NCBI GenBank assembly: GCA_030603805.1
Contig: JAUVXD010000009.1
Coordinates: forward strand, 1 to 64,000
DNA: 64,000 nt
Direction of reading: 5' to 3'
Source: Acholeplasmataceae bacterium
Lineage (GTDB): Bacteria; Bacillota_I; Bacilli_A; Acholeplasmatales; Acholeplasmataceae
A program made the translations under genes and the position numbers. Each line of letters starts with the position of its first letter. The stretch's first letter is position 1. Shown one piece after another: positions 1 to 64,000 of the stretch. The notes under the pieces are model-generated. The model saw nothing but the letters and a program-made list of their open reading frames with translations, did no database searches and was not told where the DNA came from.

Positions 1-858
1 GAACGAACAAACAAAAATACCAAGTAGTCAAGGAATTAAGGCGAAAATATGCATTAAAAGATCTACTTGAAATATCGGGACTTCCCAAATCTGTGTATTA
101 TTACTATGAGCACCATCAGACAACAGATAAATATCATGATATCAAAGTACTGATATCAGAAATATTTGAAGCGAGTAATCGTACATATGGCTATAGACGT
201 ATTAAACTCGTTCTTCAGAACTTCTATCAGATTAAAATAGCACATAAGACTGTCATAAAGCTCATGAAAGAGCTACATATCGTTTGTAAGGTAAGAAAAA
301 AGAGATATCGCTATATCTCTCAAATATCCAATAAAATTACACCAAACCTACTTAAAAGAGACTTCAAGAAAGAAGATCCTAACAAGGCATGGGTCACAGA
401 TGTATCAGAGTTTAGATTTAATCGAAAACGATTATATCTATCTGTCATACAAGACCTCTATAATGGTGAAGTCAAGGGTTATCAAATCTCTAGAAGTCAA
501 AACCAGGACTTGATTCTTAGAACACTGAAAAAAGCGATTAACCCAAATGAAGACTTATCAAAGCTTCTCATACACTCTGATCAGGGCATCCTGTATCAAT
601 CCCCTAAATATCGTAATTACCTTAAGAAATCATCATTTACTCAATCTATGAGCGCTAAAGGTAACGCTTATGATAATGCAGTGGTTGAAAGTTTCTTCGG
701 AACACTAAAGTGTGAAACCATCTACTTACAAAAAGGTTAAATCTTTAGCTGACTTAATTCGAACTATCGATGAATATATCTACTGGTATAATCACGGAAG
801 GATTAAGTTGACATTAGGGGGATATTCCCCTATCCAATATAGACTCATGAATCAATAA
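1..858 (+). pseudogene. IS3-family transposase OrfB, 5'-truncated by window edge and frameshifted
   Basis: The reading frame is open from the first bases of the window and carries an IS150-like OrfB: an HTH_21-type N-terminal part ending in a YYYY tract, then an rve integrase core. The three catalytic acids are visible in TDVSEF, HSDQG and VVESFF. The frame runs into a stop (TAA) at 738-740. The expected C-terminus (KSLADLIRTIDEYIYWYN, ending in SPIQYRLMNQ) continues in the next frame to a TAA at 856-858. Removing one G in the AAAAAGG run at about 731-737 restores a single frame. The copy is therefore a pseudogene by a 1-nt insertion, unless the base is a sequencing error. OrfA and the left end lie outside the window. 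I could not identify the right inverted repeat. Confidence 0.85.
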
Positions 859-1043
859 ATGATACAATAACTACAAAGAACATAAAGTACAAGAAAATGG
901 TATCAATTCAAATTATTCTAAAATTTGGTATTATAAATCCGTCATTTTCCGCCATAGGGGATTTCAACTCTTCAATCAAATGTTCTCAAAGTAATCGTGT
1001 AAATGGTTTGGTAATCGTTAAAAGGTTAGACAATGTGAAAGTA

Positions 1044-1126
1044 TCATGCAGGAAAAACCTACGATATTGGCTTATAATATCGTCGCGGAATTTGGAATAT
1101 AGGGAAATATCACCCTTTCTGCATGA
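1044..1126. repeat. nested inverted repeats in the gene-poor stretch after the IS remnant
   Basis: Positions 859-1169 hold no convincing gene. Inside this stretch an 8-bp inverted repeat (TCATGCAG at 1044-1051 and CTGCATGA at 1119-1126) encloses a second perfect hairpin (ACGATATT at 1061-1068, AATATCGT at 1076-1083). This could be a structured RNA, an IS end or chance. The sequence alone does not decide. Confidence 0.35.
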
Positions 1127-1153
1127 AAAAAAGCCTAATACAAATTGTATTAG
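1126..1153 (-). terminator. Rho-independent terminator of tRNA-Leu
   Basis: On the minus strand a 9-bp stem (CTAATACAA / TTGTATTAG, single-base loop, so the tip probably opens) is followed by GC and a run of Ts. It lies 17 bases past the CCA end of the tRNA gene. Confidence 0.7.
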
Positions 1154-1169
1154 ACTATTGCTTCTTATA

Positions 1170-1257
1170 TGGTGCGGACGATGAGATTTGAACTCACACG
1201 GCCTAACGCGGCCACATGCCCCTCAAACATGCGTGTCTACCATTCCACCACGTCCGC
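1170..1257 (-). tRNA. tRNA-Leu (anticodon GAG), CCA encoded
   Basis: The minus strand folds into a class II tRNA. The acceptor stem is GCGGACG/CGTCCGC, the anticodon stem CATGT/GCATG, and the loop TTGAGGG carries anticodon GAG (plus-strand positions 1222-1224). A long variable arm (GGCC.GCGTTA.GGCC type) and the T arm GTGAGTTCAAATCTCAT follow. The terminal ACCA is encoded (1170-1173). A GAG anticodon with a long variable arm identifies leucine for CUC/CUU codons. It is probably transcribed alone or after fakA, with its own terminator downstream. Confidence 0.95.
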
Positions 1258-1261
1258 CATT

Positions 1262-1285
1262 AAAAAAGGTGCGAACACCTTTTTA
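1262..1285 (-). terminator. terminator of fakA
   Basis: Symmetric hairpin with stem AAAAAGGTG / CACCTTTTT and a 4-base loop, five bases past the fakA stop codon. The T-rich arm follows on the minus strand, so it should stop fakA transcription just before the tRNA gene. Confidence 0.7.
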
Positions 1286-1290
1286 TAAGT

Positions 1291-2958
1291 TTATTCAACA
1301 GCAAAGATATAGGTATAGATATCTTGCTTGCCCTCAATCGTCTCAACTTCGATGTCTGGATTGAGTTTCTTCGCGTGTGCAACAATTTCATCTAACTCAT
1401 CGTCATCTGCATCGTTACCATAGAAGATGGTGATGATTTCACGATCTTCATCGATCATATCATCTAGTAAAGCTTTTGCAGTATCTAAACGAGATGGGGT
1501 AGATACTAAAATTTCACCACGTGTAATACCAATGAAGTCTCCGTTTTTAATTTGAACACCTTTAAGTTCGGTATCTCTAACAGCATAAGTGATTTCTCCA
1601 GAACGCATGTTTGATACAATTTCCATCATCGCTTCAAAATTGTCATCGACATCTTGAGTTGGATCAAAAGCCATCAGTGATGAGTAGCCTTGAGCAATAC
1701 TCTTTGTCTTAAGGACTCGAATTGAACGATTTGGACATAAATCAAGGGTTTGTTCTGCAGATAAAATAATGTTTTTATTGTTAGGTAAAATAATGACATG
1801 ATCACAATTAAGTTCTTCAATCGCTTTAACAAAGGCTTCTGTTGATGGGTTCATAGTTTGTCCACCATCGATGATGGTGTCAACGCCAAGTTCTTTAAAT
1901 GCATCATGAATGCCTTGACCAGATACGACTGCAATTAAACCATACTTCGATTTTGGTTTTTGAACTTTCTTTGGAGCTGCTTGAGGTTTAGGTTGTTCAT
2001 GCACTGCATCACTCGTGATATTGGAGTGTTGAATGCGCATATTTTCAATCTTGATGGTTTGAAGATCGCCATACTTTTGAGCAAGTGTCAGTGCAACACC
2101 CGGTTGATTGGTATGCACATGAATCTTAAGTAGATCATCATCTGTGACAACCACTAAAGAATCACCCATTTGAGAAAGTGGGTCCTTCATGTAATTTTCA
2201 TTAAACTTTTCTGGTTTGTGTAACTTAACAATAAATTCTGTACAAAATCCATACTTAATATCGACAGCACCTAAATTTTCAGCGCCATGATAGATTTCTT
2301 TAGAAGGTTGTTCTTTGATTTCTTCATTAAGCATTTGACCTTCAAGTGCCATAATCCAGCCTTCAATAATTTTAATAAAACCTGCACCGCCACTATCAAC
2401 GACACCTGCTTCTTTTAAAACAGGTAGTAAATCTGGGGTTTTTTCTAAAGTTTCTTTAGCTTGTTGTAAATATGTATGCAATACTTCTTCAACACTATTT
2501 AAGTTGTTTTGTTCGCGGAGTACCTTTTCAGCTGATTCTCTAACCACAGTCAAAATTGTTCCTTCAACGGGATCCATCACAGCACGATAAGCCATTTGAT
2601 AGCCACCAACCAACGCTTGAATAAATTCTTGAATGGTTGCTGATCCATTATCGATTTTTGCGATTTCAGAATAAACACCACGGAAAAATTGGGAGAGAAT
2701 AACGCCTGAGTTACCTCGAGCTCCCATGAGTAATCCACGTGATAAAATTTTGGAAATATCGACAATAGATTGTGAATCTAAATTACTGACTTCTTTGACG
2801 CCTGCCATCATGGTCATTTGCATGTTGGTTCCTGTATCTCCATCGGGTACTGGGAAAACATTTAAATGATCAATTTCTTTGTGATTGTTCTTAAGGTTTA
2901 CTGCTCCGTTTGTTACCATTTTCTTAAATAGAGTTCCACTGACTGTTTGATTCGCCAT
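1291..2958 (-). CDS. fakA: fatty acid kinase ATP-binding subunit FakA (DhaL/YloV family)
   Basis: The 555-residue protein has the length and layout of FakA/YloV: an N-terminal DhaL nucleotide-binding domain (about residues 10-200), a middle domain, and a C-terminal DegV-like part. The Mg-ATP loop is PVPDGDTGTN (residues 36-45), with Asp39, Asp41 and Asn45 as expected metal ligands. In Firmicutes FakA phosphorylates exogenous fatty acids bound to FakB proteins, feeding phospholipid synthesis in the cytosol. A well-placed promoter lies upstream (3047-3075) and a strong GGGAGG ribosome site precedes the ATG. In Bacillus an Asp23-family gene (yloU) sits between rpmB and this gene. None is present here, and rpmB is divergent. 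Earlier annotation names would be DAK2 or dihydroxyacetone kinase-like; the FakA assignment is by family. Confidence 0.9.
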   Translation of the reverse strand: MANQTVSGTLFKKMVTNGAVNLKNNHKEIDHLNVFPVPDGDTGTNMQMTMMAGVKEVSNLDSQSIVDISKILSRGLLMGARGNSGVILSQFFRGVYSEIAKIDNGSATIQEFIQALVGGYQMAYRAVMDPVEGTILTVVRESAEKVLREQNNLNSVEEVLHTYLQQAKETLEKTPDLLPVLKEAGVVDSGGAGFIKIIEGWIMALEGQMLNEEIKEQPSKEIYHGAENLGAVDIKYGFCTEFIVKLHKPEKFNENYMKDPLSQMGDSLVVVTDDDLLKIHVHTNQPGVALTLAQKYGDLQTIKIENMRIQHSNITSDAVHEQPKPQAAPKKVQKPKSKYGLIAVVSGQGIHDAFKELGVDTIIDGGQTMNPSTEAFVKAIEELNCDHVIILPNNKNIILSAEQTLDLCPNRSIRVLKTKSIAQGYSSLMAFDPTQDVDDNFEAMMEIVSNMRSGEITYAVRDTELKGVQIKNGDFIGITRGEILVSTPSRLDTAKALLDDMIDEDREIITIFYGNDADDDELDEIVAHAKKLNPDIEVETIEGKQDIYTYIFAVE

Positions 2959-3046
2959 AAATGATCCTCCCTCATATTTGGAAAAATGACGTATATATAA
3001 AGTAAATTAGTTAACATTTCATAGTTATTTCATTTTATACTTTTCT

Positions 3047-3075
3047 AGTATAGCATTAAAGATTTGAAATTGCAA
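3047..3075 (-). promoter_or_regulatory. sigma-A-type promoter of fakA
   Basis: Minus-strand -35 TTGCAA (3070-3075) and -10 TATACT (3047-3052) are separated by 17 bases. They lie about 90 bases upstream of the fakA start. Confidence 0.6.
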
Positions 3076-3202
3076 TCATTTTTGAAACACATAAATATCC
3101 AATCGTATTATATCATATTTCGTAGAAATAAAGCAATTTCCATTGCCTAATGACATTTTTGAAGCTTTCATAATTTTCTTGTGATGATAATTGCTTTTCT
3201 GG

Positions 3203-3231
3203 TTGCTTTTTTAATTTTTTTATGTTAAATT
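3203..3231 (+). promoter_or_regulatory. probable promoter of rpmB
   Basis: -35 TTGCTT (3203-3208), a 17-base T-rich spacer and -10 TAAATT (3226-3231). It sits 27 bases upstream of the rpmB ATG. The -10 is only a partial match. Confidence 0.45.
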
Positions 3232-3258
3232 AGGTTGTGCAGTTAGGAGTTGAGGAAT

Positions 3259-3447
3259 ATGGCTGAATGCTACGTAACAGGTAAAAAAACAGTATTTGGA
3301 AATAAGCGCAGTCACGCGTTGAACGCGACGCGTCGTATGTGGAAGAGCAATCTTCAAACCGTACGTATTAAGGACGAAGACGGAAAAATCATCAAAGTAA
3401 AAGTGTCCGCTCGTGCGTTGAAGAAAAACAATTTAGAACGCGTTTAA
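3259..3447 (+). CDS. rpmB: 50S ribosomal protein bL28
   Basis: This 62-residue basic protein begins [20 protein letters not shown] and has the conserved bL28 pattern C-x-x-T-G-K near the N-terminus, then SHALN.T.R.W..N. It is a structural protein of the large ribosomal subunit. The ATG at 3259 is chosen because AGGAG at 3245-3249 lies nine bases upstream and homologues begin with MA.C. An in-frame TTG at 3250 would add three residues but has no useful ribosome site. It is transcribed away from fakA and followed immediately by a terminator, so it is probably monocistronic. Confidence 0.95.
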
Positions 3448-3451
3448 AAAT

Positions 3452-3478
3452 AAAAAGGCCAACGCCTTTTATTTTTTT
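3452..3478. terminator. terminator after rpmB, possibly bidirectional
   Basis: Stem AAAAGGC / GCCTTTT with loop CAAC, followed by a T run (3472-3478) on the plus strand. An A run on the other side would also serve the converging thiN gene, which ends at 3486. Confidence 0.8.
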
Positions 3479-3485
3479 ATAAAGA

Positions 3486-4091
3486 CTACTTTTTCGAAAT
3501 GACTACCAAAACCATACCTTCTTTGATGTGAACCAATCCTTCAGTTTGTTCAATTTCATTACTGATACATAAAGAATCATAAGTATTAAGCAAATACTCG
3601 ATTAAAGGATATTTAAATCCTGATAAAGAAAGTGTAGCTTTTGGATACGCGAAAAATGAGTAAAACATCGATGGATCTCTAAAAGTGTGTAATCCAGGAT
3701 TTAAAAGATAAATGGTACTGAAATCATCCATGATCTTGACTTTAGGAAACTGATTTAAAAGCATGGTGTGAACGATAAAATGCTCAATTCTTTCTCCACC
3801 GATCCCACCAATTAAAATGATTTCATCAGCATCTATTTTTGAAGCTTCAATAAGTGCCTGATGGGTATCTGTAACATCTTTAACCGGATTGAGTCTAATC
3901 ACGTTAAGTTGTGATAAGATACCTTGATTGGTTAGTGAATCAAAATCGCCTACTGCAAGATTGATGGATATTCTTTGTTTATAAAGGGCTAAGACTGCTT
4001 GATCAACAGCAATGATATAGTCAGATTCATGAAGCGCTACGACTTTTCGAATGTCCTTAGGTGTTGGATAGGTAACCACAAGTACTCTCAT
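3486..4091 (-). CDS. thiN: thiamine pyrophosphokinase
   Basis: This 201-residue protein converts thiamine to thiamine diphosphate using ATP. Family motifs are present in order: AVDQAV (the usual AVDGG position, altered), VGDFDS, P-x-KDVTDT, and GGIGGERIEHF, where GxxGxRxDH is usual (here E replaces D). The length is typical of ThiN/YloS. The start codon overlaps the rpe stop by four bases (ATGA), so the two are translationally coupled as the last genes of rlmN-rsgA-rpe-thiN. This matches the Bacillus order rsgA-rpe-thiN. The product would supply cofactor to enzymes such as the 2-oxoacid oxidoreductase at the right end of the window. The family call is solid; the altered AVDGG motif is the only oddity. 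Confidence 0.88.
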   Translation of the reverse strand: MRVLVVTYPTPKDIRKVVALHESDYIIAVDQAVLALYKQRISINLAVGDFDSLTNQGILSQLNVIRLNPVKDVTDTHQALIEASKIDADEIILIGGIGGERIEHFIVHTMLLNQFPKVKIMDDFSTIYLLNPGLHTFRDPSMFYSFFAYPKATLSLSGFKYPLIEYLLNTYDSLCISNEIEQTEGLVHIKEGMVLVVISKK

Positions 4092-4717
4092 TTGAGGGCC
4101 TCAATCGTCTGGCTTCGATTTTCCTGATTAAACAGATAAGATCCAACAACCGCAATATCGACACCCGCTTGTTTACATATTAAGATTGTTTCATCATTAA
4201 TCCCACCATCAACTTCAATGGCAAATCTCAGTCCATGTTGCTTTCTTATGTCAACAAGTTCCTTCACTTTATCCATCATTTCAGGTATAAATGATTGACC
4301 ACCAAACCCAGGTTCCACTGTCATTACTAAGATGAGTTCAACTTCATTAATATAAGGCATAATGGTTCTAATCGGTGTTTTAGGCTTTACAGAAATACCT
4401 GCACCAATATGGTGTTTATTTATTGCAGAAAGAGATTCACTGACATGATTCGCTTCAACATGCACAGTGATATATTTGGTTTGTTCACTCGCAAATTTTA
4501 AGATCCAATCCAAAGGATTGCTGACCATCAAATGCACATCTAAAGGTAGATGTGTATTTTTTTCAATCGTTTTCGTTATTGCTGGTCCAAAGGAAATATT
4601 CGGGACAAAATGACCATCCATAATATCTAAATGTAATAAATCTGCATTTTGAATGGAATTAAGCTCATTTTTAAGTTGTGTGAAATCCGCAGTGAGTACG
4701 GAAGGTGCAATTTTCAT
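4088..4717 (-). CDS. rpe: ribulose-phosphate 3-epimerase
   Basis: This 209-residue TIM-barrel protein interconverts ribulose 5-phosphate and xylulose 5-phosphate in the pentose phosphate pathway. Visible hallmarks are the N-terminal APSVLTAD, the metal-site LHLDIMDGHFVPNISFGP, LDVHLMV, VEPGFGGQ.F and EVDGGI, which carry the His and Asp metal ligands and the phosphate-binding loops. The length matches the family (about 210-220). It starts ten bases after rsgA and overlaps thiN by four bases, in the conserved rsgA-rpe-thiN order. Confidence 0.96.
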   Translation of the reverse strand: MKIAPSVLTADFTQLKNELNSIQNADLLHLDIMDGHFVPNISFGPAITKTIEKNTHLPLDVHLMVSNPLDWILKFASEQTKYITVHVEANHVSESLSAINKHHIGAGISVKPKTPIRTIMPYINEVELILVMTVEPGFGGQSFIPEMMDKVKELVDIRKQHGLRFAIEVDGGINDETILICKQAGVDIAVVGSYLFNQENRSQTIEALK

Positions 4718-4727
4718 CTCTTCCTCC

Positions 4728-5684
4728 TTAATACTTTTCTTTTTGGTTTTTCACTTCATCACAGAACTGAACGTAGTTTTCATATCTGGATAGAGGTATA
4801 TCTTGAACTTCAACAAGCCGTTTAATCTCACAACTTGGTTCATTTAAATGAAGACACTTGGATTTAAACTTGCATTGTTCACTTTTTTCAATAAAATCTG
4901 GATAATAAGACTTCACTTCATCGACATGAAAGATAACAAACTCGATTTTTGAAAATCCAGGAGTATCGACGATATATCCTTCATTAAATAAATAGAGTTC
5001 TGTATGCCTTGTGGTATGTTTTCCTCTGCCAAGTGCCATGGATATTTCTTGTGTTTTTAAGCCTAGTTCTGGCATCAGTGCATTTAAGAGTGTCGATTTA
5101 CCAACACCCGTTTGACCTGCTAAAACTGTAATTTTGTCTTTAAAAATGTGGGTTAGGGTGTCAATGCCTATACGCTGTTTACTATTGACGTAATAAACTT
5201 CATAGCCCATTGACTCATAATAGATTAAATCGGTTTTAAGTCTTTTCAATGCTTCTTGACTGATTAAATCAATTTTAGAGATGACAATAACTGGTGCTAA
5301 ATGCTCTTGAAGCATAATAATTAAAAACTTATCTAAAAGGTGAAAACTAAAATCAGGATTGATTGCAGAAAAGACTAAAAGAACTTGATCAATATTGCAG
5401 ACATCTGGTCTAACTAAATCATTTTTTCTAGGTAAAATCTCTTTGATGATGATTTGCTCTTCTGAATCATCATAGAGGACATAATCTCCTACTTTAGGGC
5501 TAATAGTGACGATTTTCGTCTCTTTTTTGGTCTTTTTAGTGAGTTGTCTATTAAAAGATGAATCCTCATCAAGCTTCATATGTCTAAGTTTTCCACGTGC
5601 TTGAGCAATGATTTCTACTTTCGTTTCCAAATCAATTAAGGTATACTGATTGGAAATCATTTTCTTGATAAAGCCTTTTTTCAA
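4728..5684 (-). CDS. rsgA: ribosome small subunit biogenesis GTPase RsgA
   Basis: The 318-residue protein is a circularly permuted GTPase that checks late 30S maturation. The order of motifs shows the permutation: SKID (G4, residues 136-139) comes before the P-loop GQTGVGKS (190-197), with DTPG (240-243) after. An N-terminal OB-fold part occupies about residues 1-75. The C-terminal zinc knuckle is intact, with Cys271, Cys277, His279 and Cys285. It lies nine bases after rlmN and ten before rpe in one operon. Confidence 0.96.
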   Translation of the reverse strand: MKKGFIKKMISNQYTLIDLETKVEIIAQARGKLRHMKLDEDSSFNRQLTKKTKKETKIVTISPKVGDYVLYDDSEEQIIIKEILPRKNDLVRPDVCNIDQVLLVFSAINPDFSFHLLDKFLIIMLQEHLAPVIVISKIDLISQEALKRLKTDLIYYESMGYEVYYVNSKQRIGIDTLTHIFKDKITVLAGQTGVGKSTLLNALMPELGLKTQEISMALGRGKHTTRHTELYLFNEGYIVDTPGFSKIEFVIFHVDEVKSYYPDFIEKSEQCKFKSKCLHLNEPSCEIKRLVEVQDIPLSRYENYVQFCDEVKNQKEKY

Positions 5685-5693
5685 ATGTTCCTC

Positions 5694-6713
5694 CTAGGTC
5701 AGGTGCTGACTTCTCAGCTGTCCACAGGCAGCATTAATGTCATGTCCTTGTTCTTTTCTCAGTGTGACTTGAATGTTGTGTTTCTTAAGTATATCGTAAA
5801 ATTTTTCCATAGTTTCGGTCTTAGATCGTTTATATGGCGCTTCTAAAACTTCATTATAAGGGATTAAATTGACATAGACATTAAGACCTTTTAAAACCTT
5901 GCAAAGTTCAAGTGCAACAGCTTCAGAATCATTGAGTTCGTCAATTAAGATATATTCAATGGTGACCCGTCGTCTTGCAACAGATAAATAATACCTGATG
6001 GCACCAATCACTTCTTCAACGGGATATGCTTGATTGATTTTCATCAATTTAGATCGTATCTCATTATTGGGTGCATGAAGACTGATGGCGAGATTAACTT
6101 GCAGCCCCATGTGTGCATATTCTTTAATTTTAGGGACAATGCCTGATGTTGAGACCGTAATATGTCTTGCACCAATCGCAAGTCCTTTAGGATGGTTAAT
6201 GGTCGATAAGAATTTTAGTAAGTTGGGATAATTATCAAAAGGCTCACCAATACCCATCACGACGACATAGGCAATACGTTCTTTAAGAAGTCTTTCGGTT
6301 TCTATAATTTGAGCGATGATTTCCCCAGCATTTAAATCTCTTTTCTTTTTGAGTAAACCTGATGCACAAAAAGAACATCCAATATTACAGCCCACTTGTG
6401 TTGTCACACAAATCGAGTTTCCATAATGATGTTTCATTAAGACAGATTCAATCAAATGTCCATCATGAAGTGCATAAAGCGCTTTAATGGTACCATCTGC
6501 ACTGATGTGTTTTAGAACGAGTTCTAAAGCTTGAATTTTGAAATTTTCTTCAAGTAATGAAACTAAGTCGTCAGGTAAATTACTCATTTCCTTAAAACTT
6601 TGAACTTTTTGTTGATATAGCCAGTGCCAAATTTGATCAGCACGGTATTTTTTATGATTATTTTCTAGTAAAAATTGGACTAACTCTTCATGAGTTAAGT
6701 TATAAATCAGCAT
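5694..6713 (-). CDS. rlmN: dual-specificity 23S rRNA/tRNA adenine C2-methyltransferase RlmN
   Basis: This 339-residue radical-SAM enzyme methylates A2503 of 23S rRNA and A37 of some tRNAs. The [4Fe-4S]-binding triad CxxxCxxC is Cys109-Cys113-Cys116. The C-terminal resolving cysteine of the RlmN mechanism is Cys330 in NAACGQL. GEPFDNY matches the family's GEPL-N-Y SAM-binding motif. It is the first gene of the rlmN-rsgA-rpe-thiN operon, with a promoter at 6731-6758 directly upstream. Confidence 0.96.
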   Translation of the reverse strand: MLIYNLTHEELVQFLLENNHKKYRADQIWHWLYQQKVQSFKEMSNLPDDLVSLLEENFKIQALELVLKHISADGTIKALYALHDGHLIESVLMKHHYGNSICVTTQVGCNIGCSFCASGLLKKKRDLNAGEIIAQIIETERLLKERIAYVVVMGIGEPFDNYPNLLKFLSTINHPKGLAIGARHITVSTSGIVPKIKEYAHMGLQVNLAISLHAPNNEIRSKLMKINQAYPVEEVIGAIRYYLSVARRRVTIEYILIDELNDSEAVALELCKVLKGLNVYVNLIPYNEVLEAPYKRSKTETMEKFYDILKKHNIQVTLRKEQGHDINAACGQLRSQHLT

Positions 6714-6730
6714 ACTATCACCTATAAGGT

Positions 6731-6758
6731 ATTATACACGATTTTATAGACAAACCAA
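6731..6758 (-). promoter_or_regulatory. promoter of the rlmN-rsgA-rpe-thiN operon
   Basis: Minus-strand -10 TATAAT (6731-6736) with -35 TTGGTT (6753-6758), 16-base spacer. It is located between the pheT terminator and the rlmN ATG. Confidence 0.55.
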
Positions 6759-6762
6759 AAGA

Positions 6763-6785
6763 AAAACCCGACGAATCGGGTTTTA
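6763..6785 (-). terminator. pheT terminator overlapping its stop codon
   Basis: Stem AAAACCCGA / TCGGGTTTT with loop CGAA, followed on the minus strand by TTTTTC. The pheT stop codon TAA (6783-6785) forms part of the 5' arm. Confidence 0.8.
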
Positions 6786-9140
6786 GCTACGAATTGCTGC
6801 TTGATAACTAAATGCTAGACGATTGGTGATTTTTTTCATGAGTGCATCCACATCTTCTGAGCCTAAAGTTTTTTCTGTATCGTTAAATACAAGGGAGAAA
6901 GCAATGGATTTTTTTCCTGTTTCGATATGACTACCCTGGTAGACATCAAAGACTTCAAGATCAACAAGTTGTTTTTTAGCTGTTTGTTTGATCATATCAA
7001 TGAGTTCACCGGCTGGTACTTCTTCACCTACCACAATGGCAAGATCTCTTGAAATCGACGGATACTTAGAGATACCTTGATAAATGAGTTCTTTCTGATC
7101 ATCAATCAGTTTTTCTAAAGATAGTTCTAAAACGACAGTCGGCTTAATGCCTAGTCTTTTAACTTCTTGTGGATGCAGTTCAGCGATGGTACCAATAACT
7201 TGATTTTGATATAAAATATGCGCTTGACGATAAGGATGATAACTCTTTATATCTGATGTTGTTTGGTAGGAAAAACTTGCACCAATCGTTTGGAATAGAC
7301 GATCAACAATGCCTTTCATTACATAAAAATCAGGGGTTATCACTTCTTTTTTCCATGGTAATTCATGCCATGGACCAGAAAGTGCAATTCCAAGATGCGT
7401 GATTTCTTTGTCTTTCGCAAACACATGTCCAACTTCAAAGATTGAAACACTTTCAATTTGTCTAGATTGATTATACTTCACTGTTTCAAGCAAACCATTG
7501 ATTAAGCTTTGTCTTAATGTTTTCATGTCCTCAGATAAAGGCATTAAAACAGAAACTGCTTCACCTAAGTTGTGATACCTTTTAACTTCATCCGTTTTTA
7601 GTAGACTATACGATATGATCTCATTGAGTCCTATGTCTGCCAACGCATGTCTTAATGCTCTAATCCTTTTTTGTTTAAATGAAAGCTTTCCTAACAAAGG
7701 TTTATCTACAGCATGAAGTGGAATCAAGTTCAGTCCGTGAATACGTGCAATTTCTTCCAAAATATCGGCATCAATTAAAATGTCTTTGCGATAGCTTGGT
7801 GCAGTGATTTGATAAGATTGGTCTACGACTTTAACATCATAGTTTAGTGCTTTAAAATAAGATTGAAGTTCAACTTCTTTAATCTCTGTTCCAAGTGCAA
7901 AATTGATATAGTCTTTCGAAATGGTGATAGTTGGGTTATTAACTTCATAACGCGAAGCTTCACTGATCCCTTGAGAAACTTTTGCATCTGCAAATAAAAT
8001 CATGAGTTCTGTTGCACGTTCTAAACCTAAAAGAACGCGTTCATCATCAATACCTCGTTCAAAGCGAAGCGATGAATCACTTCTAAGTCCTAAGCGTTTG
8101 CTTGTTTTTTGAATTCGTTTTGGATCAAAGTATGCAGCTTCAATGATGACTTCTGTTGTATGTTCATCAATCATGGTGTTGGATAATCCCATGACGCCTG
8201 CAACTGCAATCACTTCTTTGCCATTGGTGATGACCACATCACTTTCTTCTAAAGTTCTAGATTCATCATCTAACGTTACGACTTTTTCTTTTGGATGTGC
8301 ATCTCGAACAATGATATGGTTGGTTTGAACTTTTAGAGCATCAAACATATGAAGAGGTGTACCATATTCAAGTAATACATAATTACTGATGTCAACGACA
8401 TTATTAATCGGTTTAATATCCGATGCAATTAAAGCACTTTTTAACCACCATGGTGATTCTTTAATCTGAATGTTGGATAAATGTCTCGCATAATATCGAC
8501 CACATCCATAAGTCTCTATGTGAACTTCAATTGGATTCTTAGTTTTTGTTTCAACAACTTTAGGTGCTGGTAAATTCACTTTTAGACCACACATCGATGC
8601 AAGATCATATGCAAATCCCAAATGGGATAACAAATCTCCGCGATTAGGCGTTAATGCAAGCTCCATCACAAACCCATTAAGTGATAACACATCAAGTGCA
8701 GGTTTTCCTACTTCTTGTGGTTGATCAAAATAATAGATACCATCTTTGAATGCTTCAGGAATATATTTATCCTCAATGCCAAGCTCTTTAAGCGAGCATA
8801 TCATACCATGAGATTCGACACCTCTTATTTTGGTTGCTTTAATTTTGAAATCTAGAGGTAAAACTGAACCTACCTGAGCAACAATCACATATTGACCTTG
8901 AGCGACATTATCTGCACCACAGACAATTTGCTCGATCTTTGTGCCTATGTCAACTGTCGTAATATGTAAATGATCTGAGTTGGGATGATCCACGCATGTC
9001 AAAACATGACCAATCACAAGGTCAGTAGATGTATTGATTTGATCAAAGCTTTCAACTTCGATAATTTTTTGATTTGTTATCTCAAAAACATCTTTAGGTA
9101 CTTCAATCAAATTTTTGAGCATTGATTCTAGAATTTTCAT
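6783..9140 (-). CDS. pheT: phenylalanine--tRNA ligase beta subunit
   Basis: At 785 residues this is a full-length bacterial PheT. Domain order is: an EMAP-like tRNA-binding OB fold (about residues 38-150, with [11 protein letters not shown]), the B3/B4 editing region, B5, the core with [13 protein letters not shown], and a C-terminal ferredoxin-like anticodon-binding domain (FDX-ACB, about residues 695-785, with [10 protein letters not shown]). It forms an (alpha-beta)2 enzyme with PheS that charges tRNA-Phe. Its ATG overlaps the pheS stop by four bases, so the subunits are coupled, and both are controlled by the upstream T-box. Confidence 0.97.
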
Positions 9141-10153
9141 TTGTTGACCCCCTTAAATTGTCTTAAGAATCTTAAGTCATTGGTGTAAAAATGGCGAATA
9201 TCATCAATCTTATACTTCAAGATTGCAATACGTTCAACACCTACACCAAATGCAAAACCTTGATAGATTTCTGGATCATAGCCGCCCATTCTTAAAACGT
9301 TAGGATGCACACGTCCAGCCCCTAAAATTTCGATATAGCCGATGCTACCATCTTTCTTGATATAAGTCACGTCTACTTCGACAGAAGGCTCTGTAAAGGG
9401 GAAATAGGAAGGTCTGAGTCGAATCATACGTTCAGGACCAAAGAGATGTCTGACCATCTTTAAGAGTGCATCTTTGAGATTTGCAAATGTTATATTTCGA
9501 TCCACCACAAGACCCTCAATTTGTGTAAATTGATGACTATGTGTGGGATCATCATCATCTCTTCTATAGACCTTACCTGGACAAATAATTCTTAAGGGTT
9601 CTCCTTTTTTTGCAAGCATCGTTCTTGCTTGTACAGGAGAAGTATGTGTACGAAGGAGCATGGTTTCATCTGTATAAAACGAATCTTGCATCGCACGTGC
9701 TGGATGATCTTTATCTAAGTTCATCATTTCAAAATTATAATGGTCATTTTCAAGTTCAGGACCTTCTGCAACCTCATAACCCATACCGACAAATAAGTCT
9801 TCTAAATCTTCAATCACTTGATTTAGGGGATGAAGTGAGCCTTGATAAAACTGATAACCCGGTAGGGTGACATCGATTTTTTCAGATGCCATAGATAACA
9901 AGAGTGCTTGATCTTCAAGGACTTGTTTTTTCTGATATAAAGCGACTTCTAAACTCTCTTTGAGCACATTGACTTGTTGACCAAATGCAGGTCTTTCTTC
10001 TGGGCTTAGATCACGAAGTTTTCCCATCAGCAGGGAAACTTCTCCTTTTTTACTTAAATATTTGACTCTAATCTCTTCAAGTTCTGACAGAGTTTGTGCC
10101 AAATTGATGTCATTTAATGCTGTGTTTTTCAAATTTAAAATGTGTTCAACCAT
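9137..10153 (-). CDS. pheS: phenylalanine--tRNA ligase alpha subunit
   Basis: The 338-residue protein carries the class II aminoacyl-tRNA synthetase motifs of PheS: motif 1 near [14 protein letters not shown], motif 2 in [22 protein letters not shown], and motif 3 in [13 protein letters not shown]. An N-terminal coiled coil (about residues 1-85) for tRNA binding is present. AAGGAG lies eight bases before the ATG. It is the first structural gene behind the T-box leader and is followed by pheT with a four-base overlap. Confidence 0.97.
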
Positions 10154-10165
10154 AGTGTTTTCTCC

Positions 10166-10383
10166 TTAAAATAAATAAAAGTCCTTAGAAAAAATCTAAG
10201 GACGAAAGTATTCGCGGTACCACCTTAGTTCTAGAGTCATCTCTAGCCCTCAATTATCTTTAACGCAGATTGACGGGTGCGATTAACACCTCTCCAAGAT
10301 GAATTCCCTAAACTTTTGACACACGGCTTCCACCCTCCCGTGCTCTCTATAGAAAATGAGTTTTAGGTACTACTTCTTTTCAC
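10166..10383 (-). promoter_or_regulatory. T-box leader of pheST
   Basis: The minus strand holds the diagnostic T-box sequence AAGGTGGTACCGCG (complement of 10213-10226). A perfect 9-bp terminator hairpin follows (GTCCTTAGA / TCTAAGGAC, 10181-10203) with a T-rich tail just before the pheS ribosome site. Further upstream are an AGTA-type stem I start and a region GGGAATTCATC whose TTC is the likely phenylalanine specifier. Known mechanism of the family: uncharged tRNA-Phe pairs with the specifier and the T-box and favours the antiterminator. The placement in front of pheS fits this. The exact specifier pairing is inferred. Confidence 0.92.
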
Positions 10384-10389
10384 AGATTT

Positions 10390-11112
10390 TTATCTTCTGT
10401 TATTGGCTAAAATAAAGAATAATCTTAAAAGTTCGAAATAAATCCAAATAATGGTGACCATTAAGCCAACAGCAACCATCCATTCATAGCCTTTGTCAAA
10501 CTCACCGGATACAATCATTTCAGCACGATCAAAATCCATGGTCAGCATGAGTGCACCAAAGATGATAAAGACTGAACTAATTAAGATGATGACTGGTTCA
10601 GAAAATCCAATTTGAATGCCCAAAAGTGATAAGAAGAATCCAATCACAATAAAGAGCATAATCCCGAGTAATGATGCATACATAATGCGTCTAAATCTTG
10701 GTGTGACACGAATGGTTCTGCTGGAATATAAGAAAAGCATCACTGTAAAGATTGCAGCTGTTGCAATGACTGCTGCAAGTGCAACACCAGGTGCCATGGC
10801 ATCAAATAAAACGGTAATCAATACCAGAATCAAGCCTTCTGTAACTGCATAAAGAATTGAAAATACGGGTGCTAGTCTGAGACTTCTTGATGCGATAATC
10901 ACTGAGATTAAAGCAATAATTGCACTACCGATAATCATTGGAAAGAGTAATTCAAGTGGAAAATAAGATAATGCTAGATAACCAGAAAGGATTGCAATCG
11001 CAAAGAGTAATCCTGTTTTAAAAATAATGCCACGATACGTTGCAACTTCACCAGATGCAGTGTAGGCTTGGCTACGTTCAATTGATGCAAATACTGGGTT
11101 AGAACTGCGCAT
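10390..11112 (-). CDS. Bax inhibitor-1/YccA-family membrane protein
   Basis: This 240-residue hydrophobic protein begins MRSSNPVFAS and has about seven predicted membrane helices from residue 30 on. The sequence, including the short charged N-terminus ahead of the first helix, fits the Bax inhibitor-1 (BI1/YccA) superfamily as found in Firmicutes. Members are integral membrane proteins, some linked to ion leak; the role here is unknown. The start at 11112 is preferred over an ATG five codons upstream because GGAG lies nine bases before it. A promoter (11144-11173) overlaps the 3' end of polC, so the gene can be expressed on its own. Confidence 0.75.
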   Translation of the reverse strand: MRSSNPVFASIERSQAYTASGEVATYRGIIFKTGLLFAIAILSGYLALSYFPLELLFPMIIGSAIIALISVIIASRSLRLAPVFSILYAVTEGLILVLITVLFDAMAPGVALAAVIATAAIFTVMLFLYSSRTIRVTPRFRRIMYASLLGIMLFIVIGFFLSLLGIQIGFSEPVIILISSVFIIFGALMLTMDFDRAEMIVSGEFDKGYEWMVAVGLMVTIIWIYFELLRLFFILANNRR

Positions 11113-11143
11113 AATAATCAACTCCATTTCTTTCTACATTCAT

Positions 11144-11173
11144 ATTATATAATAATGTCATTTTAAAGTGCAA
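11144..11173 (-). promoter_or_regulatory. promoter of the Bax-inhibitor-like gene
   Basis: Minus-strand -35 TTGCAC (11168-11173) and -10 TATAAT (11144-11149), 18-base spacer. The -35 lies immediately upstream of and the spacer covers the last codons of polC. Confidence 0.55.
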
Positions 11174-14100
11174 ATAAACCAGCATCGATTACATTATTTT
11201 CCGTTTTTAAATCTTTAAATGCACCGAAGGATTCGAGCTTTTCAAAAACAGTTTTATTAATCTTTGTCCGTTCTTTTACATCATCTCTTGAAGTGAATGC
11301 TTTCTCTTCTCTTTTTTGAATAATATCATAAGCTACGGATGCTCCAAGACCATCAATGGCTGAAAAAGGCATTCTTAAACCTTCATTTTCCATAGTAAAG
11401 GTGGTTGCATCTGATTTATTAATATCAATAGGTAAGAACTTAAAGTTTCGTTTGGTCATTTCTAAAGCAACACCTAAGGTAACGACTAAGTTCTCATCCT
11501 TAACTTTGAGGTTAAACTGGTCGTTAAGTGAAACGAGTTTATTTCTAATCGCATTAGGACCCGCAATCATGACTTCATAATCAAACTGAACTGCACGTTT
11601 AGAAAAGAATCCACTATAAAAGAGTAAAGGCTTATAGACTTTAAACCAAGCAATGCGCATCGCCATGATGACATATGCTGTCGCATGCGCTTTTGGAAAC
11701 ATGTACTTAATTTGTGAAGCAGACCAAATGTACCATTCGGGGACATTATTTTTTCTCATTTCTTGTTCGTATGAAAGCCATGTTGCTTTATCCTTACTTG
11801 GTTTGCCTTTTCTAACAAACTCCATAATATCGAAAGCTTTAAGTGGCTGCAACCCTCGTTCTGAAAGCTGAACCATGATATCATCACGACACGCAATAAT
11901 ATCATTAAAATCGATTTTACCAAAATCAGTTTTTCCTGTCACTAAGCTTTGTGCGTTTTTAAGCCAAACGTCTGTCCCATGGGATAGACCTGAGATCTTA
12001 ACCAGTCCAGCAAAGGTGTTTGGTTTGGTATCTACAAGCATTTGTCTTGTAAAAGGTGTTCCAAATTCAGGAATTGCATACGATGCGACTTCACTCATGA
12101 TTTCATGTGATTTAACAGAAATGACATCTGTGCCACAAAAAAGTTCATAAACTTTTGGATCGTCAAGTGGAATATCTTGTGCACGTTGAAAAGGAAACTC
12201 ATTTGGGTGTGTATCCACATAGTCCATTAAAAATTTAATCATGGTTGGATCATCATGACCTAAAATATCGAGTTTTAAAAGATTCGATTCAAAGGAGTGA
12301 TAATCGAAATGTGTGGTTTTCCATTCGGAATTTACATCATCTGCAGGATACTGAATGGGGGTAACATCAAATATAGTTTTAGATTTCGGTACAACAACGA
12401 TCCCTCCTGGATGCTGTCCAGTCGATCGTTTAACCCCTTCAATTTTTTTAGCGAGTCTTTCGATTTGTGCAGCCCTTGCTGTGATGTTTTTATCTTCTAA
12501 ATAACCTTTAACATAACCAAAAGCATTGCGTTCAGCGACTGTTTGGATAGTACCTGCTCTAAAGGTGTGATCTTCACCAATCAGTTCTCTGACATATGCA
12601 TGTGCAACAGCTTGGTAATCACCTGAGAAGTTTAAGTCGATATCAGGCACTTTATCACCATCAAATCCTAAGAAGGTTTCAAAGGGTATATCGTGTCCGT
12701 CTTTAATCAATTTAGATCCACAATGTGGACAATTTTTGGTCGGTAAGTCATATCCTGATTGAATACCCTTCATCAAGGGTTGAAAAGCTTTTTGCTCAGG
12801 TGTGAGTCCATAATGATGAATCTCTTCTTCAGAGAGATAAAAAACTGTAAAATCACCATTTGGGCAACGATAATGTGGTTTAAGCGGATTCACTTCTGTA
12901 ATATCGAGAAGGGTTGCGACTAAAGATGACCCCACAGAGCCTCTAGAACCTACTAAATATCCATCATCAAGTGATTTTTTCACAAGAAGATGTGAAATAT
13001 AATAGTTAGGAGCAAAATCATTATCGATGATGTTTTTAAGTTCTCTAGAAACGCGTTCAGAAACAAGTTGATGGGGCTCTTCGCCGTAAAGATATTGCAA
13101 TTTATCATAGACAAGGCGCTTCATTTCATCTGAAATGCTCTCAATGCCTAATAAATCCTTAAATGCATCATCTGGAAGTGAGTAGAGTTGTTTTGGAAAT
13201 GCTTGTATTTTTTCAATCATGTTACTAAGCAGTTGCGTATTTTTTACAACAATGTCATAAGCAAGTTCTTTGCCTAAAAAACTCATCGACTTAAGCATTT
13301 CATCTGTTGTTAAAAAATATTGTTCTGGCATCGTATTATATTTGGATAGTTCGTGGATACCTCCACCGACTAAAGGTGTTCTAATATAGATTTCTCTATA
13401 TAAGACGTCCTTCTTCTCCAAATAATGAACGTCACCTGATGCAATCACAATCTTGTTTTGTTCTTGAGCAAAACGTATGATTTTTGCAATGATGGCTTCA
13501 ATGATTTCTTGACCTTCAGGACCTAAACCTTCTTTTAAGTGTTTATAGGCTTGAGGGGGTTGCACTTCAATATAGTCATAATATTTAATCGCTTCAATCA
13601 AATCTTGATCAGAGCGGTTTAATGCAGCTTCAAAAACATCACCATTGGCACAACCACTGCCAATTAAGATGCCTTCTCTATATTTATTGACAACTGATTT
13701 TAAAGCTCTTGGTCCACTATAAAAATGTGTGGTTAAAGCATCGCTGACAATTCTAAATAAGTTTTTATAACCTACTTGGTTTTGCGTTAAGATATTAATA
13801 TGATAGGGCATGATATGTTTCCATGCTTCTTTTTCATCAATGGCTTCATTAATTTCATGATAGTACTTAATGTCTTTCTTTTGAAGATCTGCCATCATCG
13901 ATAACCATATTTGAGCTGTGACATTGGCATCATCTTCAGCGCGATGGTGTTGTTCTTGTTTGACTTTGAAGTACTTAGCAACTGCTTTTAAATTGAAGCG
14001 CTTCAACTCTTCATTATAAAAATATCTGGCAAGGTTTAAAGTATCAATCGCAAGCGCGTCATCAAAACCTAAACCAAGACGATTGGCATTTTCTTTGATG

Positions 14101-15617
14101 TGACCGATGTCAAACATGGCGTTATGTGCAACTAAAATCGAATCTTTAGCAAACGATAAAAAACTTGGTAAAGCTTCTTCTATGGTTGGCGCAGTTATTA
14201 ACATATCATCGGTAATATCTGTGAGTTCTGTAGTGAAATGTGAGAGGGATTCTCCTGGATTCACAAACGTTTGGTAGCGTTCAGTTATGGATCCAGAATT
14301 AATCTTAACTGCAGCAATTTCAATAATTTTATCTCTTGTACTAGATAATCCCGTGGTCTCAATATCAAAGACAACAAAGGATGCATCTTTAAGTAAAATC
14401 TTGTTTTCTGAAGGTGTTGTGATTCTAAAATCGAGTTCATCGACAAAGTCTAATTCAACACCATAAATAGGTTTAATATCTTTGCCTTTGGTTGCTTTAA
14501 AAATATCTGGGTATGCATAAAGACCATTATGGTCAGTAAAGGCAATCGCTTCATGACCCCATTTAACTGCAGTATCGATATATTCTGATACATCAGTGAC
14601 TGCATCCATATTGCTCATTTTGGTATGGACATGAAACTCAATTCTTTTGTCTTTGGCTTTATCGAAACGTTCTTCTTTTTTGCTTTTTTCTATGAAATTG
14701 ATGGCATTCGCATATAAGACAACATCTTTTTGATAGGTGTCATAATTGGCGTTACCATCGACTTGAATAAAATCGCCTTCATTTAAAGACTCAGCGAGCT
14801 CTCTATCCTTAGGACTCTTAATAAACCTTTTAACATAGATGGCATCATCGTCATCTCCTAAAACAAAACTCATTAAAGTCGAATTCGTTAAATCTCTAAT
14901 TTCAAGTTTAGAGATACTACCTTGGACTAGGAAATTGGTATCGCCTTTTTCGTTTTTATATTGGTCTAATCGATATTGATCGACTGGAATTTCTTTAATC
15001 GATACTGCTTGAGGACTTCCCTTTTTCGTGAATGATTTTTTGATTTGCTTGGTTGTTTGTTTGGCATAGACCTGTTTTTGCTCCATCACCTTTTCTTGTT
15101 CTTCTATCGATGTTTCGATCAGTTTGGAGGTTGGTGTCAATGTCTCAGTGATTTCAAGTTTTACTTCTGCTTTGAGACCAAATGTTTTAAAAACACTTAA
15201 AATATCTGGAATATAGGCACTTACATAAGCACTATCTTCGTCTATCGATAGAAAAAATTGACGATTGTCATATCGGGCTTTAAAGTTCTTAAGAACCAAA
15301 TATCTTGCTTTTTCTTTAGAGAGTTCAATAATCGCATAGTCAAAATATCTCATTGCGAGATTGTCAAAATGATTTAAGGATGTATATGAAAGATTGACCT
15401 CAACTTTGGACAAAACTTTTGAAATATAGAAATAACTTTTTAAATTTTGAATGAAAGGGATTAATGTTTCTGGTTCAATAACTTCACTTAATGTAATATC
15501 AAACTGCCAAGTCTTTAATTTGGGGTCAACCAAAACACGATCAAGTCGGGCTTGATTCAAGACTGGGGAGATGAACTTAGATTGCTCTAAAAATAACTCA
15601 AACTTATTCTTTTTCAT
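11163..15617 (-). CDS. polC: DNA polymerase III PolC-type alpha subunit
   Basis: At 1484 residues this is a complete Gram-positive replicative polymerase with built-in proofreading. In order: N-terminal domain; OB fold; first half of the PHP domain (FHVHTKMS near residue 326); DEDDh exonuclease (FDIETTG near 417 to HHRAEDDAN near 560); second half of PHP; and the palm with DIDLNFSG near 992. A zinc-finger-like CPHCGSK precedes the palm. The start at 15617 is chosen because GGAGGG lies just upstream and homologues begin at this MKKNKF segment. It overlaps the preceding DUF1189 gene stop by four bases (ATGA), so the two form an operon. Confidence 0.97.
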   Translation of the reverse strand: MKKNKFELFLEQSKFISPVLNQARLDRVLVDPKLKTWQFDITLSEVIEPETLIPFIQNLKSYFYISKVLSKVEVNLSYTSLNHFDNLAMRYFDYAIIELSKEKARYLVLKNFKARYDNRQFFLSIDEDSAYVSAYIPDILSVFKTFGLKAEVKLEITETLTPTSKLIETSIEEQEKVMEQKQVYAKQTTKQIKKSFTKKGSPQAVSIKEIPVDQYRLDQYKNEKGDTNFLVQGSISKLEIRDLTNSTLMSFVLGDDDDAIYVKRFIKSPKDRELAESLNEGDFIQVDGNANYDTYQKDVVLYANAINFIEKSKKEERFDKAKDKRIEFHVHTKMSNMDAVTDVSEYIDTAVKWGHEAIAFTDHNGLYAYPDIFKATKGKDIKPIYGVELDFVDELDFRITTPSENKILLKDASFVVFDIETTGLSSTRDKIIEIAAVKINSGSITERYQTFVNPGESLSHFTTELTDITDDMLITAPTIEEALPSFLSFAKDSILVAHNAMFDIGHIKENANRLGLGFDDALAIDTLNLARYFYNEELKRFNLKAVAKYFKVKQEQHHRAEDDANVTAQIWLSMMADLQKKDIKYYHEINEAIDEKEAWKHIMPYHINILTQNQVGYKNLFRIVSDALTTHFYSGPRALKSVVNKYREGILIGSGCANGDVFEAALNRSDQDLIEAIKYYDYIEVQPPQAYKHLKEGLGPEGQEIIEAIIAKIIRFAQEQNKIVIASGDVHYLEKKDVLYREIYIRTPLVGGGIHELSKYNTMPEQYFLTTDEMLKSMSFLGKELAYDIVVKNTQLLSNMIEKIQAFPKQLYSLPDDAFKDLLGIESISDEMKRLVYDKLQYLYGEEPHQLVSERVSRELKNIIDNDFAPNYYISHLLVKKSLDDGYLVGSRGSVGSSLVATLLDITEVNPLKPHYRCPNGDFTVFYLSEEEIHHYGLTPEQKAFQPLMKGIQSGYDLPTKNCPHCGSKLIKDGHDIPFETFLGFDGDKVPDIDLNFSGDYQAVAHAYVRELIGEDHTFRAGTIQTVAERNAFGYVKGYLEDKNITARAAQIERLAKKIEGVKRSTGQHPGGIVVVPKSKTIFDVTPIQYPADDVNSEWKTTHFDYHSFESNLLKLDILGHDDPTMIKFLMDYVDTHPNEFPFQRAQDIPLDDPKVYELFCGTDVISVKSHEIMSEVASYAIPEFGTPFTRQMLVDTKPNTFAGLVKISGLSHGTDVWLKNAQSLVTGKTDFGKIDFNDIIACRDDIMVQLSERGLQPLKAFDIMEFVRKGKPSKDKATWLSYEQEMRKNNVPEWYIWSASQIKYMFPKAHATAYVIMAMRIAWFKVYKPLLFYSGFFSKRAVQFDYEVMIAGPNAIRNKLVSLNDQFNLKVKDENLVVTLGVALEMTKRNFKFLPIDINKSDATTFTMENEGLRMPFSAIDGLGASVAYDIIQKREEKAFTSRDDVKERTKINKTVFEKLESFGAFKDLKTENNVIDAGLFAL

Positions 15618-16393
15618 ACCATCCCTCCATTTGGGATGACTTTCATGGACCGATATGCCCATATATGATAAAAGCTCACCAGACCGATACTGATAAAATC
15701 AAGTCCTGGAAGTTTAAATAAAATGAAAATTAAATAAGATATGATATAAATGGTTGATAAGTATACGGAAAGCTTAAGTCGATACATATAAGGCAATTGA
15801 ACAGATGATGTGAAAACCATCATCAGAAACGACATAAAAAGAACAATCATGACATAATCAAATAAACCTAAAAAATAGGCTAAAAATATATCCATGGCAT
15901 GAATATTTCGCTGTGCATCATACATCTGTTTAATTGCTGATGCAAGTACTCTCACATTCGCTTCTTCTTTATTTGAAAAATCAAATTCAAGTAGTCCTAA
16001 AGATTCATAGGTTCTATACCCAATTTCAATCCCAGATGCATGTAGTATGATGCGATCTTCTTTAAATACAAAATTTAGGGTTTCTCTGGTTAAAGTTTGT
16101 TCGCCTAAATAGATTGTAAAGTATTCAAATGTTGTTTTAGCCGCTGTTTCATAGGATAAAACACCCGCTTCAATCACTGCATCTTCAACCATCAGGTGAC
16201 TTGAAATCGCTTTAATCATGTTTTCATATCGAGAAACATTCATTCCAGGATTTATCGATAAATTGATGAGGGTGGGAATGGTAATCCATAGTGGGATCAT
16301 AAAGAGATATAAAATCACTCTAACCCACGAATCTTTCATAAAAAAAACCGCGAGCGGGGGTCTTGTTAAACTGGTTGTCATTCTCTTGAACAT
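15614..16393 (-). CDS. DUF1189-family membrane protein upstream of polC
   Basis: This 259-residue protein has one N-terminal membrane helix (VRVILYLFMIPLWITIPT), an extracytoplasmic part of about 120 residues, and three or four C-terminal helices. This layout and the N-terminal pattern match DUF1189 (the family of Bacillus YvdJ). Function is not established. The start at 16393 has AAGGAG eight bases upstream and a TATAAT box at 16415-16420. The stop overlaps the polC start, so the gene leads the polC operon. A second DUF1189 protein occurs in this window beside the surface alpha-amylase. Confidence 0.7.
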   Translation of the reverse strand: MFKRMTTSLTRPPLAVFFMKDSWVRVILYLFMIPLWITIPTLINLSINPGMNVSRYENMIKAISSHLMVEDAVIEAGVLSYETAAKTTFEYFTIYLGEQTLTRETLNFVFKEDRIILHASGIEIGYRTYESLGLLEFDFSNKEEANVRVLASAIKQMYDAQRNIHAMDIFLAYFLGLFDYVMIVLFMSFLMMVFTSSVQLPYMYRLKLSVYLSTIYIISYLIFILFKLPGLDFISIGLVSFYHIWAYRSMKVIPNGGMV

Positions 16394-16465
16394 GCCTTCA
16401 ACTCCTTGTGTCTTATTATAACATAATAACCATTGATGTGATAAAATGTATTTGGTGAAAAACAT

Positions 16466-17410
16466 ATGAACTTGATGAATCATGAGAAGCATTATAATAC
16501 CTTAAATAATTACTACCTACAAAAATATAATAAAAAGGTGTTTAAAATTGCCTTAAATGGTGGATTTACATGTCCAAATATCGATGGTACGGTTGCATCT
16601 GGTGGATGTAGTTTTTGCTCATTTATGGGCTCAGGAGATTTTGCTGGATATAAACTTGATCCTCTGAAAGTTCAATTTGAAAAAATTAAACAGATGATGC
16701 ATCAAAAATGGGAAGATGGTTATTATATTGCATACTTTCAAGCTAACACCAATACCCACGCACCTTTAGAAAGACTTAAGGCATTATATGAAGAAGCCAT
16801 TTCCCTTGATCCAAATATCGTCTTACTCTCAATTGCAACACGTCCTGATGTGCTTCCAGATGATGTGATTGACTATCTTGCTGAACTTAACTTAAGAATG
16901 CCTGTTCAAATTGAACTTGGTCTTCAGACCATTCATCAAGAAACATCTGATTTGGTCAATCGTGCACATGATTTAGCTTGTTTTGATGATGCGGTTAGAA
17001 GACTTCGTGCAAAACAAATTGAAGTTGTGGTACACATCATTAATGGTCTTCCTTTTGAAACAAAGGACATGATGATTGAGACAGTGAAACATTTAAACTC
17101 ATTAGATATTCAAGGGATAAAAATTCATATGCTTCACTTGATGGAAAAAACAAAAATGGGTTATCAATATAAGAAAAACCCTTGGCAGCTTATGACACTT
17201 GAAGATTATGTTGATGTCACAACAGAACAAATTTTATGGCTGAGAAAAGATATCATCATTCATAGACTCACTGGAGATGCACCGAGTCATATGTTGATTG
17301 CACCCAATTGGACGAGAAAGAAATTTGTAGTCACCAATGAAATTGATAAAAGGCTTCGAAAACTAGGCCTTTATCAGGGGGATTATTATGAAAAAGAGTC
17401 TCATACTTGA
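16466..17410 (+). CDS. mnmL: radical-SAM protein of the MnmL (YtqA, TIGR01212) family
   Basis: This 314-residue enzyme has the unusual cluster ligand spacing of this family, Cys-x11-Cys-x2-Cys in FTCPNIDG...GGCSFC (about residues 32-48). ELGLQT and a C-terminal LTGDAPS segment also match. In Gram-positive bacteria YtqA/MnmL acts with MnmM in converting the cmnm5 side chain at tRNA wobble uridine to mnm5. That is family knowledge and has not been shown for this organism. The next gene, mnmM, begins 23 bases before its stop, so the pair is co-translated. The start has only a weak ribosome site (GGTG); an ATG three codons later is possible. Confidence 0.85.
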   Translation: MNLMNHEKHYNTLNNYYLQKYNKKVFKIALNGGFTCPNIDGTVASGGCSFCSFMGSGDFAGYKLDPLKVQFEKIKQMMHQKWEDGYYIAYFQANTNTHAPLERLKALYEEAISLDPNIVLLSIATRPDVLPDDVIDYLAELNLRMPVQIELGLQTIHQETSDLVNRAHDLACFDDAVRRLRAKQIEVVVHIINGLPFETKDMMIETVKHLNSLDIQGIKIHMLHLMEKTKMGYQYKKNPWQLMTLEDYVDVTTEQILWLRKDIIIHRLTGDAPSHMLIAPNWTRKKFVVTNEIDKRLRKLGLYQGDYYEKESHT

Positions 17411-17945
17411 TACTGCCCACTTATTATTAACCTCTTTAATCGATCCAAATGATATCGTTATTGATGCAACCATGGGTAATGGCTTTGATACACTTTTCTT
17501 ATCAAAGCTTGCAAAGCAAGTTTATGCATTTGATATTCAAGAACAAGCTTTACTCAATACCCAAGGCTTACTTTTAAAAGAACATGTCACTAACGTAACA
17601 CTCATCCTTGATAGTCATGAACATATCTTAAACTATGTCAGTGATTTTAAAGGTGTTGTGTTTAACTTGGGTTACTTACCTTTAGGTGATAAATCGATAA
17701 CGACCACCAAAGACACCACAATAAAGACATTAGAGACGCTATTACCTAAACTTAAAAAAGACGGTTTTATCCTCATGGTCGTCTATGTGGGACACAAAGC
17801 AGGATTAGAAGAATCACATGCACTCCATGATTACATCCAACACTTAGATCAACATCTTTTTAAAATCATGAAAATCGAATTACCCTTCCAAAGAAATAAA
17901 CCACCTTATGTGATTTTAATCCATAAAACAAAAGACGTATGCTAG
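17388..17945 (+). CDS. mnmM: tRNA 5-(aminomethyl)-2-thiouridine methyltransferase MnmM (YtqB family)
   Basis: The 185-residue protein is a class I SAM methyltransferase with motif I DATMGNGFDT (about residues 26-35) and the acidic end of beta-2 in AFDIQEQ. A NLGYLPLGDK loop occupies the NPPY-like position of this family, formerly called rRNA methylase YtqB. The family methylates nm5U to mnm5U at the tRNA wobble position. GGGGG precedes the ATG, and the gene overlaps mnmL by 23 bases. A terminator begins at the stop codon. Confidence 0.86.
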   Translation: MKKSLILDTAHLLLTSLIDPNDIVIDATMGNGFDTLFLSKLAKQVYAFDIQEQALLNTQGLLLKEHVTNVTLILDSHEHILNYVSDFKGVVFNLGYLPLGDKSITTTKDTTIKTLETLLPKLKKDGFILMVVYVGHKAGLEESHALHDYIQHLDQHLFKIMKIELPFQRNKPPYVILIHKTKDVC

Positions 17946-17968
17946 GGGGTTAGCACACGTCTTTTTTG
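17931..17968 (+). terminator. terminator of mnmLM overlapping the stop codon
   Basis: Stem AAAGACGT-x-TGCTA / TAGCA-x-ACGTCTTT with a short G-rich loop, followed by TTTT. The 5' arm contains the last mnmM codons and the stop TAG. Confidence 0.8.
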
Positions 17969-17984
17969 GTTCTCCATAAGGGGA

Positions 17985-18935
17985 TTATGGACGCTTGTTT
18001 TGGAACTCTTGTATTTGTTCTTTAATTGCTTCTCTGCGTTGTTCCATGTCATTTAGAAAATCTTCAACAGCTTCATGATGTAGTTGTCTTCTTGCTTGTA
18101 CTTGAAGTTTGTATTCAAGTCTCAATGCTTCAGATTCAACAAGAAATTCTGCTCTTAAGGTTGCCATATCGAGTTTGAATGCCTCAATGAGTGCTGCAAG
18201 TTCATTTTCAAGTTCAGTGGTATCACCTTCAGCTGCTTCAATTTGAGCTTCTAAATCAGCTTTTTCTGCTTCAAATTCTGTAATAAGTGCTTCTTTTGCA
18301 GTTAAGAATTCTTCGCGAAGTCCTTGTGCAATAGTTTTCATTTCTTCACGAGTTGACTTAATGATCGCTTGTAATTCAGAAACTTCCATTTCTAATGCAA
18401 CTTCGAGTGTCAGTTCGTCATCAGCAAACATTGCTGCTTTAACTAAGAATAAGAACCCTGGAGTTACACCGTAACTTTCTGCTTCTGCTACAAAATCAGG
18501 AACAAATGCTTTATCTTGTCCACGACCAATGATTCCTCTATTTTCGAATGCATGATTGACATGTTCCTTAACTTTGTTTCTAATCTTTTCACCGAGTAAT
18601 GGATCTTTAGCTAAAGCTGTTATCGAAACAATAACTTCTTCAGATTCTACATCAATAAAACCAAGTTCGATTGATGTTTGAATGATAAGTTCAATGGCAG
18701 CATCTAAATCCATACCGATTAAATCAAGTTCAGCGAGTAAAACTTCGCCGTCTTCATTCAGTGCATTCGCATAGACAACTTTTTCACGTCTATTGACAAT
18801 CAGTTCAACACTTGGGTTAATATCTAAAGTCACATACGTGTCGGTTGCTGCTGATACAGAACCTGTACATCCAATAATGATAGTCACTAATGCCACGAGA
18901 AACATAAAACTAGAGATAAGTTTAAATCTTTTCAT
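17985..18935 (-). CDS. secreted/lipoprotein with RsgI-type middle domain and long coiled coil
   Basis: The 316-residue protein has a signal peptide of about 25 residues ending in IIIGCTGSVSA. The cysteine could be a lipobox, or SVSA a Sec cleavage site. Next is TYVTLDINPSVELIVN (about residues 32-47), the signature of the RsgI anti-sigma middle domain. In clostridial RsgI proteins the Asn-Pro bond of this motif is self-cleaved during signalling. The C-terminal half (about residues 175-310) is very rich in Glu, Ala, Leu and Lys and is predicted coiled coil. AAGGAGG precedes the chosen ATG. It is third in the operon with an ECF sigma factor and a membrane anti-sigma protein. Unlike RsgI it has no cytoplasmic sigma-binding part. 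The role as sensor is inferred. Confidence 0.75.
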   Translation of the reverse strand: MKRFKLISSFMFLVALVTIIIGCTGSVSAATDTYVTLDINPSVELIVNRREKVVYANALNEDGEVLLAELDLIGMDLDAAIELIIQTSIELGFIDVESEEVIVSITALAKDPLLGEKIRNKVKEHVNHAFENRGIIGRGQDKAFVPDFVAEAESYGVTPGFLFLVKAAMFADDELTLEVALEMEVSELQAIIKSTREEMKTIAQGLREEFLTAKEALITEFEAEKADLEAQIEAAEGDTTELENELAALIEAFKLDMATLRAEFLVESEALRLEYKLQVQARRQLHHEAVEDFLNDMEQRREAIKEQIQEFQNKRP

Positions 18936-18973
18936 TTTAAAAGCCTCCTTTTGGTTTTTACACTTAACATACA

Positions 18974-19012
18974 AATGAGACTTCACTTTTATTGGTGAAA
19001 TCTCATTTTTTT
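18974..19012. other. intercistronic hairpin between anti-sigma and RsgI-like genes
   Basis: A 12-pair stem with one mismatch (AATGAGAcTTCAC, 18974-18986, with GTGAAaTCTCATT, 18995-19007; 8-base loop). The run of Ts follows on the plus strand, where no gene ends, so on the coding (minus) strand it is not a classical terminator. It may stabilise or process the mRNA. Confidence 0.5.
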
Positions 19013-19020
19013 ACATATTT

Positions 19021-20109
19021 TTAATTATTGGGAAGATTAGGTCTTCCTCGGTTTTCACTCATTTGTCTGCCTTTTTCAAGTGTAAATGCAGGTCTCCCAG
19101 TCGGTTGAACATAAAACTGATATCCTGTTTCTTCATCGCTATGAACTCGAACTATCATTGTTCCTGTTTCTGGTTGACTGCCTTGGATTTGATAATTCAC
19201 TCGAATAACTTGCTCACTATTTTCTGTATCGATTAAAAATTGATATGTTCCAATAGATAAACCGCTCACAAATTTGATTTGGATGGCATGACGGTTATTG
19301 ACTTCAAGTGCAGTCATTTCAACAGTTTCTGTCAGTATACCATCTTGTGTGATTCTAATGGTGTATCTAGTCGCTTGTTCAGTTTTGATGAAAGTGACGC
19401 CTACATAATTGATTGCATCTTTATAGATACGATAAACTAAACGGTTTTGATTTTGAATATTTCCAATAGCAACCATCTGATACGTTTTTGATCCAAGTTC
19501 AATTTCGCCTGTTAAAGTGAATTCATCATCAATCATATTAATCACTTGGTTATATTTCATCTGATAGACAACTTCATGATTCAGTAAATCGGTTGTTTTA
19601 AATTGCATCCTGCGATTAAACCCTTGCTCGTTAATCGGTTCTTTTAGAATATTGAGTTGATTTTGACTTGATAATAGTTTTTCCATCATCTCCATGTATT
19701 TGCCAAGATCATTGATTTCCTGGGTGACTAGTGGATCTAAATTAAAACTCTGGAAAGTAGATAACAAAATATTTGATGGTGAACTGCTAAGTTCATACTC
19801 AAGTAGCCCAATTAAGCTTGTTGAAGAGACGGTTGATAATGCAATCGCTTCATCATAAATTTCTAAACTTGGTGTCACAGGAATGATAGGTTCAGAAGGT
19901 TCATAAAATATGGCAAACATTAAGATAAACACCATCGCACCGATTAGTCCTAAATAGATGGGTTTGATTTGCCATGAAAAACGTGGCTTTTGGATTACTT
20001 CTACAGGGGGTAAGCCTTGAACTCTTGCTAAAATCTCAGCTTGGACATCTTTGATTTCAACTTTTTTAGATTCAGTTTTGATCAGTTCAATCAATTGTTT
20101 CTTTTTCAT
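19021..20109 (-). CDS. single-pass membrane protein, probable anti-sigma factor
   Basis: This 362-residue protein has a short basic cytoplasmic N-terminus (residues 1-47), one membrane helix (YLGLIGAMVFILMFAIFY, about 51-68) and an extracytoplasmic domain of about 290 residues that I do not recognise. The start shares one base with the stop of the ECF sigma factor (TGATG). Sigma factor followed by single-pass protein is the usual order for a sigma / membrane anti-sigma pair, and that is the basis of the call. No zinc-binding HxxxCxxC motif is present, so it is not a ZAS-type anti-sigma. An RsgI-domain lipoprotein gene follows. Confidence 0.6.
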   Translation of the reverse strand: MKKKQLIELIKTESKKVEIKDVQAEILARVQGLPPVEVIQKPRFSWQIKPIYLGLIGAMVFILMFAIFYEPSEPIIPVTPSLEIYDEAIALSTVSSTSLIGLLEYELSSSPSNILLSTFQSFNLDPLVTQEINDLGKYMEMMEKLLSSQNQLNILKEPINEQGFNRRMQFKTTDLLNHEVVYQMKYNQVINMIDDEFTLTGEIELGSKTYQMVAIGNIQNQNRLVYRIYKDAINYVGVTFIKTEQATRYTIRITQDGILTETVEMTALEVNNRHAIQIKFVSGLSIGTYQFLIDTENSEQVIRVNYQIQGSQPETGTMIVRVHSDEETGYQFYVQPTGRPAFTLEKGRQMSENRGRPNLPNN

Positions 20110-20621
20110 CAGATGTCACCTGCCTTTTCCTTTAATTTTTTAATCGCTTTATTATAAATCCACAACACAGTTCCTAATGGTTTTTGAGTGATGTTTGCAA
20201 TCTCTTTAAATTTGAGTTCATTGATGACATGTAATACTACGATTTCTCTTTCGCTTTCTTCGAGTAAATCAAGTATTTTAAAGATTTGTGCATCATCTGT
20301 CTCTATTTCCTCTTGATAAGGGATGGTCTCTAAAAGTTCCTCTGAATAAACTTCTCTTTTTCTTTGGTTATATAAATTGATTGCTAAGTTTCTTCCAATG
20401 GTTGATAAATAAGCATAAGGATTTGAACCATCTTTATACTGATCAATTTTTTCTAAGAACTTAACATACGTATCTTGCATCAAATCTTCAGCAAGCGACC
20501 TATCTTTAATAACAGAAATAATGGCATAAAAAACTTGATTTTTCGTCAAGTTATAGAACGTGTCAAATGACTGATAATTACGTGATTTTAGTTCTTTAAT
20601 GATGACATCTATTCTATCCAT
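20109..20621 (-). CDS. ECF-type RNA polymerase sigma factor
   Basis: The 170-residue protein has only sigma regions 2 and 4. Region 2 spans about residues 15-85 (DLMQDTYVKFLEKI, then AYLSTIGRNLAINLYNQRKR) and region 4 about 105-165 (EIVVLHVINELKFKEIA, then GTVLWIYNKAIKKLKEK). This is the ECF layout, and it differs from SigI, the usual partner of RsgI proteins. It is the first gene of a three-gene operon with a membrane anti-sigma and an RsgI-type protein. It begins 95 bases after leuS, whose terminator hairpin lies between them, so it probably has its own promoter. I could not define that promoter with confidence. Confidence 0.88.
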   Translation of the reverse strand: MDRIDVIIKELKSRNYQSFDTFYNLTKNQVFYAIISVIKDRSLAEDLMQDTYVKFLEKIDQYKDGSNPYAYLSTIGRNLAINLYNQRKREVYSEELLETIPYQEEIETDDAQIFKILDLLEESEREIVVLHVINELKFKEIANITQKPLGTVLWIYNKAIKKLKEKAGDI

Positions 20622-20675
20622 AAGTTCCCCTTACACTCCATATACAATCGAATCTAGGTTTTTATTGGTAGAAAA

Positions 20676-20703
20676 TGAAAATACCCTACTTGATGTAGAG
20701 TAT
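20676..20703 (-). terminator. terminator of leuS
   Basis: Minus-strand stem ATACTCTAC / GTAGGGTAT (nine pairs, one G-U) with loop ATCAA, followed by TTTC and more Ts. It starts 14 bases after the leuS stop. Confidence 0.65.
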
Positions 20704-20716
20704 AATTTCAATTTGA

Positions 20717-23125
20717 TTAATTTGCAACAATATTAACGAGTTTATTGGGGATAACAACGATTTTTCTAATCGTTAATCCTTCCAAATGTTTTTTCACATT
20801 GTCTTGGTCAAGGGCAAGTGTTTTAACCTCTTCTTGATCGTGATTAAAAGGTGCCACAAATTTCGCACGTAGTTTTCCATTGACTTGTACGACTATTTCA
20901 ACTTCATCGATAACTAGATAAGCTTCTTGGTACGTTGGCCAGTCCGAATAAATGAGTTCTTCATTTTGTTTTAAGACTTCTTTATTAAGTTCTTCAGTGA
21001 TATGCGGGCAAAGTGGGTTAAGGAGTTTTAAAAATCCACGTGCTTGGTCTTTACTAATCGTTTGCACTTTATAGACTTCATTAACAAAAATCATCATTTG
21101 GCTAATCGCTGTATTAAATGCGAGCTTATCATAATCTTCGGTTACTTTTTTGATGGTTTGATGATAGATTTGTCTAAGTTCTTTGACTTCATCTTTTTGG
21201 ATTGAAAACTCAAACATACGCCATACACGGTCTAAGAATTTCTTAGATCCATTGAGTGAATCGGTATTCCATGGCTTATCTTGATCAAGAGGTCCCATAA
21301 ACATTTCATATAGTCTTAGAGTATCTGCCCCATGAGACTTGACGATGTCATCAGGATTGACGTTATTGCCTTTAGATTTACTCATTTTAGAATGGTCAGC
21401 ACCTAAAATCATTCCTTGGTTAAAGAGTTTCTTAAAAGGCTCTTTGACTGAGGTTAGACCTAGGTCATAAAGGAACTTTGTCCAAAATCTAGAATAAAGT
21501 AGATGTCCAACCGCGTGTTCAGTACCACCAATATATAAATCTACAGGTAGCCATTTATCGATTTGTTTTTTTGCCTCTTCGCTATCCAGTGGAATCATCC
21601 CTAAATGATTTTTTAATATGTAGCCAATAAAGTACCATGATGAACCTGCAAGCTGTGGCATGGTATTGGTATCTCTTCTGCCTTCAATACCATGATGATT
21701 GACATAAAGCCACTCTTTGGCGTGAGCGAGTGGAGATTCTCCAGTACCACTCGGGCGGATATTTTTTAAAATAGGGAGTTCAAGTGGTAAATCTTCTTCA
21801 TCTAAAAGATGGATTTGACCCTCTTGATCATAAATGACAGGGAACGGTTCACCCCAGTATCTTTGTCTTGAGAAGACCCAATCTCTGAGTTTGTACGTAC
21901 TATGTGCATATCCTTGTTTTGTTTTAACAAGATAATCAATTATTTTAAGTTTTGCATCTTCATTATAAAGACCATCAATGATGCCAGAGTTATAATGTAG
22001 ACCATCGCCAACATAGGCACCTTCGCTAGTGCCTTGAATCACTTCAACAATATCTAAGCCATGAGTTTGTGCAAACTCAAAATCTCTTTCATCATGCGCA
22101 GGTACTGCCATGACAGCACCTGTACCATAATGAGGTAGAACATAATCAGCAATCCAAATCGGAATTTTTTTATGATTTAATGGATTAATCGCATAGGCTC
22201 CAGTAAAAACACCTGTTTTCGTTTTATCAAGGGCGCGGTCCATATCATTTTTTTGTTTGGTTATATCGATATAATTTTTAACTGATGCCATTTCATCTTC
22301 AGAAGTAATGTGTAACACCAGTGGATGTTCTGGAGCAAGTACACAATAGGTTGCACCATAGATGGTATCTGGTCTTGTAGTAAAGATTTCAAACGTTTCA
22401 TCAAGTTGATCGACAGCAAACGTCATCATCGCACCATTGGATTTGCCAATCCAATTTCTTTGCATTTCTTTTAAGTTTTCTGGCCAATCTAAATCTTCTA
22501 AATCTTCTAGAAGTCTATCTGCGTATTGCGTAATTCTTAAAACCCATTGACGCATCGCTTTTTTGACAACAGGATAATTGCCTCTTTCAGAGACCATTTT
22601 TCCATCAACCATTTCGATTTCATCATTTGCAAGGACAGTGCCTAAACCTTCGCACCAGTTCACTTCAACATCTTTAAGAACTGCTAGTCCATGCTCATAC
22701 ATTTTTTTAAATATCCATTGCGTCCATTTAAAATATCCAGGATCTGCAGTTGCAAATTCTCTATCCCAGTCAATACCTTTTCCGGATTCAATGATTTGTC
22801 TTTTAAAGTTTTTAATATTCTCATAGGTAAACGTTCTAGGATCTTTTCCTGTTTGGAGTGCATACTGTTCTGCAGGCAGCCCAAAAGCATCCCATCCCAT
22901 CGGATGAAGCACATTATAGCCTTGCATGCGCTTGAAGCGTGAGACTATATCTGTTGCTGTATAACCTTCAATATGACCGACATGAAGTCCTGCTGCTGAA
23001 GGATAAGGAAACATATCTAAGACATAGTATTTTTGCTTAAGTCTATCGTCTTGAGTTTTAAAATGTTTTTGTTCATACCAATAGGTTTGCCACTTTTTTT
23101 CGATGTTTTTAAAGTCATAATGCAT
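20717..23125 (-). CDS. leuS: leucine--tRNA ligase
   Basis: At 802 residues this is a standard bacterial LeuRS. The HIGH-type motif appears as [12 protein letters not shown] (about residues 41-52). The inserted CP1 editing domain contains the TTRPDT threonine-rich motif, and KMSKS is seen in [14 protein letters not shown]-terminal anticodon-binding and LeuRS-specific tail is present. It charges tRNA-Leu, including the tRNA-Leu(GAG) encoded at 1170. A promoter (23156-23183) sits directly upstream and a terminator downstream, so it is probably transcribed alone. Confidence 0.97.
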
Positions 23126-23155
23126 AATCTGATACCTTCTTTCAATGCTATATCT

Positions 23156-23183
23156 ATTATAACAAAAAAAGGCTTATTGCCAA
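23156..23183 (-). promoter_or_regulatory. promoter of leuS
   Basis: Minus-strand -35 TTGGCA (23178-23183) and -10 TATAAT (23156-23161) with a 16-base spacer, about 30 bases before the leuS ATG. It abuts the T run of the acpP terminator. Confidence 0.6.
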
Positions 23184-23184
23184 C

Positions 23185-23210
23185 AAAAAAAGGGAATTAA
23201 GATTCCCCTT
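23185..23210 (-). terminator. terminator of acpP
   Basis: Minus-strand stem AAGGGGAAT / ATTCCCTTT with a short loop, followed by a run of Ts. It begins a few bases after the acpP stop. Confidence 0.8.
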
Positions 23211-23216
23211 TTGCTT

Positions 23217-23444
23217 TTAGTTTAAAGCTTCAATGTATTTGACAAGATCGCCAACAGTTTTAATGTTTTGCGCTTCTTCGTCACTGACTTGGATGGAGAA
23301 CTCATCTTCGATGTTCATAATTAGTTCAACAGCATCGATAGAGTCTGCACCAAGATCTTCTGCAAGTCTTGCTTGCATGGTTACTTTTTCTTCAGGAACA
23401 TTCAGTTCTTCAATAATCATTTCTTTAACACGCTCAAATATCAC
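23217..23444 (-). CDS. acpP: acyl carrier protein
   Basis: This acidic protein of about 75 residues has the 4'-phosphopantetheine site GADSIDAVEL (the usual DSLD is DSID here). It carries acyl chains in fatty-acid and lipid synthesis. Two starts are in frame. The ATG at 23450 is only two bases from GGAGG. The GTG at 23444 is eight bases away and gives the usual MIFERVKE-like beginning, so I chose the GTG. It is a single-gene unit with a near-consensus promoter and its own terminator. Confidence 0.95.
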   Translation of the reverse strand: MIFERVKEMIIEELNVPEEKVTMQARLAEDLGADSIDAVELIMNIEDEFSIQVSDEEAQNIKTVGDLVKYIEALN

Positions 23445-23473
23445 GTTCATATCCTCCTTATTTCAGCATTGTT

Positions 23474-23502
23474 ATTATAGCCCTTTTTTTTGATAAAGTC
23501 AA
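23474..23502 (-). promoter_or_regulatory. strong promoter of acpP
   Basis: Minus-strand -35 TTGACT (23497-23502), 17-base spacer, -10 TATAAT (23474-23479). This is among the closest matches to the sigma-A consensus in the window. Confidence 0.8.
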
Positions 23503-23576
23503 TTTATTATAACATGTTTTTTTTGAAGTTCAAACCTTTTTAAATCTTATGCAACTTGTGTATGCGTTTTCAAGTT

Positions 23577-24590
23577 TTATTTCGGATATCTTTCAGGAAG
23601 AATGCCTTTGCTAATCAGTCTTTTGAAATCCCAGTTTTGATGAGATTCTCTTTCAATCTTATAATTCCAAAAATAGAAGCCTAAACCTTGTGTGTAAGCA
23701 TAGAGCTGAAGGCTTGCCAACACACGATCACAAATCTCTTCAACAAATGATTCATCTTTCTTTAAGCTTTCATAACGAATGCCTAAAGACCATTCACCAA
23801 TAATCACTGGAATGAACTTGTGGATTTTTCGAATCATTTTGAGTCTATCTTTAACAATTGTTTGAATATGAAGGTCAAAATCGCCATGTATGAGTTTGGG
23901 GCTGAAGCAATGATAAAGATGAAGATCAAAAGCTATATTTTTCATATGATGTTGTTTAAAGAAAGTTTTCCAAGAGGTATCTTCAGGTCTAAAAGCATCA
24001 TGAAAAACAACAAGCTTTTCTGTTTCTTTTCGAATCGCTTCATAGCTTTTTACATAAAAATCTTGAATTAGACCTAAATCAATCGTGACAAAAGGCTCAT
24101 TTAAAACTTCGATACCAAAAAAAGACGGGTGTGACTTAAATGTTTTTGCAATAAATGCAAGTCTTTCCACGGTTTTATCAATGTTTTTCTGATCTAAATG
24201 CCATTCCATGACATCTTGAATGCCACCGTTATCAAATCCGTTTTGACAGCCTGGTGCTGTATGTAGATCAAGTAAAAGATCTAAACCAACTTCATCTGCG
24301 TAACGCATGGCTTGATGAATGTAATCCAATGAATTGAGATAAGGTTCATCACCTTCGAGCCACCAAGGAATGGGAAGTCTCACAGAGTTGATGCCTATTG
24401 ATTTTAGATAAATAAAATCTTCTTTCGTGATAAATGTTTCCCAGTGGTGAATTAAATCCTTTTTTGCATTGGGGTTCTTAAGCATAAAGCCGGTTTCATC
24501 TTTTGAATCAACCCCTTCGAATAACGCGGGTTTCATCCAAGATTCTAAAACAAACCATCCGCCAAGATTAACACCATAGATTTTTTTCAT
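23577..24590 (-). CDS. intracellular GH5-family exo-beta-glucanase
   Basis: The 337-residue protein starts directly with MKKIYGVNLGGWFVLESWM and has no signal peptide, so it acts in the cytosol. GVNLGGW, LLLDLHTAPGCQNGFDN, the acid/base Glu165 in EVLNEP and the nucleophile Glu266 in GEWSLG are typical of the glycoside hydrolase 5 group containing glucan 1,3-beta-glucosidases. The likely substrate is a beta-glucan oligosaccharide or beta-glucoside, but specificity cannot be read from sequence. It is the last gene downstream of malQ, behind a terminator-like hairpin, among alpha-glucan genes. That is an odd setting for a beta-glucanase. Confidence 0.82.
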   Translation of the reverse strand: MKKIYGVNLGGWFVLESWMKPALFEGVDSKDETGFMLKNPNAKKDLIHHWETFITKEDFIYLKSIGINSVRLPIPWWLEGDEPYLNSLDYIHQAMRYADEVGLDLLLDLHTAPGCQNGFDNGGIQDVMEWHLDQKNIDKTVERLAFIAKTFKSHPSFFGIEVLNEPFVTIDLGLIQDFYVKSYEAIRKETEKLVVFHDAFRPEDTSWKTFFKQHHMKNIAFDLHLYHCFSPKLIHGDFDLHIQTIVKDRLKMIRKIHKFIPVIIGEWSLGIRYESLKKDESFVEEICDRVLASLQLYAYTQGLGFYFWNYKIERESHQNWDFKRLISKGILPERYPK

Positions 24591-24607
24591 ATGAAATCCT
24601 TTCTAAT

Positions 24608-24633
24608 CAAAAAGGATAGGCTATCTATCCTTT
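24608..24633 (-). terminator. hairpin overlapping the malQ stop
   Basis: Minus-strand stem AAAGGATAG / CTATCCTTT with a 5-base loop, followed by TTGATT. It includes the malQ stop codon and leaves about 20 bases to the GH5 start, so it may act as a partial terminator within the operon. Confidence 0.6.
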
Positions 24634-26099
24634 GATTGACCTCTGCCATAGAGTTGTGTCATTGATTTAATTTTTTTCGTCAACTCTGGTGTGATCTCAG
24701 ATTGAAGCATACGCCACTTCCAGTTGTTGCCTGTGGTTGAAGGAATATTCATTCTGCCTTCTTCTTCAAGTTCTAAATAATCTTGCATCGGAATAATGGT
24801 GGTATCTGCAATACATTGGAGTGTCGATTTGATTAAGGATTCAACTTGACTACCTGATCCATGATTGATATAAGCCAAACAATAGTCTAAATCATTTTTC
24901 GGTAGATTTTTAAACCAAGTTGCTGTCGTTTCGTTGTCATGTGTGCCTGTATAAGCAATCACATTTCGTGTGTATAAATGCGGAATATAATCACTTTCTT
25001 CTCTCGAATCAAAGGCAAATTGTAAGAGTTTCATACCAGGAAATCCTGTTTCCTTAAGTAGCTTTCTCACCTCATCGGTGATGACTCCTAAGTCTTCAGC
25101 AATAATGTTGACATCTCCCAATTTTTTCTTAATCACATGAAAGAGTTTAATGCCAGGTCCTTTCTTCCAAGTCCCACCTGCTGCAGTTTTTTGTCCATAA
25201 GGAATACTGTAATAATTTTGGAAACCAATAAAATGATCAATTCTGACCATGTCAAACTGTTCGCTAGCTGATTTAACACGATCAACCCACCATTCAAATT
25301 CTGATGCTTCAAGTGCATCCCAATCATATAAAGGATTGCCCCATAATTGACCGTCCGCAGAAAAATTATCCGGTGGTACACCAGCAACATGATAAGGCAA
25401 TCTTTCTTGATCTAATTGGAAATAAGATGGATTTGCCCAAACATCGCTTGAATCATAAGACACATATATTGGCATATCTCCAATCAACTTAACACCGTGT
25501 TGATTGGCATAGCGTTTTAAGTTCATGTATTGTTCATATGCTTTAAACTGAATGAACTCATAAAACTCAACATCATCTTTTAATGTTTCTTGGTAATAAG
25601 CGAGTGTTTCAGGTTTTCTTAGTCTTAAATCCTCATGCCATGTATCCCAAGGTTCACCTTGATGATGTGTCTTTAAAGCCATAAAAAGGGCGTAATCTGG
25701 TAACCATTTTCTATTATCAAAAACAAACTGTTGATAAAGATAGTCGTGTCGATTAAATCTTTGGAATGCTTTTCTTAAGACTAAGAAGCGTTCTTCATAA
25801 AGTTCTTTATACTCTACATATCGTTCAGAATAGTAGGTTGCAACAATTTCTTCTTTTAAGAGTAAACCTTCTTTAACAAGAAAATCTAGATCAATAAAAT
25901 AGGGATTGTTCGCAAACGCTGAAAACGTTTGATAAGGAGAATCTCCATAGGAGGTTGGTCCTAGAGGTAAGATTTGCCAGTAAGTTTGCTCAGTTTTCTT
26001 TAAAAAATCAACAAAGTCATAAGCGGCTTTGCCGAATGTACCTATACCATATGGGCTAGGTAGGCTTGAAATGTGTAGTAATATGCCAGTTGTTCTCAT
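24621..26099 (-). CDS. malQ: 4-alpha-glucanotransferase (amylomaltase, GH77)
   Basis: The 492-residue protein transfers alpha-1,4-glucan segments between maltodextrins, releasing glucose. GH77 features are: N-terminal SSLPSPYGIGTFG; DMPIYVSYDSSDVWANP; the nucleophile Asp in DMVRIDHFIGF; the acid/base Glu in IIAEDLG; and the third acid in YTGTHDNET. There is no signal peptide. The ATG overlaps the alpha-glucosidase stop (ATGA), so the two genes are coupled. The pathway role is to recycle short maltodextrins for the phosphorylase. Confidence 0.95.
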   Translation of the reverse strand: MRTTGILLHISSLPSPYGIGTFGKAAYDFVDFLKKTEQTYWQILPLGPTSYGDSPYQTFSAFANNPYFIDLDFLVKEGLLLKEEIVATYYSERYVEYKELYEERFLVLRKAFQRFNRHDYLYQQFVFDNRKWLPDYALFMALKTHHQGEPWDTWHEDLRLRKPETLAYYQETLKDDVEFYEFIQFKAYEQYMNLKRYANQHGVKLIGDMPIYVSYDSSDVWANPSYFQLDQERLPYHVAGVPPDNFSADGQLWGNPLYDWDALEASEFEWWVDRVKSASEQFDMVRIDHFIGFQNYYSIPYGQKTAAGGTWKKGPGIKLFHVIKKKLGDVNIIAEDLGVITDEVRKLLKETGFPGMKLLQFAFDSREESDYIPHLYTRNVIAYTGTHDNETTATWFKNLPKNDLDYCLAYINHGSGSQVESLIKSTLQCIADTTIIPMQDYLELEEEGRMNIPSTTGNNWKWRMLQSEITPELTKKIKSMTQLYGRGQSKDR

Positions 26100-27796
26100 A
26101 GTTTCTCCTTAACCTTGAACACGATTGATTCAAAAGGTTTTAATACGATATCGTCATTTTTGAGTGTTGTTTTAGGATAATTAGATATCAGTTGATCCAA
26201 GATTTCATAGTTTGAAAGCGAATATTTGACTTTTTTCTGTGAAAATGAATTGATAATCAGTAAAGTATGGTCTTTATTTTTTCTTAAGTAGATATAAAGT
26301 TCTTCATGTTCTAAATCAATGATCTTATAACTTCCATAGACAATCACGTCTTTATATATACTTTTTGTTCTTAGTTCAATCAATTTTTGATAATGATGGA
26401 AAAGAGAGTTTGGATCATTTAAGTTCTTTTCTACATTAATTTTTTTATAGTTTGGATTAACCGCTAACCAAGGTTTTGTATCAGAAAAGCCTGCATAAGG
26501 AGATTCGTTGGTCCATTGCATTGGTGTTCTCGCATTATCTCTGGATCTCAGCCCCGCTTTTTTAATGGCCTTCACTGGATTATCCGGTTCTTTTTCAAGA
26601 TGATAATGATAATTTGCTTTACTCGATATATCATTAAACTCACTAACATCTTCAAAGGGATAATTGGTCATACCAATTTCTTCACCTTGATAAATGAATG
26701 GGGTCCCTCGCATCATATGTAATGCGGTTGCAAGCATTTTTGTGGATTGAAGTGGATATTTATAATTGCCGTAGTGACTGGCAAGTCTTGGTTGATCATG
26801 ATTAAGCCAGTTTAAAGGCAGCCAACCAATATCTTTAAAGGCTTCTTGCCAGTTGTTAAATACCTTCTTTAAATCCTTGACGTGAACTTTGAGTTTTTTA
26901 GAGTTGGTGATATCATACATGTTGTTACACCAATTATGGTCAAAGTTGAAAACCATGGATAATTCATTGGATTCATATGAAGCATATTTAATACCTTCTT
27001 CAATCGATGCTGCGCCACCAACTTCACCAATGGTCAAACAATTTCTTTTTGAAAAAACTTCTTTGTTTAATTTTTTGAGATAGTCATGCACTTTAGGTAG
27101 ATTAGAAAACTTATACCAATCTAGTGGATACTTTTCACCATTAGATGCCGTATCTTCAAAAGGTGCTCGGTCTAAATGAGAAACTGCATCAATTCTAAAT
27201 CCATCAATGCCAAGATCAAGCCAAGTATTGGCGACATCAATCATTTCTTGGTGAACTTTTTCGTTACTCCAGTTTAAATCTGGCATTTTATTCGAAAAAA
27301 TTTTCATGTAGTAACTCTCTGTTGTTTCATCATAATTCCATGCACTACCACCAAAAAAACTGCCCCAGTTTGTAGGTTCTCTTTTGACGCCATCAACAAT
27401 TGTTCCTTCATGCCAAATGTAGTAGTCACGATAGGGATTATCTTTTGATGATTTGGATTCTATAAACCAAGGATGTTCATCTGATGTGTGATTTAACACA
27501 AAATCTAAAATAATCTTAATCCCATACTCATGAGCTTTAAGGATGAGCTTTTTCACATCATCCATCGTACCAAACTCTTTTGCGACATCAAAAAAATTAC
27601 GGACATCATACCCGTTATCATCCATAGGCGAATCATAAAATGGGCAAATCCAGATGAGATTAACTCCTAAATCCTTGAGATAATCTAGCTTTTCGTAAAT
27701 CCCATTTAAATCCCCAATACCATCGTTATTGCTATCTTTAAAACTTTTTGGATAGATTTGATATCCAACACTTTCCATCCACCATTTTTTTACCAT
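26096..27796 (-). CDS. cytosolic alpha-glucosidase / oligo-1,6-glucosidase (GH13)
   Basis: The 566-residue GH13 enzyme has the oligo-1,6-glucosidase/alpha-glucosidase layout with MESVGYQIYPKSFKDSN at the start. The catalytic triad is Asp203 (GFRIDAVSH), Glu258 (TIGEVG) and Asp334 (NHDQPR). It hydrolyses non-reducing-end glucose from maltose, isomaltose or short dextrins. The alpha-1,4 versus alpha-1,6 preference is not settled; the residue after the general acid region (GEVGG) could inform it. No signal peptide is seen. It starts a minus-strand operon with malQ, divergent from the cyclomaltodextrinase, with an operator in the shared region. Confidence 0.9.
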   Translation of the reverse strand: MVKKWWMESVGYQIYPKSFKDSNNDGIGDLNGIYEKLDYLKDLGVNLIWICPFYDSPMDDNGYDVRNFFDVAKEFGTMDDVKKLILKAHEYGIKIILDFVLNHTSDEHPWFIESKSSKDNPYRDYYIWHEGTIVDGVKREPTNWGSFFGGSAWNYDETTESYYMKIFSNKMPDLNWSNEKVHQEMIDVANTWLDLGIDGFRIDAVSHLDRAPFEDTASNGEKYPLDWYKFSNLPKVHDYLKKLNKEVFSKRNCLTIGEVGGAASIEEGIKYASYESNELSMVFNFDHNWCNNMYDITNSKKLKVHVKDLKKVFNNWQEAFKDIGWLPLNWLNHDQPRLASHYGNYKYPLQSTKMLATALHMMRGTPFIYQGEEIGMTNYPFEDVSEFNDISSKANYHYHLEKEPDNPVKAIKKAGLRSRDNARTPMQWTNESPYAGFSDTKPWLAVNPNYKKINVEKNLNDPNSLFHHYQKLIELRTKSIYKDVIVYGSYKIIDLEHEELYIYLRKNKDHTLLIINSFSQKKVKYSLSNYEILDQLISNYPKTTLKNDDIVLKPFESIVFKVKEKL

Positions 27797-27853
27797 GTTA
27801 ATACCCCATATCTACATAATCATTCTATCATATATACTATATGAATAAAATAA

Positions 27854-27867
27854 TGTTAGCGGTTTCA
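27854..27867. promoter_or_regulatory. LacI/CcpA-type operator between divergent alpha-glucosidase and cyclomaltodextrinase genes
   Basis: TGTTAGCGGTTTCA fits the catabolite-responsive element pattern TGWNANCGNTNWCA at every fixed position. It lies in the 100-base divergent promoter region and could control both directions. The LacI-family gene at 29711 is the obvious local candidate regulator; a global CcpA is the alternative. Confidence 0.75.
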
Positions 27868-27891
27868 CATTTTAATAAAAGAGCAACATGT

Positions 27892-27897
27892 TATAAT
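27892..27897 (+). promoter_or_regulatory. -10 box close to the cyclomaltodextrinase start
   Basis: TATAAT preceded by a T. It overlaps an upstream in-frame ATG (27896), which therefore cannot be the real start. No good -35 is present, as expected if an activator is needed or the box is not used. Confidence 0.4.
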
Positions 27898-27913
27898 GAC
27901 TTTGGTGATGAAT

Positions 27914-29707
27914 ATGAATAAACTTGCATTATGGCATCATGCAAAATCAGAGTTCTCTTATGCTTATGATCAAGAGACGTTGCATATCCTTTTAAGAACT
28001 GAAAAAAATGACTTAAGCACTGTGAAAATCATTTACGGTGACCCTTTCCATTGGGGTGGAGACAACAAAGGAAAAGTGACTTGGATTCATGAAGTAGTTG
28101 AAATGCATTTAAGATATCAAACATCTGATTTTGACTATTACTTTGTAGAGATAAAGCCACCATACTTAAGAACAAAGTATGCTTTTTTACTTTTTGATGG
28201 TCAAAGTGAATTTCTTTTTGGTGCGAAGCGCGCAAGAGAAATTTTAGATGAGGAAAGTCTTTATGAAGCGTTTGATTTAAGTGAATACTATAATTTCCCT
28301 TACTTAAATCATGAGGACTTACATCATACACCAAGTTGGGTTAAAAATACGGTTTGGTATCAAATCTTTCCAGACCGCTTTTATAGTGCAAAAAAACAAA
28401 GTCTGCTTTCTTGGGGTAAACTTCCTGTCAATAACCATGAACTTTATGGTGGGGATTTATTAGGTGTGATTGAGAAACTAGATTACCTTAAAGAGTTAGG
28501 TGTGACAGGTATCTATTTTACACCGATATTTTTAGCCCCAACTGCGCATAAATATGATACGACCGATTACTTTAAAATAGACCCACAGTTCGGTACGAAT
28601 GAAGACTTTAAAAAGCTCGTTGAAGTTGCTCATGAAAAAGGTATTAAAGTGATGCTTGATGGTGTATTTAACCATTGTGGGTTTGATCATCCTTTTTTCC
28701 AAGATGTTGTGAAAAATGGCGAGAAATCCATGTATAAAGATTGCTTTTTCATTGATCAGTTCCCAGTCATCAATTTTCCTTTAAATAGCCAAGGTAAGCC
28801 AACAAACTATCATGGCATTGAACTTAATTTAAAGACTTTTGCATTTACACCGCATATGCCAAAATGGAATACCTCAAATCCAATTGCACAAGCTCATTTA
28901 TTAGATTGCATTCGATTTTGGATTGAATCCTATGATATTGATGGATGGCGTCTTGATGTCTCAAATGAGATTAGTCATGACTTTTTGCGCATGATTAAAA
29001 AGGTCAGTCGAACGGCTAAAAAAGAGACATTTATTCTTGGTGAAAACTGGGATTCATCGATTCCATGGCTTCATGGTGATCAGCTAGATTCCGTCATGAA
29101 CTATGATCTTTCTTATCCATTATGGAAGTATTTAGAAGAAAAAATAACACTTCCTGTGTTTAAAGATATGGTCATTTCATACCTTGCAAACACACCTAAA
29201 AACGTGATGGAAAACATGTTTAATTTGGTGGGAAGTCATGATACAATTCGAATTAAACGCCGGTTAAAAGATGATCCAAGACGTGTTAAACTTGCTTACT
29301 TATGGATGTTTTTATCTGCTGGTGCACCTAATATTTATTATGGGGATGAAGTCGGAATGACTGGGGAACATGACCCTGATAATCGACGCTGCATGATTTG
29401 GGATGAAAGATATCAAGATCAAGATTTTTTCGAGTTTACAAAAAAACTGATTGAACTTAGAAAAGATATTTCATCTTTTAGCGAACCTGACTATCACTTT
29501 ATTGAATCAGAGATTTTGATGTTTACAAAACATTCAAAACAAGATCAAATCCTTGTATTGATGAATGATAAACATCATTTAACGCTCTCTATACCAAACA
29601 CACTTCAAGGGACTTATATCAATTTAATGTCAGGACAAAAAGTTTTGCTTCATGATAAAATAGATTTAGAAGCTTATGAGTACTTGTTGCTTCAAAAGGA
29701 GAATTGA
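27914..29707 (+). CDS. cyclomaltodextrinase / neopullulanase (GH13_20-like)
   Basis: About 597 residues: an N-terminal CBM34-like beta domain (residues 1-125) precedes the GH13 barrel that starts at VWYQIFPDRFY. This is the layout of cyclomaltodextrinase, neopullulanase and maltogenic amylase. The catalytic residues in this numbering are Asp348 (GWRLDVSNE), Glu377 (LGENW) and Asp443 (GSHDT). No signal peptide is present, so it processes imported cyclodextrins or maltodextrins in the cytosol. The ATG at 27914 is taken because GGTG lies six bases upstream; the ATG at 27908 is possible. The LacI-family regulator follows after three bases. Confidence 0.9.
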   Translation: MNKLALWHHAKSEFSYAYDQETLHILLRTEKNDLSTVKIIYGDPFHWGGDNKGKVTWIHEVVEMHLRYQTSDFDYYFVEIKPPYLRTKYAFLLFDGQSEFLFGAKRAREILDEESLYEAFDLSEYYNFPYLNHEDLHHTPSWVKNTVWYQIFPDRFYSAKKQSLLSWGKLPVNNHELYGGDLLGVIEKLDYLKELGVTGIYFTPIFLAPTAHKYDTTDYFKIDPQFGTNEDFKKLVEVAHEKGIKVMLDGVFNHCGFDHPFFQDVVKNGEKSMYKDCFFIDQFPVINFPLNSQGKPTNYHGIELNLKTFAFTPHMPKWNTSNPIAQAHLLDCIRFWIESYDIDGWRLDVSNEISHDFLRMIKKVSRTAKKETFILGENWDSSIPWLHGDQLDSVMNYDLSYPLWKYLEEKITLPVFKDMVISYLANTPKNVMENMFNLVGSHDTIRIKRRLKDDPRRVKLAYLWMFLSAGAPNIYYGDEVGMTGEHDPDNRRCMIWDERYQDQDFFEFTKKLIELRKDISSFSEPDYHFIESEILMFTKHSKQDQILVLMNDKHHLTLSIPNTLQGTYINLMSGQKVLLHDKIDLEAYEYLLLQKEN

Positions 29708-29710
29708 TTC

Positions 29711-30688
29711 ATGAAAGCAACCATTAGAGATGTCGCAAAGAAAGCGAATGTCAGTGTATCTACTGTTTCTAGAGTCATTAATCAAAAAGGTTATGTCCAT
29801 GAAGAAACCAAGGTATTAGTCAATAAAATTATTGCTGAGCTTGGGTTTATTCCAAATCAACTAGCACGAAGCTTAACCAATCGAAGTTCTAAAATTATCG
29901 GCGTTATTGTGCCCCATATTGGTCCATCATTTTATGGTGATCTTTTAGAAGGTATTGAATCTCAAGCGGCGGCTTATGGATATAAGATCATGTTTTGTCA
30001 TACTCAAGATGATCCTGATCGTGAACTCGAGTATTTAAAATTCTTTGAGCAGTATAACATTGAAGGCCTTATTATAGCATCAAACTTCTCTAATAGAGAT
30101 AAGCTCGCTGAACTCAATATTCCTGTGGTAACTGTGGATCATATCCTAGATGAAAATATTCCTTCTATAACATCAGATAATGTCAAAGGTGGCGCACTTG
30201 CTGCAAAAAAACTGATTGAAACTGGTGCTAAAAATATTTTAGTCTTTAGGGGCCCTTCCTTCTTACTGACAACGATGGAGCGTACGATTGGGTTCTTAAA
30301 TGAACTGAAAGCCCATCAATTGTTTGCTGATATCTTTGATTTTGATTTAATTAACCCAGATTTTAAACTCATTGAAGAAATCTTAAAAAACAACCCTCAT
30401 GTGGATGCAATCTTCACATTCTCAGATACTTTAGCTTTTGCTACACTTAACATTTTACAAAAACTAGGTAGAAAAGTTCCTCAAGATGTTTCATTAATTG
30501 GCTATGATAATACGCCATATTCCAAATGGGTTACACCTTCGATTACGACCATTCATCAATCGGTTAATTTTATGGGTAAACAGTCTTTCATTAATTTAAC
30601 AAGGCTCATTCGTGGTGTTGAACTTGATAGTTTACATGATATTATCGATGTCAAACTGATTGAACGAGAAACCACTAAAGCATCTTAA
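29711..30688 (+). CDS. LacI-family transcriptional regulator (MalR-like)
   Basis: The 325-residue protein has an N-terminal LacI helix-turn-helix (residues 1-25, TIRDVAKKANVSVSTVSRV) and a hinge helix ending in ARSLTNRSSKIIGV. A periplasmic-binding-protein-like effector domain follows to the end. It lies three bases after the cyclomaltodextrinase gene and in the middle of the alpha-glucan locus. Control of the locus in response to a maltodextrin is therefore likely but inferred. Candidate operators of LacI type occur at 27854, 38299, 45444-45502, 51795 and 62547. Confidence 0.9.
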   Translation: MKATIRDVAKKANVSVSTVSRVINQKGYVHEETKVLVNKIIAELGFIPNQLARSLTNRSSKIIGVIVPHIGPSFYGDLLEGIESQAAAYGYKIMFCHTQDDPDRELEYLKFFEQYNIEGLIIASNFSNRDKLAELNIPVVTVDHILDENIPSITSDNVKGGALAAKKLIETGAKNILVFRGPSFLLTTMERTIGFLNELKAHQLFADIFDFDLINPDFKLIEEILKNNPHVDAIFTFSDTLAFATLNILQKLGRKVPQDVSLIGYDNTPYSKWVTPSITTIHQSVNFMGKQSFINLTRLIRGVELDSLHDIIDVKLIERETTKAS

Positions 30689-30694
30689 AAATGA

Positions 30695-30726
30695 TAAAGC
30701 GTCGAGCAATCTCAACGCTTTTTTTG
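30695..30726 (+). terminator. terminator of the cyclomaltodextrinase-regulator operon
   Basis: Stem AAAGCGT / ACGCTTT extended inside by GAG/CTC, followed by TTTTT. It begins seven bases after the regulator stop and faces the converging glgB. Confidence 0.8.
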
Positions 30727-30732
30727 TGCTTT

Positions 30733-32583
30733 TTATTTGTGTTTGTGAATCAATATGATGCCGGCTAAGGGTCCCAATTTCGGTTTAATAAAATAATGGA
30801 ATTGGTTTTTATCCCCCTTAATCGCTTTAAGAGGTAATCCATTATATTGATCACTTCCATAATAGATTTCTTTATCACTATTGATTAACTCTTCATAGGT
30901 TCCAGAAAATGGGACACCAATTTCATAAAATTCATGAACATTTGGGGTCATATTTAAGATAACAACCAGTGTTTCCGTGTCGCTTCTTCTAATATAGGAA
31001 AATACAGATTGATCGTGATCATCGACTACAGACCATTCAAATCCTTTAGGATGATGGTCATATTGGAAAAGGGCTGAATGATGACGATAGGTCATCGCTA
31101 GATCTTTAAAGAAACGGTTGGCTTTTTGATGTGCGGGATAATCAAAGAGATGCCAATCAAGTTCCTTTTGAAATGCCCATTCAGAAAACGAGGCAAATTC
31201 TTGTCCCATAAAGAGGAGTTTTTTGCCAGGATGTGTCATCCACAGGGTCATCAATAATCGCCAATTTGCCATTTTTTGAAAGTAATCACCTGGCATTTTA
31301 TTGACTAAACTCCCTTTCATATGCACAACTTCATCGTGAGAAAAAGGAAGGATAAACTGCTCATTAAACGCATAAACGAGACCAAAAGTAATTTTATCGT
31401 GGTGGAACTTCCGATGAATTGGATCTTCTTTAAAATATCTTAGAACATCGTTCATAAATCCCATATTCCATTTATAGTTAAACCCCATACCACCTTGATC
31501 CACTGGATGAGTGACATAAGGGAAATCCGTGGAGTCTTCTGCCATAAATAAGATTCGATCATCTTTTCCAAAGAGATGGAATGATGCTTGTTTAATAAAA
31601 TTGATGGCATCTTGATTGACACCTTTATGTTTATTTCCTAAATAGTAAATGAGATTGGAGACGGCATCAATACGGTATCCATCAATATGAAAATAATCTA
31701 TCCAATAGGTTAGTGCTGATAGCATAAAACTTCTTGTTATACCTTTTGAGAAATCTAAATTGTCTGTACCCCATGTAATGTTTTCTCTGCGATCACGGTC
31801 ATTAAACTCATAAAGCGGTGTCCCATCAAAAAAGGATAGGCCATGTGCGTCCTTGCAGATGTGCCCAAGGACCCAGTCCATAATCACACCAATACCCGCT
31901 TGATGCATGCGATCAACAAAGTACATAAAATCTTTAGGTACACCATATCTTGAAGTTGTTGCAAAAAATCCAGTACCTTGATATCCCCAAGAATCATCTA
32001 ATGGGTATTCATAAATAGGTAAGAGTTCAACATGGGTAAATCCTTGTTCCTTCACATAAATGATGAGTTCATCAACAATTTCATTGTAAGGCTTAAAGCC
32101 CCCAAATTTTCTTCTCCACGAGCCTAGATGTACTTCATAGATTAATAGTGGTTCTAAATAGACCTTCTTCTTGGTTTCAAACCATGTTTGATCTTGCCAA
32201 GTATATCCATGGATGTTCGAAACTTTAGAAGCAGTCTGTGGTCTTACTTCAGCAAAATGAGCAAAAGGATCTGCCTTGTAAATGATTCTTCCTGATTGTG
32301 TATGAATTTCATACTTATAGGTTTCCCATTCAAGGTTTTCTGGAATTTCAATGCGCCAAATGCCCATGTGGTGAATTTTAGTTAACACATGTTTCCAGCC
32401 TTCGTATTGATTAAAGCCTGCAATGAGTCGAACTTCTTTTGCATTGAGTGCATAGACTGTAAACTCAGTTGCGTAAACACATCCTTTTTCATCTTTTAAG
32501 AGGTGAGACCCCATAAATTCATGAAGATTGGATGCACGGCCTAATAAAAACTCTTGGATATCGTGATCAGCTATCTGTCGCAA
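30733..32583 (-). CDS. glgB: 1,4-alpha-glucan branching enzyme (GH13)
   Basis: The protein of about 616 residues has an N-terminal CBM48 (about residues 20-110) and a GH13 barrel with GYRIDAVSNLIYYLG (nucleophile), MAEDSTDFPYV (acid/base Glu) and PFSHDEVVHMKGSL (third acid). It forms alpha-1,6 branches. Both possible starts are TTG. The one at 32583 stands eight bases from AGGAGG, while the one at 32589 is only two bases away, so 32583 is preferred. It is last in the glgP-GH13-pulA-glgB operon, nine bases after pulA on the longer reading. No glgC or glgA is in the window. Confidence 0.93.
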   Translation of the reverse strand: MRQIADHDIQEFLLGRASNLHEFMGSHLLKDEKGCVYATEFTVYALNAKEVRLIAGFNQYEGWKHVLTKIHHMGIWRIEIPENLEWETYKYEIHTQSGRIIYKADPFAHFAEVRPQTASKVSNIHGYTWQDQTWFETKKKVYLEPLLIYEVHLGSWRRKFGGFKPYNEIVDELIIYVKEQGFTHVELLPIYEYPLDDSWGYQGTGFFATTSRYGVPKDFMYFVDRMHQAGIGVIMDWVLGHICKDAHGLSFFDGTPLYEFNDRDRRENITWGTDNLDFSKGITRSFMLSALTYWIDYFHIDGYRIDAVSNLIYYLGNKHKGVNQDAINFIKQASFHLFGKDDRILFMAEDSTDFPYVTHPVDQGGMGFNYKWNMGFMNDVLRYFKEDPIHRKFHHDKITFGLVYAFNEQFILPFSHDEVVHMKGSLVNKMPGDYFQKMANWRLLMTLWMTHPGKKLLFMGQEFASFSEWAFQKELDWHLFDYPAHQKANRFFKDLAMTYRHHSALFQYDHHPKGFEWSVVDDHDQSVFSYIRRSDTETLVVILNMTPNVHEFYEIGVPFSGTYEELINSDKEIYYGSDQYNGLPLKAIKGDKNQFHYFIKPKLGPLAGIILIHKHK

Positions 32584-32597
32584 TTTCAATTCCTCCT

Positions 32598-34556
32598 TTA
32601 CTTTTTGATGTGTAGGATATAAATTCCTGGTTTATCGACATAAAACTCTAAATCTTCGGATAATACATTTTGTGAGGGGAAAATAAGTGTTCCTTGATGA
32701 TAAGGAAATTTTTCAATTCCATGGGTATTTTTGATGTAGTGAACGAGTAATTCTTTTTCATTTTCTAGTTTATAGATGAGTGTGTTATTTTGACGTTCAA
32801 TCGAGGTGTGCTTAGTATATGTTGTTTGACGATAAAGCTTATGCTTCTTTCTAATTTTTAGAAGCTTTTTAAGCTTATCGACTGCTTCTTTATGGATATT
32901 CCAATCGATTTGATTGATTTCATCTGGACTGTTATAAGAGTTTTCAACACCTTTTTTGGAACGATATAATTCTTGTCCAGCATGATAAAAGGGGATGCCT
33001 TGTGAAACTGCGATCAAGTGATTGGCGAAATCTTGACTTACCTTGAGTTCTATGTTTTCAAATCCAGGTGCTCGTAGCATTTTATCATAATAGGTTAGAT
33101 TATCGTGACATTCAACATAATTAATGGACTGATTGGGCGATGTAAACATATGTGGTGATCCGATGATGGCATCCATAGCTTTTGTAGTAAGTTGTTTATT
33201 CCCCATGGTGTAACCTAGACCTGGTCCATGAAGTTCACCTTTCATGATATTTCTGTAATAATCATTAAAGTGTGCAACCCCAGGAAATAAGGCTTGGTTA
33301 TTCATATTCGATCTTTGCTTAATAGGCACTTCTGTTAACATATTCCAACCTTCACCATAAAGCATGATGCTAGGGTTGATTTTTTTGAGTTTTGATTCAA
33401 TCTCAAGCATGGTATCTAAATCAAGTAACCCCATCAAATCGAATCTAAATCCGTCGATTTGATAGTGTTCAACCCAATGGATAAGACTGTCTATAATGAG
33501 TTTTCTAACCATATAATTTCTTGTTTCAACATCATTACCACAGTAAGATGATTCTGTCATATGGTGTTTATGATTATGTCTGAAGAAATAGCCTGGCACG
33601 ATTTTATCATATGGAAAGGTCAAATGATTCCACACGTGATTATAAACAACATCCATATTGATACCTAATTTTAATCGGTGTGCTTCATTTATGACTTTTC
33701 TAAGACCGTTGATACGATTGTAAGGATCCTCTGGATCAGAAGATAACCAGCCTTCGACTGCAAAATACTGACTTGGATTATATCCCCAGTTGTATAGTTT
33801 TGTTGGATTGAGATCATCAACACCTTCAAAATCATAGACAGGTAGTAGTTGTAAATGTGTGATGCCTAGTTTTTTAATATAGTTTAAAACAGAACCTTTT
33901 AAGGTTTTGCTATCATCTATAAGTCCTTCAAAGACGCCTGGATGCTCAACATCAAGGTTAATGGTCATGTCACGCACATGACCTTCATAGAGTACCGCAT
34001 CGACATAATGTTTGAGTTTGATTGGGCTTTGGTTAATTGGTAATGCTTTGTTCCAATCGATGATATAAGAGTCTTTTGTTGAACATGCAACCGTATATGG
34101 GTCTTTTACATTCTCGAAATGATCGACTAAACGAATCTTGTAAACATAAGGTAACCCTTCAAGATTACCACAGATTGATGCATACCAAATGGGTTCTTGA
34201 TAGATCATAGGATAATCTTGACCATCTATACTTACGTAAACCTCTTTAGCTACAGGTGAAAATAAGGCAAAAGACGTTGCATCTTTCGTGTAGTCAAATC
34301 CAAGTTTTCCATCATATCTAAAGCGTTGCTCAAACTCTTTTGTCAAGCAAACAATTCCAATTTCGAGGGGGTAGACTGTTTCGTTGACTAATATTTGATC
34401 ATTTTTATGAAGTTCTAATGGTCTTTCTGTGACAAAAAACTGATTAAAACCATCGTTTTTTAACCAGTTTATCTTGTTATTTTCAATTTCAATGCGGTAA
34501 ATATAGATATCGGATTCAATTCTTAAAAGATTGAGTCCATCAATAAAGATTCTCAT
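32598..34556 (-). CDS. pulA: intracellular type I pullulanase
   Basis: The 652-residue debranching enzyme has the type I pullulanase signature YNWGYNP. Catalytic residues lie in GFRFDLMGL (nucleophile), YGEGWN (acid/base) and VECHDN (third acid). The N-terminal part holds a CBM48-type domain but there is no signal peptide, so it hydrolyses alpha-1,6 links of imported or stored glucan in the cytosol. This contrasts with the secreted pullulanase at 45560. The ATG overlaps the stop of the preceding GH13 gene (ATGA); glgB follows at once. Confidence 0.93.
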   Translation of the reverse strand: MRIFIDGLNLLRIESDIYIYRIEIENNKINWLKNDGFNQFFVTERPLELHKNDQILVNETVYPLEIGIVCLTKEFEQRFRYDGKLGFDYTKDATSFALFSPVAKEVYVSIDGQDYPMIYQEPIWYASICGNLEGLPYVYKIRLVDHFENVKDPYTVACSTKDSYIIDWNKALPINQSPIKLKHYVDAVLYEGHVRDMTINLDVEHPGVFEGLIDDSKTLKGSVLNYIKKLGITHLQLLPVYDFEGVDDLNPTKLYNWGYNPSQYFAVEGWLSSDPEDPYNRINGLRKVINEAHRLKLGINMDVVYNHVWNHLTFPYDKIVPGYFFRHNHKHHMTESSYCGNDVETRNYMVRKLIIDSLIHWVEHYQIDGFRFDLMGLLDLDTMLEIESKLKKINPSIMLYGEGWNMLTEVPIKQRSNMNNQALFPGVAHFNDYYRNIMKGELHGPGLGYTMGNKQLTTKAMDAIIGSPHMFTSPNQSINYVECHDNLTYYDKMLRAPGFENIELKVSQDFANHLIAVSQGIPFYHAGQELYRSKKGVENSYNSPDEINQIDWNIHKEAVDKLKKLLKIRKKHKLYRQTTYTKHTSIERQNNTLIYKLENEKELLVHYIKNTHGIEKFPYHQGTLIFPSQNVLSEDLEFYVDKPGIYILHIKK

Positions 34557-35845
34557 GTGATGTGTTCCTTCAAAGTGTCAATAATGATGGGAGTACCATT
34601 TAACTTCATTTTACCATGTTTAACTTCAATATCACTTTCGTCAATGAAGTTTGTATAAATGCCATCAATCAGTGGAACTTGTACTTCACTCTCATTTTCC
34701 AGATTAAAGATGCCAATTAAAAACTGGTGTTGATAGGTATAAGAAAGCACAGCCACACCTTCTTTATGGTGGATGTTAAAGATGCCATCGATAAATATAG
34801 GTTGTTTTTTGAGTGCAATGAGTCGCTTCATGTATGCTTCAATTGAGTGTTCGCTTTGCCATGGAACAAGATCATCTTCAAATAATGATGGCGTGTGATC
34901 GACTTGATGTTCCATCCCCGCATAAATAAATGCAGAACCTTTGAGAAAAAAGTTGAGTGCAATCATTTGCATAAAGTGATCTTGATCTCTAACTTTACTT
35001 CTCAGTCGTTTTTGGTCGTGATTTTCAAAACTTCTAAGTTTCACGTAATTTTTAGGATAAATAACTTCTTGCCTTTGAATTTCTTCAAGCCATTTAGATA
35101 GTTTTTTGGGATCTTTGAGATAGTCATCCATGTAATCAAAGATATCATAGTCATAGCAAATATCAAAGGCTTGATACATTTCTGAATCACTTGAGCATTC
35201 ATAGCCCATGTCTCTTAAATATTTAATAAATCCTGGATGAACAGATTCAGTTAACCAAATCAATTCAGGATTGACTTTTTCACATGCTTTTCTAGCCTCA
35301 ATCCAAAAATCGATAGGCAGAAGTGGTGCAACATCACATCTAAATCCATCAACCATGGCTGACCAATACTTTAAGACATCAATCAAATAATTCCATACTT
35401 CGCGATGTTTAAAATCAAGATCTGTAATATCGCTCCAATCACCGACACGATTGGCGAACTCTCCTTGTTGGTTTTTGTAAAACCACTCTGGTTTTTCAAA
35501 AACAAGTTTAGAGTCTCTCGATGTGTGATTAAAAACAATATCAATCATGACTTTAAGTCCTTCTTGATGGGCTTTGGATACAAAGTTTTTGAAATCTTCA
35601 GTGGTCCCTAAATCTTCATGAACTTGATAGTAATCGACGATGGAATATGGACTTCCCTTAGTCCCTTTCCGAGCTTTTTTTCCAATCGGATGAATAGGGA
35701 GCAAATAAATCACATCAACGCCTAACGCTTTGATGCGATCTAAATCATCAACAATACCTTCAAAGTTTTGTTTGGTTGAATGCTGTCTTGGAAAGACTTG
35801 ATAGAATGTATAAGATCTTAAATTGAGATTGGTTTGTTTTGCCAT
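34553..35845 (-). CDS. intracellular alpha-amylase-family enzyme (GH13)
   Basis: The compact 430-residue GH13 protein lacks a signal peptide. FYQVFPRQHS marks the barrel start; VDGFRCDVAPLLP carries the nucleophile Asp, LTESVH the acid/base Glu and SFENHDQKR the third acid. It is likely to cut or transfer alpha-1,4-glucan, but the subfamily and product are not clear. It sits between glgP and pulA in one operon, which suggests a role in trimming branched dextrins before or after phosphorolysis. Confidence 0.8.
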   Translation of the reverse strand: MAKQTNLNLRSYTFYQVFPRQHSTKQNFEGIVDDLDRIKALGVDVIYLLPIHPIGKKARKGTKGSPYSIVDYYQVHEDLGTTEDFKNFVSKAHQEGLKVMIDIVFNHTSRDSKLVFEKPEWFYKNQQGEFANRVGDWSDITDLDFKHREVWNYLIDVLKYWSAMVDGFRCDVAPLLPIDFWIEARKACEKVNPELIWLTESVHPGFIKYLRDMGYECSSDSEMYQAFDICYDYDIFDYMDDYLKDPKKLSKWLEEIQRQEVIYPKNYVKLRSFENHDQKRLRSKVRDQDHFMQMIALNFFLKGSAFIYAGMEHQVDHTPSLFEDDLVPWQSEHSIEAYMKRLIALKKQPIFIDGIFNIHHKEGVAVLSYTYQHQFLIGIFNLENESEVQVPLIDGIYTNFIDESDIEVKHGKMKLNGTPIIIDTLKEHIT

Positions 35846-35857
35846 AGGAAACTCCTT

Positions 35858-38236
35858 TTAAAACGAGATTTTCTTTAACTTCCAAATGTCTTGATTATAT
35901 TGTTCAATGGTACGATCTGAGGTGAAGAATCCAGAGTTTGCAATATTTGCAATCATCATTTCTTGCCATTTGGATGTATCCTTATAAGCTTCATTAGCGT
36001 GTTCATGTGCTTCTGCATAAGCTGCAAAGTCTTTCATGACAAGGAAGTAATCGCTGTTAAGCAAATTATTTAATATGTAGTCAAAATGTTGTGGGTTGGG
36101 ATGAAGTGTTCGAATATATTGAAAAACTTTTTGGAGTCTAGGATCTTGTTCATAGATTTCTCTTGGCTTGTAGCCATTGTTTTGGTAGATTCTTGTCACT
36201 TCTTCAGCAGATAGACCAAAGATAAATGCGTTGTCTTTTCCAGCGTTTTCAACAATTTCGACGTTTGCACCATCCATGGTACCAATTGTGATAGCACCAT
36301 TCATCATAAATTTCATATTGCCAGTCCCTGATGCTTCTTTAGTTGCTGTTGAAATTTGTTCAGAAAGATCTGCGGCAGGCATAATATATTCTGCATAAGA
36401 AACATTATAATTTCTCACGAACACAACTTTAAGTAAATCGTTTGTTTCATCATCATTGTTGATAATATCTGCAACCGTATCAATCAATTCAATGACTGCT
36501 TTTGCCATATGATAACTTGGTGCTGCTTTGGCACCAAAGATGAAATTGTGAGGATAATAGGACGCTTTGAAGACTGGGTCTGATTTGAGTCTTTGATACA
36601 CATAAATGATGTGTAGAATATTCATCAGTTGTCTTTTATATTCATGAAGTCTTTTAACTTGAATATCAAAGATGGCATGTGTATCGAGCTTTACACCTTG
36701 AAGTTTATAGATGCGGTCTGCTAAAGCTTGTTTTTTCGCATGCTTCATGGCATAAACTTGTTCTTTGGTTTCTTGATCATGAATGAATAGTTCAAGTTTC
36801 TTGAGTTCTGTTAAATCATGACGCCATGTTGTCCCAATTTTTTCATCCAAGATGCTTACGAGTTCATGATTGGTATGTAAGAGCCATCTGCGATGGGTAA
36901 TGCCGTTTGTCTTGTTGTTAAATTTGTTTGGGTAGAGCATATAAAATTCTTTCATTTCGATATGTTTAAGAATTTCTGTATGCAGTGCAGCAACTCCATT
37001 GATTGAAAATGAACCATAGATGCAAATATGTGCCATACGCACGTGATTTTGACCGATTAAGCCCATTAAGTAGATTTGTTCTTTGTTAAATCTGCCATCT
37101 GTTTCTAAGATATGCTTGAAACGACGGTTCATTTCTTGAATGATTTCATAAATTCTTGGGAGTAGATTTCTAAAAATATGGATATTCCACTTTTCTAATG
37201 CCTCAGATAAGATGGTATGATTGGTGAATGCGCAAGTTTGTGTGGTGATTTGCCATGCTTCATCATAACCAATATGTTCCTCATCCATTAATATTCTCAT
37301 CATTTCTGGAATGATCAGTGTTGGATGGGTATCATTAATTTGAAACGTATAAAACTTATGGAAATCTCTTAAGTCTCTGCCTAAATATTTATGTTCATTG
37401 AAGGCATTTTTAACACCAGCAGCTGAAAACACATAAGATTGCATCAATCTTAAGGTCTTACCATCTTCAGTAGAATCGTCTGGATATAAAACATCTGAGA
37501 TATTTTTCGTAGTGTTAATGTATGCTTCATCTTGGACAAACTGCTTTTCAGAAGGTTCTGTTGACCAAAGTCTGAGTGTCGTGACAACACCATTATGATC
37601 GCCTACGATTTTAACATCATAAGGGACTGCTTTAATCCAAACAGGGTTTATCAGTCTTGTATGTTCAACATAACCAAACAGTGGAATATCAATTGCTTCT
37701 TCTAGTTTCTTCGTTTCCCAAATGAATGGTTGATTTAACCAAGGGTCTTTATGTTCAACTTGCTTGTGATCCTTAATCTCTTGCATGAAAAATCCATGTT
37801 GATAACGCAGTGAGTTTCCAAAAAGAGGTAAACCTATGGAAGCTGCTGAATCTAAGAAACAAGCAGCAAGACGTCCAAGACCACCATTTCCAAGGCCAGC
37901 ATCTGATTCAGCCTCTTCGACTTCATTTAAATCAATTTCAAGATCCTCAAATGCAGACTTCACAACATCATAATGTCCACTGTTTTGAAGATTATTGGTC
38001 ACAAGACGACCCATTAAAAATTCCATCGAAAAATAGATGGTCTTCTTTAAATGATTTTGATGAATATGTTCAATTGTTTTCTTGTGGTTATCTTCTAGTT
38101 CTTGTTCTAGTAGTGTTGCAAGTACTGTATATCTTTGGTATAGAGAAGAATCCTTCAACTCGGTGTTAAAAGAACTTTTCAGTCCATTTAAAAAGGCCTT
38201 TTTGAAGGCTTCTTTATTTGAAAAATGTGTTTGCAT
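35858..38236 (-). CDS. glgP: glycogen/maltodextrin phosphorylase (GT35)
   Basis: The 792-residue protein is a full-length GT35 phosphorylase that releases glucose 1-phosphate from alpha-1,4-glucan. AESDAGLGNGGLGRLAACFLDS and the pyridoxal-phosphate site EASGTGNMKFMMNGA with its lysine are present, as is DVQVKR-like IQVKRLHEYKRQ. The start at 38236 is chosen because AAGGAG lies seven bases upstream. The extension to 38347 runs through the intergenic hairpin and lacks homology. It is first in an operon with GH13, pulA and glgB, and an operator-like site (38299) lies upstream. Confidence 0.96.
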   Translation of the reverse strand: MQTHFSNKEAFKKAFLNGLKSSFNTELKDSSLYQRYTVLATLLEQELEDNHKKTIEHIHQNHLKKTIYFSMEFLMGRLVTNNLQNSGHYDVVKSAFEDLEIDLNEVEEAESDAGLGNGGLGRLAACFLDSAASIGLPLFGNSLRYQHGFFMQEIKDHKQVEHKDPWLNQPFIWETKKLEEAIDIPLFGYVEHTRLINPVWIKAVPYDVKIVGDHNGVVTTLRLWSTEPSEKQFVQDEAYINTTKNISDVLYPDDSTEDGKTLRLMQSYVFSAAGVKNAFNEHKYLGRDLRDFHKFYTFQINDTHPTLIIPEMMRILMDEEHIGYDEAWQITTQTCAFTNHTILSEALEKWNIHIFRNLLPRIYEIIQEMNRRFKHILETDGRFNKEQIYLMGLIGQNHVRMAHICIYGSFSINGVAALHTEILKHIEMKEFYMLYPNKFNNKTNGITHRRWLLHTNHELVSILDEKIGTTWRHDLTELKKLELFIHDQETKEQVYAMKHAKKQALADRIYKLQGVKLDTHAIFDIQVKRLHEYKRQLMNILHIIYVYQRLKSDPVFKASYYPHNFIFGAKAAPSYHMAKAVIELIDTVADIINNDDETNDLLKVVFVRNYNVSYAEYIMPAADLSEQISTATKEASGTGNMKFMMNGAITIGTMDGANVEIVENAGKDNAFIFGLSAEEVTRIYQNNGYKPREIYEQDPRLQKVFQYIRTLHPNPQHFDYILNNLLNSDYFLVMKDFAAYAEAHEHANEAYKDTSKWQEMMIANIANSGFFTSDRTIEQYNQDIWKLKKISF

Positions 38237-38298
38237 AGATGCGCTCCTTAAAATAATATTCATTATTATTTTATCACGTTTTTTAGTAAAAATGGCTA

Positions 38299-38312
38299 TG
38301 GCATCGTTTTCA
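38299..38312. promoter_or_regulatory. operator-like site upstream of glgP
   Basis: On the minus strand TGAAAACGATGCCA matches TGWNANCGNTNWCA except for one position (C for W). It is located about 65 bases before the glgP ATG, between it and the malG terminator. Confidence 0.55.
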
Positions 38313-38326
38313 TAATCAATTGTGTG

Positions 38327-38352
38327 AAAAAAAGGATGATTTCTCATCCTTT
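38327..38352 (-). terminator. terminator of the mal transport operon, overlapping the malG stop
   Basis: Minus-strand stem AAAGGATGA / TCATCCTTT with loop GAAA, followed by TTTTC. The malG stop codon is inside the stem. Confidence 0.8.
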
Positions 38353-39723
38353 GGTTGCCCCTGCCATAATGCCTTCGATAAGGTATCTCTGAAAGAGCAT
38401 ATAAAGTACTGTAATCGGTAACCCAACCATGAGTGCACCTGCAGCAAATGCAGAATAATTTGTGTAATTTGGGTCATTAATAAATTTGAACAATCCGACA
38501 GCAAGTGTCCATTGTGATGTAATATCATAATCAGGTGCAGCACCTTCAGGTTTAAATCTGAGTAAGTATCCTGGAAGCATATAATCCATCCAAGGACCCA
38601 TAAACATGGAAACTGCAACAAACGTTAAGATCGGCACAGATAAAGGTAAGATAATTCTAAAGAAAATCTGTAATTTGGAGGCTCCATCAATCATCGCAGA
38701 TTCATCAAGATCTTTTGGAATCTGAGACAAGAATCCTTTAATCAACCATAAGTTGCCTGGAATACTACCTCCAATATAAAGAATGGAGAGTGCTCTCGGT
38801 TGACCAAGAAGACCAAATTTCCAAAATAACACATACATGGCAATAAGGCCCATAAATGATGGGAATGCTTGAAGTACTAAAATCGCCAAGAGTCCCGCTT
38901 TCTTACCTTTAAAACTGAAACGTGCAAAGACATAAGCTGCGCCAGTAATTAAGATAGTACCTACAAACATATTGATTAATGCAATGCTTAATGTGTTCCA
39001 ATACCATGTTGTAAAATTAGTTTCGTTGAATAAGAATCTAAATGCTTCCCAGTTCGGTGAATCTGGCCATATTTGATTTGGAATATCTGAACGCAAGTTT
39101 GAAAATGCCATACCAAAAATGTAGACAACCGGAACAATGACAATGACTGCAACAAACGTAATTTGCGCATAAACAAAGAATCTTTGTAAGAAATTTGAAA
39201 AGCTAAAAACTTCTTTGATGGCTTGTTTAGATACATTTCTACGCTTGGGTTGATGCTTATAATAATAGAATCCATAATAAGGAATCAGTCCAATCAAACC
39301 AACTTTAACACCTTCATAGCCTCGCTTAGATGCATAATCCACAACGGTACTTTGATGAACCATGAAGATAAGGATGATAGCATATATAAATAGCATCGAT
39401 TGAAGTAATTGATTTGTTAGTGATGTATAAAGTAAGATAGAAACCGGAATGACGATTACAAATGCTACAAGCAGTAAAAGGCCATATAGAGCAATTCTCT
39501 TGCCTAAAATCTCTAAACTATGTAAATGCTCAATTTCACGATCCGTGACATGAGTTAGAGTTATTTGGCGTTTGAAATAGAGAAAACCATAAACTGGAAT
39601 TGCAGCAATAAGTTTATATTTTACCCCTTCATAACCTTTCTTCATGGCGTAATCATAAATCGTACCTTGATTGACCCATAAAGCTAAGATGATAACATAA
39701 GCTAAAAAGATTGCGAGTATCAT
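38344..39723 (-). CDS. malG: MalG-type sugar ABC permease with duplicated N-terminal segment
   Basis: At 459 residues it is much longer than usual MalG (about 280-300). The C-terminal 290 residues form a normal permease with the ATPase-coupling EAA loop in DESAMIDGASKLQIFFRIILP. The extra N-terminus is a tandem duplication of about 95 residues. Unit 1 (about 1-110) contains TIYDYAMKKGYEGVKYKL and IPVYGFLYFKRQ. Unit 2 (about 111-205) contains TVVDYASKRGYEGVKVGL and IPYYGFYYYKHQ. Each unit ends in a similar membrane helix, so the second copy is fused to the first helix of the permease proper. It pairs with MalF, whose gene ends four bases upstream. Substrate (maltodextrins) is inferred from the locus. 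Confidence 0.9.
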   Translation of the reverse strand: MILAIFLAYVIILALWVNQGTIYDYAMKKGYEGVKYKLIAAIPVYGFLYFKRQITLTHVTDREIEHLHSLEILGKRIALYGLLLLVAFVIVIPVSILLYTSLTNQLLQSMLFIYAIILIFMVHQSTVVDYASKRGYEGVKVGLIGLIPYYGFYYYKHQPKRRNVSKQAIKEVFSFSNFLQRFFVYAQITFVAVIVIVPVVYIFGMAFSNLRSDIPNQIWPDSPNWEAFRFLFNETNFTTWYWNTLSIALINMFVGTILITGAAYVFARFSFKGKKAGLLAILVLQAFPSFMGLIAMYVLFWKFGLLGQPRALSILYIGGSIPGNLWLIKGFLSQIPKDLDESAMIDGASKLQIFFRIILPLSVPILTFVAVSMFMGPWMDYMLPGYLLRFKPEGAAPDYDITSQWTLAVGLFKFINDPNYTNYSAFAAGALMVGLPITVLYMLFQRYLIEGIMAGATKG

Positions 39724-39727
39724 ATGC

Positions 39728-42076
39728 TTAATCCTCCTGGAATGCTCTTGTACGAGATAAGTTCCATGCTGTGAGCGAACCTACGAACAAGAAGATGAGT
39801 ACAGAGAAGACCGATGCCATGTTGAAAATGGAGTAATCAACAGTCAGCTTATACATCCAGGAGATCAGAATATCCGTATCTCCTGCAAACCCCCTGTTGG
39901 CAAAGCCGGTGTTCGGACCCCCTTGTGTAATAAAGTAGATAACCCCAAAGTTATTAAAGTTACCTGAGAATGTCATAATTAAAATGGGTGCTGTTGAATA
40001 GAGGACCAGAGGCATGGTGATCTGAGATATCTTTTGGAATCGATTTGCGCCATCGATATCTGCTGCTTCATAAAGAGTCTGATCGATTGCTGTCATGACA
40101 CCTGTCATCAGTGCCATGAAGTATGGGAAACCTAACCAGATATTGACGACAATTAACACCGTACGTACAAATGTCGGGTTAAATTCATTAGAAAACCATT
40201 GAATATTTTCTTGACCAATGTAGAATAATTTCGCTATACCCGTGAGTGTATGATATTCTACACCAAGCATTCCAATATTTCTTAAGAAGTCATAAATACC
40301 AATATCATTCAAGAGTGCGTTCACAAAACCAAATTCTTTGAACATCACGGAGAATACCATTTGTGAGAGTAGCGCTGGAATCGCCCATGGCAGAATCAAA
40401 ATGGTACGCCATAATTTTCTAAAGACCACTTTTTCACTATTTAAAACCAAGGCTTGGAAGAAACCTCCAAAAAACACGGTAAATGTAGAAAAAATCGCCC
40501 AAACAATGGTCCAACCGAGGACTCTCCAGAATGCTTGGCCAAAGGATGCTCCAAGACCCGATGCAAAATTAAAGAGTGCAAAGAAGTTTCTTAAACCTAC
40601 CCAGTCGAAGGTATCAACCATGGAGGCATTCCCTGAAATATTGGTAAATGCCATCACGAAACCAAAGACAATCGGCATAATCGAAATAAACGCTAAGACA
40701 AACATTGCTGGTGATAAAACGATATATTCAAAACTTCTTTCATAGACGTCTTTAAAGTAATTGATGTCCCCTAAAACAAGTTCTTTCTTTCGTTTCGCTT
40801 CGCTGACGCGATAAGCATCCACAATACTCCATATCATAAAGATGGATAATATCAGTGATGAAATCACACCAATTAAACCTTCTAGAAGGAGCATGGTCGA
40901 CACGTGACCACGAATGGGTACTTCTTCTAAAGGTTGCACACTTGCTAGATTTGCGAGTGTATTTTCAGATGTTGCAGTACCTATCATTGCATCATAAAGT
41001 GCCATATGTCCTGTATAATTCACACGATAGGTGGTACCTAATGTATAAACAGCCCAATAACCTCGCACAAATAATCCTGCGCGGTCATAATAAAAATCAT
41101 TGAACCCATCTTCAAAAGCTGTTTTAATTTCCGGATTTAACTCAAAATACACTTTAATCATTAAACGTGTAAAATCAGATCTTGTATAGCGATTCCATGT
41201 AAAGGAATAAGTATTTCTCATAGCAAGTCTAAATGTTGAGAAAATCGGTGTTTCTTTGTATTGTAACCGTTGAGAGTTATAGATTAAACCTGGTTGGAAA
41301 TACTCAAAGAGTTTACCATCTAAAATATAAAGTGGCCCTTGCAAAGGTATATTGGTTGCTGTCATGTTGTCAACAACTTCTTCAGTGAAAATATTAATCA
41401 TTTTTATGACAGAACCACCTTGAGTCGCTCTGACATAATAAATACCTGAGTTTCTGACAACTTGTCCTGTCTTGTTAAATGAAACAAGACCATCTCTCGT
41501 ACTTCTGATGTTGGATTCATTGGTAATACCTGTCAATACTGTTGTTTCGACATATTCTTTTGTGGGGTTTCCACTGATCAGTGCGCCATCTCTTTCAAGA
41601 TAAAAAATACCAGTATCTTCATCAAGCCATAGATTTTGTCTGCGGATCACATGAATTTTACCTGTATCATTAAATTCATCAGCAAGATAAGTGATGTTAT
41701 CGATAATATCACGATAGGTGTTTGGATTATTGGCTTTTAAATCATCAGCTAAAAACTTAATAAAAATCTCTTCTGTGAGGTTTTGGTCGCCACCAATACT
41801 CGTAAGAAGATCTTCAAAAGGCTGATAATTAACATTATCAAAGCGATACTCTGGTAAAAACCCATTGGTATACCACGTATCACCTAAATCGACACCAATC
41901 ATTTTATCGTAGGCGTTTGTTTCTTCAAAGTACTTGCTTGTACCTAGTTCGATACCAATCAGTAATGTGAAAAAACCAAAAAAGAATAAGGCTTTAAGGA
42001 ACTGCCCATTAAATAGTTGCCCCAGACCCCAGACTAAACCGGAGGCTATTGCCTTTAAAATGCTTATAAATTTCAT
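39728..42076 (-). CDS. malF: MalF-type sugar ABC permease with large extracytoplasmic domain
   Basis: This 782-residue protein is far larger than E. coli MalF (514). After an N-terminal membrane hairpin (GQLFNGQFLKALFFFGFFTLLIGIEL, split over about residues 15-45) come about 370 residues of soluble sequence, then a helix near 420-445 and a standard permease half. The EAA loop is YEAADIDGANRFQKISQITMP. The big domain must face outside and could contact the binding protein or substrate. The ATG at 42076 has GGAGG just upstream. A hairpin separates it from malE, and malG follows after four bases. Confidence 0.9.
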   Translation of the reverse strand: MKFISILKAIASGLVWGLGQLFNGQFLKALFFFGFFTLLIGIELGTSKYFEETNAYDKMIGVDLGDTWYTNGFLPEYRFDNVNYQPFEDLLTSIGGDQNLTEEIFIKFLADDLKANNPNTYRDIIDNITYLADEFNDTGKIHVIRRQNLWLDEDTGIFYLERDGALISGNPTKEYVETTVLTGITNESNIRSTRDGLVSFNKTGQVVRNSGIYYVRATQGGSVIKMINIFTEEVVDNMTATNIPLQGPLYILDGKLFEYFQPGLIYNSQRLQYKETPIFSTFRLAMRNTYSFTWNRYTRSDFTRLMIKVYFELNPEIKTAFEDGFNDFYYDRAGLFVRGYWAVYTLGTTYRVNYTGHMALYDAMIGTATSENTLANLASVQPLEEVPIRGHVSTMLLLEGLIGVISSLILSIFMIWSIVDAYRVSEAKRKKELVLGDINYFKDVYERSFEYIVLSPAMFVLAFISIMPIVFGFVMAFTNISGNASMVDTFDWVGLRNFFALFNFASGLGASFGQAFWRVLGWTIVWAIFSTFTVFFGGFFQALVLNSEKVVFRKLWRTILILPWAIPALLSQMVFSVMFKEFGFVNALLNDIGIYDFLRNIGMLGVEYHTLTGIAKLFYIGQENIQWFSNEFNPTFVRTVLIVVNIWLGFPYFMALMTGVMTAIDQTLYEAADIDGANRFQKISQITMPLVLYSTAPILIMTFSGNFNNFGVIYFITQGGPNTGFANRGFAGDTDILISWMYKLTVDYSIFNMASVFSVLIFLFVGSLTAWNLSRTRAFQED

Positions 42077-42089
42077 ACATCCTCCATCA

Positions 42090-42134
42090 AAAAAACTACA
42101 AATGAGGGCGGCATTTATGTATGCCGCCTTCATT
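42090..42134 (-). terminator. malE-malF intercistronic hairpin, possible partial terminator
   Basis: Minus-strand 14-base arms AATGAAGGCGGCAT / ATGCCGCCCTCATT (one mismatch, 6-base loop), then TGTAG and seven Ts. It lies between malE and malF in an otherwise tight operon. Confidence 0.7.
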
Positions 42135-42165
42135 CTAGTTCGACTTTAAAACTTAATTGTAAGTA

Positions 42166-43515
42166 TTATCCAGCGAGGTTAGCGCGTGTACGGTAACCAG
42201 ATTCTGCTGCGATGACTGCTTCAGTAATTAATGCAGTGGTGTTCCATACTTGTTGAAGTAATGTTTCACCTGGTCCCCAATAATAAGTGACTTGAGGAAT
42301 CGTTGGCATTGGAACTGAAGTTGTTAATTGTTGAGCCATTGCCATGAGAAGTGAATCTTCATTAACGCCTTCAATGTTTTCAAGTAATTCTGCCTTAAGG
42401 GCTGGAAGTTTACCTTTATATTCATATTGGAGTTCCATAGCAATGTCAGAGTTTAAGAATTCAACAAAAGCGATTGCTTCTTCTTTGAAATCTGAATACT
42501 TGTAAACTGCTGCCATCATAGCGCCAGCAAATGAACGTGTTGGATTACCATTGATGCTTGGAAGTGGTGCAACTGCATAGTTAATACCTGCATTCTTGAA
42601 AGCTTCGTGGTTCCATGGTCCAGCGATTACATAAGGAATCTTACCTTGTTCAAATAATGATCCACCAGAAACTGAGTTGTGTCCACCAGTACCTGTAGCT
42701 CTTGGCTTGAGTTGAGTTCTAATCCAAGTGAGTGCATTGACTGCTGCTTGAGTTTCGAATCCAACTGCGGAAGGATTATCTAATGTTGGTCCAAATGGGA
42801 AGAATCCAAAGGATGAATAAACATGTTGCATGAAATAGCTGTCAGCCCAATGAGATGATGTACCAAGATAGAATACACCTGGGTCAGCTGTTGCATTCCA
42901 AACGTCTGCTGCAGCAAAGAGTGCTTCATAAGTTGCAGCTGGTGTTGTAATCATGTCAGTGTTATAGAATAAGCCAACAGATTCAATAGACATTGGTACT
43001 GCATATAATCTTTCAACAGCATTTGGAGATGCAGGATTGAATGATTTATTGGTTTCATCATAGAATAATGTTGCAATATTTAGTCCGAGTTCATGTGCGC
43101 GCGCTTCTAATTTAGTTTTAGTAGCTGTTGGAAGTGGATAAACCAAATCTTCAAGAACTGCTTGTGCTAAATGGTCATGTGGGAATTGGAATACGTCAGC
43201 ACCATTACCTGATGGACCAAAGGTCTTAAGCATTTCACGTGCATCTACAGAACCGTAATGTTGGTGTTCAACAACGATATTTGGATATAATTTGTTGAAT
43301 TCAGCGATAACAGCTTGCATATATTCGCCTGCTTCATCGTCAATCCAAACAACAATCTTAGTTTTTTGAACGATTGAGTCGCCAAAGTCAATGCGTTGAC
43401 CATTATTTTGTGGATCAACTGGGACAGTTGGATCAGATTCATCGTTAGCTGGTTTACAAGCTGCCAATGAGAATGCTGCTAATAGGATAATAGCAAGAGT
43501 TAATAGTTTTTTCAT
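42166..43515 (-). CDS. malE: maltodextrin-type ABC transporter substrate-binding lipoprotein
   Basis: This 449-residue extracellular solute-binding protein (family 1) has a lipoprotein signal peptide with lipobox LAAC (Cys20), so it is tethered to the membrane. The mature part begins with an acidic, Pro-rich linker and then the binding fold (KIVVWIDDEAGEYMQAVIAEFNK). Tryptophans in SSHWADS and GPWNHEAF suit carbohydrate stacking. It lies 11 bases after the starch-binding protein gene and before malF-malG, and delivers oligosaccharides to that permease. No ATPase gene of the MalK/MsmX type is present nearby. Confidence 0.92.
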   Translation of the reverse strand: MKKLLTLAIILLAAFSLAACKPANDESDPTVPVDPQNNGQRIDFGDSIVQKTKIVVWIDDEAGEYMQAVIAEFNKLYPNIVVEHQHYGSVDAREMLKTFGPSGNGADVFQFPHDHLAQAVLEDLVYPLPTATKTKLEARAHELGLNIATLFYDETNKSFNPASPNAVERLYAVPMSIESVGLFYNTDMITTPAATYEALFAAADVWNATADPGVFYLGTSSHWADSYFMQHVYSSFGFFPFGPTLDNPSAVGFETQAAVNALTWIRTQLKPRATGTGGHNSVSGGSLFEQGKIPYVIAGPWNHEAFKNAGINYAVAPLPSINGNPTRSFAGAMMAAVYKYSDFKEEAIAFVEFLNSDIAMELQYEYKGKLPALKAELLENIEGVNEDSLLMAMAQQLTTSVPMPTIPQVTYYWGPGETLLQQVWNTTALITEAVIAAESGYRTRANLAG

Positions 43516-43526
43516 GGCGCGCCTCC

Positions 43527-45371
43527 TTATTTGGTAACTCTGAAGATGAATGTTTCTTCAGTCACGTTACCCCATCTATCAACAACACGTAGCATAATGG
43601 TGTAGTCGCCTTCAGTTCTTGTATCTAGAACAGAGAATTGTCCTTTAGGTACGTAAACAAATGGAGTGATTTCGCCATCACGGTCATCAATTACTCTAAA
43701 TCTTGGGAATAAGTTTTGGTTAAATGGTTGTCCCCAAGCAACGATAATAATTCTTTCAGCAGGAACTTTACCAATAATGCCTACTGGAGAAATGAATGTT
43801 AATACTGGAGCAGTTCTGTCTAAATCTAAGACAAGTGATGCTTCAACATCCGCTGGAAGTTCTGGAGCTTCGCGGTCTGGTGCTGCATATTTTTCAGCTG
43901 GTGGATTGATGTCAGCCCAAGCTTCAATCACATCTTCAAATGTAATTGCAGTGACATTGTTAGGAATAACGAGTTTGCGGTTAGTTGCAACAAATTCTTC
44001 ATTTGCCCATTCACCACGTGTCCACTTATATTCATAAGTAGTAAATGGTTGAGTCACTGAAACTGTGAAGTTTAGTGTGTAAACCATTGTAGCTCCAACT
44101 TTGGTTGCAGAATAAGCAACTTGTCCTGGAGTCCAGCCTTGCATACTACCTGCAATACTTAACACAGCTTCAGCTGGTGTATTTGCTGGAACAGTAACAT
44201 TAAGAGTTACTTGAACATCAACAGCAACTGCAAGCGCTTGTTGGAAAGTTGTCTTAAAGAAGACTTCATAGTTCTTAGTATTGTCTAATTCATCAGCTAA
44301 GATTACAACAAATGCATTAAGTGTTGCGTTGCTTCTTGCAAAGTCTACTCTTTCAATTACTAGAGGATCGCCATAAGTGGTTGCACCTGTGATTTCACGA
44401 ACTGTAAACCAACCCTTAACCGCTGCAACAGCAGCATCTTTTTCTGCTTGAGTTTCAGCATTTGCATATGGGTTAGTCACTAAGCTGCTTGTCTTAACAA
44501 TAATGGTGTTCTTATCAACAGCATAAGTACCAGATTTGTCTTCTGCACTAAACTCGATCAATCTAAATGAGAAAGATTGTTCAGAGAAAGTTGCAGGATC
44601 ATTATAGAACACGTTGTCATTAGCAGTGTATGCATCGCCTTTACTTAAGACATATGCAACACCAACATTACCAACGACAGGTGATGCGGGTAAAGCTGCA
44701 GATAAGTTCACATCGCCAGTTTTCTTATTTTCATCGCCGCCTGCATAAATTAATAAGCCAGCATTTGGTGAACTTGCGCTAAGCATTGCAACCTTAACGA
44801 TTGAGCCATCACTTGCTTTGCCGCCATTTGAGAAAACTTTAGCTGGGCTTGCCCACGCAGGTTCAGTAAAACTTGTCCAACCATTCCATGCATGAACACC
44901 TAAATCTTCTTCATAACTTCCTGTTGGATCGTAATATACGAGTAACAAGTTATATGCTTCAGGGTTTGCTACATAGAATGCTGTTCTGTTTGAACCAGCT
45001 GTGTCAGCACCTTCAAATACATAAACATGTACAGTCTTGCCTTCTTGAACAATCTGACCTAATTCAATGTCTGATGTGAGTTTGTTTTCCCACCACTCTT
45101 TTCCAGCTTCTTGGAAATAGATGATAGCAAATAAGTTTTCACCTACTGCTATATCATTGTATTGAAAGTAAACACCAAAACTGTCAGTTCCATCGACTTC
45201 AGTTTTGTTGGTCAGTGGAGACGTCCAAGTAAATAAGCCGACATTGGTGTAGTCGCCATCCCACTTTTGGAAGTGGATGACTAAATTCCCTGTACCAGCA
45301 GCAAATGATTTTGTTCCAAAGAACACAAATGCTGATGCTAAAAGGATTAAAGCTAATAACACTTTCTTCAT
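43527..45371 (-). CDS. secreted non-catalytic multi-domain starch-binding protein
   Basis: The 614-residue protein has a Sec signal (cleavage near SFAAG) and no lipobox or C-terminal anchor. Residues about 25-125 resemble a CBM41 pullulanase-associated module (LVIHFQKWDGDYTNVGLFTW). A second, more diverged copy occupies about 135-230 (YDPTGSYEEDLGVHAWNGW). Residues about 385-490 look like a CBM20/E-set starch-binding fold (VPANTPAEAVLSIAGSMQGW). The C-terminus has an Ig-like domain with DDRDGEITPFV (DUF5011-like). No glycosidase domain is seen. It is the first gene of the malE-F-G operon, controlled by a promoter overlapped by an operator. A role in catching starch at the cell surface, like SusE/F in Bacteroides, is inferred. 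Confidence 0.75.
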   Translation of the reverse strand: MKKVLLALILLASAFVFFGTKSFAAGTGNLVIHFQKWDGDYTNVGLFTWTSPLTNKTEVDGTDSFGVYFQYNDIAVGENLFAIIYFQEAGKEWWENKLTSDIELGQIVQEGKTVHVYVFEGADTAGSNRTAFYVANPEAYNLLLVYYDPTGSYEEDLGVHAWNGWTSFTEPAWASPAKVFSNGGKASDGSIVKVAMLSASSPNAGLLIYAGGDENKKTGDVNLSAALPASPVVGNVGVAYVLSKGDAYTANDNVFYNDPATFSEQSFSFRLIEFSAEDKSGTYAVDKNTIIVKTSSLVTNPYANAETQAEKDAAVAAVKGWFTVREITGATTYGDPLVIERVDFARSNATLNAFVVILADELDNTKNYEVFFKTTFQQALAVAVDVQVTLNVTVPANTPAEAVLSIAGSMQGWTPGQVAYSATKVGATMVYTLNFTVSVTQPFTTYEYKWTRGEWANEEFVATNRKLVIPNNVTAITFEDVIEAWADINPPAEKYAAPDREAPELPADVEASLVLDLDRTAPVLTFISPVGIIGKVPAERIIIVAWGQPFNQNLFPRFRVIDDRDGEITPFVYVPKGQFSVLDTRTEGDYTIMLRVVDRWGNVTEETFIFRVTK

Positions 45372-45419
45372 TTTTTCCTCCTTGATTGTTTAAAGATGTT
45401 TTCCATCCTTGACAAGTCA

Positions 45420-45449
45420 ATCTTATCATATAAATATGAAAAATGTAAA
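45420..45449 (-). promoter_or_regulatory. promoter of the starch-binding protein-malEFG operon
   Basis: Minus-strand -35 TTTACA (45444-45449) and -10 TAAGAT (45420-45425), 18-base spacer. The operator at 45444-45457 covers the -35 box. Confidence 0.6.
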
Positions 45450-45457
45450 CGCTTTAC
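45444..45457. promoter_or_regulatory. operator 1 of the divergent mal/pullulanase region
   Basis: TGTAAACGCTTTAC contains the perfect inverted repeat GTAAA-CGC-TTTAC (45445-45457), a LacI/CcpA-type centre. It overlaps the -35 of the minus-strand promoter, a position suited to repression. Confidence 0.7.
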
Positions 45458-45471
45458 GCATGTGTGCATTA

Positions 45472-45485
45472 TGCAACCGTTTTCC
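45472..45485. promoter_or_regulatory. weak operator-like site between operators 1 and 2
   Basis: TGCAACCGTTTTCC shows the same CG-centred form but with two mismatches to TGWNANCGNTNWCA. Confidence 0.3.
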
Positions 45486-45488
45486 TTT

Positions 45489-45502
45489 TGAAATCGCTAT
45501 CA
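45489..45502. promoter_or_regulatory. operator 2, upstream of the pullulanase promoter
   Basis: TGAAATCGCTATCA matches TGWNANCGNTNWCA at all fixed positions. It sits seven bases upstream of the -35 box of the plus-strand promoter. Confidence 0.7.
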
Positions 45503-45509
45503 AAAAATT

Positions 45510-45538
45510 TTAAGAAACCTCTTCTCGCGTGATATAGT
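45510..45538 (+). promoter_or_regulatory. promoter of the secreted pullulanase
   Basis: -35 TTAAGA (45510-45515), 17-base spacer, -10 TATAGT (45533-45538). The GGAGGAG ribosome site follows at about 45548. Confidence 0.5.
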
Positions 45539-45559
45539 TGTAATGTAGGAGGAGATTTA

Positions 45560-48487
45560 ATGAAAAAAATAATGATGCTTGTCGTCTTCGTGCTTTCTCT
45601 GTTCGCACTTGGACTGACGTCTTTAGCCAACGGGCTACCGACAAAACTTGTTGTCCACTATTTTAGATATGATGACAACTATACAGATTTTAATATGTGG
45701 GTGTGGGAACATGAACCTATTTCCTTAGGGGGAAAGCAACATAATTTCGACCCAGAACAAAAGGATGCACGAGGTGTCTATTTTGAAATTGACTTACTTG
45801 AGCATTATCCAACAGCTACCAAACTTGGGATCATCATTAAGCGTGGTGGATGGGATGGATACCGAGAAGTCGGTGGCGATCGGTTCATTAATTTGGCAGA
45901 TGTCGAGGTTTCTAATGGTGTTGGACATGCTTACTTTGTTGAACAAGACTTAAGAATTGGCCTATCTCAAGCAGATTTAGCCAATAACATTCCCGATTAT
46001 CGTGCAAAAATTTTAACGGTTGCATTTGATAAGCAACAAAGAATCGCTGCTAATTTAACACATATTCCTCAAAGTTATGAGGTATATGAAAATGGTGTTC
46101 TTGTGTTATCTAGCACAACTGCACCAACATCTAAAAACTTACTCATTACAGTACCTAATATCAACATTTCTAGAACCTATGTTTTAAAGGTTACCTTCCA
46201 AAATGATGTGGTGTCTGAAGGTATTGTTTCACTACAAAATCTTTATGATACGGCTGCTTTTGAGGATCTTTACACCTATGAAGGAAACCTTGGTGTAAGC
46301 TTTGAAAACGAATTTACAATTTTTAGATTATGGGCTCCATTAAGCCAAGAAATAAAAGTTAACTTATATAACCAAGGTCATCCAAATTATAATGATCAAG
46401 GTCAATTAAGTGCTGAATTAACACCTTATGAAACCCATGACTTATATCGCATTGAAAATGGTGCATGGGAAGTTAAACTCACAGGAAATTACGATTTTAA
46501 ATATTATACATTTAGTGTCACCAATAATGGCATCACACAAGAAGTGACAGATCCTTATGCATATTCTACGGGTGCCAACGGCCAACGTGGCATGATTGTT
46601 AATTTTGATGCCATTAATCCAACGGGTTGGACTTATAACACAAGACCTAACACCATTAAGAACCTAACAGACTATATTATTTATGAGCTTCATGTCAGAG
46701 ATTTAACAACACATAGCTCATGGCAAGGCAACAACTCATATCGTGGTAAGTTCTTAGGACTTGCTCAGGGTGGAACTAAGTTTACAGGATCCGGTGTGAC
46801 AGTCACTACAGGACTTGATCACATTGATGAACTTGGCGTCAATGCTGTACAACTTCTACCCATATTTGATTTTGGTTATGTCGATGAAATTCAAGTGGCT
46901 ATTAACCCTGCATATCAAAACCTATTCAACTGGGGGTACATGCCTTACCACTTTAATACCCTTGAAGGTTCATATTCAACAAATCCATTCGATGGACGTG
47001 TCAGAATTCAAGAATTCAAACAAGCGGTTATGGCATTTCATGATCGAGATATTAGAGTCATTATGGATGTGGTTTATAATCACACCGGTGAGTCCGCAAC
47101 TTCAAACTTTCATAAGATTGTTCCAGGTTATTATCATAGAATGACTGCTGAAGGCGGATTTTCAAATGGTTCTGGTACAGGAAATGAAACCGCTTCAGAA
47201 CGTTCGATGACCAGAAAGTTTATGCTTGATTCTTTAGAGTTTTGGGCAACTGAATATAATTTATCTGGCTTTAGATTTGACCTTATGGAACTCCATGATG
47301 TTGAAACGATGAATCAAATTCAAGAAATGCTTTATGAAATCGATCCAACGATTATTGTTTTTGGAGAACCTTGGATGGGTGGTAGTTCACCTCTTGCAAG
47401 TAATATTAGAGCAGGCAAAGCCAATATGAATCAAATGCCTATGGTAGGTGCCTTTAATGATATCACAAGAGATGCGATTAAAGGGAACACATTCCCATCA
47501 CCAGCCACAGGTAAGGGTTGGGTACAAGGTACAACCAACGCTGATATCGTGAGAAACATTAAGTATGGCATCGTCGGTGGTGTTCAATATCCTGGATTAC
47601 CAACAGGTTATCATTATGAACCTCATCAAACCATTAACTATGTCACAGCTCACGATAATAATACCTTATTTGATAAACTAAGAATAACAGGTATCTCGCT
47701 TGCTAATGTGCCACCTTTACAGATTCAATCAAATGCGATTATTCTAACCTCACAAGGTGTAAGTTTCCTTCATGCAGGGGTTGAAATGATGCGTTCAAAA
47801 CCACTCCCAACAGGTGGCTATGATCACAACTCATATGAATCTCCTGACATTGTTAACCAACTCAGATGGGATAGAAAAGCGCAGTATAATCACGTTTTCG
47901 AGTATTATAAAGCTTTAATCGAAATTAGAAAAACTTATGATCACTTTAGAATGACTGAAGGCTCTGACATTAGAAACAGAGTAAGCTTTGTGAACGCTAA
48001 TGCTGGAGACCATGCCATTGCATATAAAATTGCAGGTCGTGTGGGTGAACCAGAAATCTTTGTGCTTCATTCAGGAAATCCTACTGTGGGTATCTCTTAT
48101 ATCGATTTAACACCAGGTAAAACCTACCAGATGTTAACGATGGCAGATGGCGCGAATGTTAATGGCTTTGAAATTGTTTCTGGTGTTGCTTATGCACCTG
48201 CGAACACGAGTGTGATTTTAGTAGAAGTGATGGATCCTTCTATCACAATTACAAGTCCTGAAGTCACGATTGAAAAGGGTCAAAACTTTAATCCTGCAAG
48301 TAACGTATCAGTATTGAATTCTGGTGTGAGTGTATATTATTCATCCTTTGATGTGAACCGTCCAGGAACCTATACCATTACGGTTGCAGTTGTTGAAACG
48401 TATGGCAAGATTAATTACTATACGTATAAGCTTCGCGTGTTGGGTCATGCATTTAATATTGATGTCAACACACCCATTGGAGGTTAA
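45560..48487 (+). CDS. secreted CBM41-containing type I pullulanase
   Basis: The 975-residue protein has a Sec signal peptide (cleavage near SLANG) and no lipobox. Domains in order: CBM41 (about 27-135, LVVHYFRYDDNYTDFNMWVW), an Ig-like N domain (140-225), CBM48 (235-345) and a GH13 pullulanase barrel (355-760). The barrel has NWGYMP, nucleophile Asp in SGFRFDLMEL, acid/base Glu in FGEPWMGG and third acid in VTAHDNN. A C-terminal beta domain and an Ig-like DUF5011-type domain (about 880-965) follow. It debranches starch, glycogen or pullulan outside the cell, making linear dextrins for the importer. A small lipoprotein gene follows two bases later. The gene is divergent from the transport operon with shared operators. 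Confidence 0.93.
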   Translation: MKKIMMLVVFVLSLFALGLTSLANGLPTKLVVHYFRYDDNYTDFNMWVWEHEPISLGGKQHNFDPEQKDARGVYFEIDLLEHYPTATKLGIIIKRGGWDGYREVGGDRFINLADVEVSNGVGHAYFVEQDLRIGLSQADLANNIPDYRAKILTVAFDKQQRIAANLTHIPQSYEVYENGVLVLSSTTAPTSKNLLITVPNINISRTYVLKVTFQNDVVSEGIVSLQNLYDTAAFEDLYTYEGNLGVSFENEFTIFRLWAPLSQEIKVNLYNQGHPNYNDQGQLSAELTPYETHDLYRIENGAWEVKLTGNYDFKYYTFSVTNNGITQEVTDPYAYSTGANGQRGMIVNFDAINPTGWTYNTRPNTIKNLTDYIIYELHVRDLTTHSSWQGNNSYRGKFLGLAQGGTKFTGSGVTVTTGLDHIDELGVNAVQLLPIFDFGYVDEIQVAINPAYQNLFNWGYMPYHFNTLEGSYSTNPFDGRVRIQEFKQAVMAFHDRDIRVIMDVVYNHTGESATSNFHKIVPGYYHRMTAEGGFSNGSGTGNETASERSMTRKFMLDSLEFWATEYNLSGFRFDLMELHDVETMNQIQEMLYEIDPTIIVFGEPWMGGSSPLASNIRAGKANMNQMPMVGAFNDITRDAIKGNTFPSPATGKGWVQGTTNADIVRNIKYGIVGGVQYPGLPTGYHYEPHQTINYVTAHDNNTLFDKLRITGISLANVPPLQIQSNAIILTSQGVSFLHAGVEMMRSKPLPTGGYDHNSYESPDIVNQLRWDRKAQYNHVFEYYKALIEIRKTYDHFRMTEGSDIRNRVSFVNANAGDHAIAYKIAGRVGEPEIFVLHSGNPTVGISYIDLTPGKTYQMLTMADGANVNGFEIVSGVAYAPANTSVILVEVMDPSITITSPEVTIEKGQNFNPASNVSVLNSGVSVYYSSFDVNRPGTYTITVAVVETYGKINYYTYKLRVLGHAFNIDVNTPIGG

Positions 48488-48489
48488 TC

Positions 48490-48885
48490 ATGAAAAACAT
48501 TTTAAGATTATCCTTAGTTTTATTACTCATGCTCACTTTGTTTGCATGTAAACCTAGTAATGAAGAAATTACATATCAAGATATCACCATCGAGATCGTA
48601 TCAGAAACAGTAACCTTCAATTCGATTGATGTGAGAGTCCATTTTACTCAAGAAATCGATCATGAAGATGAACTCTATGAGATTGCACTCTTTGTTGCAG
48701 GTCATATCTATGAAAAACATTTAGACATCATGCGTTCTAATCGCTATACCTTAACTATTAGACTTCACGATGGTTCAACATTATCGGGTATGAATACTGC
48801 TTATGGTCATGTTGTTTATATGGTTAATCGTAGTGTCACAGAACCTGGTTTATCATTAGAATCAGAACACTTTATTTTAGATTAA
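48490..48885 (+). CDS. small lipoprotein of unknown function beside the pullulanase
   Basis: This 131-residue protein has a signal peptide with lipobox LFAC (Cys20). The mature part of about 110 residues is rich in beta-type sequence and resembles a single Ig-like or fibronectin-like fold, which I do not recognise. It starts two bases after the pullulanase stop, so it is certainly co-transcribed with it. A role in holding the anchorless pullulanase or binding its substrate at the membrane is possible but is only an inference from position. Confidence 0.75.
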   Translation: MKNILRLSLVLLLMLTLFACKPSNEEITYQDITIEIVSETVTFNSIDVRVHFTQEIDHEDELYEIALFVAGHIYEKHLDIMRSNRYTLTIRLHDGSTLSGMNTAYGHVVYMVNRSVTEPGLSLESEHFILD

Positions 48886-48892
48886 AAAAGAC

Positions 48893-48935
48893 ACCCACTT
48901 GAGGCGTCTTGGGGAACTTCGGTTCCCTTTTTTTT
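48893..48935 (+). terminator. tandem-hairpin terminator of the pullulanase operon
   Basis: A first hairpin AAGAC.../...GTCTT is followed by GGGAAC-TTCG-GTTCCC (48912-48927), with a UUCG tetraloop, and eight Ts. Confidence 0.9.
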
Positions 48936-49743
48936 ATGCGAAATATCGTTTACCGTAAACAAGCATGACAATCATCGTACTGATGCCCATACCAAACTGA
49001 AAGAATACGGGTGAAAATGCTGGTTCGAAAAGTCCGACAATAAAACTCAAGACTGTGGGTAGACCCATCATAAAGATTAAGAATTTAATGGAATCCACAT
49101 ATTTGAAAAATGAGGAATAGCCAAATCTAAAGAGTTGTAGGACAAATGAAAGTAAAACGATGAAAAGCAGATTTAAAGATATACTAATGAATGTGTTGGT
49201 TAAAACTGTGTAGAAAACAATGTATGGCCCAAAGGTTTGTTCGATGTTTCGACCAAATTCTACAAAAGCCTCACTTCTTTCTTCTCCAGTCATCAGATTC
49301 AGTGTTCTAAAATCCAGTGTATCAGAGAAACCTCGATAGTCATAACCCACCATCAGTGCATCATCACCATTGGTATAAACTATTCTATTTTCAAAAAATA
49401 AGACTTGTTTGATGCTTCGATCAATTTCTGTTTCTTGGTAGTTAAAAATATAGGTGATCCCTTGATGGGTATACGTATAGGACTCATTTGTTTCACATAT
49501 CAGTTTGTTTGCAGTAATCAGACAGGTTTCTGGAAGTTGCCAATTAGGTGTTTGAAGTGTAAAGCTTTCTTCAATAAAGTTAAGTCTCCAACCTTGTTCT
49601 CTAACAATTAAACTATTGAGAGGAAATGCTGCAATCAATCCTAGGATTAAAAAATAAATCAAGACTTTCCAAAACTTTTCGTTAACTCGTGAAATCACTT
49701 TGGAAAACCCAAAGGAATATTTAAAATATCGAACTAAAAACAT
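48934..49743 (-). CDS. DUF1189-family membrane protein (YvdJ-like) next to the surface amylase
   Basis: The protein of about 269 residues has one N-terminal helix (WKVLIYFLILGLIAAFP), an extracytoplasmic region of about 115 residues with two cysteines, and three C-terminal helices. This is the DUF1189 layout. In Bacillus subtilis the family member YvdJ lies in the maltodextrin operon, which fits this location, but its activity is unknown. Two starts are possible: the ATG at 49743, just after the amylase stop, and one at 49761 overlapping the amylase gene. I prefer the first because of GGGGA upstream. It is last in the RDD-amylase-DUF1189 operon. Confidence 0.7.
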   Translation of the reverse strand: MFLVRYFKYSFGFSKVISRVNEKFWKVLIYFLILGLIAAFPLNSLIVREQGWRLNFIEESFTLQTPNWQLPETCLITANKLICETNESYTYTHQGITYIFNYQETEIDRSIKQVLFFENRIVYTNGDDALMVGYDYRGFSDTLDFRTLNLMTGEERSEAFVEFGRNIEQTFGPYIVFYTVLTNTFISISLNLLFIVLLSFVLQLFRFGYSSFFKYVDSIKFLIFMMGLPTVLSFIVGLFEPAFSPVFFQFGMGISTMIVMLVYGKRYFA

Positions 49744-49744
49744 A

Positions 49745-51289
49745 TTATGTGTAATCCCCAATCAAAGCTGGATCTATTTCTAAAATGAGTGTGCCATACG
49801 CAGGGATTGAAAGATTTCCATAAATCAGTCTTTGATAACTTAATTCGAAAGTTTGTGTGGATAACGATAAATTATGGATGACCAGTACGGCTTGTTCTAT
49901 AGAGTCATGCTGATAGTGTCTGACAAACCCTTGAATATTCGATGAATTATTTTTATAGGCTAAAAATGAGTTGCCATACATCAGTGCAGGGTTTTCTTTT
50001 CTAATACCAATCATTTCTTGATAGACTGTAAACAATGAATTTGGATTATCTTTTTGGTTTAAAAGAGATGGTGTATTGTCATTGGTGCCATCACTAGGTA
50101 ACCATGTGGTTTGTTTGGAAGAATCACCCCAAAGGAAAGGTTGACGACGATACTCATCATAAACCACACCATATCCTGGTATATTGGTGCCTTCGTATCT
50201 AATGCCTTTCATGCCGAGTTCATCCCCATAGTAGATAAATGGGCTACCGGGTAGTGTTAAAAGCAGACGTGCTGCAAGCGCAAGTTTTTGTGGACCATCA
50301 CCAGGATTTGAGAATCCAGACATGGAAGCTACACGATTCACGTCATGATTACCAATAAAGGGTGAATCCACAAAATCTGGATCAATTTCTCTAAAAGCAT
50401 CATAGGCACGTTTGAGATTGCTTACAAGTAAGAACCTTGAGTTTCCGTTACCAACTTTATCCCAAATATTGGCTGCAGCATGGAAGTTAAACACAGAATC
50501 TGAGCCTATATAATAATCAACAAGTGACAGATAATTATAATCAAAAACTTCTGAAACAATAAAACTATTGGGATAATTTGTCTTAATATACATGTTTAAA
50601 TCTAAAAGTGCCAACGTATTATTCCAATCTGCATTTAATCCTTCATAAAGATGTTTTGCTGCATCAATTCTAAAGCCATGAACACCCATATTCAAATAAA
50701 AGTCCATGATATTTTTAATTTCATTAATCACTTCAGGATTGTTGAAGTTTAAATCTTTCATTCCGCCAACAAATGATTCATATGCTGTGTTTCCATTCCA
50801 AACATAGTAATTTCGATATGGACTTGATGTAGATGAACGTGCCGAAACAAACCAAGGATGTTGGTCTGATGTATGATTAATAACTAAATCGATAACTATT
50901 TTAATCCCTCTATAATGAGCTTCATCAAGTAAGTCTTGGAAATCTTGCATTGTGCCATAATCTGGATGAATATCTAAATAATCAGTCACATTATATCCGT
51001 GATAGGAAGGTGATGGGTTAATCGGTAAAAGCCACAAGGCAGTAATGCCTAAGGCTTCTAAGTAATCTAAATTTTCTCTAATCCCGTTTAAATCTCCAAT
51101 GCCATCGCCGTTGCTATCTGCAAAAGATCTGACAAAGATTTGATAGTAAACATCGTTATGTGGATTGACTGCTCTTAAGTCGATTGTAGGATCTGTCGGA
51201 TTTGTAGGTTCTGAAGGTTCAGGTGCGACACATGCTGCAAGGCTGATTAAACCTAGAAAAATGATGATTAAAAGACGTATTTTTTTCAT
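49745..51289 (-). CDS. surface alpha-amylase lipoprotein (GH13)
   Basis: The 514-residue protein has a lipoprotein signal with lipobox LAAC (Cys20), then a Pro/Thr linker and a GH13 barrel (VYYQIFVRSFADSNGDGIGDL). Catalytic residues lie in GFRIDAAKHL (nucleophile), IVSEVFD (acid/base) and FIGNHDVNR (third acid). As a membrane-anchored enzyme it would cut starch or dextrins at the surface for MalEFG import. It begins directly after the RDD gene stop, in one operon with an operator at 51795. Confidence 0.92.
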   Translation of the reverse strand: MKKIRLLIIIFLGLISLAACVAPEPSEPTNPTDPTIDLRAVNPHNDVYYQIFVRSFADSNGDGIGDLNGIRENLDYLEALGITALWLLPINPSPSYHGYNVTDYLDIHPDYGTMQDFQDLLDEAHYRGIKIVIDLVINHTSDQHPWFVSARSSTSSPYRNYYVWNGNTAYESFVGGMKDLNFNNPEVINEIKNIMDFYLNMGVHGFRIDAAKHLYEGLNADWNNTLALLDLNMYIKTNYPNSFIVSEVFDYNYLSLVDYYIGSDSVFNFHAAANIWDKVGNGNSRFLLVSNLKRAYDAFREIDPDFVDSPFIGNHDVNRVASMSGFSNPGDGPQKLALAARLLLTLPGSPFIYYGDELGMKGIRYEGTNIPGYGVVYDEYRRQPFLWGDSSKQTTWLPSDGTNDNTPSLLNQKDNPNSLFTVYQEMIGIRKENPALMYGNSFLAYKNNSSNIQGFVRHYQHDSIEQAVLVIHNLSLSTQTFELSYQRLIYGNLSIPAYGTLILEIDPALIGDYT

Positions 51290-51742
51290 CTATAAACCTC
51301 GTTTTCTCATATATTCTGATTTGCCTAAATAGTTATTTTTGCCTTGAAGCGGTTCTAAATCAATCATTTTGGTTTTAAAAATGAAATCATGAATCGTTCG
51401 ACTTGTTTTTTCATTCATCACAAAATAACAAATAATCAAATATAGGCCAAAAGTTACTACGCTTAAGCCAAGTTTAAATAAATCTCTTAAAATGAGCATA
51501 AAAACGTTGACATCCTTGCCATGTAAGGTAACTACTTTGATTTTTTGAATGCGCTTGCCAAATGTTTGTCCATTTGATAAGAAATATGGCAAGAAATAGA
51601 AAACAAAAGCTGCAATACCAGAAACAATATAGGGTAGAGGAGCCCACGTTGTCCCTAAAAATGTTGATAAAATTAAAGCTATTGAGACACCTGAGGTGTC
51701 AATCGCGAATGCTCTCACGCGTTTTTCAAATGATGGAACCAT
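51290..51742 (-). CDS. RDD-family membrane protein
   Basis: The 150-residue protein has about three membrane helices and the family's conserved Arg and Asp residues in KRVRAFAIDTSG near the N-terminus, then NGQTFGKRIQKIKVV. RDD proteins are small membrane proteins of mostly unknown or transport-related function. The gene is first in the operon with the amylase lipoprotein and the DUF1189 protein. GAGGAG precedes the ATG. Confidence 0.8.
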   Translation of the reverse strand: MVPSFEKRVRAFAIDTSGVSIALILSTFLGTTWAPLPYIVSGIAAFVFYFLPYFLSNGQTFGKRIQKIKVVTLHGKDVNVFMLILRDLFKLGLSVVTFGLYLIICYFVMNEKTSRTIHDFIFKTKMIDLEPLQGKNNYLGKSEYMRKRGL

Positions 51743-51774
51743 ACTAACACTCCTCGAATTATACTCTTAAGTTT

Positions 51775-51808
51775 ATTATATCATAGGGATTTCATGAAAC
51801 CGTTTGCA
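51775..51808 (-). promoter_or_regulatory. promoter and operator of the RDD-amylase operon
   Basis: Minus-strand TATAAT (51775-51780) lies about 35 bases before the RDD start. The operator-like TGAAACCGTTTGCA (plus strand, 51795-51808; one mismatch to TGWNANCGNTNWCA) covers the -35 region. Confidence 0.6.
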
Positions 51809-51822
51809 ATCGGTATGATGAC

Positions 51823-53853
51823 TCATGATTGAAGATGATTTTTTGCATTTTCTAAAATAATCATATCTGTAAAAAGATTAAATCTACTTGAACTAAAGAT
51901 GACAATCGGTGTATTGATATAAAAATATTCTGATGATTTTGCTTGATTTCTTAACACTGTTTCAAGCACATCACGAATAACGATGCCAGTATCAATCACA
52001 TCATCACCATATATGAAAGGATTATTGGTTTTATCAAAGACATATTCATTGGTTGCTACTTTGTAATAAAGATGGTCTTGAATTTGATTAAAGCTTAAGC
52101 CTTCTTTGTAGGTAGTCGCTGAGCCATCAGCACCTGATGAGATGAAATCCTTAATGATTGATCCTCTTAAAACTGCAGTTTTCACTTTGTTATCAAATGG
52201 GAAGATTTCATAAAGAGTACCTACGGTAATCCCTTGATTAAAGGATAGGCTTGCACGTGTGCCCCCTTGATTATGAAACCCTATATCGGCTTGTCCACTC
52301 ATGCGAATCAGCTCTGCCATATACTCTGTGAGTTGACTTCTTGAGTAGTTTGCGCCAGATTTTATGATGACTAGATTAATTAAATCTGAGATTTGGTCGT
52401 AATAATAGTTAATCAGTTCTGTAACCTCTGGGTTCGATTGTCTTAACCGTTGATCTGAAGATCCAGTTAAATTAGAAGGTATGTAACCTGTAATCATTTT
52501 ATCTCGATTAAAATCAATTTTAAGATAACCGACATGGGTACCATTACCACCTGATTGAATGATAGGCATATTCATCCCCGTGCGTGAATGATGTTCTGTA
52601 TAGGCTTGATGGCTATGGCCATTAAATAATGCATCGATGCGCTTTAATCCTGTATGATTACCGATACCTGAATTTGTAAATGAGGAAGACCCATGAACAA
52701 CAGCAATGACAACATCAACTTCTTCTTCTAATCTTAAGACTTCAGCAAAATAACCTGCCCAGTAAATGGGATCAGCAAACTCATAATCTTCTACCATCGC
52801 AGTTGCGATACTGCCTTCAAGACCATATCCCATGAGACCAATGACGCCCACTTTGATGTTGCCTCGCTCTATGACTTGATATGCATCAATAAAATCAGGA
52901 CGAATGGTTGTCCCTTTAAAAAAGACATTTGCACCTAAAAGTGGGTAATTTGCTTTAATTGTTCTTTGTGTATCTGGATTAAAATACTCTGTGACTGTCT
53001 CTAAACCCCAATCAAACTCATGGTTTCCAATGGTAAAACTATCAAGTTTTATGAAGTTCAGTAGATCAATCATCGAACCACCTTGAAAGTAGTTTGAAAG
53101 AAGCGATCCTTGAAGCATATCCCCACCTGCAAGAAAAATGGTGTTATTTGGATAATTTGCTTTCTCACTTAATATGAAGTTTCCTATGTTAGATAACCCA
53201 AGTTGATTTCCATTTTCTAATATAGCACCATGGGTATCGTTTAAATAATAAATTCTTAAATGATCAATCGCTAAAATGACGGTAACTTGAATCGTGATTC
53301 TCGTTTCATTTCCAGATAAATCAGTGACTGAATAAATCACATCATAAACGCCAGGTTCATCATAGTTGACATGTGAACTATCAACTGTAATTCTTGAGGA
53401 AACATTGCCATCCTTCGCATCATATGCAGCGATACCTAAAAGATAGTTTGGTAAGGTCTCCCCTACATAATACGTTAAATGAGAGATTCCAGAAAACACT
53501 GGGGGTTCTAAATCTGTTTCACCTGGTGCTTCTAAGACAATCACACTAATCTTTTTTCGATAAAGATTTCCTGCCTGATCACGCACCTCATAAAAGAGGT
53601 CATAAAATCCTGGTGTTGTTAAATCGACTAGGGAATCATCAACGATAATCGATGATGTAATCACACCATCTATATTATCGATGGCTGTGACATTATTTAA
53701 ATAATTAGGTGGCGTTTGGCCAATCGTATAAAAAATATCAGTTGCACCAATAATGCTAGGTGGAACTGTGTCTGTTATTGGTTGCTCACTCTGGCATGAT
53801 ACCAATAAAAATAAGGATAATACCAAGAGCGTAAATTGAAGTATTTTTTTCAT
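51823..53853 (-). CDS. surface 5'-nucleotidase / cyclic-nucleotide phosphodiesterase lipoprotein
   Basis: The 676-residue protein has a lipobox LVSC (Cys20). Two Ig-like DUF5011 domains (about 30-107 and 115-190, with AIDNIDGVITSSI and AYDAKDGNVSSRI) come first. A calcineurin-like metallophosphatase domain (about 195-430) follows, with NDTHG, GGDMLQG, GNHEFDWG, VVHGSS and GHSHQ as metal ligands. A 5'-nucleotidase C-terminal domain (about 450-640) ends the protein. This is the UshA/YfkN-type family that dephosphorylates extracellular nucleotides, so it probably supplies nucleosides to a cell that salvages them. The Ig domains are similar to those at the ends of the starch proteins in this window. 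Confidence 0.9.
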   Translation of the reverse strand: MKKILQFTLLVLSLFLLVSCQSEQPITDTVPPSIIGATDIFYTIGQTPPNYLNNVTAIDNIDGVITSSIIVDDSLVDLTTPGFYDLFYEVRDQAGNLYRKKISVIVLEAPGETDLEPPVFSGISHLTYYVGETLPNYLLGIAAYDAKDGNVSSRITVDSSHVNYDEPGVYDVIYSVTDLSGNETRITIQVTVILAIDHLRIYYLNDTHGAILENGNQLGLSNIGNFILSEKANYPNNTIFLAGGDMLQGSLLSNYFQGGSMIDLLNFIKLDSFTIGNHEFDWGLETVTEYFNPDTQRTIKANYPLLGANVFFKGTTIRPDFIDAYQVIERGNIKVGVIGLMGYGLEGSIATAMVEDYEFADPIYWAGYFAEVLRLEEEVDVVIAVVHGSSSFTNSGIGNHTGLKRIDALFNGHSHQAYTEHHSRTGMNMPIIQSGGNGTHVGYLKIDFNRDKMITGYIPSNLTGSSDQRLRQSNPEVTELINYYYDQISDLINLVIIKSGANYSRSQLTEYMAELIRMSGQADIGFHNQGGTRASLSFNQGITVGTLYEIFPFDNKVKTAVLRGSIIKDFISSGADGSATTYKEGLSFNQIQDHLYYKVATNEYVFDKTNNPFIYGDDVIDTGIVIRDVLETVLRNQAKSSEYFYINTPIVIFSSSRFNLFTDMIILENAKNHLQS

Positions 53854-53945
53854 CGTCTAAATCCGTCCTTTGCAAAAGTATTATAACATAAACAAAAAAG
53901 AATGACCCGTCTTTTATGTTATAATGAATCTCGTGAGGTGACATC

Positions 53946-54515
53946 ATGGCAAAAGATTGTAAATTATGGGAACTCTTCAAGGCATTTTTCAAAATTGGAG
54001 CACTCACCTTTGGTGGGGGCTATGCAATGATGCCTGTAATGAGAAGAGAAGTTGTTGAGAAAAAGGGTTGGGTTGAAGATGATGATATTTTAAAAATTCT
54101 CATTATCTCAGAATCAACACCTGGTGTACTTGCAGTCAACTCTGCAACATTTATTGGTTATAAAATTGCAGGTTTTAAAGGATCTTTAATTGCAACATTA
54201 GGGGTTATATTGCCCTCTTTTATCATCATTTCTATCATCTCATTGTTCATTATTGAGTTTAAACAACTCACTTGGGTGACTTATGCTTTTTATGGCATTC
54301 AAGCAGGTGTTGCCATCTTAATAACAAGAGCTGCACTCAAACTTTCAAAAAAGATTCATTTTAATTTATTTTCAATCGTTGTTTTAATTGCAGCTTTTTT
54401 AGTTGCACTTCTAACAGATATTAGTGTCATTTATATCTTAATTCTGAGTGCCCTTGCAGGCATTATTTATGGCATGCTCATTAATGTAAGGGAGGCAAAG
54501 CATCATGTTGCTTGA
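53946..54515 (+). CDS. chromate-transporter (CHR) family protein, first half
   Basis: This 189-residue membrane protein is one of two short CHR proteins in tandem. The family motif FGGGYAMMPVMRRE and the SESTPGVLAVNSATFIGYKIAG segment are visible, with about five membrane helices. Short-chain CHR proteins work as pairs, and the substrate in non-resistant bacteria is usually not known. The next gene overlaps by 11 bases. TATAAT and GAGGTG precede the start. Confidence 0.9.
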   Translation: MAKDCKLWELFKAFFKIGALTFGGGYAMMPVMRREVVEKKGWVEDDDILKILIISESTPGVLAVNSATFIGYKIAGFKGSLIATLGVILPSFIIISIISLFIIEFKQLTWVTYAFYGIQAGVAILITRAALKLSKKIHFNLFSIVVLIAAFLVALLTDISVIYILILSALAGIIYGMLINVREAKHHVA

Positions 54516-55083
54516 ACTTATCTCCTTATTTTGGATTTTCTTTAAGATTGGATTATTTACTTTTGGTGGTGGTTATGCGATGATTCCCCTCATCCAACAA
54601 GAACTTGTGGGTGGTGGCTATATCGAAGCTGATTTACTTTATGATTTTATTGGAATTAGTGAATCTACACCAGGTCCGGTTGCAATCAATATGGCGACAT
54701 TTATCGGTATGAATCAATATGGTATTTTAGGGGCTGTTGCAACCACCTTAGGTGTTGCGTTGCCATCATTCATCATTATTCTATTGATTGCAAGTCTTGG
54801 CAGTAAATTCATTGAGTCCAAAGGTGTAGGCATGGCATTTAAAGGCTTAAAGCCTGCTGTCATTGGTTTGATTTTCTCTGTATCAGTTGTCTTAATATTT
54901 CATGCGATCTTTCCACTGATTCACTTTGATAGATTTCATTTTGATTTTTCAGTTTTTAATTGGAAAACTTTAATTATCATGTTTTTAATTCTAATTGTTA
55001 CAGTGTTCTACAAAAAAATATCACCGATTCAAATCATCTTACTCTCTGCAGTGCTTGGTATTGTGATGTATGCCATTTTTTAA
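54505..55083 (+). CDS. chromate-transporter (CHR) family protein, second half
   Basis: The 192-residue partner of the preceding protein repeats the pattern: FGGGYAMIPLIQQE and SESTPGPVAINMATFIGMN, with about five helices. The two are homologous halves of what is one protein in long-chain CHR transporters. It overlaps the first half by 11 bases, so equal synthesis is likely. Export of chromate or sulfate-like anions is the family's known or proposed role. Confidence 0.9.
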   Translation: MLLELISLFWIFFKIGLFTFGGGYAMIPLIQQELVGGGYIEADLLYDFIGISESTPGPVAINMATFIGMNQYGILGAVATTLGVALPSFIIILLIASLGSKFIESKGVGMAFKGLKPAVIGLIFSVSVVLIFHAIFPLIHFDRFHFDFSVFNWKTLIIMFLILIVTVFYKKISPIQIILLSAVLGIVMYAIF

Positions 55084-55094
55084 AGGTGCCTTTT

Positions 55095-55832
55095 ATGAAA
55101 GATTTGTCTTGGCTTAAAGAAAACTTAATCGCTCACCGAGGCTTACACAGTCAAGATTTAAGTGTTCCTGAAAACTCTTTGCTTGCATTTAAGAAAGCTT
55201 TAGATCGAGGATATTCAATTGAACTCGATATTAACGCCACCAAAGATGGGATTGTTCTAGCCTTTCATGATTTTAACTTAAAAAGACTATGTGGTGTGGA
55301 TTTAAACTTATCCGATGTCACATATGAGGAGATTAAACATCTTAAGATTCATCAAACGGATGAGAAAATCACACTTCTCAAAGATGTATTAAATCTTGTT
55401 GATGGTCAAGTGCCTTTGCTCATTGAGTTTAAGCCTCATGGGGATATTCACATACTCTGTGAGTCTTTTATGAAAACCATAAATGATTATACTGGGAAAT
55501 ATGCAATCTTTTCATTTCATCCAAAAGTTGTCGGATGGTTCAAAAAACATCATCCAGATATTATTAGGGGACAGATTGCAGAGTATTTTAAGGAGAATAA
55601 AGACATGGGACGGTTTTCCAAATATTTACTTAAATCCATGTTCTTCAATCGTTGGACCAAGCCGGATTTTATCAGTTATGGCATTAAAGATCTCCCCAAT
55701 AAGTATGTAGATCGTCTTTATAAAAAGGGGTTGACAGTGATTAGTTACGCTGCGAAAACAGAGCAGGAATTTGATTTTGTAAGATCCAATTATCATAATG
55801 TCGTCTTCGAATACTTTGAACCAAAAAAATAA
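55095..55832 (+). CDS. glycerophosphodiester phosphodiesterase
   Basis: The 245-residue TIM-barrel GDPD family protein has the catalytic pair in IAHRGLHS (near residue 13), then PENSLLAF, ELDINATKDGIVLAFHD with metal and catalytic residues, and LIEFKPHG. It releases glycerol 3-phosphate from glycerophosphodiesters. The ATG at 55095 has AAAGGTG seven bases upstream; longer reading frames lack homology there. It has no signal peptide. It follows the CHR pair by 11 bases and ends in a shared terminator. Confidence 0.92.
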   Translation: MKDLSWLKENLIAHRGLHSQDLSVPENSLLAFKKALDRGYSIELDINATKDGIVLAFHDFNLKRLCGVDLNLSDVTYEEIKHLKIHQTDEKITLLKDVLNLVDGQVPLLIEFKPHGDIHILCESFMKTINDYTGKYAIFSFHPKVVGWFKKHHPDIIRGQIAEYFKENKDMGRFSKYLLKSMFFNRWTKPDFISYGIKDLPNKYVDRLYKKGLTVISYAAKTEQEFDFVRSNYHNVVFEYFEPKK

Positions 55833-55859
55833 GGATGCTTTCCTCAAGCATCCTTTTTG
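55831..55859. terminator. bidirectional terminator between GDPD and MFS genes
   Basis: Perfect 10-bp stem AAGGATGCTT / AAGCATCCTT with a 5-base loop. T runs follow on the plus strand and, after ATT, on the minus strand. It separates two converging genes. Confidence 0.85.
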
Positions 55860-55876
55860 TTTGACTTAATAATCGA

Positions 55877-57481
55877 TTAATCCATGTCAACATCAAAGCT
55901 TTCAAGAATACTCTTCTTTTCTGCTTTAGAATCGCCATGCTTCGTGAAAAACATAGTGACAAATGCGATTGCAACAAAGAATGTTGCATATGGGAATAAA
56001 GCTTTTTGATGAATTGTATCCATCAAGAATCCTGATAAAATCGGTGTTAAGATTTGAGCAGCCATTGAGAATGTGTAATAATACCCTGTATATTTACCTA
56101 CATTGCTGCCTTTAGCTAGTTCAACAACCATCGGATAGGAGTTCACATTAATGGTCGCCCAACCAATACCTGTGAGTCCGAAGACAATAAACATAATCCA
56201 TCCGGTATCTTTGGTTAAGAAAAAGACAGAACCAAAACATAAGGTTAAGAGGATAATTCCTGCAAGAATGGTCTTACGACGACCAAACTTCGTGGATAAT
56301 ATGCCAATTGGAATAAATGCGATAATCGCAGTGACATTGGCAACGAGTAGTGGGAGTGTAAAGCTTGGTAATTGAAGAATTTTTGGTGCATAATCAGAAA
56401 CTTTCGTCATGACTGCGTTATAGCCCATAAACCACAAGAAAACAGAAATTAAGATTAAATATAGAGATAACTTTTTATCTTTTGGAAGATCATGCATATC
56501 ATGCACATCATCATCAGCTTCTGATAAACCAAATTTTAGATCATCTTGAACGCGTTCTTCAACCATCTTAGGTTCATTTACTTTCCAAAGGAAAATCACC
56601 AAAATGATGAGCATAATGACCCCAACACCTACAAATGCCATGGTGTAGTTGACATAAGATCTACCGCCTAATCCAAAGGCAGTGAGTAATACAAGTGAGG
56701 TAACACCAGCTGCTGCACCCATCAAATTAATGATGGCATTGGCTTTAGAACGCAGTGGCTTCATGGTCACATCAGGCATTAAGGATACGGCTGGTGATCT
56801 AAAGACAGACATCGCAACGAGTGCAATAAATAAGACGCCAATAAAGACAATAAAATTCAGTGGGGAAGCTGCAGTCACTTGCCAAGCAAGATCACTTAAA
56901 TAACTATGATAATAGCCATCCATAAAGGATAAATCAACAGCAGTTAAATTACCTGTAGTTCTACCATTGATAATGAGTTGCATTTGATCGTATACACCAG
57001 ATTCCCAACGGTTATACATCGCTTCTGTGACTTCATTATTTACAAGTGCTAAATCACGTTCCGTCTTCATCTCGTTAATCAGACCATTCCAGAAAGCAAC
57101 AGAGAGTTTCACATCTGCTTCTGAATCAACAACAACCTCATATTTCTCAATGATTGTTGTTTGTTCAATTTTATTGGTTTGAATGTTATCGACAAATGAA
57201 AGTCCAATGAATGCAAATGCTGCAACCACAGTACCGACAATGACATAGGGTGTTCTTCGACCTTTTTTATGATTCGTGCGGTCTGAAAGTGCACCAAAAA
57301 GCGGTAACATGAATAATGCAAGCACGTTATCGAGTGCCATGACAACGCCTGACCACGTTTGATTGAGACCAAACTTGTCAATTAAAATCTTGGTAATAAT
57401 TGAATCATACGTCTGCCAAAATATGGTAATAATAAAGAAAGCTAAACCAACGTAAAACGTCTTTTTGTAATCGAGTTTCAT
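55877..57481 (-). CDS. MFS sugar transporter, SLC45/GPH-like
   Basis: The 534-residue protein has about 12 membrane helices and an MFS signature loop GALSDRTNHKKGRRTPY between helices 2 and 3. A hydrophilic stretch of about 110 residues (about 100-210) after helix 3 is unusually long for this family and should be extracytoplasmic. Relatives import disaccharides such as maltose or sucrose. Position beside polysaccharide genes fits, but the substrate is not proven. A TATAAT (57522-57527) and a weak CG-centred half-palindrome lie upstream. Confidence 0.78.
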   Translation of the reverse strand: MKLDYKKTFYVGLAFFIITIFWQTYDSIITKILIDKFGLNQTWSGVVMALDNVLALFMLPLFGALSDRTNHKKGRRTPYVIVGTVVAAFAFIGLSFVDNIQTNKIEQTTIIEKYEVVVDSEADVKLSVAFWNGLINEMKTERDLALVNNEVTEAMYNRWESGVYDQMQLIINGRTTGNLTAVDLSFMDGYYHSYLSDLAWQVTAASPLNFIVFIGVLFIALVAMSVFRSPAVSLMPDVTMKPLRSKANAIINLMGAAAGVTSLVLLTAFGLGGRSYVNYTMAFVGVGVIMLIILVIFLWKVNEPKMVEERVQDDLKFGLSEADDDVHDMHDLPKDKKLSLYLILISVFLWFMGYNAVMTKVSDYAPKILQLPSFTLPLLVANVTAIIAFIPIGILSTKFGRRKTILAGIILLTLCFGSVFFLTKDTGWIMFIVFGLTGIGWATINVNSYPMVVELAKGSNVGKYTGYYYTFSMAAQILTPILSGFLMDTIHQKALFPYATFFVAIAFVTMFFTKHGDSKAEKKSILESFDVDMD

Positions 57482-57573
57482 AAGGGTCTCCCAATCTGTT
57501 AAATTTAAAATCGTTTAGATTATTATAACATGTTTTTTATAGATTGGTGTTCATCTTAAAAACAAATCCAAAG

Positions 57574-57604
57574 TAAAAAAAGATGCAGGATTGACCTGCA
57601 CCTT
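57574..57604 (-). terminator. terminator of the pectate-lyase lipoprotein gene
   Basis: Minus-strand stem AAGGTGCAGG / CCTGCATCTT (one G-U) with a 5-base loop and a T run, a few bases past the stop codon. Confidence 0.85.
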
Positions 57605-57609
57605 TAAAC

Positions 57610-60600
57610 TTAAGGATGGATCGGTTTTCCTGTTAAGGATAACCACTCAAAGGGTTGTTCTGTTGCACCTAATATGGCTTGATTTAAATAGGATTCTAAA
57701 ACATTCACTGGAACAAGCTCATAATTGGAGTAAGGTAAGACATCAAAGAAATTCCATGAAAACGGTAAGATGGGTTCTGAGTTTGCTCTCACAAAAGGTG
57801 TTCCCTCATCTTCTGATGACCCAAAGAAGATATAGTCATCTAAAATATATAAGGAATCTCTAACCATATATTTTCCAGTCATGGATGGATGGTCTCTACT
57901 CACCTGATTTGATTTAATGACTTGTGATACGCCCATAATAATCGAATTTTCTAGGAGGATTGCGCCATTTTCAGTTGTAACAAGCGCTTGATTGGTGAGT
58001 TGTCTATTATACTCTGCTTTTAAGAAAAGCGCTGTATAAGCTGACCTTACATAGTTTCTCATGCTATAAACATCAGAGGCGTCATAGATAGTGTTAAAGA
58101 TGTGAACATTACCACCTCTAAGTCTTGGGAAACGGTCTTGAAGATTTTTGATATATGAATTATAGATGGAAAGTGTAAATACATTGCCCGCTCTAAGTTC
58201 ACTACCACCTAAGAGAAAACCTTTTTTCTGGAAGCTGTTGAGCTCCATAATTTCTTGCATACTCATGCCTGCATTACGCATTTGATTGTAATAACTATAT
58301 GAACTGCGGTTAGCTTCTAAATAGTCAAACTGTGCCTTGATAAAGTCATTAGGTTCAAAAACTAAATGCATATAACTAATGGTTGCATTCACAACAGACT
58401 GAATGGTTGAACTTCCAGCTTTAAAGTCAATCAGTCCATCATAGGCTTTACCTAAAGTCATATGATCAAACCAAATGCCATTAACTTGTTCTATTGTGAA
58501 ATAATCCCAGTCATTAGAATCATAATTTCCTTTGGTTGCTTCATCCCATTCCCAAAGTTCATCAAATTTAAGATTTCTAATGACGATATTATTTGCTCGT
58601 TTAATTTGGAAGGATGCATGTCTGATGGTATGACCTGAATTTGAGAAAATCACTAAACCTTCGTTATATTTTGCTGTTGAGCCATCACGGTCTTGAATGA
58701 CAATTTTGCTGACACCTGTTTGTTTTAAAATAGGATGCATTTTAGGTAAGGCATGACGATCTAGATTTTTAAGGACACCAAACTCTGAAACAACTTCATC
58801 ATATCCTAAATCTAAATTACTTCTAATTTCGATAATTCTTGCAGCAGTTGTGCCTTTACTTGCTGAATTCTCAGCATTAATCGCATCCATTAAATCTTTC
58901 GCATTGTAGACGACGTAGTAGCCTGGGTCCCCTTCTTTAAGATTGGGAATCGAGACAGCACCACTGGCAAATCCAGCTAAAGCATAATCATCTTCACTGA
59001 AATCGACGGTGCCTGAAATAGCTTTAACTAAGACTTCAAATTCTTTAGTTAAGGTGATGCCACCTTTTGATATGGTTGCTGTCATAGAGACATGGATATC
59101 ATCTTGTTCATCTCGAGTCACAACGCCTTGATTCGTGATCACTGCTGGATTTGAAGATGTCCAAGTAATGGGAACGTTATACATCATTTGAACAAGGAAA
59201 AGATTGGATCTCACATCATTTTGGAAAGGAATTGAAAGCTCCTGATTAATGGTTTGGATTAAAACTTCATAATCAATAGGCGCTTCGGGATCGTATACAG
59301 ACTTACCTTGTAGTGTTTCGCTTGTTGACTCTATGAGGATGTTATCTAAATAAGTAATGGGTTCAGAGCTTGGTAAATTGTTATGCCCAACCACTCGAAT
59401 TCTGATTTTATTTGGATCAAGTGAACTCGCAAAACCTACACCACTAGAAGGCGTGATTTCTAAGAGCTGACTTTCAACTCTTACATAGTATTTATAGGTA
59501 TCATAGGTTGTGTCAAAAACAACAATGGCTTGATGAATGACATTGGGGATGACACTCAGTGTAGAGGCAGGAACAGCCGTTTCAGAACCGTCTTGATTTC
59601 GGTAGGTAAAGCGATTCGCACGATTTGCCCCTACTGTAAAAATACGTGTATTTTGGTGGATCAGTTCAATCGTAAATGATGCCCCACCAATACCTTGTTT
59701 AAAGTCAAAGACAAGCACATATCTGCCATCAGCAAGCACACTTAAACTTTGTTCGTAAATTGCTTCTGTGGCTGTTTCTGTGAGTAATAATAGACCATTT
59801 TCGATGATTGCTTGCCCAGGTTTAGTTTCCATCCATGAGGTAGAAGCTAAGTTTGTGCCTTCAAGATAGGTAAATGATTCTTCAAAAATGAGTTCACCTA
59901 ATGCTGTGTATTTGGCATAAAGTATGAGATCACTATAAAGATAGATTTGTGTCAAAGGTGTTAACAAAGTTTCATCGATATACCAATTGACAAAACGGTA
60001 GCCTTCAAGTTCTGGTCTTGGAAGTTGTAAGATTGGCTGGTTTTCATAAAATGAGATGGGTGCAACTATAGAACCTAATCCTGTATTAAATGTGATTTCA
60101 TAAAGTGTTGCATCTTGGTAAAGTGGGATGATGTTTAAATTGCTTGTTATAGGTGTTTGGAAATCAAAGGGTACATCACCGATATACCATCCAATAAAGA
60201 TCTTTCCTAAAATTTGAGGTGTATCTGGTTCTGTTGCAAACTCACCTTCACTGACAATTTGGAGGATGCCATTCACGGATACCGTGTAGGTTGGTAATGC
60301 TTCCCATTTGGCATAAAGTGTTTGAGGTTCAGTTATCATTTGATTGAAATCAAAGGGTACTGCAAGTGATGCATCTTGATACCATCCAATAAATAAAAAT
60401 CCTGGATGATTTGGATTGGGTGGTACGGTTAAAGTTGTATTTTCTTTAACATAAAGGATAACTTCTGTTTGTCCAAATCCTATAATCAGTGTCACTGGAT
60501 GGCTATCTTTAGGTGAAAATCCCAGTGTTGATAGATGATAAAAATGATTTAAGTATACCCATCCATAATCTGGGGATAAGGTAGGTAGATGATCTTCCCA

Positions 60601-62511
60601 CCAATCAAGATTGAGCATTTCAACATCAAAAATGAGAAATGAACTTGCTAAGTTTTGCTTATTGAGCGAGCCTGTGGTTGATAACCCAGCTGCATAGATA
60701 TTTTCTGCAATTTGAACAGATAAATCGCCTGATACATGTCCAAAATCGCGATTGGTAGAAACCATGACACCCGTGAGCATAACATTTTTAACAGATACGC
60801 CTGACAAAGACTGATTTCTGCCGACAATACCACCTAAATACTGTGCAGTCGATAAATCGACATCTAAGACAGCACGTTCTATTTGGATGCTCACGGTACC
60901 CTTAATTTCACCATAAAGACCACCAACACGATTTTGTCCTCTAACAGTAACACCTTTTAAATTGATATCAGCAATCAAGACATGACCACCATCTGTCATA
61001 CCAATAAGCCCGCCTGAAGCAGAACTTTGATTCGTGACTGTTGTGTTTTCGATCAGTATTTGATTAATGGATACTGTGTTACCTGGTTTTGTATAACCAA
61101 TGAGTGCGCCAACACCGTTGGATGAATTACCTAAAATAGACGAGTTCATCAGTTTTACATTTTGAATTTGAACATTGGTCCCGTCGGTTTCTCCAATTAA
61201 AATACCCGCACGATTGGTTGAGGTTATATTGAAGTTATCTATGATTAAATCAAAAATTGTAAAGTTATTCACTCTTGAAAATAGACCTGTACGATCAGTA
61301 CCATGTAAGGTAAGATTCGATAATGTTTTACCATTACCATTAATTGTGCCTTTGAAATTATGATTTGTATAGGTCCAAGTATGATTTGCAAAATCAATGT
61401 CATTTGCAATGTAATAAAGGCCATCTAAACCACTGTTAGATAGTTGATTAAATTCTTGTGCCGTTGATATGGGTATGCCATCTGGAATAACGATGATGAC
61501 TTCCCATTTGGCATAGAGTGTTAAATTAGACTCTATTTCTGTTTGTAGGTTAAAAGGAATTAAAAGTGTTTGATCGATATACCAACCTATAAAGGTGTGT
61601 CCCGATTTTACTGGTTCAGGTAAACTTGATAACACACTACCAAAAGGAATCCCTGTGATTGGCGGTAAAGTAGGTTCAAGATTATCAAAATCAATCGTGA
61701 AAGTGATTTCTTCTATGGCTTGCCATTTTGCATAAAGCATCAAATCATGTTGTATGGTTGAGCCTAAAACAAATAGCATGGTCTTTAACTCATCTAAATA
61801 CCAGCCTAGGAACATATAGCCAGTTCTTATAGGGTCTGGTAAAACATCGATGGTTTCACCTTCAGGTATTGAAGTGATGGCTGCTAAAGGCAATCCACCT
61901 TGAGTATCAAATGTAATACGATAAATATTTTCGATCAAAACTTCTTCCCATTTGGCATGAAGCGTTAACGAAGATGTTAATATTTGATTAAAATGATAGG
62001 GTGTGGAAAAGGATGCTTCTAAATACCACCCAATAAATACAAAACCCTCTTTTGTGGGTGGTATTGGTGAAAGGACGATTGCACCTTCTTGATATTGCTT
62101 GCTTTCAATTAAAGTTCCACCATATGTCATAAAATTCACTGTAAAAAAAGATTGTTCTTCAGCAAGAGCACGCACGACGACTAAAAAGGTTTTCGTGACA
62201 CTGACACCCTCTTTTGAAAGTGTTGCAATCAGTTCAACTGTTTGATCTCCAAATTCATGAGATGGTCTTGTAACGATACCCATCGATGTAATCCAAGTTG
62301 AATTAGATGACCAAGAGACTTCAACTTGCTGCCCAAGTACTTCAAGTGACTGAATTAAGTTTAGATTAATTTCTGTCTCTAAAGGTAAAATAATAGCTTC
62401 TGATGCCTGGGTTAAAAAAGCTTCTATGTCTTCCTTATTGTCATTTTGACATGCAATGAGGGTCATTGCTATGGTGATGATGAAGATGACTAAGATGAGT
62501 TTTTGTTTCAT
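57610..62511 (-). CDS. giant lipoprotein with InlB-type repeats and a family 1 pectate lyase domain
   Basis: The 1633-residue protein has a lipobox LIAC (Cys21). From N to C (approximate residues): an atrophied bacterial Ig domain (27-115); three InlB/Flg_new repeats ending in YAKWE-type motifs (120-340); a GLUG-like beta-helix region of repeated short motifs (350-620); three more InlB-type repeats (670-870); a jelly-roll-like domain (875-1060); a second atrophied Ig (1070-1167); and a parallel beta-helix pectate lyase (1174-1610). The lyase shows WFDHMT (the vWiDH motif), DGLIDFK, and DRFPRLRGGNVHIFN with the catalytic RxPRxR arginine. It should bind and cleave a pectin-like or other uronic polysaccharide at the surface. 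It has a strong promoter with an operator at the start site. Confidence 0.88.
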   Translation of the reverse strand: MKQKLILVIFIITIAMTLIACQNDNKEDIEAFLTQASEAIILPLETEINLNLIQSLEVLGQQVEVSWSSNSTWITSMGIVTRPSHEFGDQTVELIATLSKEGVSVTKTFLVVVRALAEEQSFFTVNFMTYGGTLIESKQYQEGAIVLSPIPPTKEGFVFIGWYLEASFSTPYHFNQILTSSLTLHAKWEEVLIENIYRITFDTQGGLPLAAITSIPEGETIDVLPDPIRTGYMFLGWYLDELKTMLFVLGSTIQHDLMLYAKWQAIEEITFTIDFDNLEPTLPPITGIPFGSVLSSLPEPVKSGHTFIGWYIDQTLLIPFNLQTEIESNLTLYAKWEVIIVIPDGIPISTAQEFNQLSNSGLDGLYYIANDIDFANHTWTYTNHNFKGTINGNGKTLSNLTLHGTDRTGLFSRVNNFTIFDLIIDNFNITSTNRAGILIGETDGTNVQIQNVKLMNSSILGNSSNGVGALIGYTKPGNTVSINQILIENTTVTNQSSASGGLIGMTDGGHVLIADINLKGVTVRGQNRVGGLYGEIKGTVSIQIERAVLDVDLSTAQYLGGIVGRNQSLSGVSVKNVMLTGVMVSTNRDFGHVSGDLSVQIAENIYAAGLSTTGSLNKQNLASSFLIFDVEMLNLDWWEDHLPTLSPDYGWVYLNHFYHLSTLGFSPKDSHPVTLIIGFGQTEVILYVKENTTLTVPPNPNHPGFLFIGWYQDASLAVPFDFNQMITEPQTLYAKWEALPTYTVSVNGILQIVSEGEFATEPDTPQILGKIFIGWYIGDVPFDFQTPITSNLNIIPLYQDATLYEITFNTGLGSIVAPISFYENQPILQLPRPELEGYRFVNWYIDETLLTPLTQIYLYSDLILYAKYTALGELIFEESFTYLEGTNLASTSWMETKPGQAIIENGLLLLTETATEAIYEQSLSVLADGRYVLVFDFKQGIGGASFTIELIHQNTRIFTVGANRANRFTYRNQDGSETAVPASTLSVIPNVIHQAIVVFDTTYDTYKYYVRVESQLLEITPSSGVGFASSLDPNKIRIRVVGHNNLPSSEPITYLDNILIESTSETLQGKSVYDPEAPIDYEVLIQTINQELSIPFQNDVRSNLFLVQMMYNVPITWTSSNPAVITNQGVVTRDEQDDIHVSMTATISKGGITLTKEFEVLVKAISGTVDFSEDDYALAGFASGAVSIPNLKEGDPGYYVVYNAKDLMDAINAENSASKGTTAARIIEIRSNLDLGYDEVVSEFGVLKNLDRHALPKMHPILKQTGVSKIVIQDRDGSTAKYNEGLVIFSNSGHTIRHASFQIKRANNIVIRNLKFDELWEWDEATKGNYDSNDWDYFTIEQVNGIWFDHMTLGKAYDGLIDFKAGSSTIQSVVNATISYMHLVFEPNDFIKAQFDYLEANRSSYSYYNQMRNAGMSMQEIMELNSFQKKGFLLGGSELRAGNVFTLSIYNSYIKNLQDRFPRLRGGNVHIFNTIYDASDVYSMRNYVRSAYTALFLKAEYNRQLTNQALVTTENGAILLENSIIMGVSQVIKSNQVSRDHPSMTGKYMVRDSLYILDDYIFFGSSEDEGTPFVRANSEPILPFSWNFFDVLPYSNYELVPVNVLESYLNQAILGATEQPFEWLSLTGKPIHP

Positions 62512-62546
62512 GATTTCTCCTAAAAAGTCAATTAGAAACGGATTAA

Positions 62547-62560
62547 AGTAATCGTTTTCA
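62547..62560. promoter_or_regulatory. operator at the pectate-lyase promoter
   Basis: Minus strand TGAAAACGATTACT fits TGWNANCGNTNWCA except the last base. It is part of a longer near-palindrome (GAAAC at 62535 to GTTTTC at 62559). It lies right after the -10 box, over the predicted transcription start. Confidence 0.6.
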
Positions 62561-62567
62561 TACTTAC

Positions 62568-62596
62568 ACTATAAACAATAAAACAGGTGATGTCAA
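62568..62596 (-). promoter_or_regulatory. promoter of the pectate-lyase lipoprotein gene
   Basis: Minus-strand -35 TTGACA (62591-62596), consensus, 17-base spacer, -10 TATAGT (62568-62573). Confidence 0.75.
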
Positions 62597-62676
62597 TCGT
62601 TTTTCTTTAGAAAACTATTTATTTCGGACATCGTCTATCATATTAGATGATTCAGTAAAGTGATGGACGAATCAAC

Positions 62677-62705
62677 AAAAAAGACCATCCCAAGATGATC
62701 TTTTT
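62677..62705 (-). terminator. terminator of the 2-oxoacid oxidoreductase operon
   Basis: Minus-strand stem AAAAAGA-x-CATC / GATG-x-TCTTTTT (one mismatch) with a short loop and T-rich tail, about 10 bases after the gamma subunit stop. Confidence 0.7.
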
Positions 62706-62714
62706 ACTGTTTAG

Positions 62715-63251
62715 TTATTCTATCGATTCATATCCGACACAAAGTGCCTTTTGATTGACTGGAAGCATATTGAGCTTCTTTGAACCTAAGAAATATTTTA
62801 AGGATTCAATAATAACATCTTCTTTAAAAATATCGACCTTTTTAAGATAAGCACCGAGCATCACCATATTGGCTACTTGTGGTTTTTCTAATGACTGAGC
62901 AAGTTCAGTCATTGGGACAGCATAAGCGTTCACAAGAGGTTTACTGACTTTATTCTTAATTAAGGATGAGTTATAGAAGAGATTACCACCTTCATTGACA
63001 CGATCACCGAACTTAGTCAGTGATGGTTCGTTAAAAATGAGTAGATCGTCTGATTTTTGGAAAACTGGAGAAAAAATGGGTTTATCACTAATAATGATCG
63101 AGCAATTTGCCGTACCACCTCTAGTTTCAGGACCATATGTGGGTACCCAAAGACTATAGAGTCCTTGTTTGGTTGCTGCATAGGCAAGAAGTTGACCAGT
63201 GAGCATCACCCCTTGACCACCGAATCCTGAAATACGAATTTTTCTAATCAT
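62715..63251 (-). CDS. 2-oxoacid:ferredoxin oxidoreductase gamma subunit
   Basis: The 178-residue protein begins MIRKIRISGFGGQGVMLTGQ and has the family's FGGQGV loop, WVPTYGPETRGGTANCSII and the acceptor-domain fold (POR gamma domain). With the beta subunit it would oxidise a 2-oxoacid to its acyl-CoA while reducing ferredoxin. The ATG at 63251 overlaps the beta stop by eight bases and matches homologues; a longer frame to 63278 has no support. It ends the operon. The exact substrate (2-oxoglutarate, 2-oxoisovalerate or pyruvate) is not fixed by this subunit. Confidence 0.9.
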   Translation of the reverse strand: MIRKIRISGFGGQGVMLTGQLLAYAATKQGLYSLWVPTYGPETRGGTANCSIIISDKPIFSPVFQKSDDLLIFNEPSLTKFGDRVNEGGNLFYNSSLIKNKVSKPLVNAYAVPMTELAQSLEKPQVANMVMLGAYLKKVDIFKEDVIIESLKYFLGSKKLNMLPVNQKALCVGYESIE

Positions 63252-63987
63252 GTTGTTCCACATCCTTATAAACGCCAAGTGGATAAACTGGAATCATATG
63301 TTCTTTTGACCACTCGAGTGCATCTTTAGGCTTCATGCCCCAGTTAACCGGACATGTGGATACCACTTCAATTAGAGTAAATCCTTTTTTCTCGATTTGA
63401 TAGGTAAATGCTTTTTTGATTGCTTTTTTAGCTTTTCTAATGTTTCCAACATCATAAAGTGCAACACGTTCAACATAGGCTGCAGCTTCAATTTGACCAA
63501 AGATTTCAGCAATCTTTAAAGGTGCACCATGTTGCTCACGATTTCTACCTTGTTGTGAGGTTGTAGAAACTTGTCCAATTAAAGTCGTGGGAGCCATTTG
63601 ACCACCAGTCATCCCATAAGTTGCATTATTGGCTAAAATAACTGTGATATTTTCTCCACGGTTTGCTGCATGAATGGCTTCTGCAATACCGATGGAACCT
63701 AAATCACCATCACCTTGATAGGTGAAAACAACATTATTTGGTAAGAAACGTTTGATACCTGTTGCAACCGCGGTTGCTCTGCCATGAGGTGCTTGTTGGA
63801 AATCTGTATTAAAGTACTCATATGCAAATACAGAACACCCTACTGATGCAACACCAACAGTATGATCTAAAACATTAAGTTCTTGGAGAACTTCAGCAAC
63901 AAGCTTATGTAGGATACCATGAGTACATCCTGGGCAATAGTGGGTGTTAAGTTCAGTTAGACCTGAAGATCTTTCATATCTGATCAT
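63244..63987 (-). CDS. 2-oxoacid:ferredoxin oxidoreductase beta subunit (TPP-binding)
   Basis: The 247-residue protein binds thiamine diphosphate: the GDGD..S motif occurs as GDGDLGSIG, followed by NNATYGMTGGQMAPTT. The N-terminal HYCPGCTHGI is typical of KorB/VorB-type proteins. The short length fits the separate beta subunit of 2-oxoglutarate or branched-chain 2-oxoacid oxidoreductases rather than the fused pyruvate enzyme. Its ATG overlaps the stop of an upstream gene by four bases. Gamma follows with an overlap. TPP could come from the ThiN encoded at 3486. Confidence 0.92.
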   Translation of the reverse strand: MIRYERSSGLTELNTHYCPGCTHGILHKLVAEVLQELNVLDHTVGVASVGCSVFAYEYFNTDFQQAPHGRATAVATGIKRFLPNNVVFTYQGDGDLGSIGIAEAIHAANRGENITVILANNATYGMTGGQMAPTTLIGQVSTTSQQGRNREQHGAPLKIAEIFGQIEAAAYVERVALYDVGNIRKAKKAIKKAFTYQIEKKGFTLIEVVSTCPVNWGMKPKDALEWSKEHMIPVYPLGVYKDVEQHD

Positions 63988-64000
63988 TTGTCGACCACCC
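63984..64000 (-). CDS. 3' end of the upstream gene, probably the alpha subunit
   Basis: The last 17 bases read V-V-D-K-stop on the minus strand and overlap the beta start by four bases (ATGA). Operon logic suggests the oxidoreductase alpha subunit, but only four codons are inside the window. Confidence 0.4.

Follow-up and report, generated by a model that had tools for sequence, protein, structure and literature searches.

Gene and host genome

The window, that is the whole 64,000-nucleotide stretch of DNA that was analysed, lies in a genome of 2.06 Mb which was 99.9% complete (G000). A gene in the window encoded a multidomain pectate-lyase lipoprotein of 1633 residues, as had been proposed earlier from the letters of the DNA, and its reading frame was intact with an ATG start (Table 1). 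Four orthologues of matching domain order (1564-1655 aa) were identified in the same genus (G002, G005, G006 and G008), for which 19 genomes were searched, so chance or an assembly artefact could be excluded. Relative G002 is HGW-Tenericutes-2 and relative G005 is Peloplasma aerotolerans M4Ah. TGA served as stop in 6 of the 21 window genes examined, thus the standard genetic code applies.

Table 1. Position of the lyase gene, its domains and control elements, and of the related loci in the rest of the genome
Feature	Position	Strand	Basis or remark
Multidomain pectate-lyase lipoprotein gene, 1633 aa	57610..62511	-	uninterrupted ORF from ATG; full-length orthologues in four relatives
Signal peptide of lipoprotein type, with lipobox LIAC up to Cys21	62449..62511	-	sequence
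Atrophied bacterial Ig domain 1, aa 41-118	62158..62391	-	Pfam aBig_2, two stretches; aa limits approximate
InlB-type (List_Bact_rpt) repeats 1-3, aa 123-340	61492..62145	-	Pfam PF09479; InlB chains 2y5p/1m9s (phmmer)
Beta-solenoid, aa 341-680	60472..61491	-	AlphaFold pLDDT 87, pTM 0.87; Foldseek
InlB-type repeats 4-6, aa 681-871	59899..60471	-	Pfam PF09479
Concanavalin/galectin-like beta-sandwich, putative carbohydrate-binding, aa 872-1064	59320..59898	-	AlphaFold, Foldseek
Atrophied bacterial Ig domain 2, aa 1086-1165	59017..59256	-	Pfam aBig_2 at 1098-1164
PL1 pectate lyase catalytic domain, aa 1170-1633	57613..59004	-	match to PelN (5GT5), residue-by-residue check
Promoter TTGACA, 17 nt, TATAGT	62568..62596	-	11/12 match to consensus; best of 16 regional matches
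LacI/CcpA-type operator ATGAAAACGATTACTT	62546..62561	-	just downstream of -10
Intrinsic terminator after the lyase gene	57579..57605	-	11-bp stem, then T run
MFS transporter, possible product importer	55877..57481	-	Pfam MFS_1/MFS_2
PL1-PL2 operon	G000:C26:18073-33081		L004, L005, L078
Uronate region	G000:C7 about 357-378 kb		L053, L077

The host had been taken for a probable wall-less bacterium, and this view was confirmed. The peptidoglycan transpeptidase family PF00905 had zero matches in the 99.9% complete genome (the control was positive in 10/14), and P. aerotolerans, the type strain of the genus, is a cell-wall-less anaerobic mollicute isolated from a mud volcano, with UBA2284 as the genus cluster (PMC11122141).

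An MFS transporter gene lay beside the lyase gene and was kept as neighbour in G002 and G006, and P. aerotolerans had a different one according to gene order. In G002 and G008, a second lipoprotein with InlB repeats and aBig domains (818-835 aa) was located directly after the lyase gene (L037 13984-16491 and L039 12071-14527), and it was absent from the window.

Signal peptide and non-catalytic domains

Anchoring as a lipoprotein was well founded, since the lipobox ended in Cys21 and a Cys behind a hydrophobic stretch was present in all orthologues of the giant lipoprotein. Six stretches of List_Bact_rpt (E 5e-67) and two aBig_2 domains (E 5e-29) were revealed by Pfam, which agreed with the six InlB-type repeats and two atrophied Ig domains of the original prediction.

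A GLUG-like helix had also been proposed, which had to be given up: a Pfam scan of the giant lipoprotein up to E 10 gave no match to the GLUG family, and the modelled fold was a beta-solenoid of the IgA1-protease-N-terminus type. The best PDB matches of this solenoid in Foldseek were 3n6z and IgA1 proteases with TM up to 0.65, and the only Pfam match of the region was a sub-threshold one to the N-terminus of the M26 IgA1 protease. The fold of aa 341-680 was like the N-terminal solenoid of IgA1 protease (3n6z, 6xjb and 7uvk); unlike these M26 enzymes, the window protein lacked the zinc protease motif HExxH, so a role as M26 protease was rejected for the giant lipoprotein.

The beta-sandwich was missing from the earlier description of the protein and was revealed by the structure model, which was of moderate confidence (core pLDDT about 80-90, mean 69). 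Lectin, galectin and GH131 folds were its Foldseek matches, and the domain may bind carbohydrate. It was related to a domain in the 1899-aa giant protein of the PL2 operon described below (hhalign E 9e-9). A possible kinship between this concanavalin (ConA)-like domain and the operon's 288-aa lipoproteins was rejected (hhalign probability 0.5%).

PL1 catalytic domain

Pectate_lyase_4 (PF00544) matched the protein with 40.1 bits against a cut-off of 24 (Pfam, E 4e-10). The closest solved structure was PelN of Paenibacillus sp. 0602 (5GT5), with a phmmer E of 2.7e-93 over aa 1174-1610 and 165 identical residues in 412 aligned positions (40%). The whole catalytic domain could be aligned, and the vWiDH-type and RxPRxR motifs were common to both proteins, with WFDH at aa 1347 and DRFPRLRGG at aa 1459 of the window protein. 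PelN differs in being a secreted enzyme with 445 aa in the mature form, whereas in the window protein the PL1 domain closes a lipoprotein of 1633 aa, after a stalk and binding-like domains.

In the residue alignment, which used the numbering of PMC8091735, the three calcium-binding aspartates D1336, D1358 and D1362 corresponded to D152, D174 and D178 of PelN, the catalytic R1460 to R276, and the supporting K1430 and R1465 to K245 and R281. None of the calcium-binding acids was lost, and the same six residues were present in nearly all relatives checked, with Ser at the first Asp in L020. Mutation of each of the six residues left an almost completely inactive PelN protein, and PelN acts on polygalacturonate (PGA) and methylated pectin (PMC4007691). 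The WFDH motif and the arginine of RxPRxR, on which activity had been predicted before, were both kept, and the domain is again predicted to be active. The giant lipoprotein is very probably an active surface pectate lyase, and one that would almost certainly cut plant pectin.

The two PL1 proteins of the host genome fell in separate lineages in the PL1 tree. With PelN, G050 and G045 on long branches in this tree, a separate acquisition of the giant's PL1 domain is no more than possible.

Promoter, operator and terminators

The gene had been thought to have a consensus promoter blocked by an operator of the starch regulon type. The promoter was found as expected (Table 1), and TGAAAACGATTACTT directly follows it. 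TTGAC, TATA and the operator core TGAAANCGNTTACTT were invariant in five orthologous promoters from five species, and the conservation of TGAAANCGNTTACTT is a strong footprint of a putative LacI- or CcpA-type operator, placed where it would block transcription. The cre-like pattern, which ATGAAAACGATTACTT matches, occurred 5 times in the window against 1.0 expected.

The sites of the starch genes in the window had the same type of core (LacI/CcpA) as the lyase operator and different flanks, and the exact pattern GAAANCGNTTACTT was rare, with 4 sites in the genome against 1 in the control, too few to define a regulon and giving no regulon shared genome-wide; these results place the operator in the LacI/CcpA class without tying it to the starch regulator. 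Another site with the operator pattern (L071) gave no interpretable lead.

Between the lyase gene and the 2-oxoacid oxidoreductase genes upstream of it lay a terminator-like stem (62678-62705). Another conserved element, ATAGACGATGTCCG in the window (about 62630-62655, minus strand), was located upstream of the -35 and also occurred before the orthologues. The promoter of the second PL1 gene carried a different conserved, palindrome-like element, GTCCGTATATATAGAC. In the promoter of the MFS transporter (55877-57481 in the window and 16638-18242 in L037), a conserved TATAAT was followed by AACGATTT, which is perhaps an operator of a shared type.

Pectin and uronate pathway

Two further regions of the genome were related to pectin (Table 1). 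The first gene of the operon on contig C26 encoded a second PL1 lipoprotein of 483 aa (G000:C26:18073-19524). It was followed by a solute-binding protein (L078), two ABC permeases, a 288-aa lipoprotein, a PL2 exolyase (PF06917, Pfam E 1e-158; PDB 5a29, E 4e-106), a small aBig lipoprotein, and finally the 1899-aa protein with InlB repeats and solenoids. The PL2 exopolygalacturonate lyases of known structure (PDB 5a29, 6ojk and 2v8i) are kin of this partner enzyme and not of the window protein. The operon was kept across the genus and also occurred in a second family of the order, and P. aerotolerans carried both this operon (L047 and L057) and an orthologue of the giant lyase (L041).

The uronate catabolism genes that the original prediction had suggested looking for were present in the region on C7, which contained KduD, KduI, an IclR regulator, KdgK, YhcH, KDPG aldolase, GH28, ABC genes, a pectinesterase-family protein, UxaC, a UxaA-type dehydratase and UxaB. 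Scores above the NCBIfam cut-offs were obtained for KduI, KduD, tagaturonate reductase, glucuronate isomerase and Eda. The proteins assigned as KdgK and UxaA belonged to the PfkB kinase family and the GD_AH family, respectively, neither passing an equivalog cut-off, and the pectinesterase-family gene was far below the pectinesterase equivalog cut-offs. Two GH88/105 proteins were encoded on C8 and C10. On C10 (132000-139400, L055), GH88/105 was clustered with a GPH symporter and two proteins of 631 and 723 aa without Pfam match, and this cluster is possibly another uronic-glycan locus. From its gene content, the pathway behind the surface lyase appears nearly complete.

The uronate genes and the lyase gene were on different contigs, linked through the shared genome and not through an operon. 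Among 61 relatives, PL1 and KduI co-occurred (15/17 vs 17/44, Fisher p 5e-4), and so did PL2 and PL1 (p 4e-8), with shared ancestry inflating both significances. A strong PL1 match with no KduI match was seen in G008 (85% complete) and G014 (98% complete).

Proposed mechanism and alternatives

The favoured reading, to which a probability of roughly 0.85 is given, is a membrane-anchored, calcium-dependent, PelN-like PL1 endo-pectate lyase on a long lipoprotein stalk, together with a downstream uronate route. The gene, its domains and catalytic residues, the pathway genes and the conserved promoter and operator are seen in the sequence, and we infer the lyase activity, the substrate, the binding roles of the non-catalytic domains and the identity of the repressor. 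The lipid at Cys21 would anchor the giant protein in the bare cytoplasmic membrane of the mollicute, with the Ig domains, InlB-type repeats and beta-solenoid forming a stalk for spacing and adhesion. Polysaccharide could be kept by the concanavalin-like sandwich beside the catalytic domain, where PL1 would split polygalacturonate via beta-elimination. The products could be trimmed by the second PL1 and its partner PL2 exolyase, whose genes lie elsewhere together with those of an ABC importer with binding protein, and monomers could be freed by GH28 and GH88/105 enzymes. Then KduI-KduD or UxaC-UxaB-UxaA would lead to KDG, which would be converted by KdgK and KDPG aldolase into pyruvate and glyceraldehyde 3-phosphate. 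The operator just downstream of the -10 would be the seat of a LacI-family or CcpA-like repressor.

The architecture of binding plus cleavage agreed with the surface adhesion-plus-cleavage machine proposed at the beginning, and the weight of its two parts could be read differently. The giant protein might mainly be an adhesin or surface antigen, with the InlB repeats and solenoid binding cells or matrix and cleavage being secondary. Repeats, solenoid and sandwich made up about 70% of the length, InlB-type repeats were combined with an IgA1-protease-like solenoid, and the solenoid was weakly similar to the SRRP adhesins of L. reuteri. Conservation argues for the opposite weighting and makes this alternative unlikely: between the window protein and its orthologues, identity was highest in PL1 (72-76%), followed by the ConA-like domain (55-68%) and InlB repeats 1-3 (14-51%), and repeats 1-2 were the least conserved, parts of them being absent from the P. 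aerotolerans orthologue (G005).

For the substrate of the lyase, another galacturonate polymer, such as a bacterial or algal exopolysaccharide in sediments, was considered as the main natural one. The plant or gut plant-fibre niche suggested before was not supported, as the cultured relative P. aerotolerans came from a mud volcano and not from plants (PMC11122141). This origin and the weakness of the pectinesterase-family gene speak for another substrate. PL2 exolyase, GH28, GH88/105, KduI/KduD and UxaABC nevertheless form the standard homogalacturonan set, and the activity of PelN, the closest solved relative, on PGA and pectin (PMC4007691) also argues for homogalacturonan, so that a different main substrate seems improbable. 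A catalytically dead PL1 domain that only binds uronan is very improbable, with every catalytic and calcium residue kept, the domain strongly conserved, and nothing found in favour of it. The PelN-like lyase acting on homogalacturonan is thus preferred.

Comparison with known systems and significance

The aBig-PL1-solenoid lipoproteins of other Acholeplasmataceae (L019 in G032 and L021 in G029) were similar in that PL1, about 43% identical to that of the window, and a related solenoid were joined in one lipoprotein. They differed in their length of about 1050 aa, in having the solenoid C-terminal to PL1, and in that no ConA-like domain was detected in them. In G272, a ConA-like domain preceded aBig and PL1. 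The recombination of the same modules across G032, G029 and G272 suggests that capture domain and PL1 could be a working unit.

Mollicutes are usually regarded as reduced parasites or simple sugar fermenters. The kind of enzyme is known, while its architecture is unusual and its host unexpected. No description of a pectate lyase in Acholeplasma or Mollicutes was found in the literature at the level of titles and abstracts, and pectin was not mentioned anywhere in the P. aerotolerans paper (PMC11122141). Pectin use had been suggested for Mollicutes before, since degradation by extracellular enzymes was predicted for the rumen mollicute 'Organism 1' on the basis of GH28 (PMC7807696). That rumen organism was described with GH28 polygalacturonases, one of them with CBM32, and not with PL1 or PL2 lyases.

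A tentative joint reading, held at somewhat less than even odds, takes the wall-less bacteria of the Peloplasma clade as specialists in polysaccharide degradation with a mollicute counterpart of a pectin-utilisation locus. In the same reading, giant lipoproteins on a naked membrane would capture and cut homogalacturonan and pass the fragments to ABC importers, and the PL1-solenoid fusion would have evolved repeatedly within the family, with either order of the two domains, as a general capture-and-cleave design. If true, the presence of a full pectin route and of lyases anchored at the surface would widen mollicute ecology to polymer degradation. The lineage is free-living with a cultured type strain, and living on pectin is a lifestyle barely described for this group.

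Other polysaccharide-related loci in the window

A large starch/glycogen/maltodextrin locus was located at 23577-51289, with several amylase-family enzymes, a phosphorylase, an ABC importer and a LacI regulator (29711-30688). RsgI-type systems in clostridia sense polysaccharides. At 17985-20621, a small sigma factor was encoded together with a 362-aa protein and one with an RsgI_M domain, which was unexpected in a mollicute.
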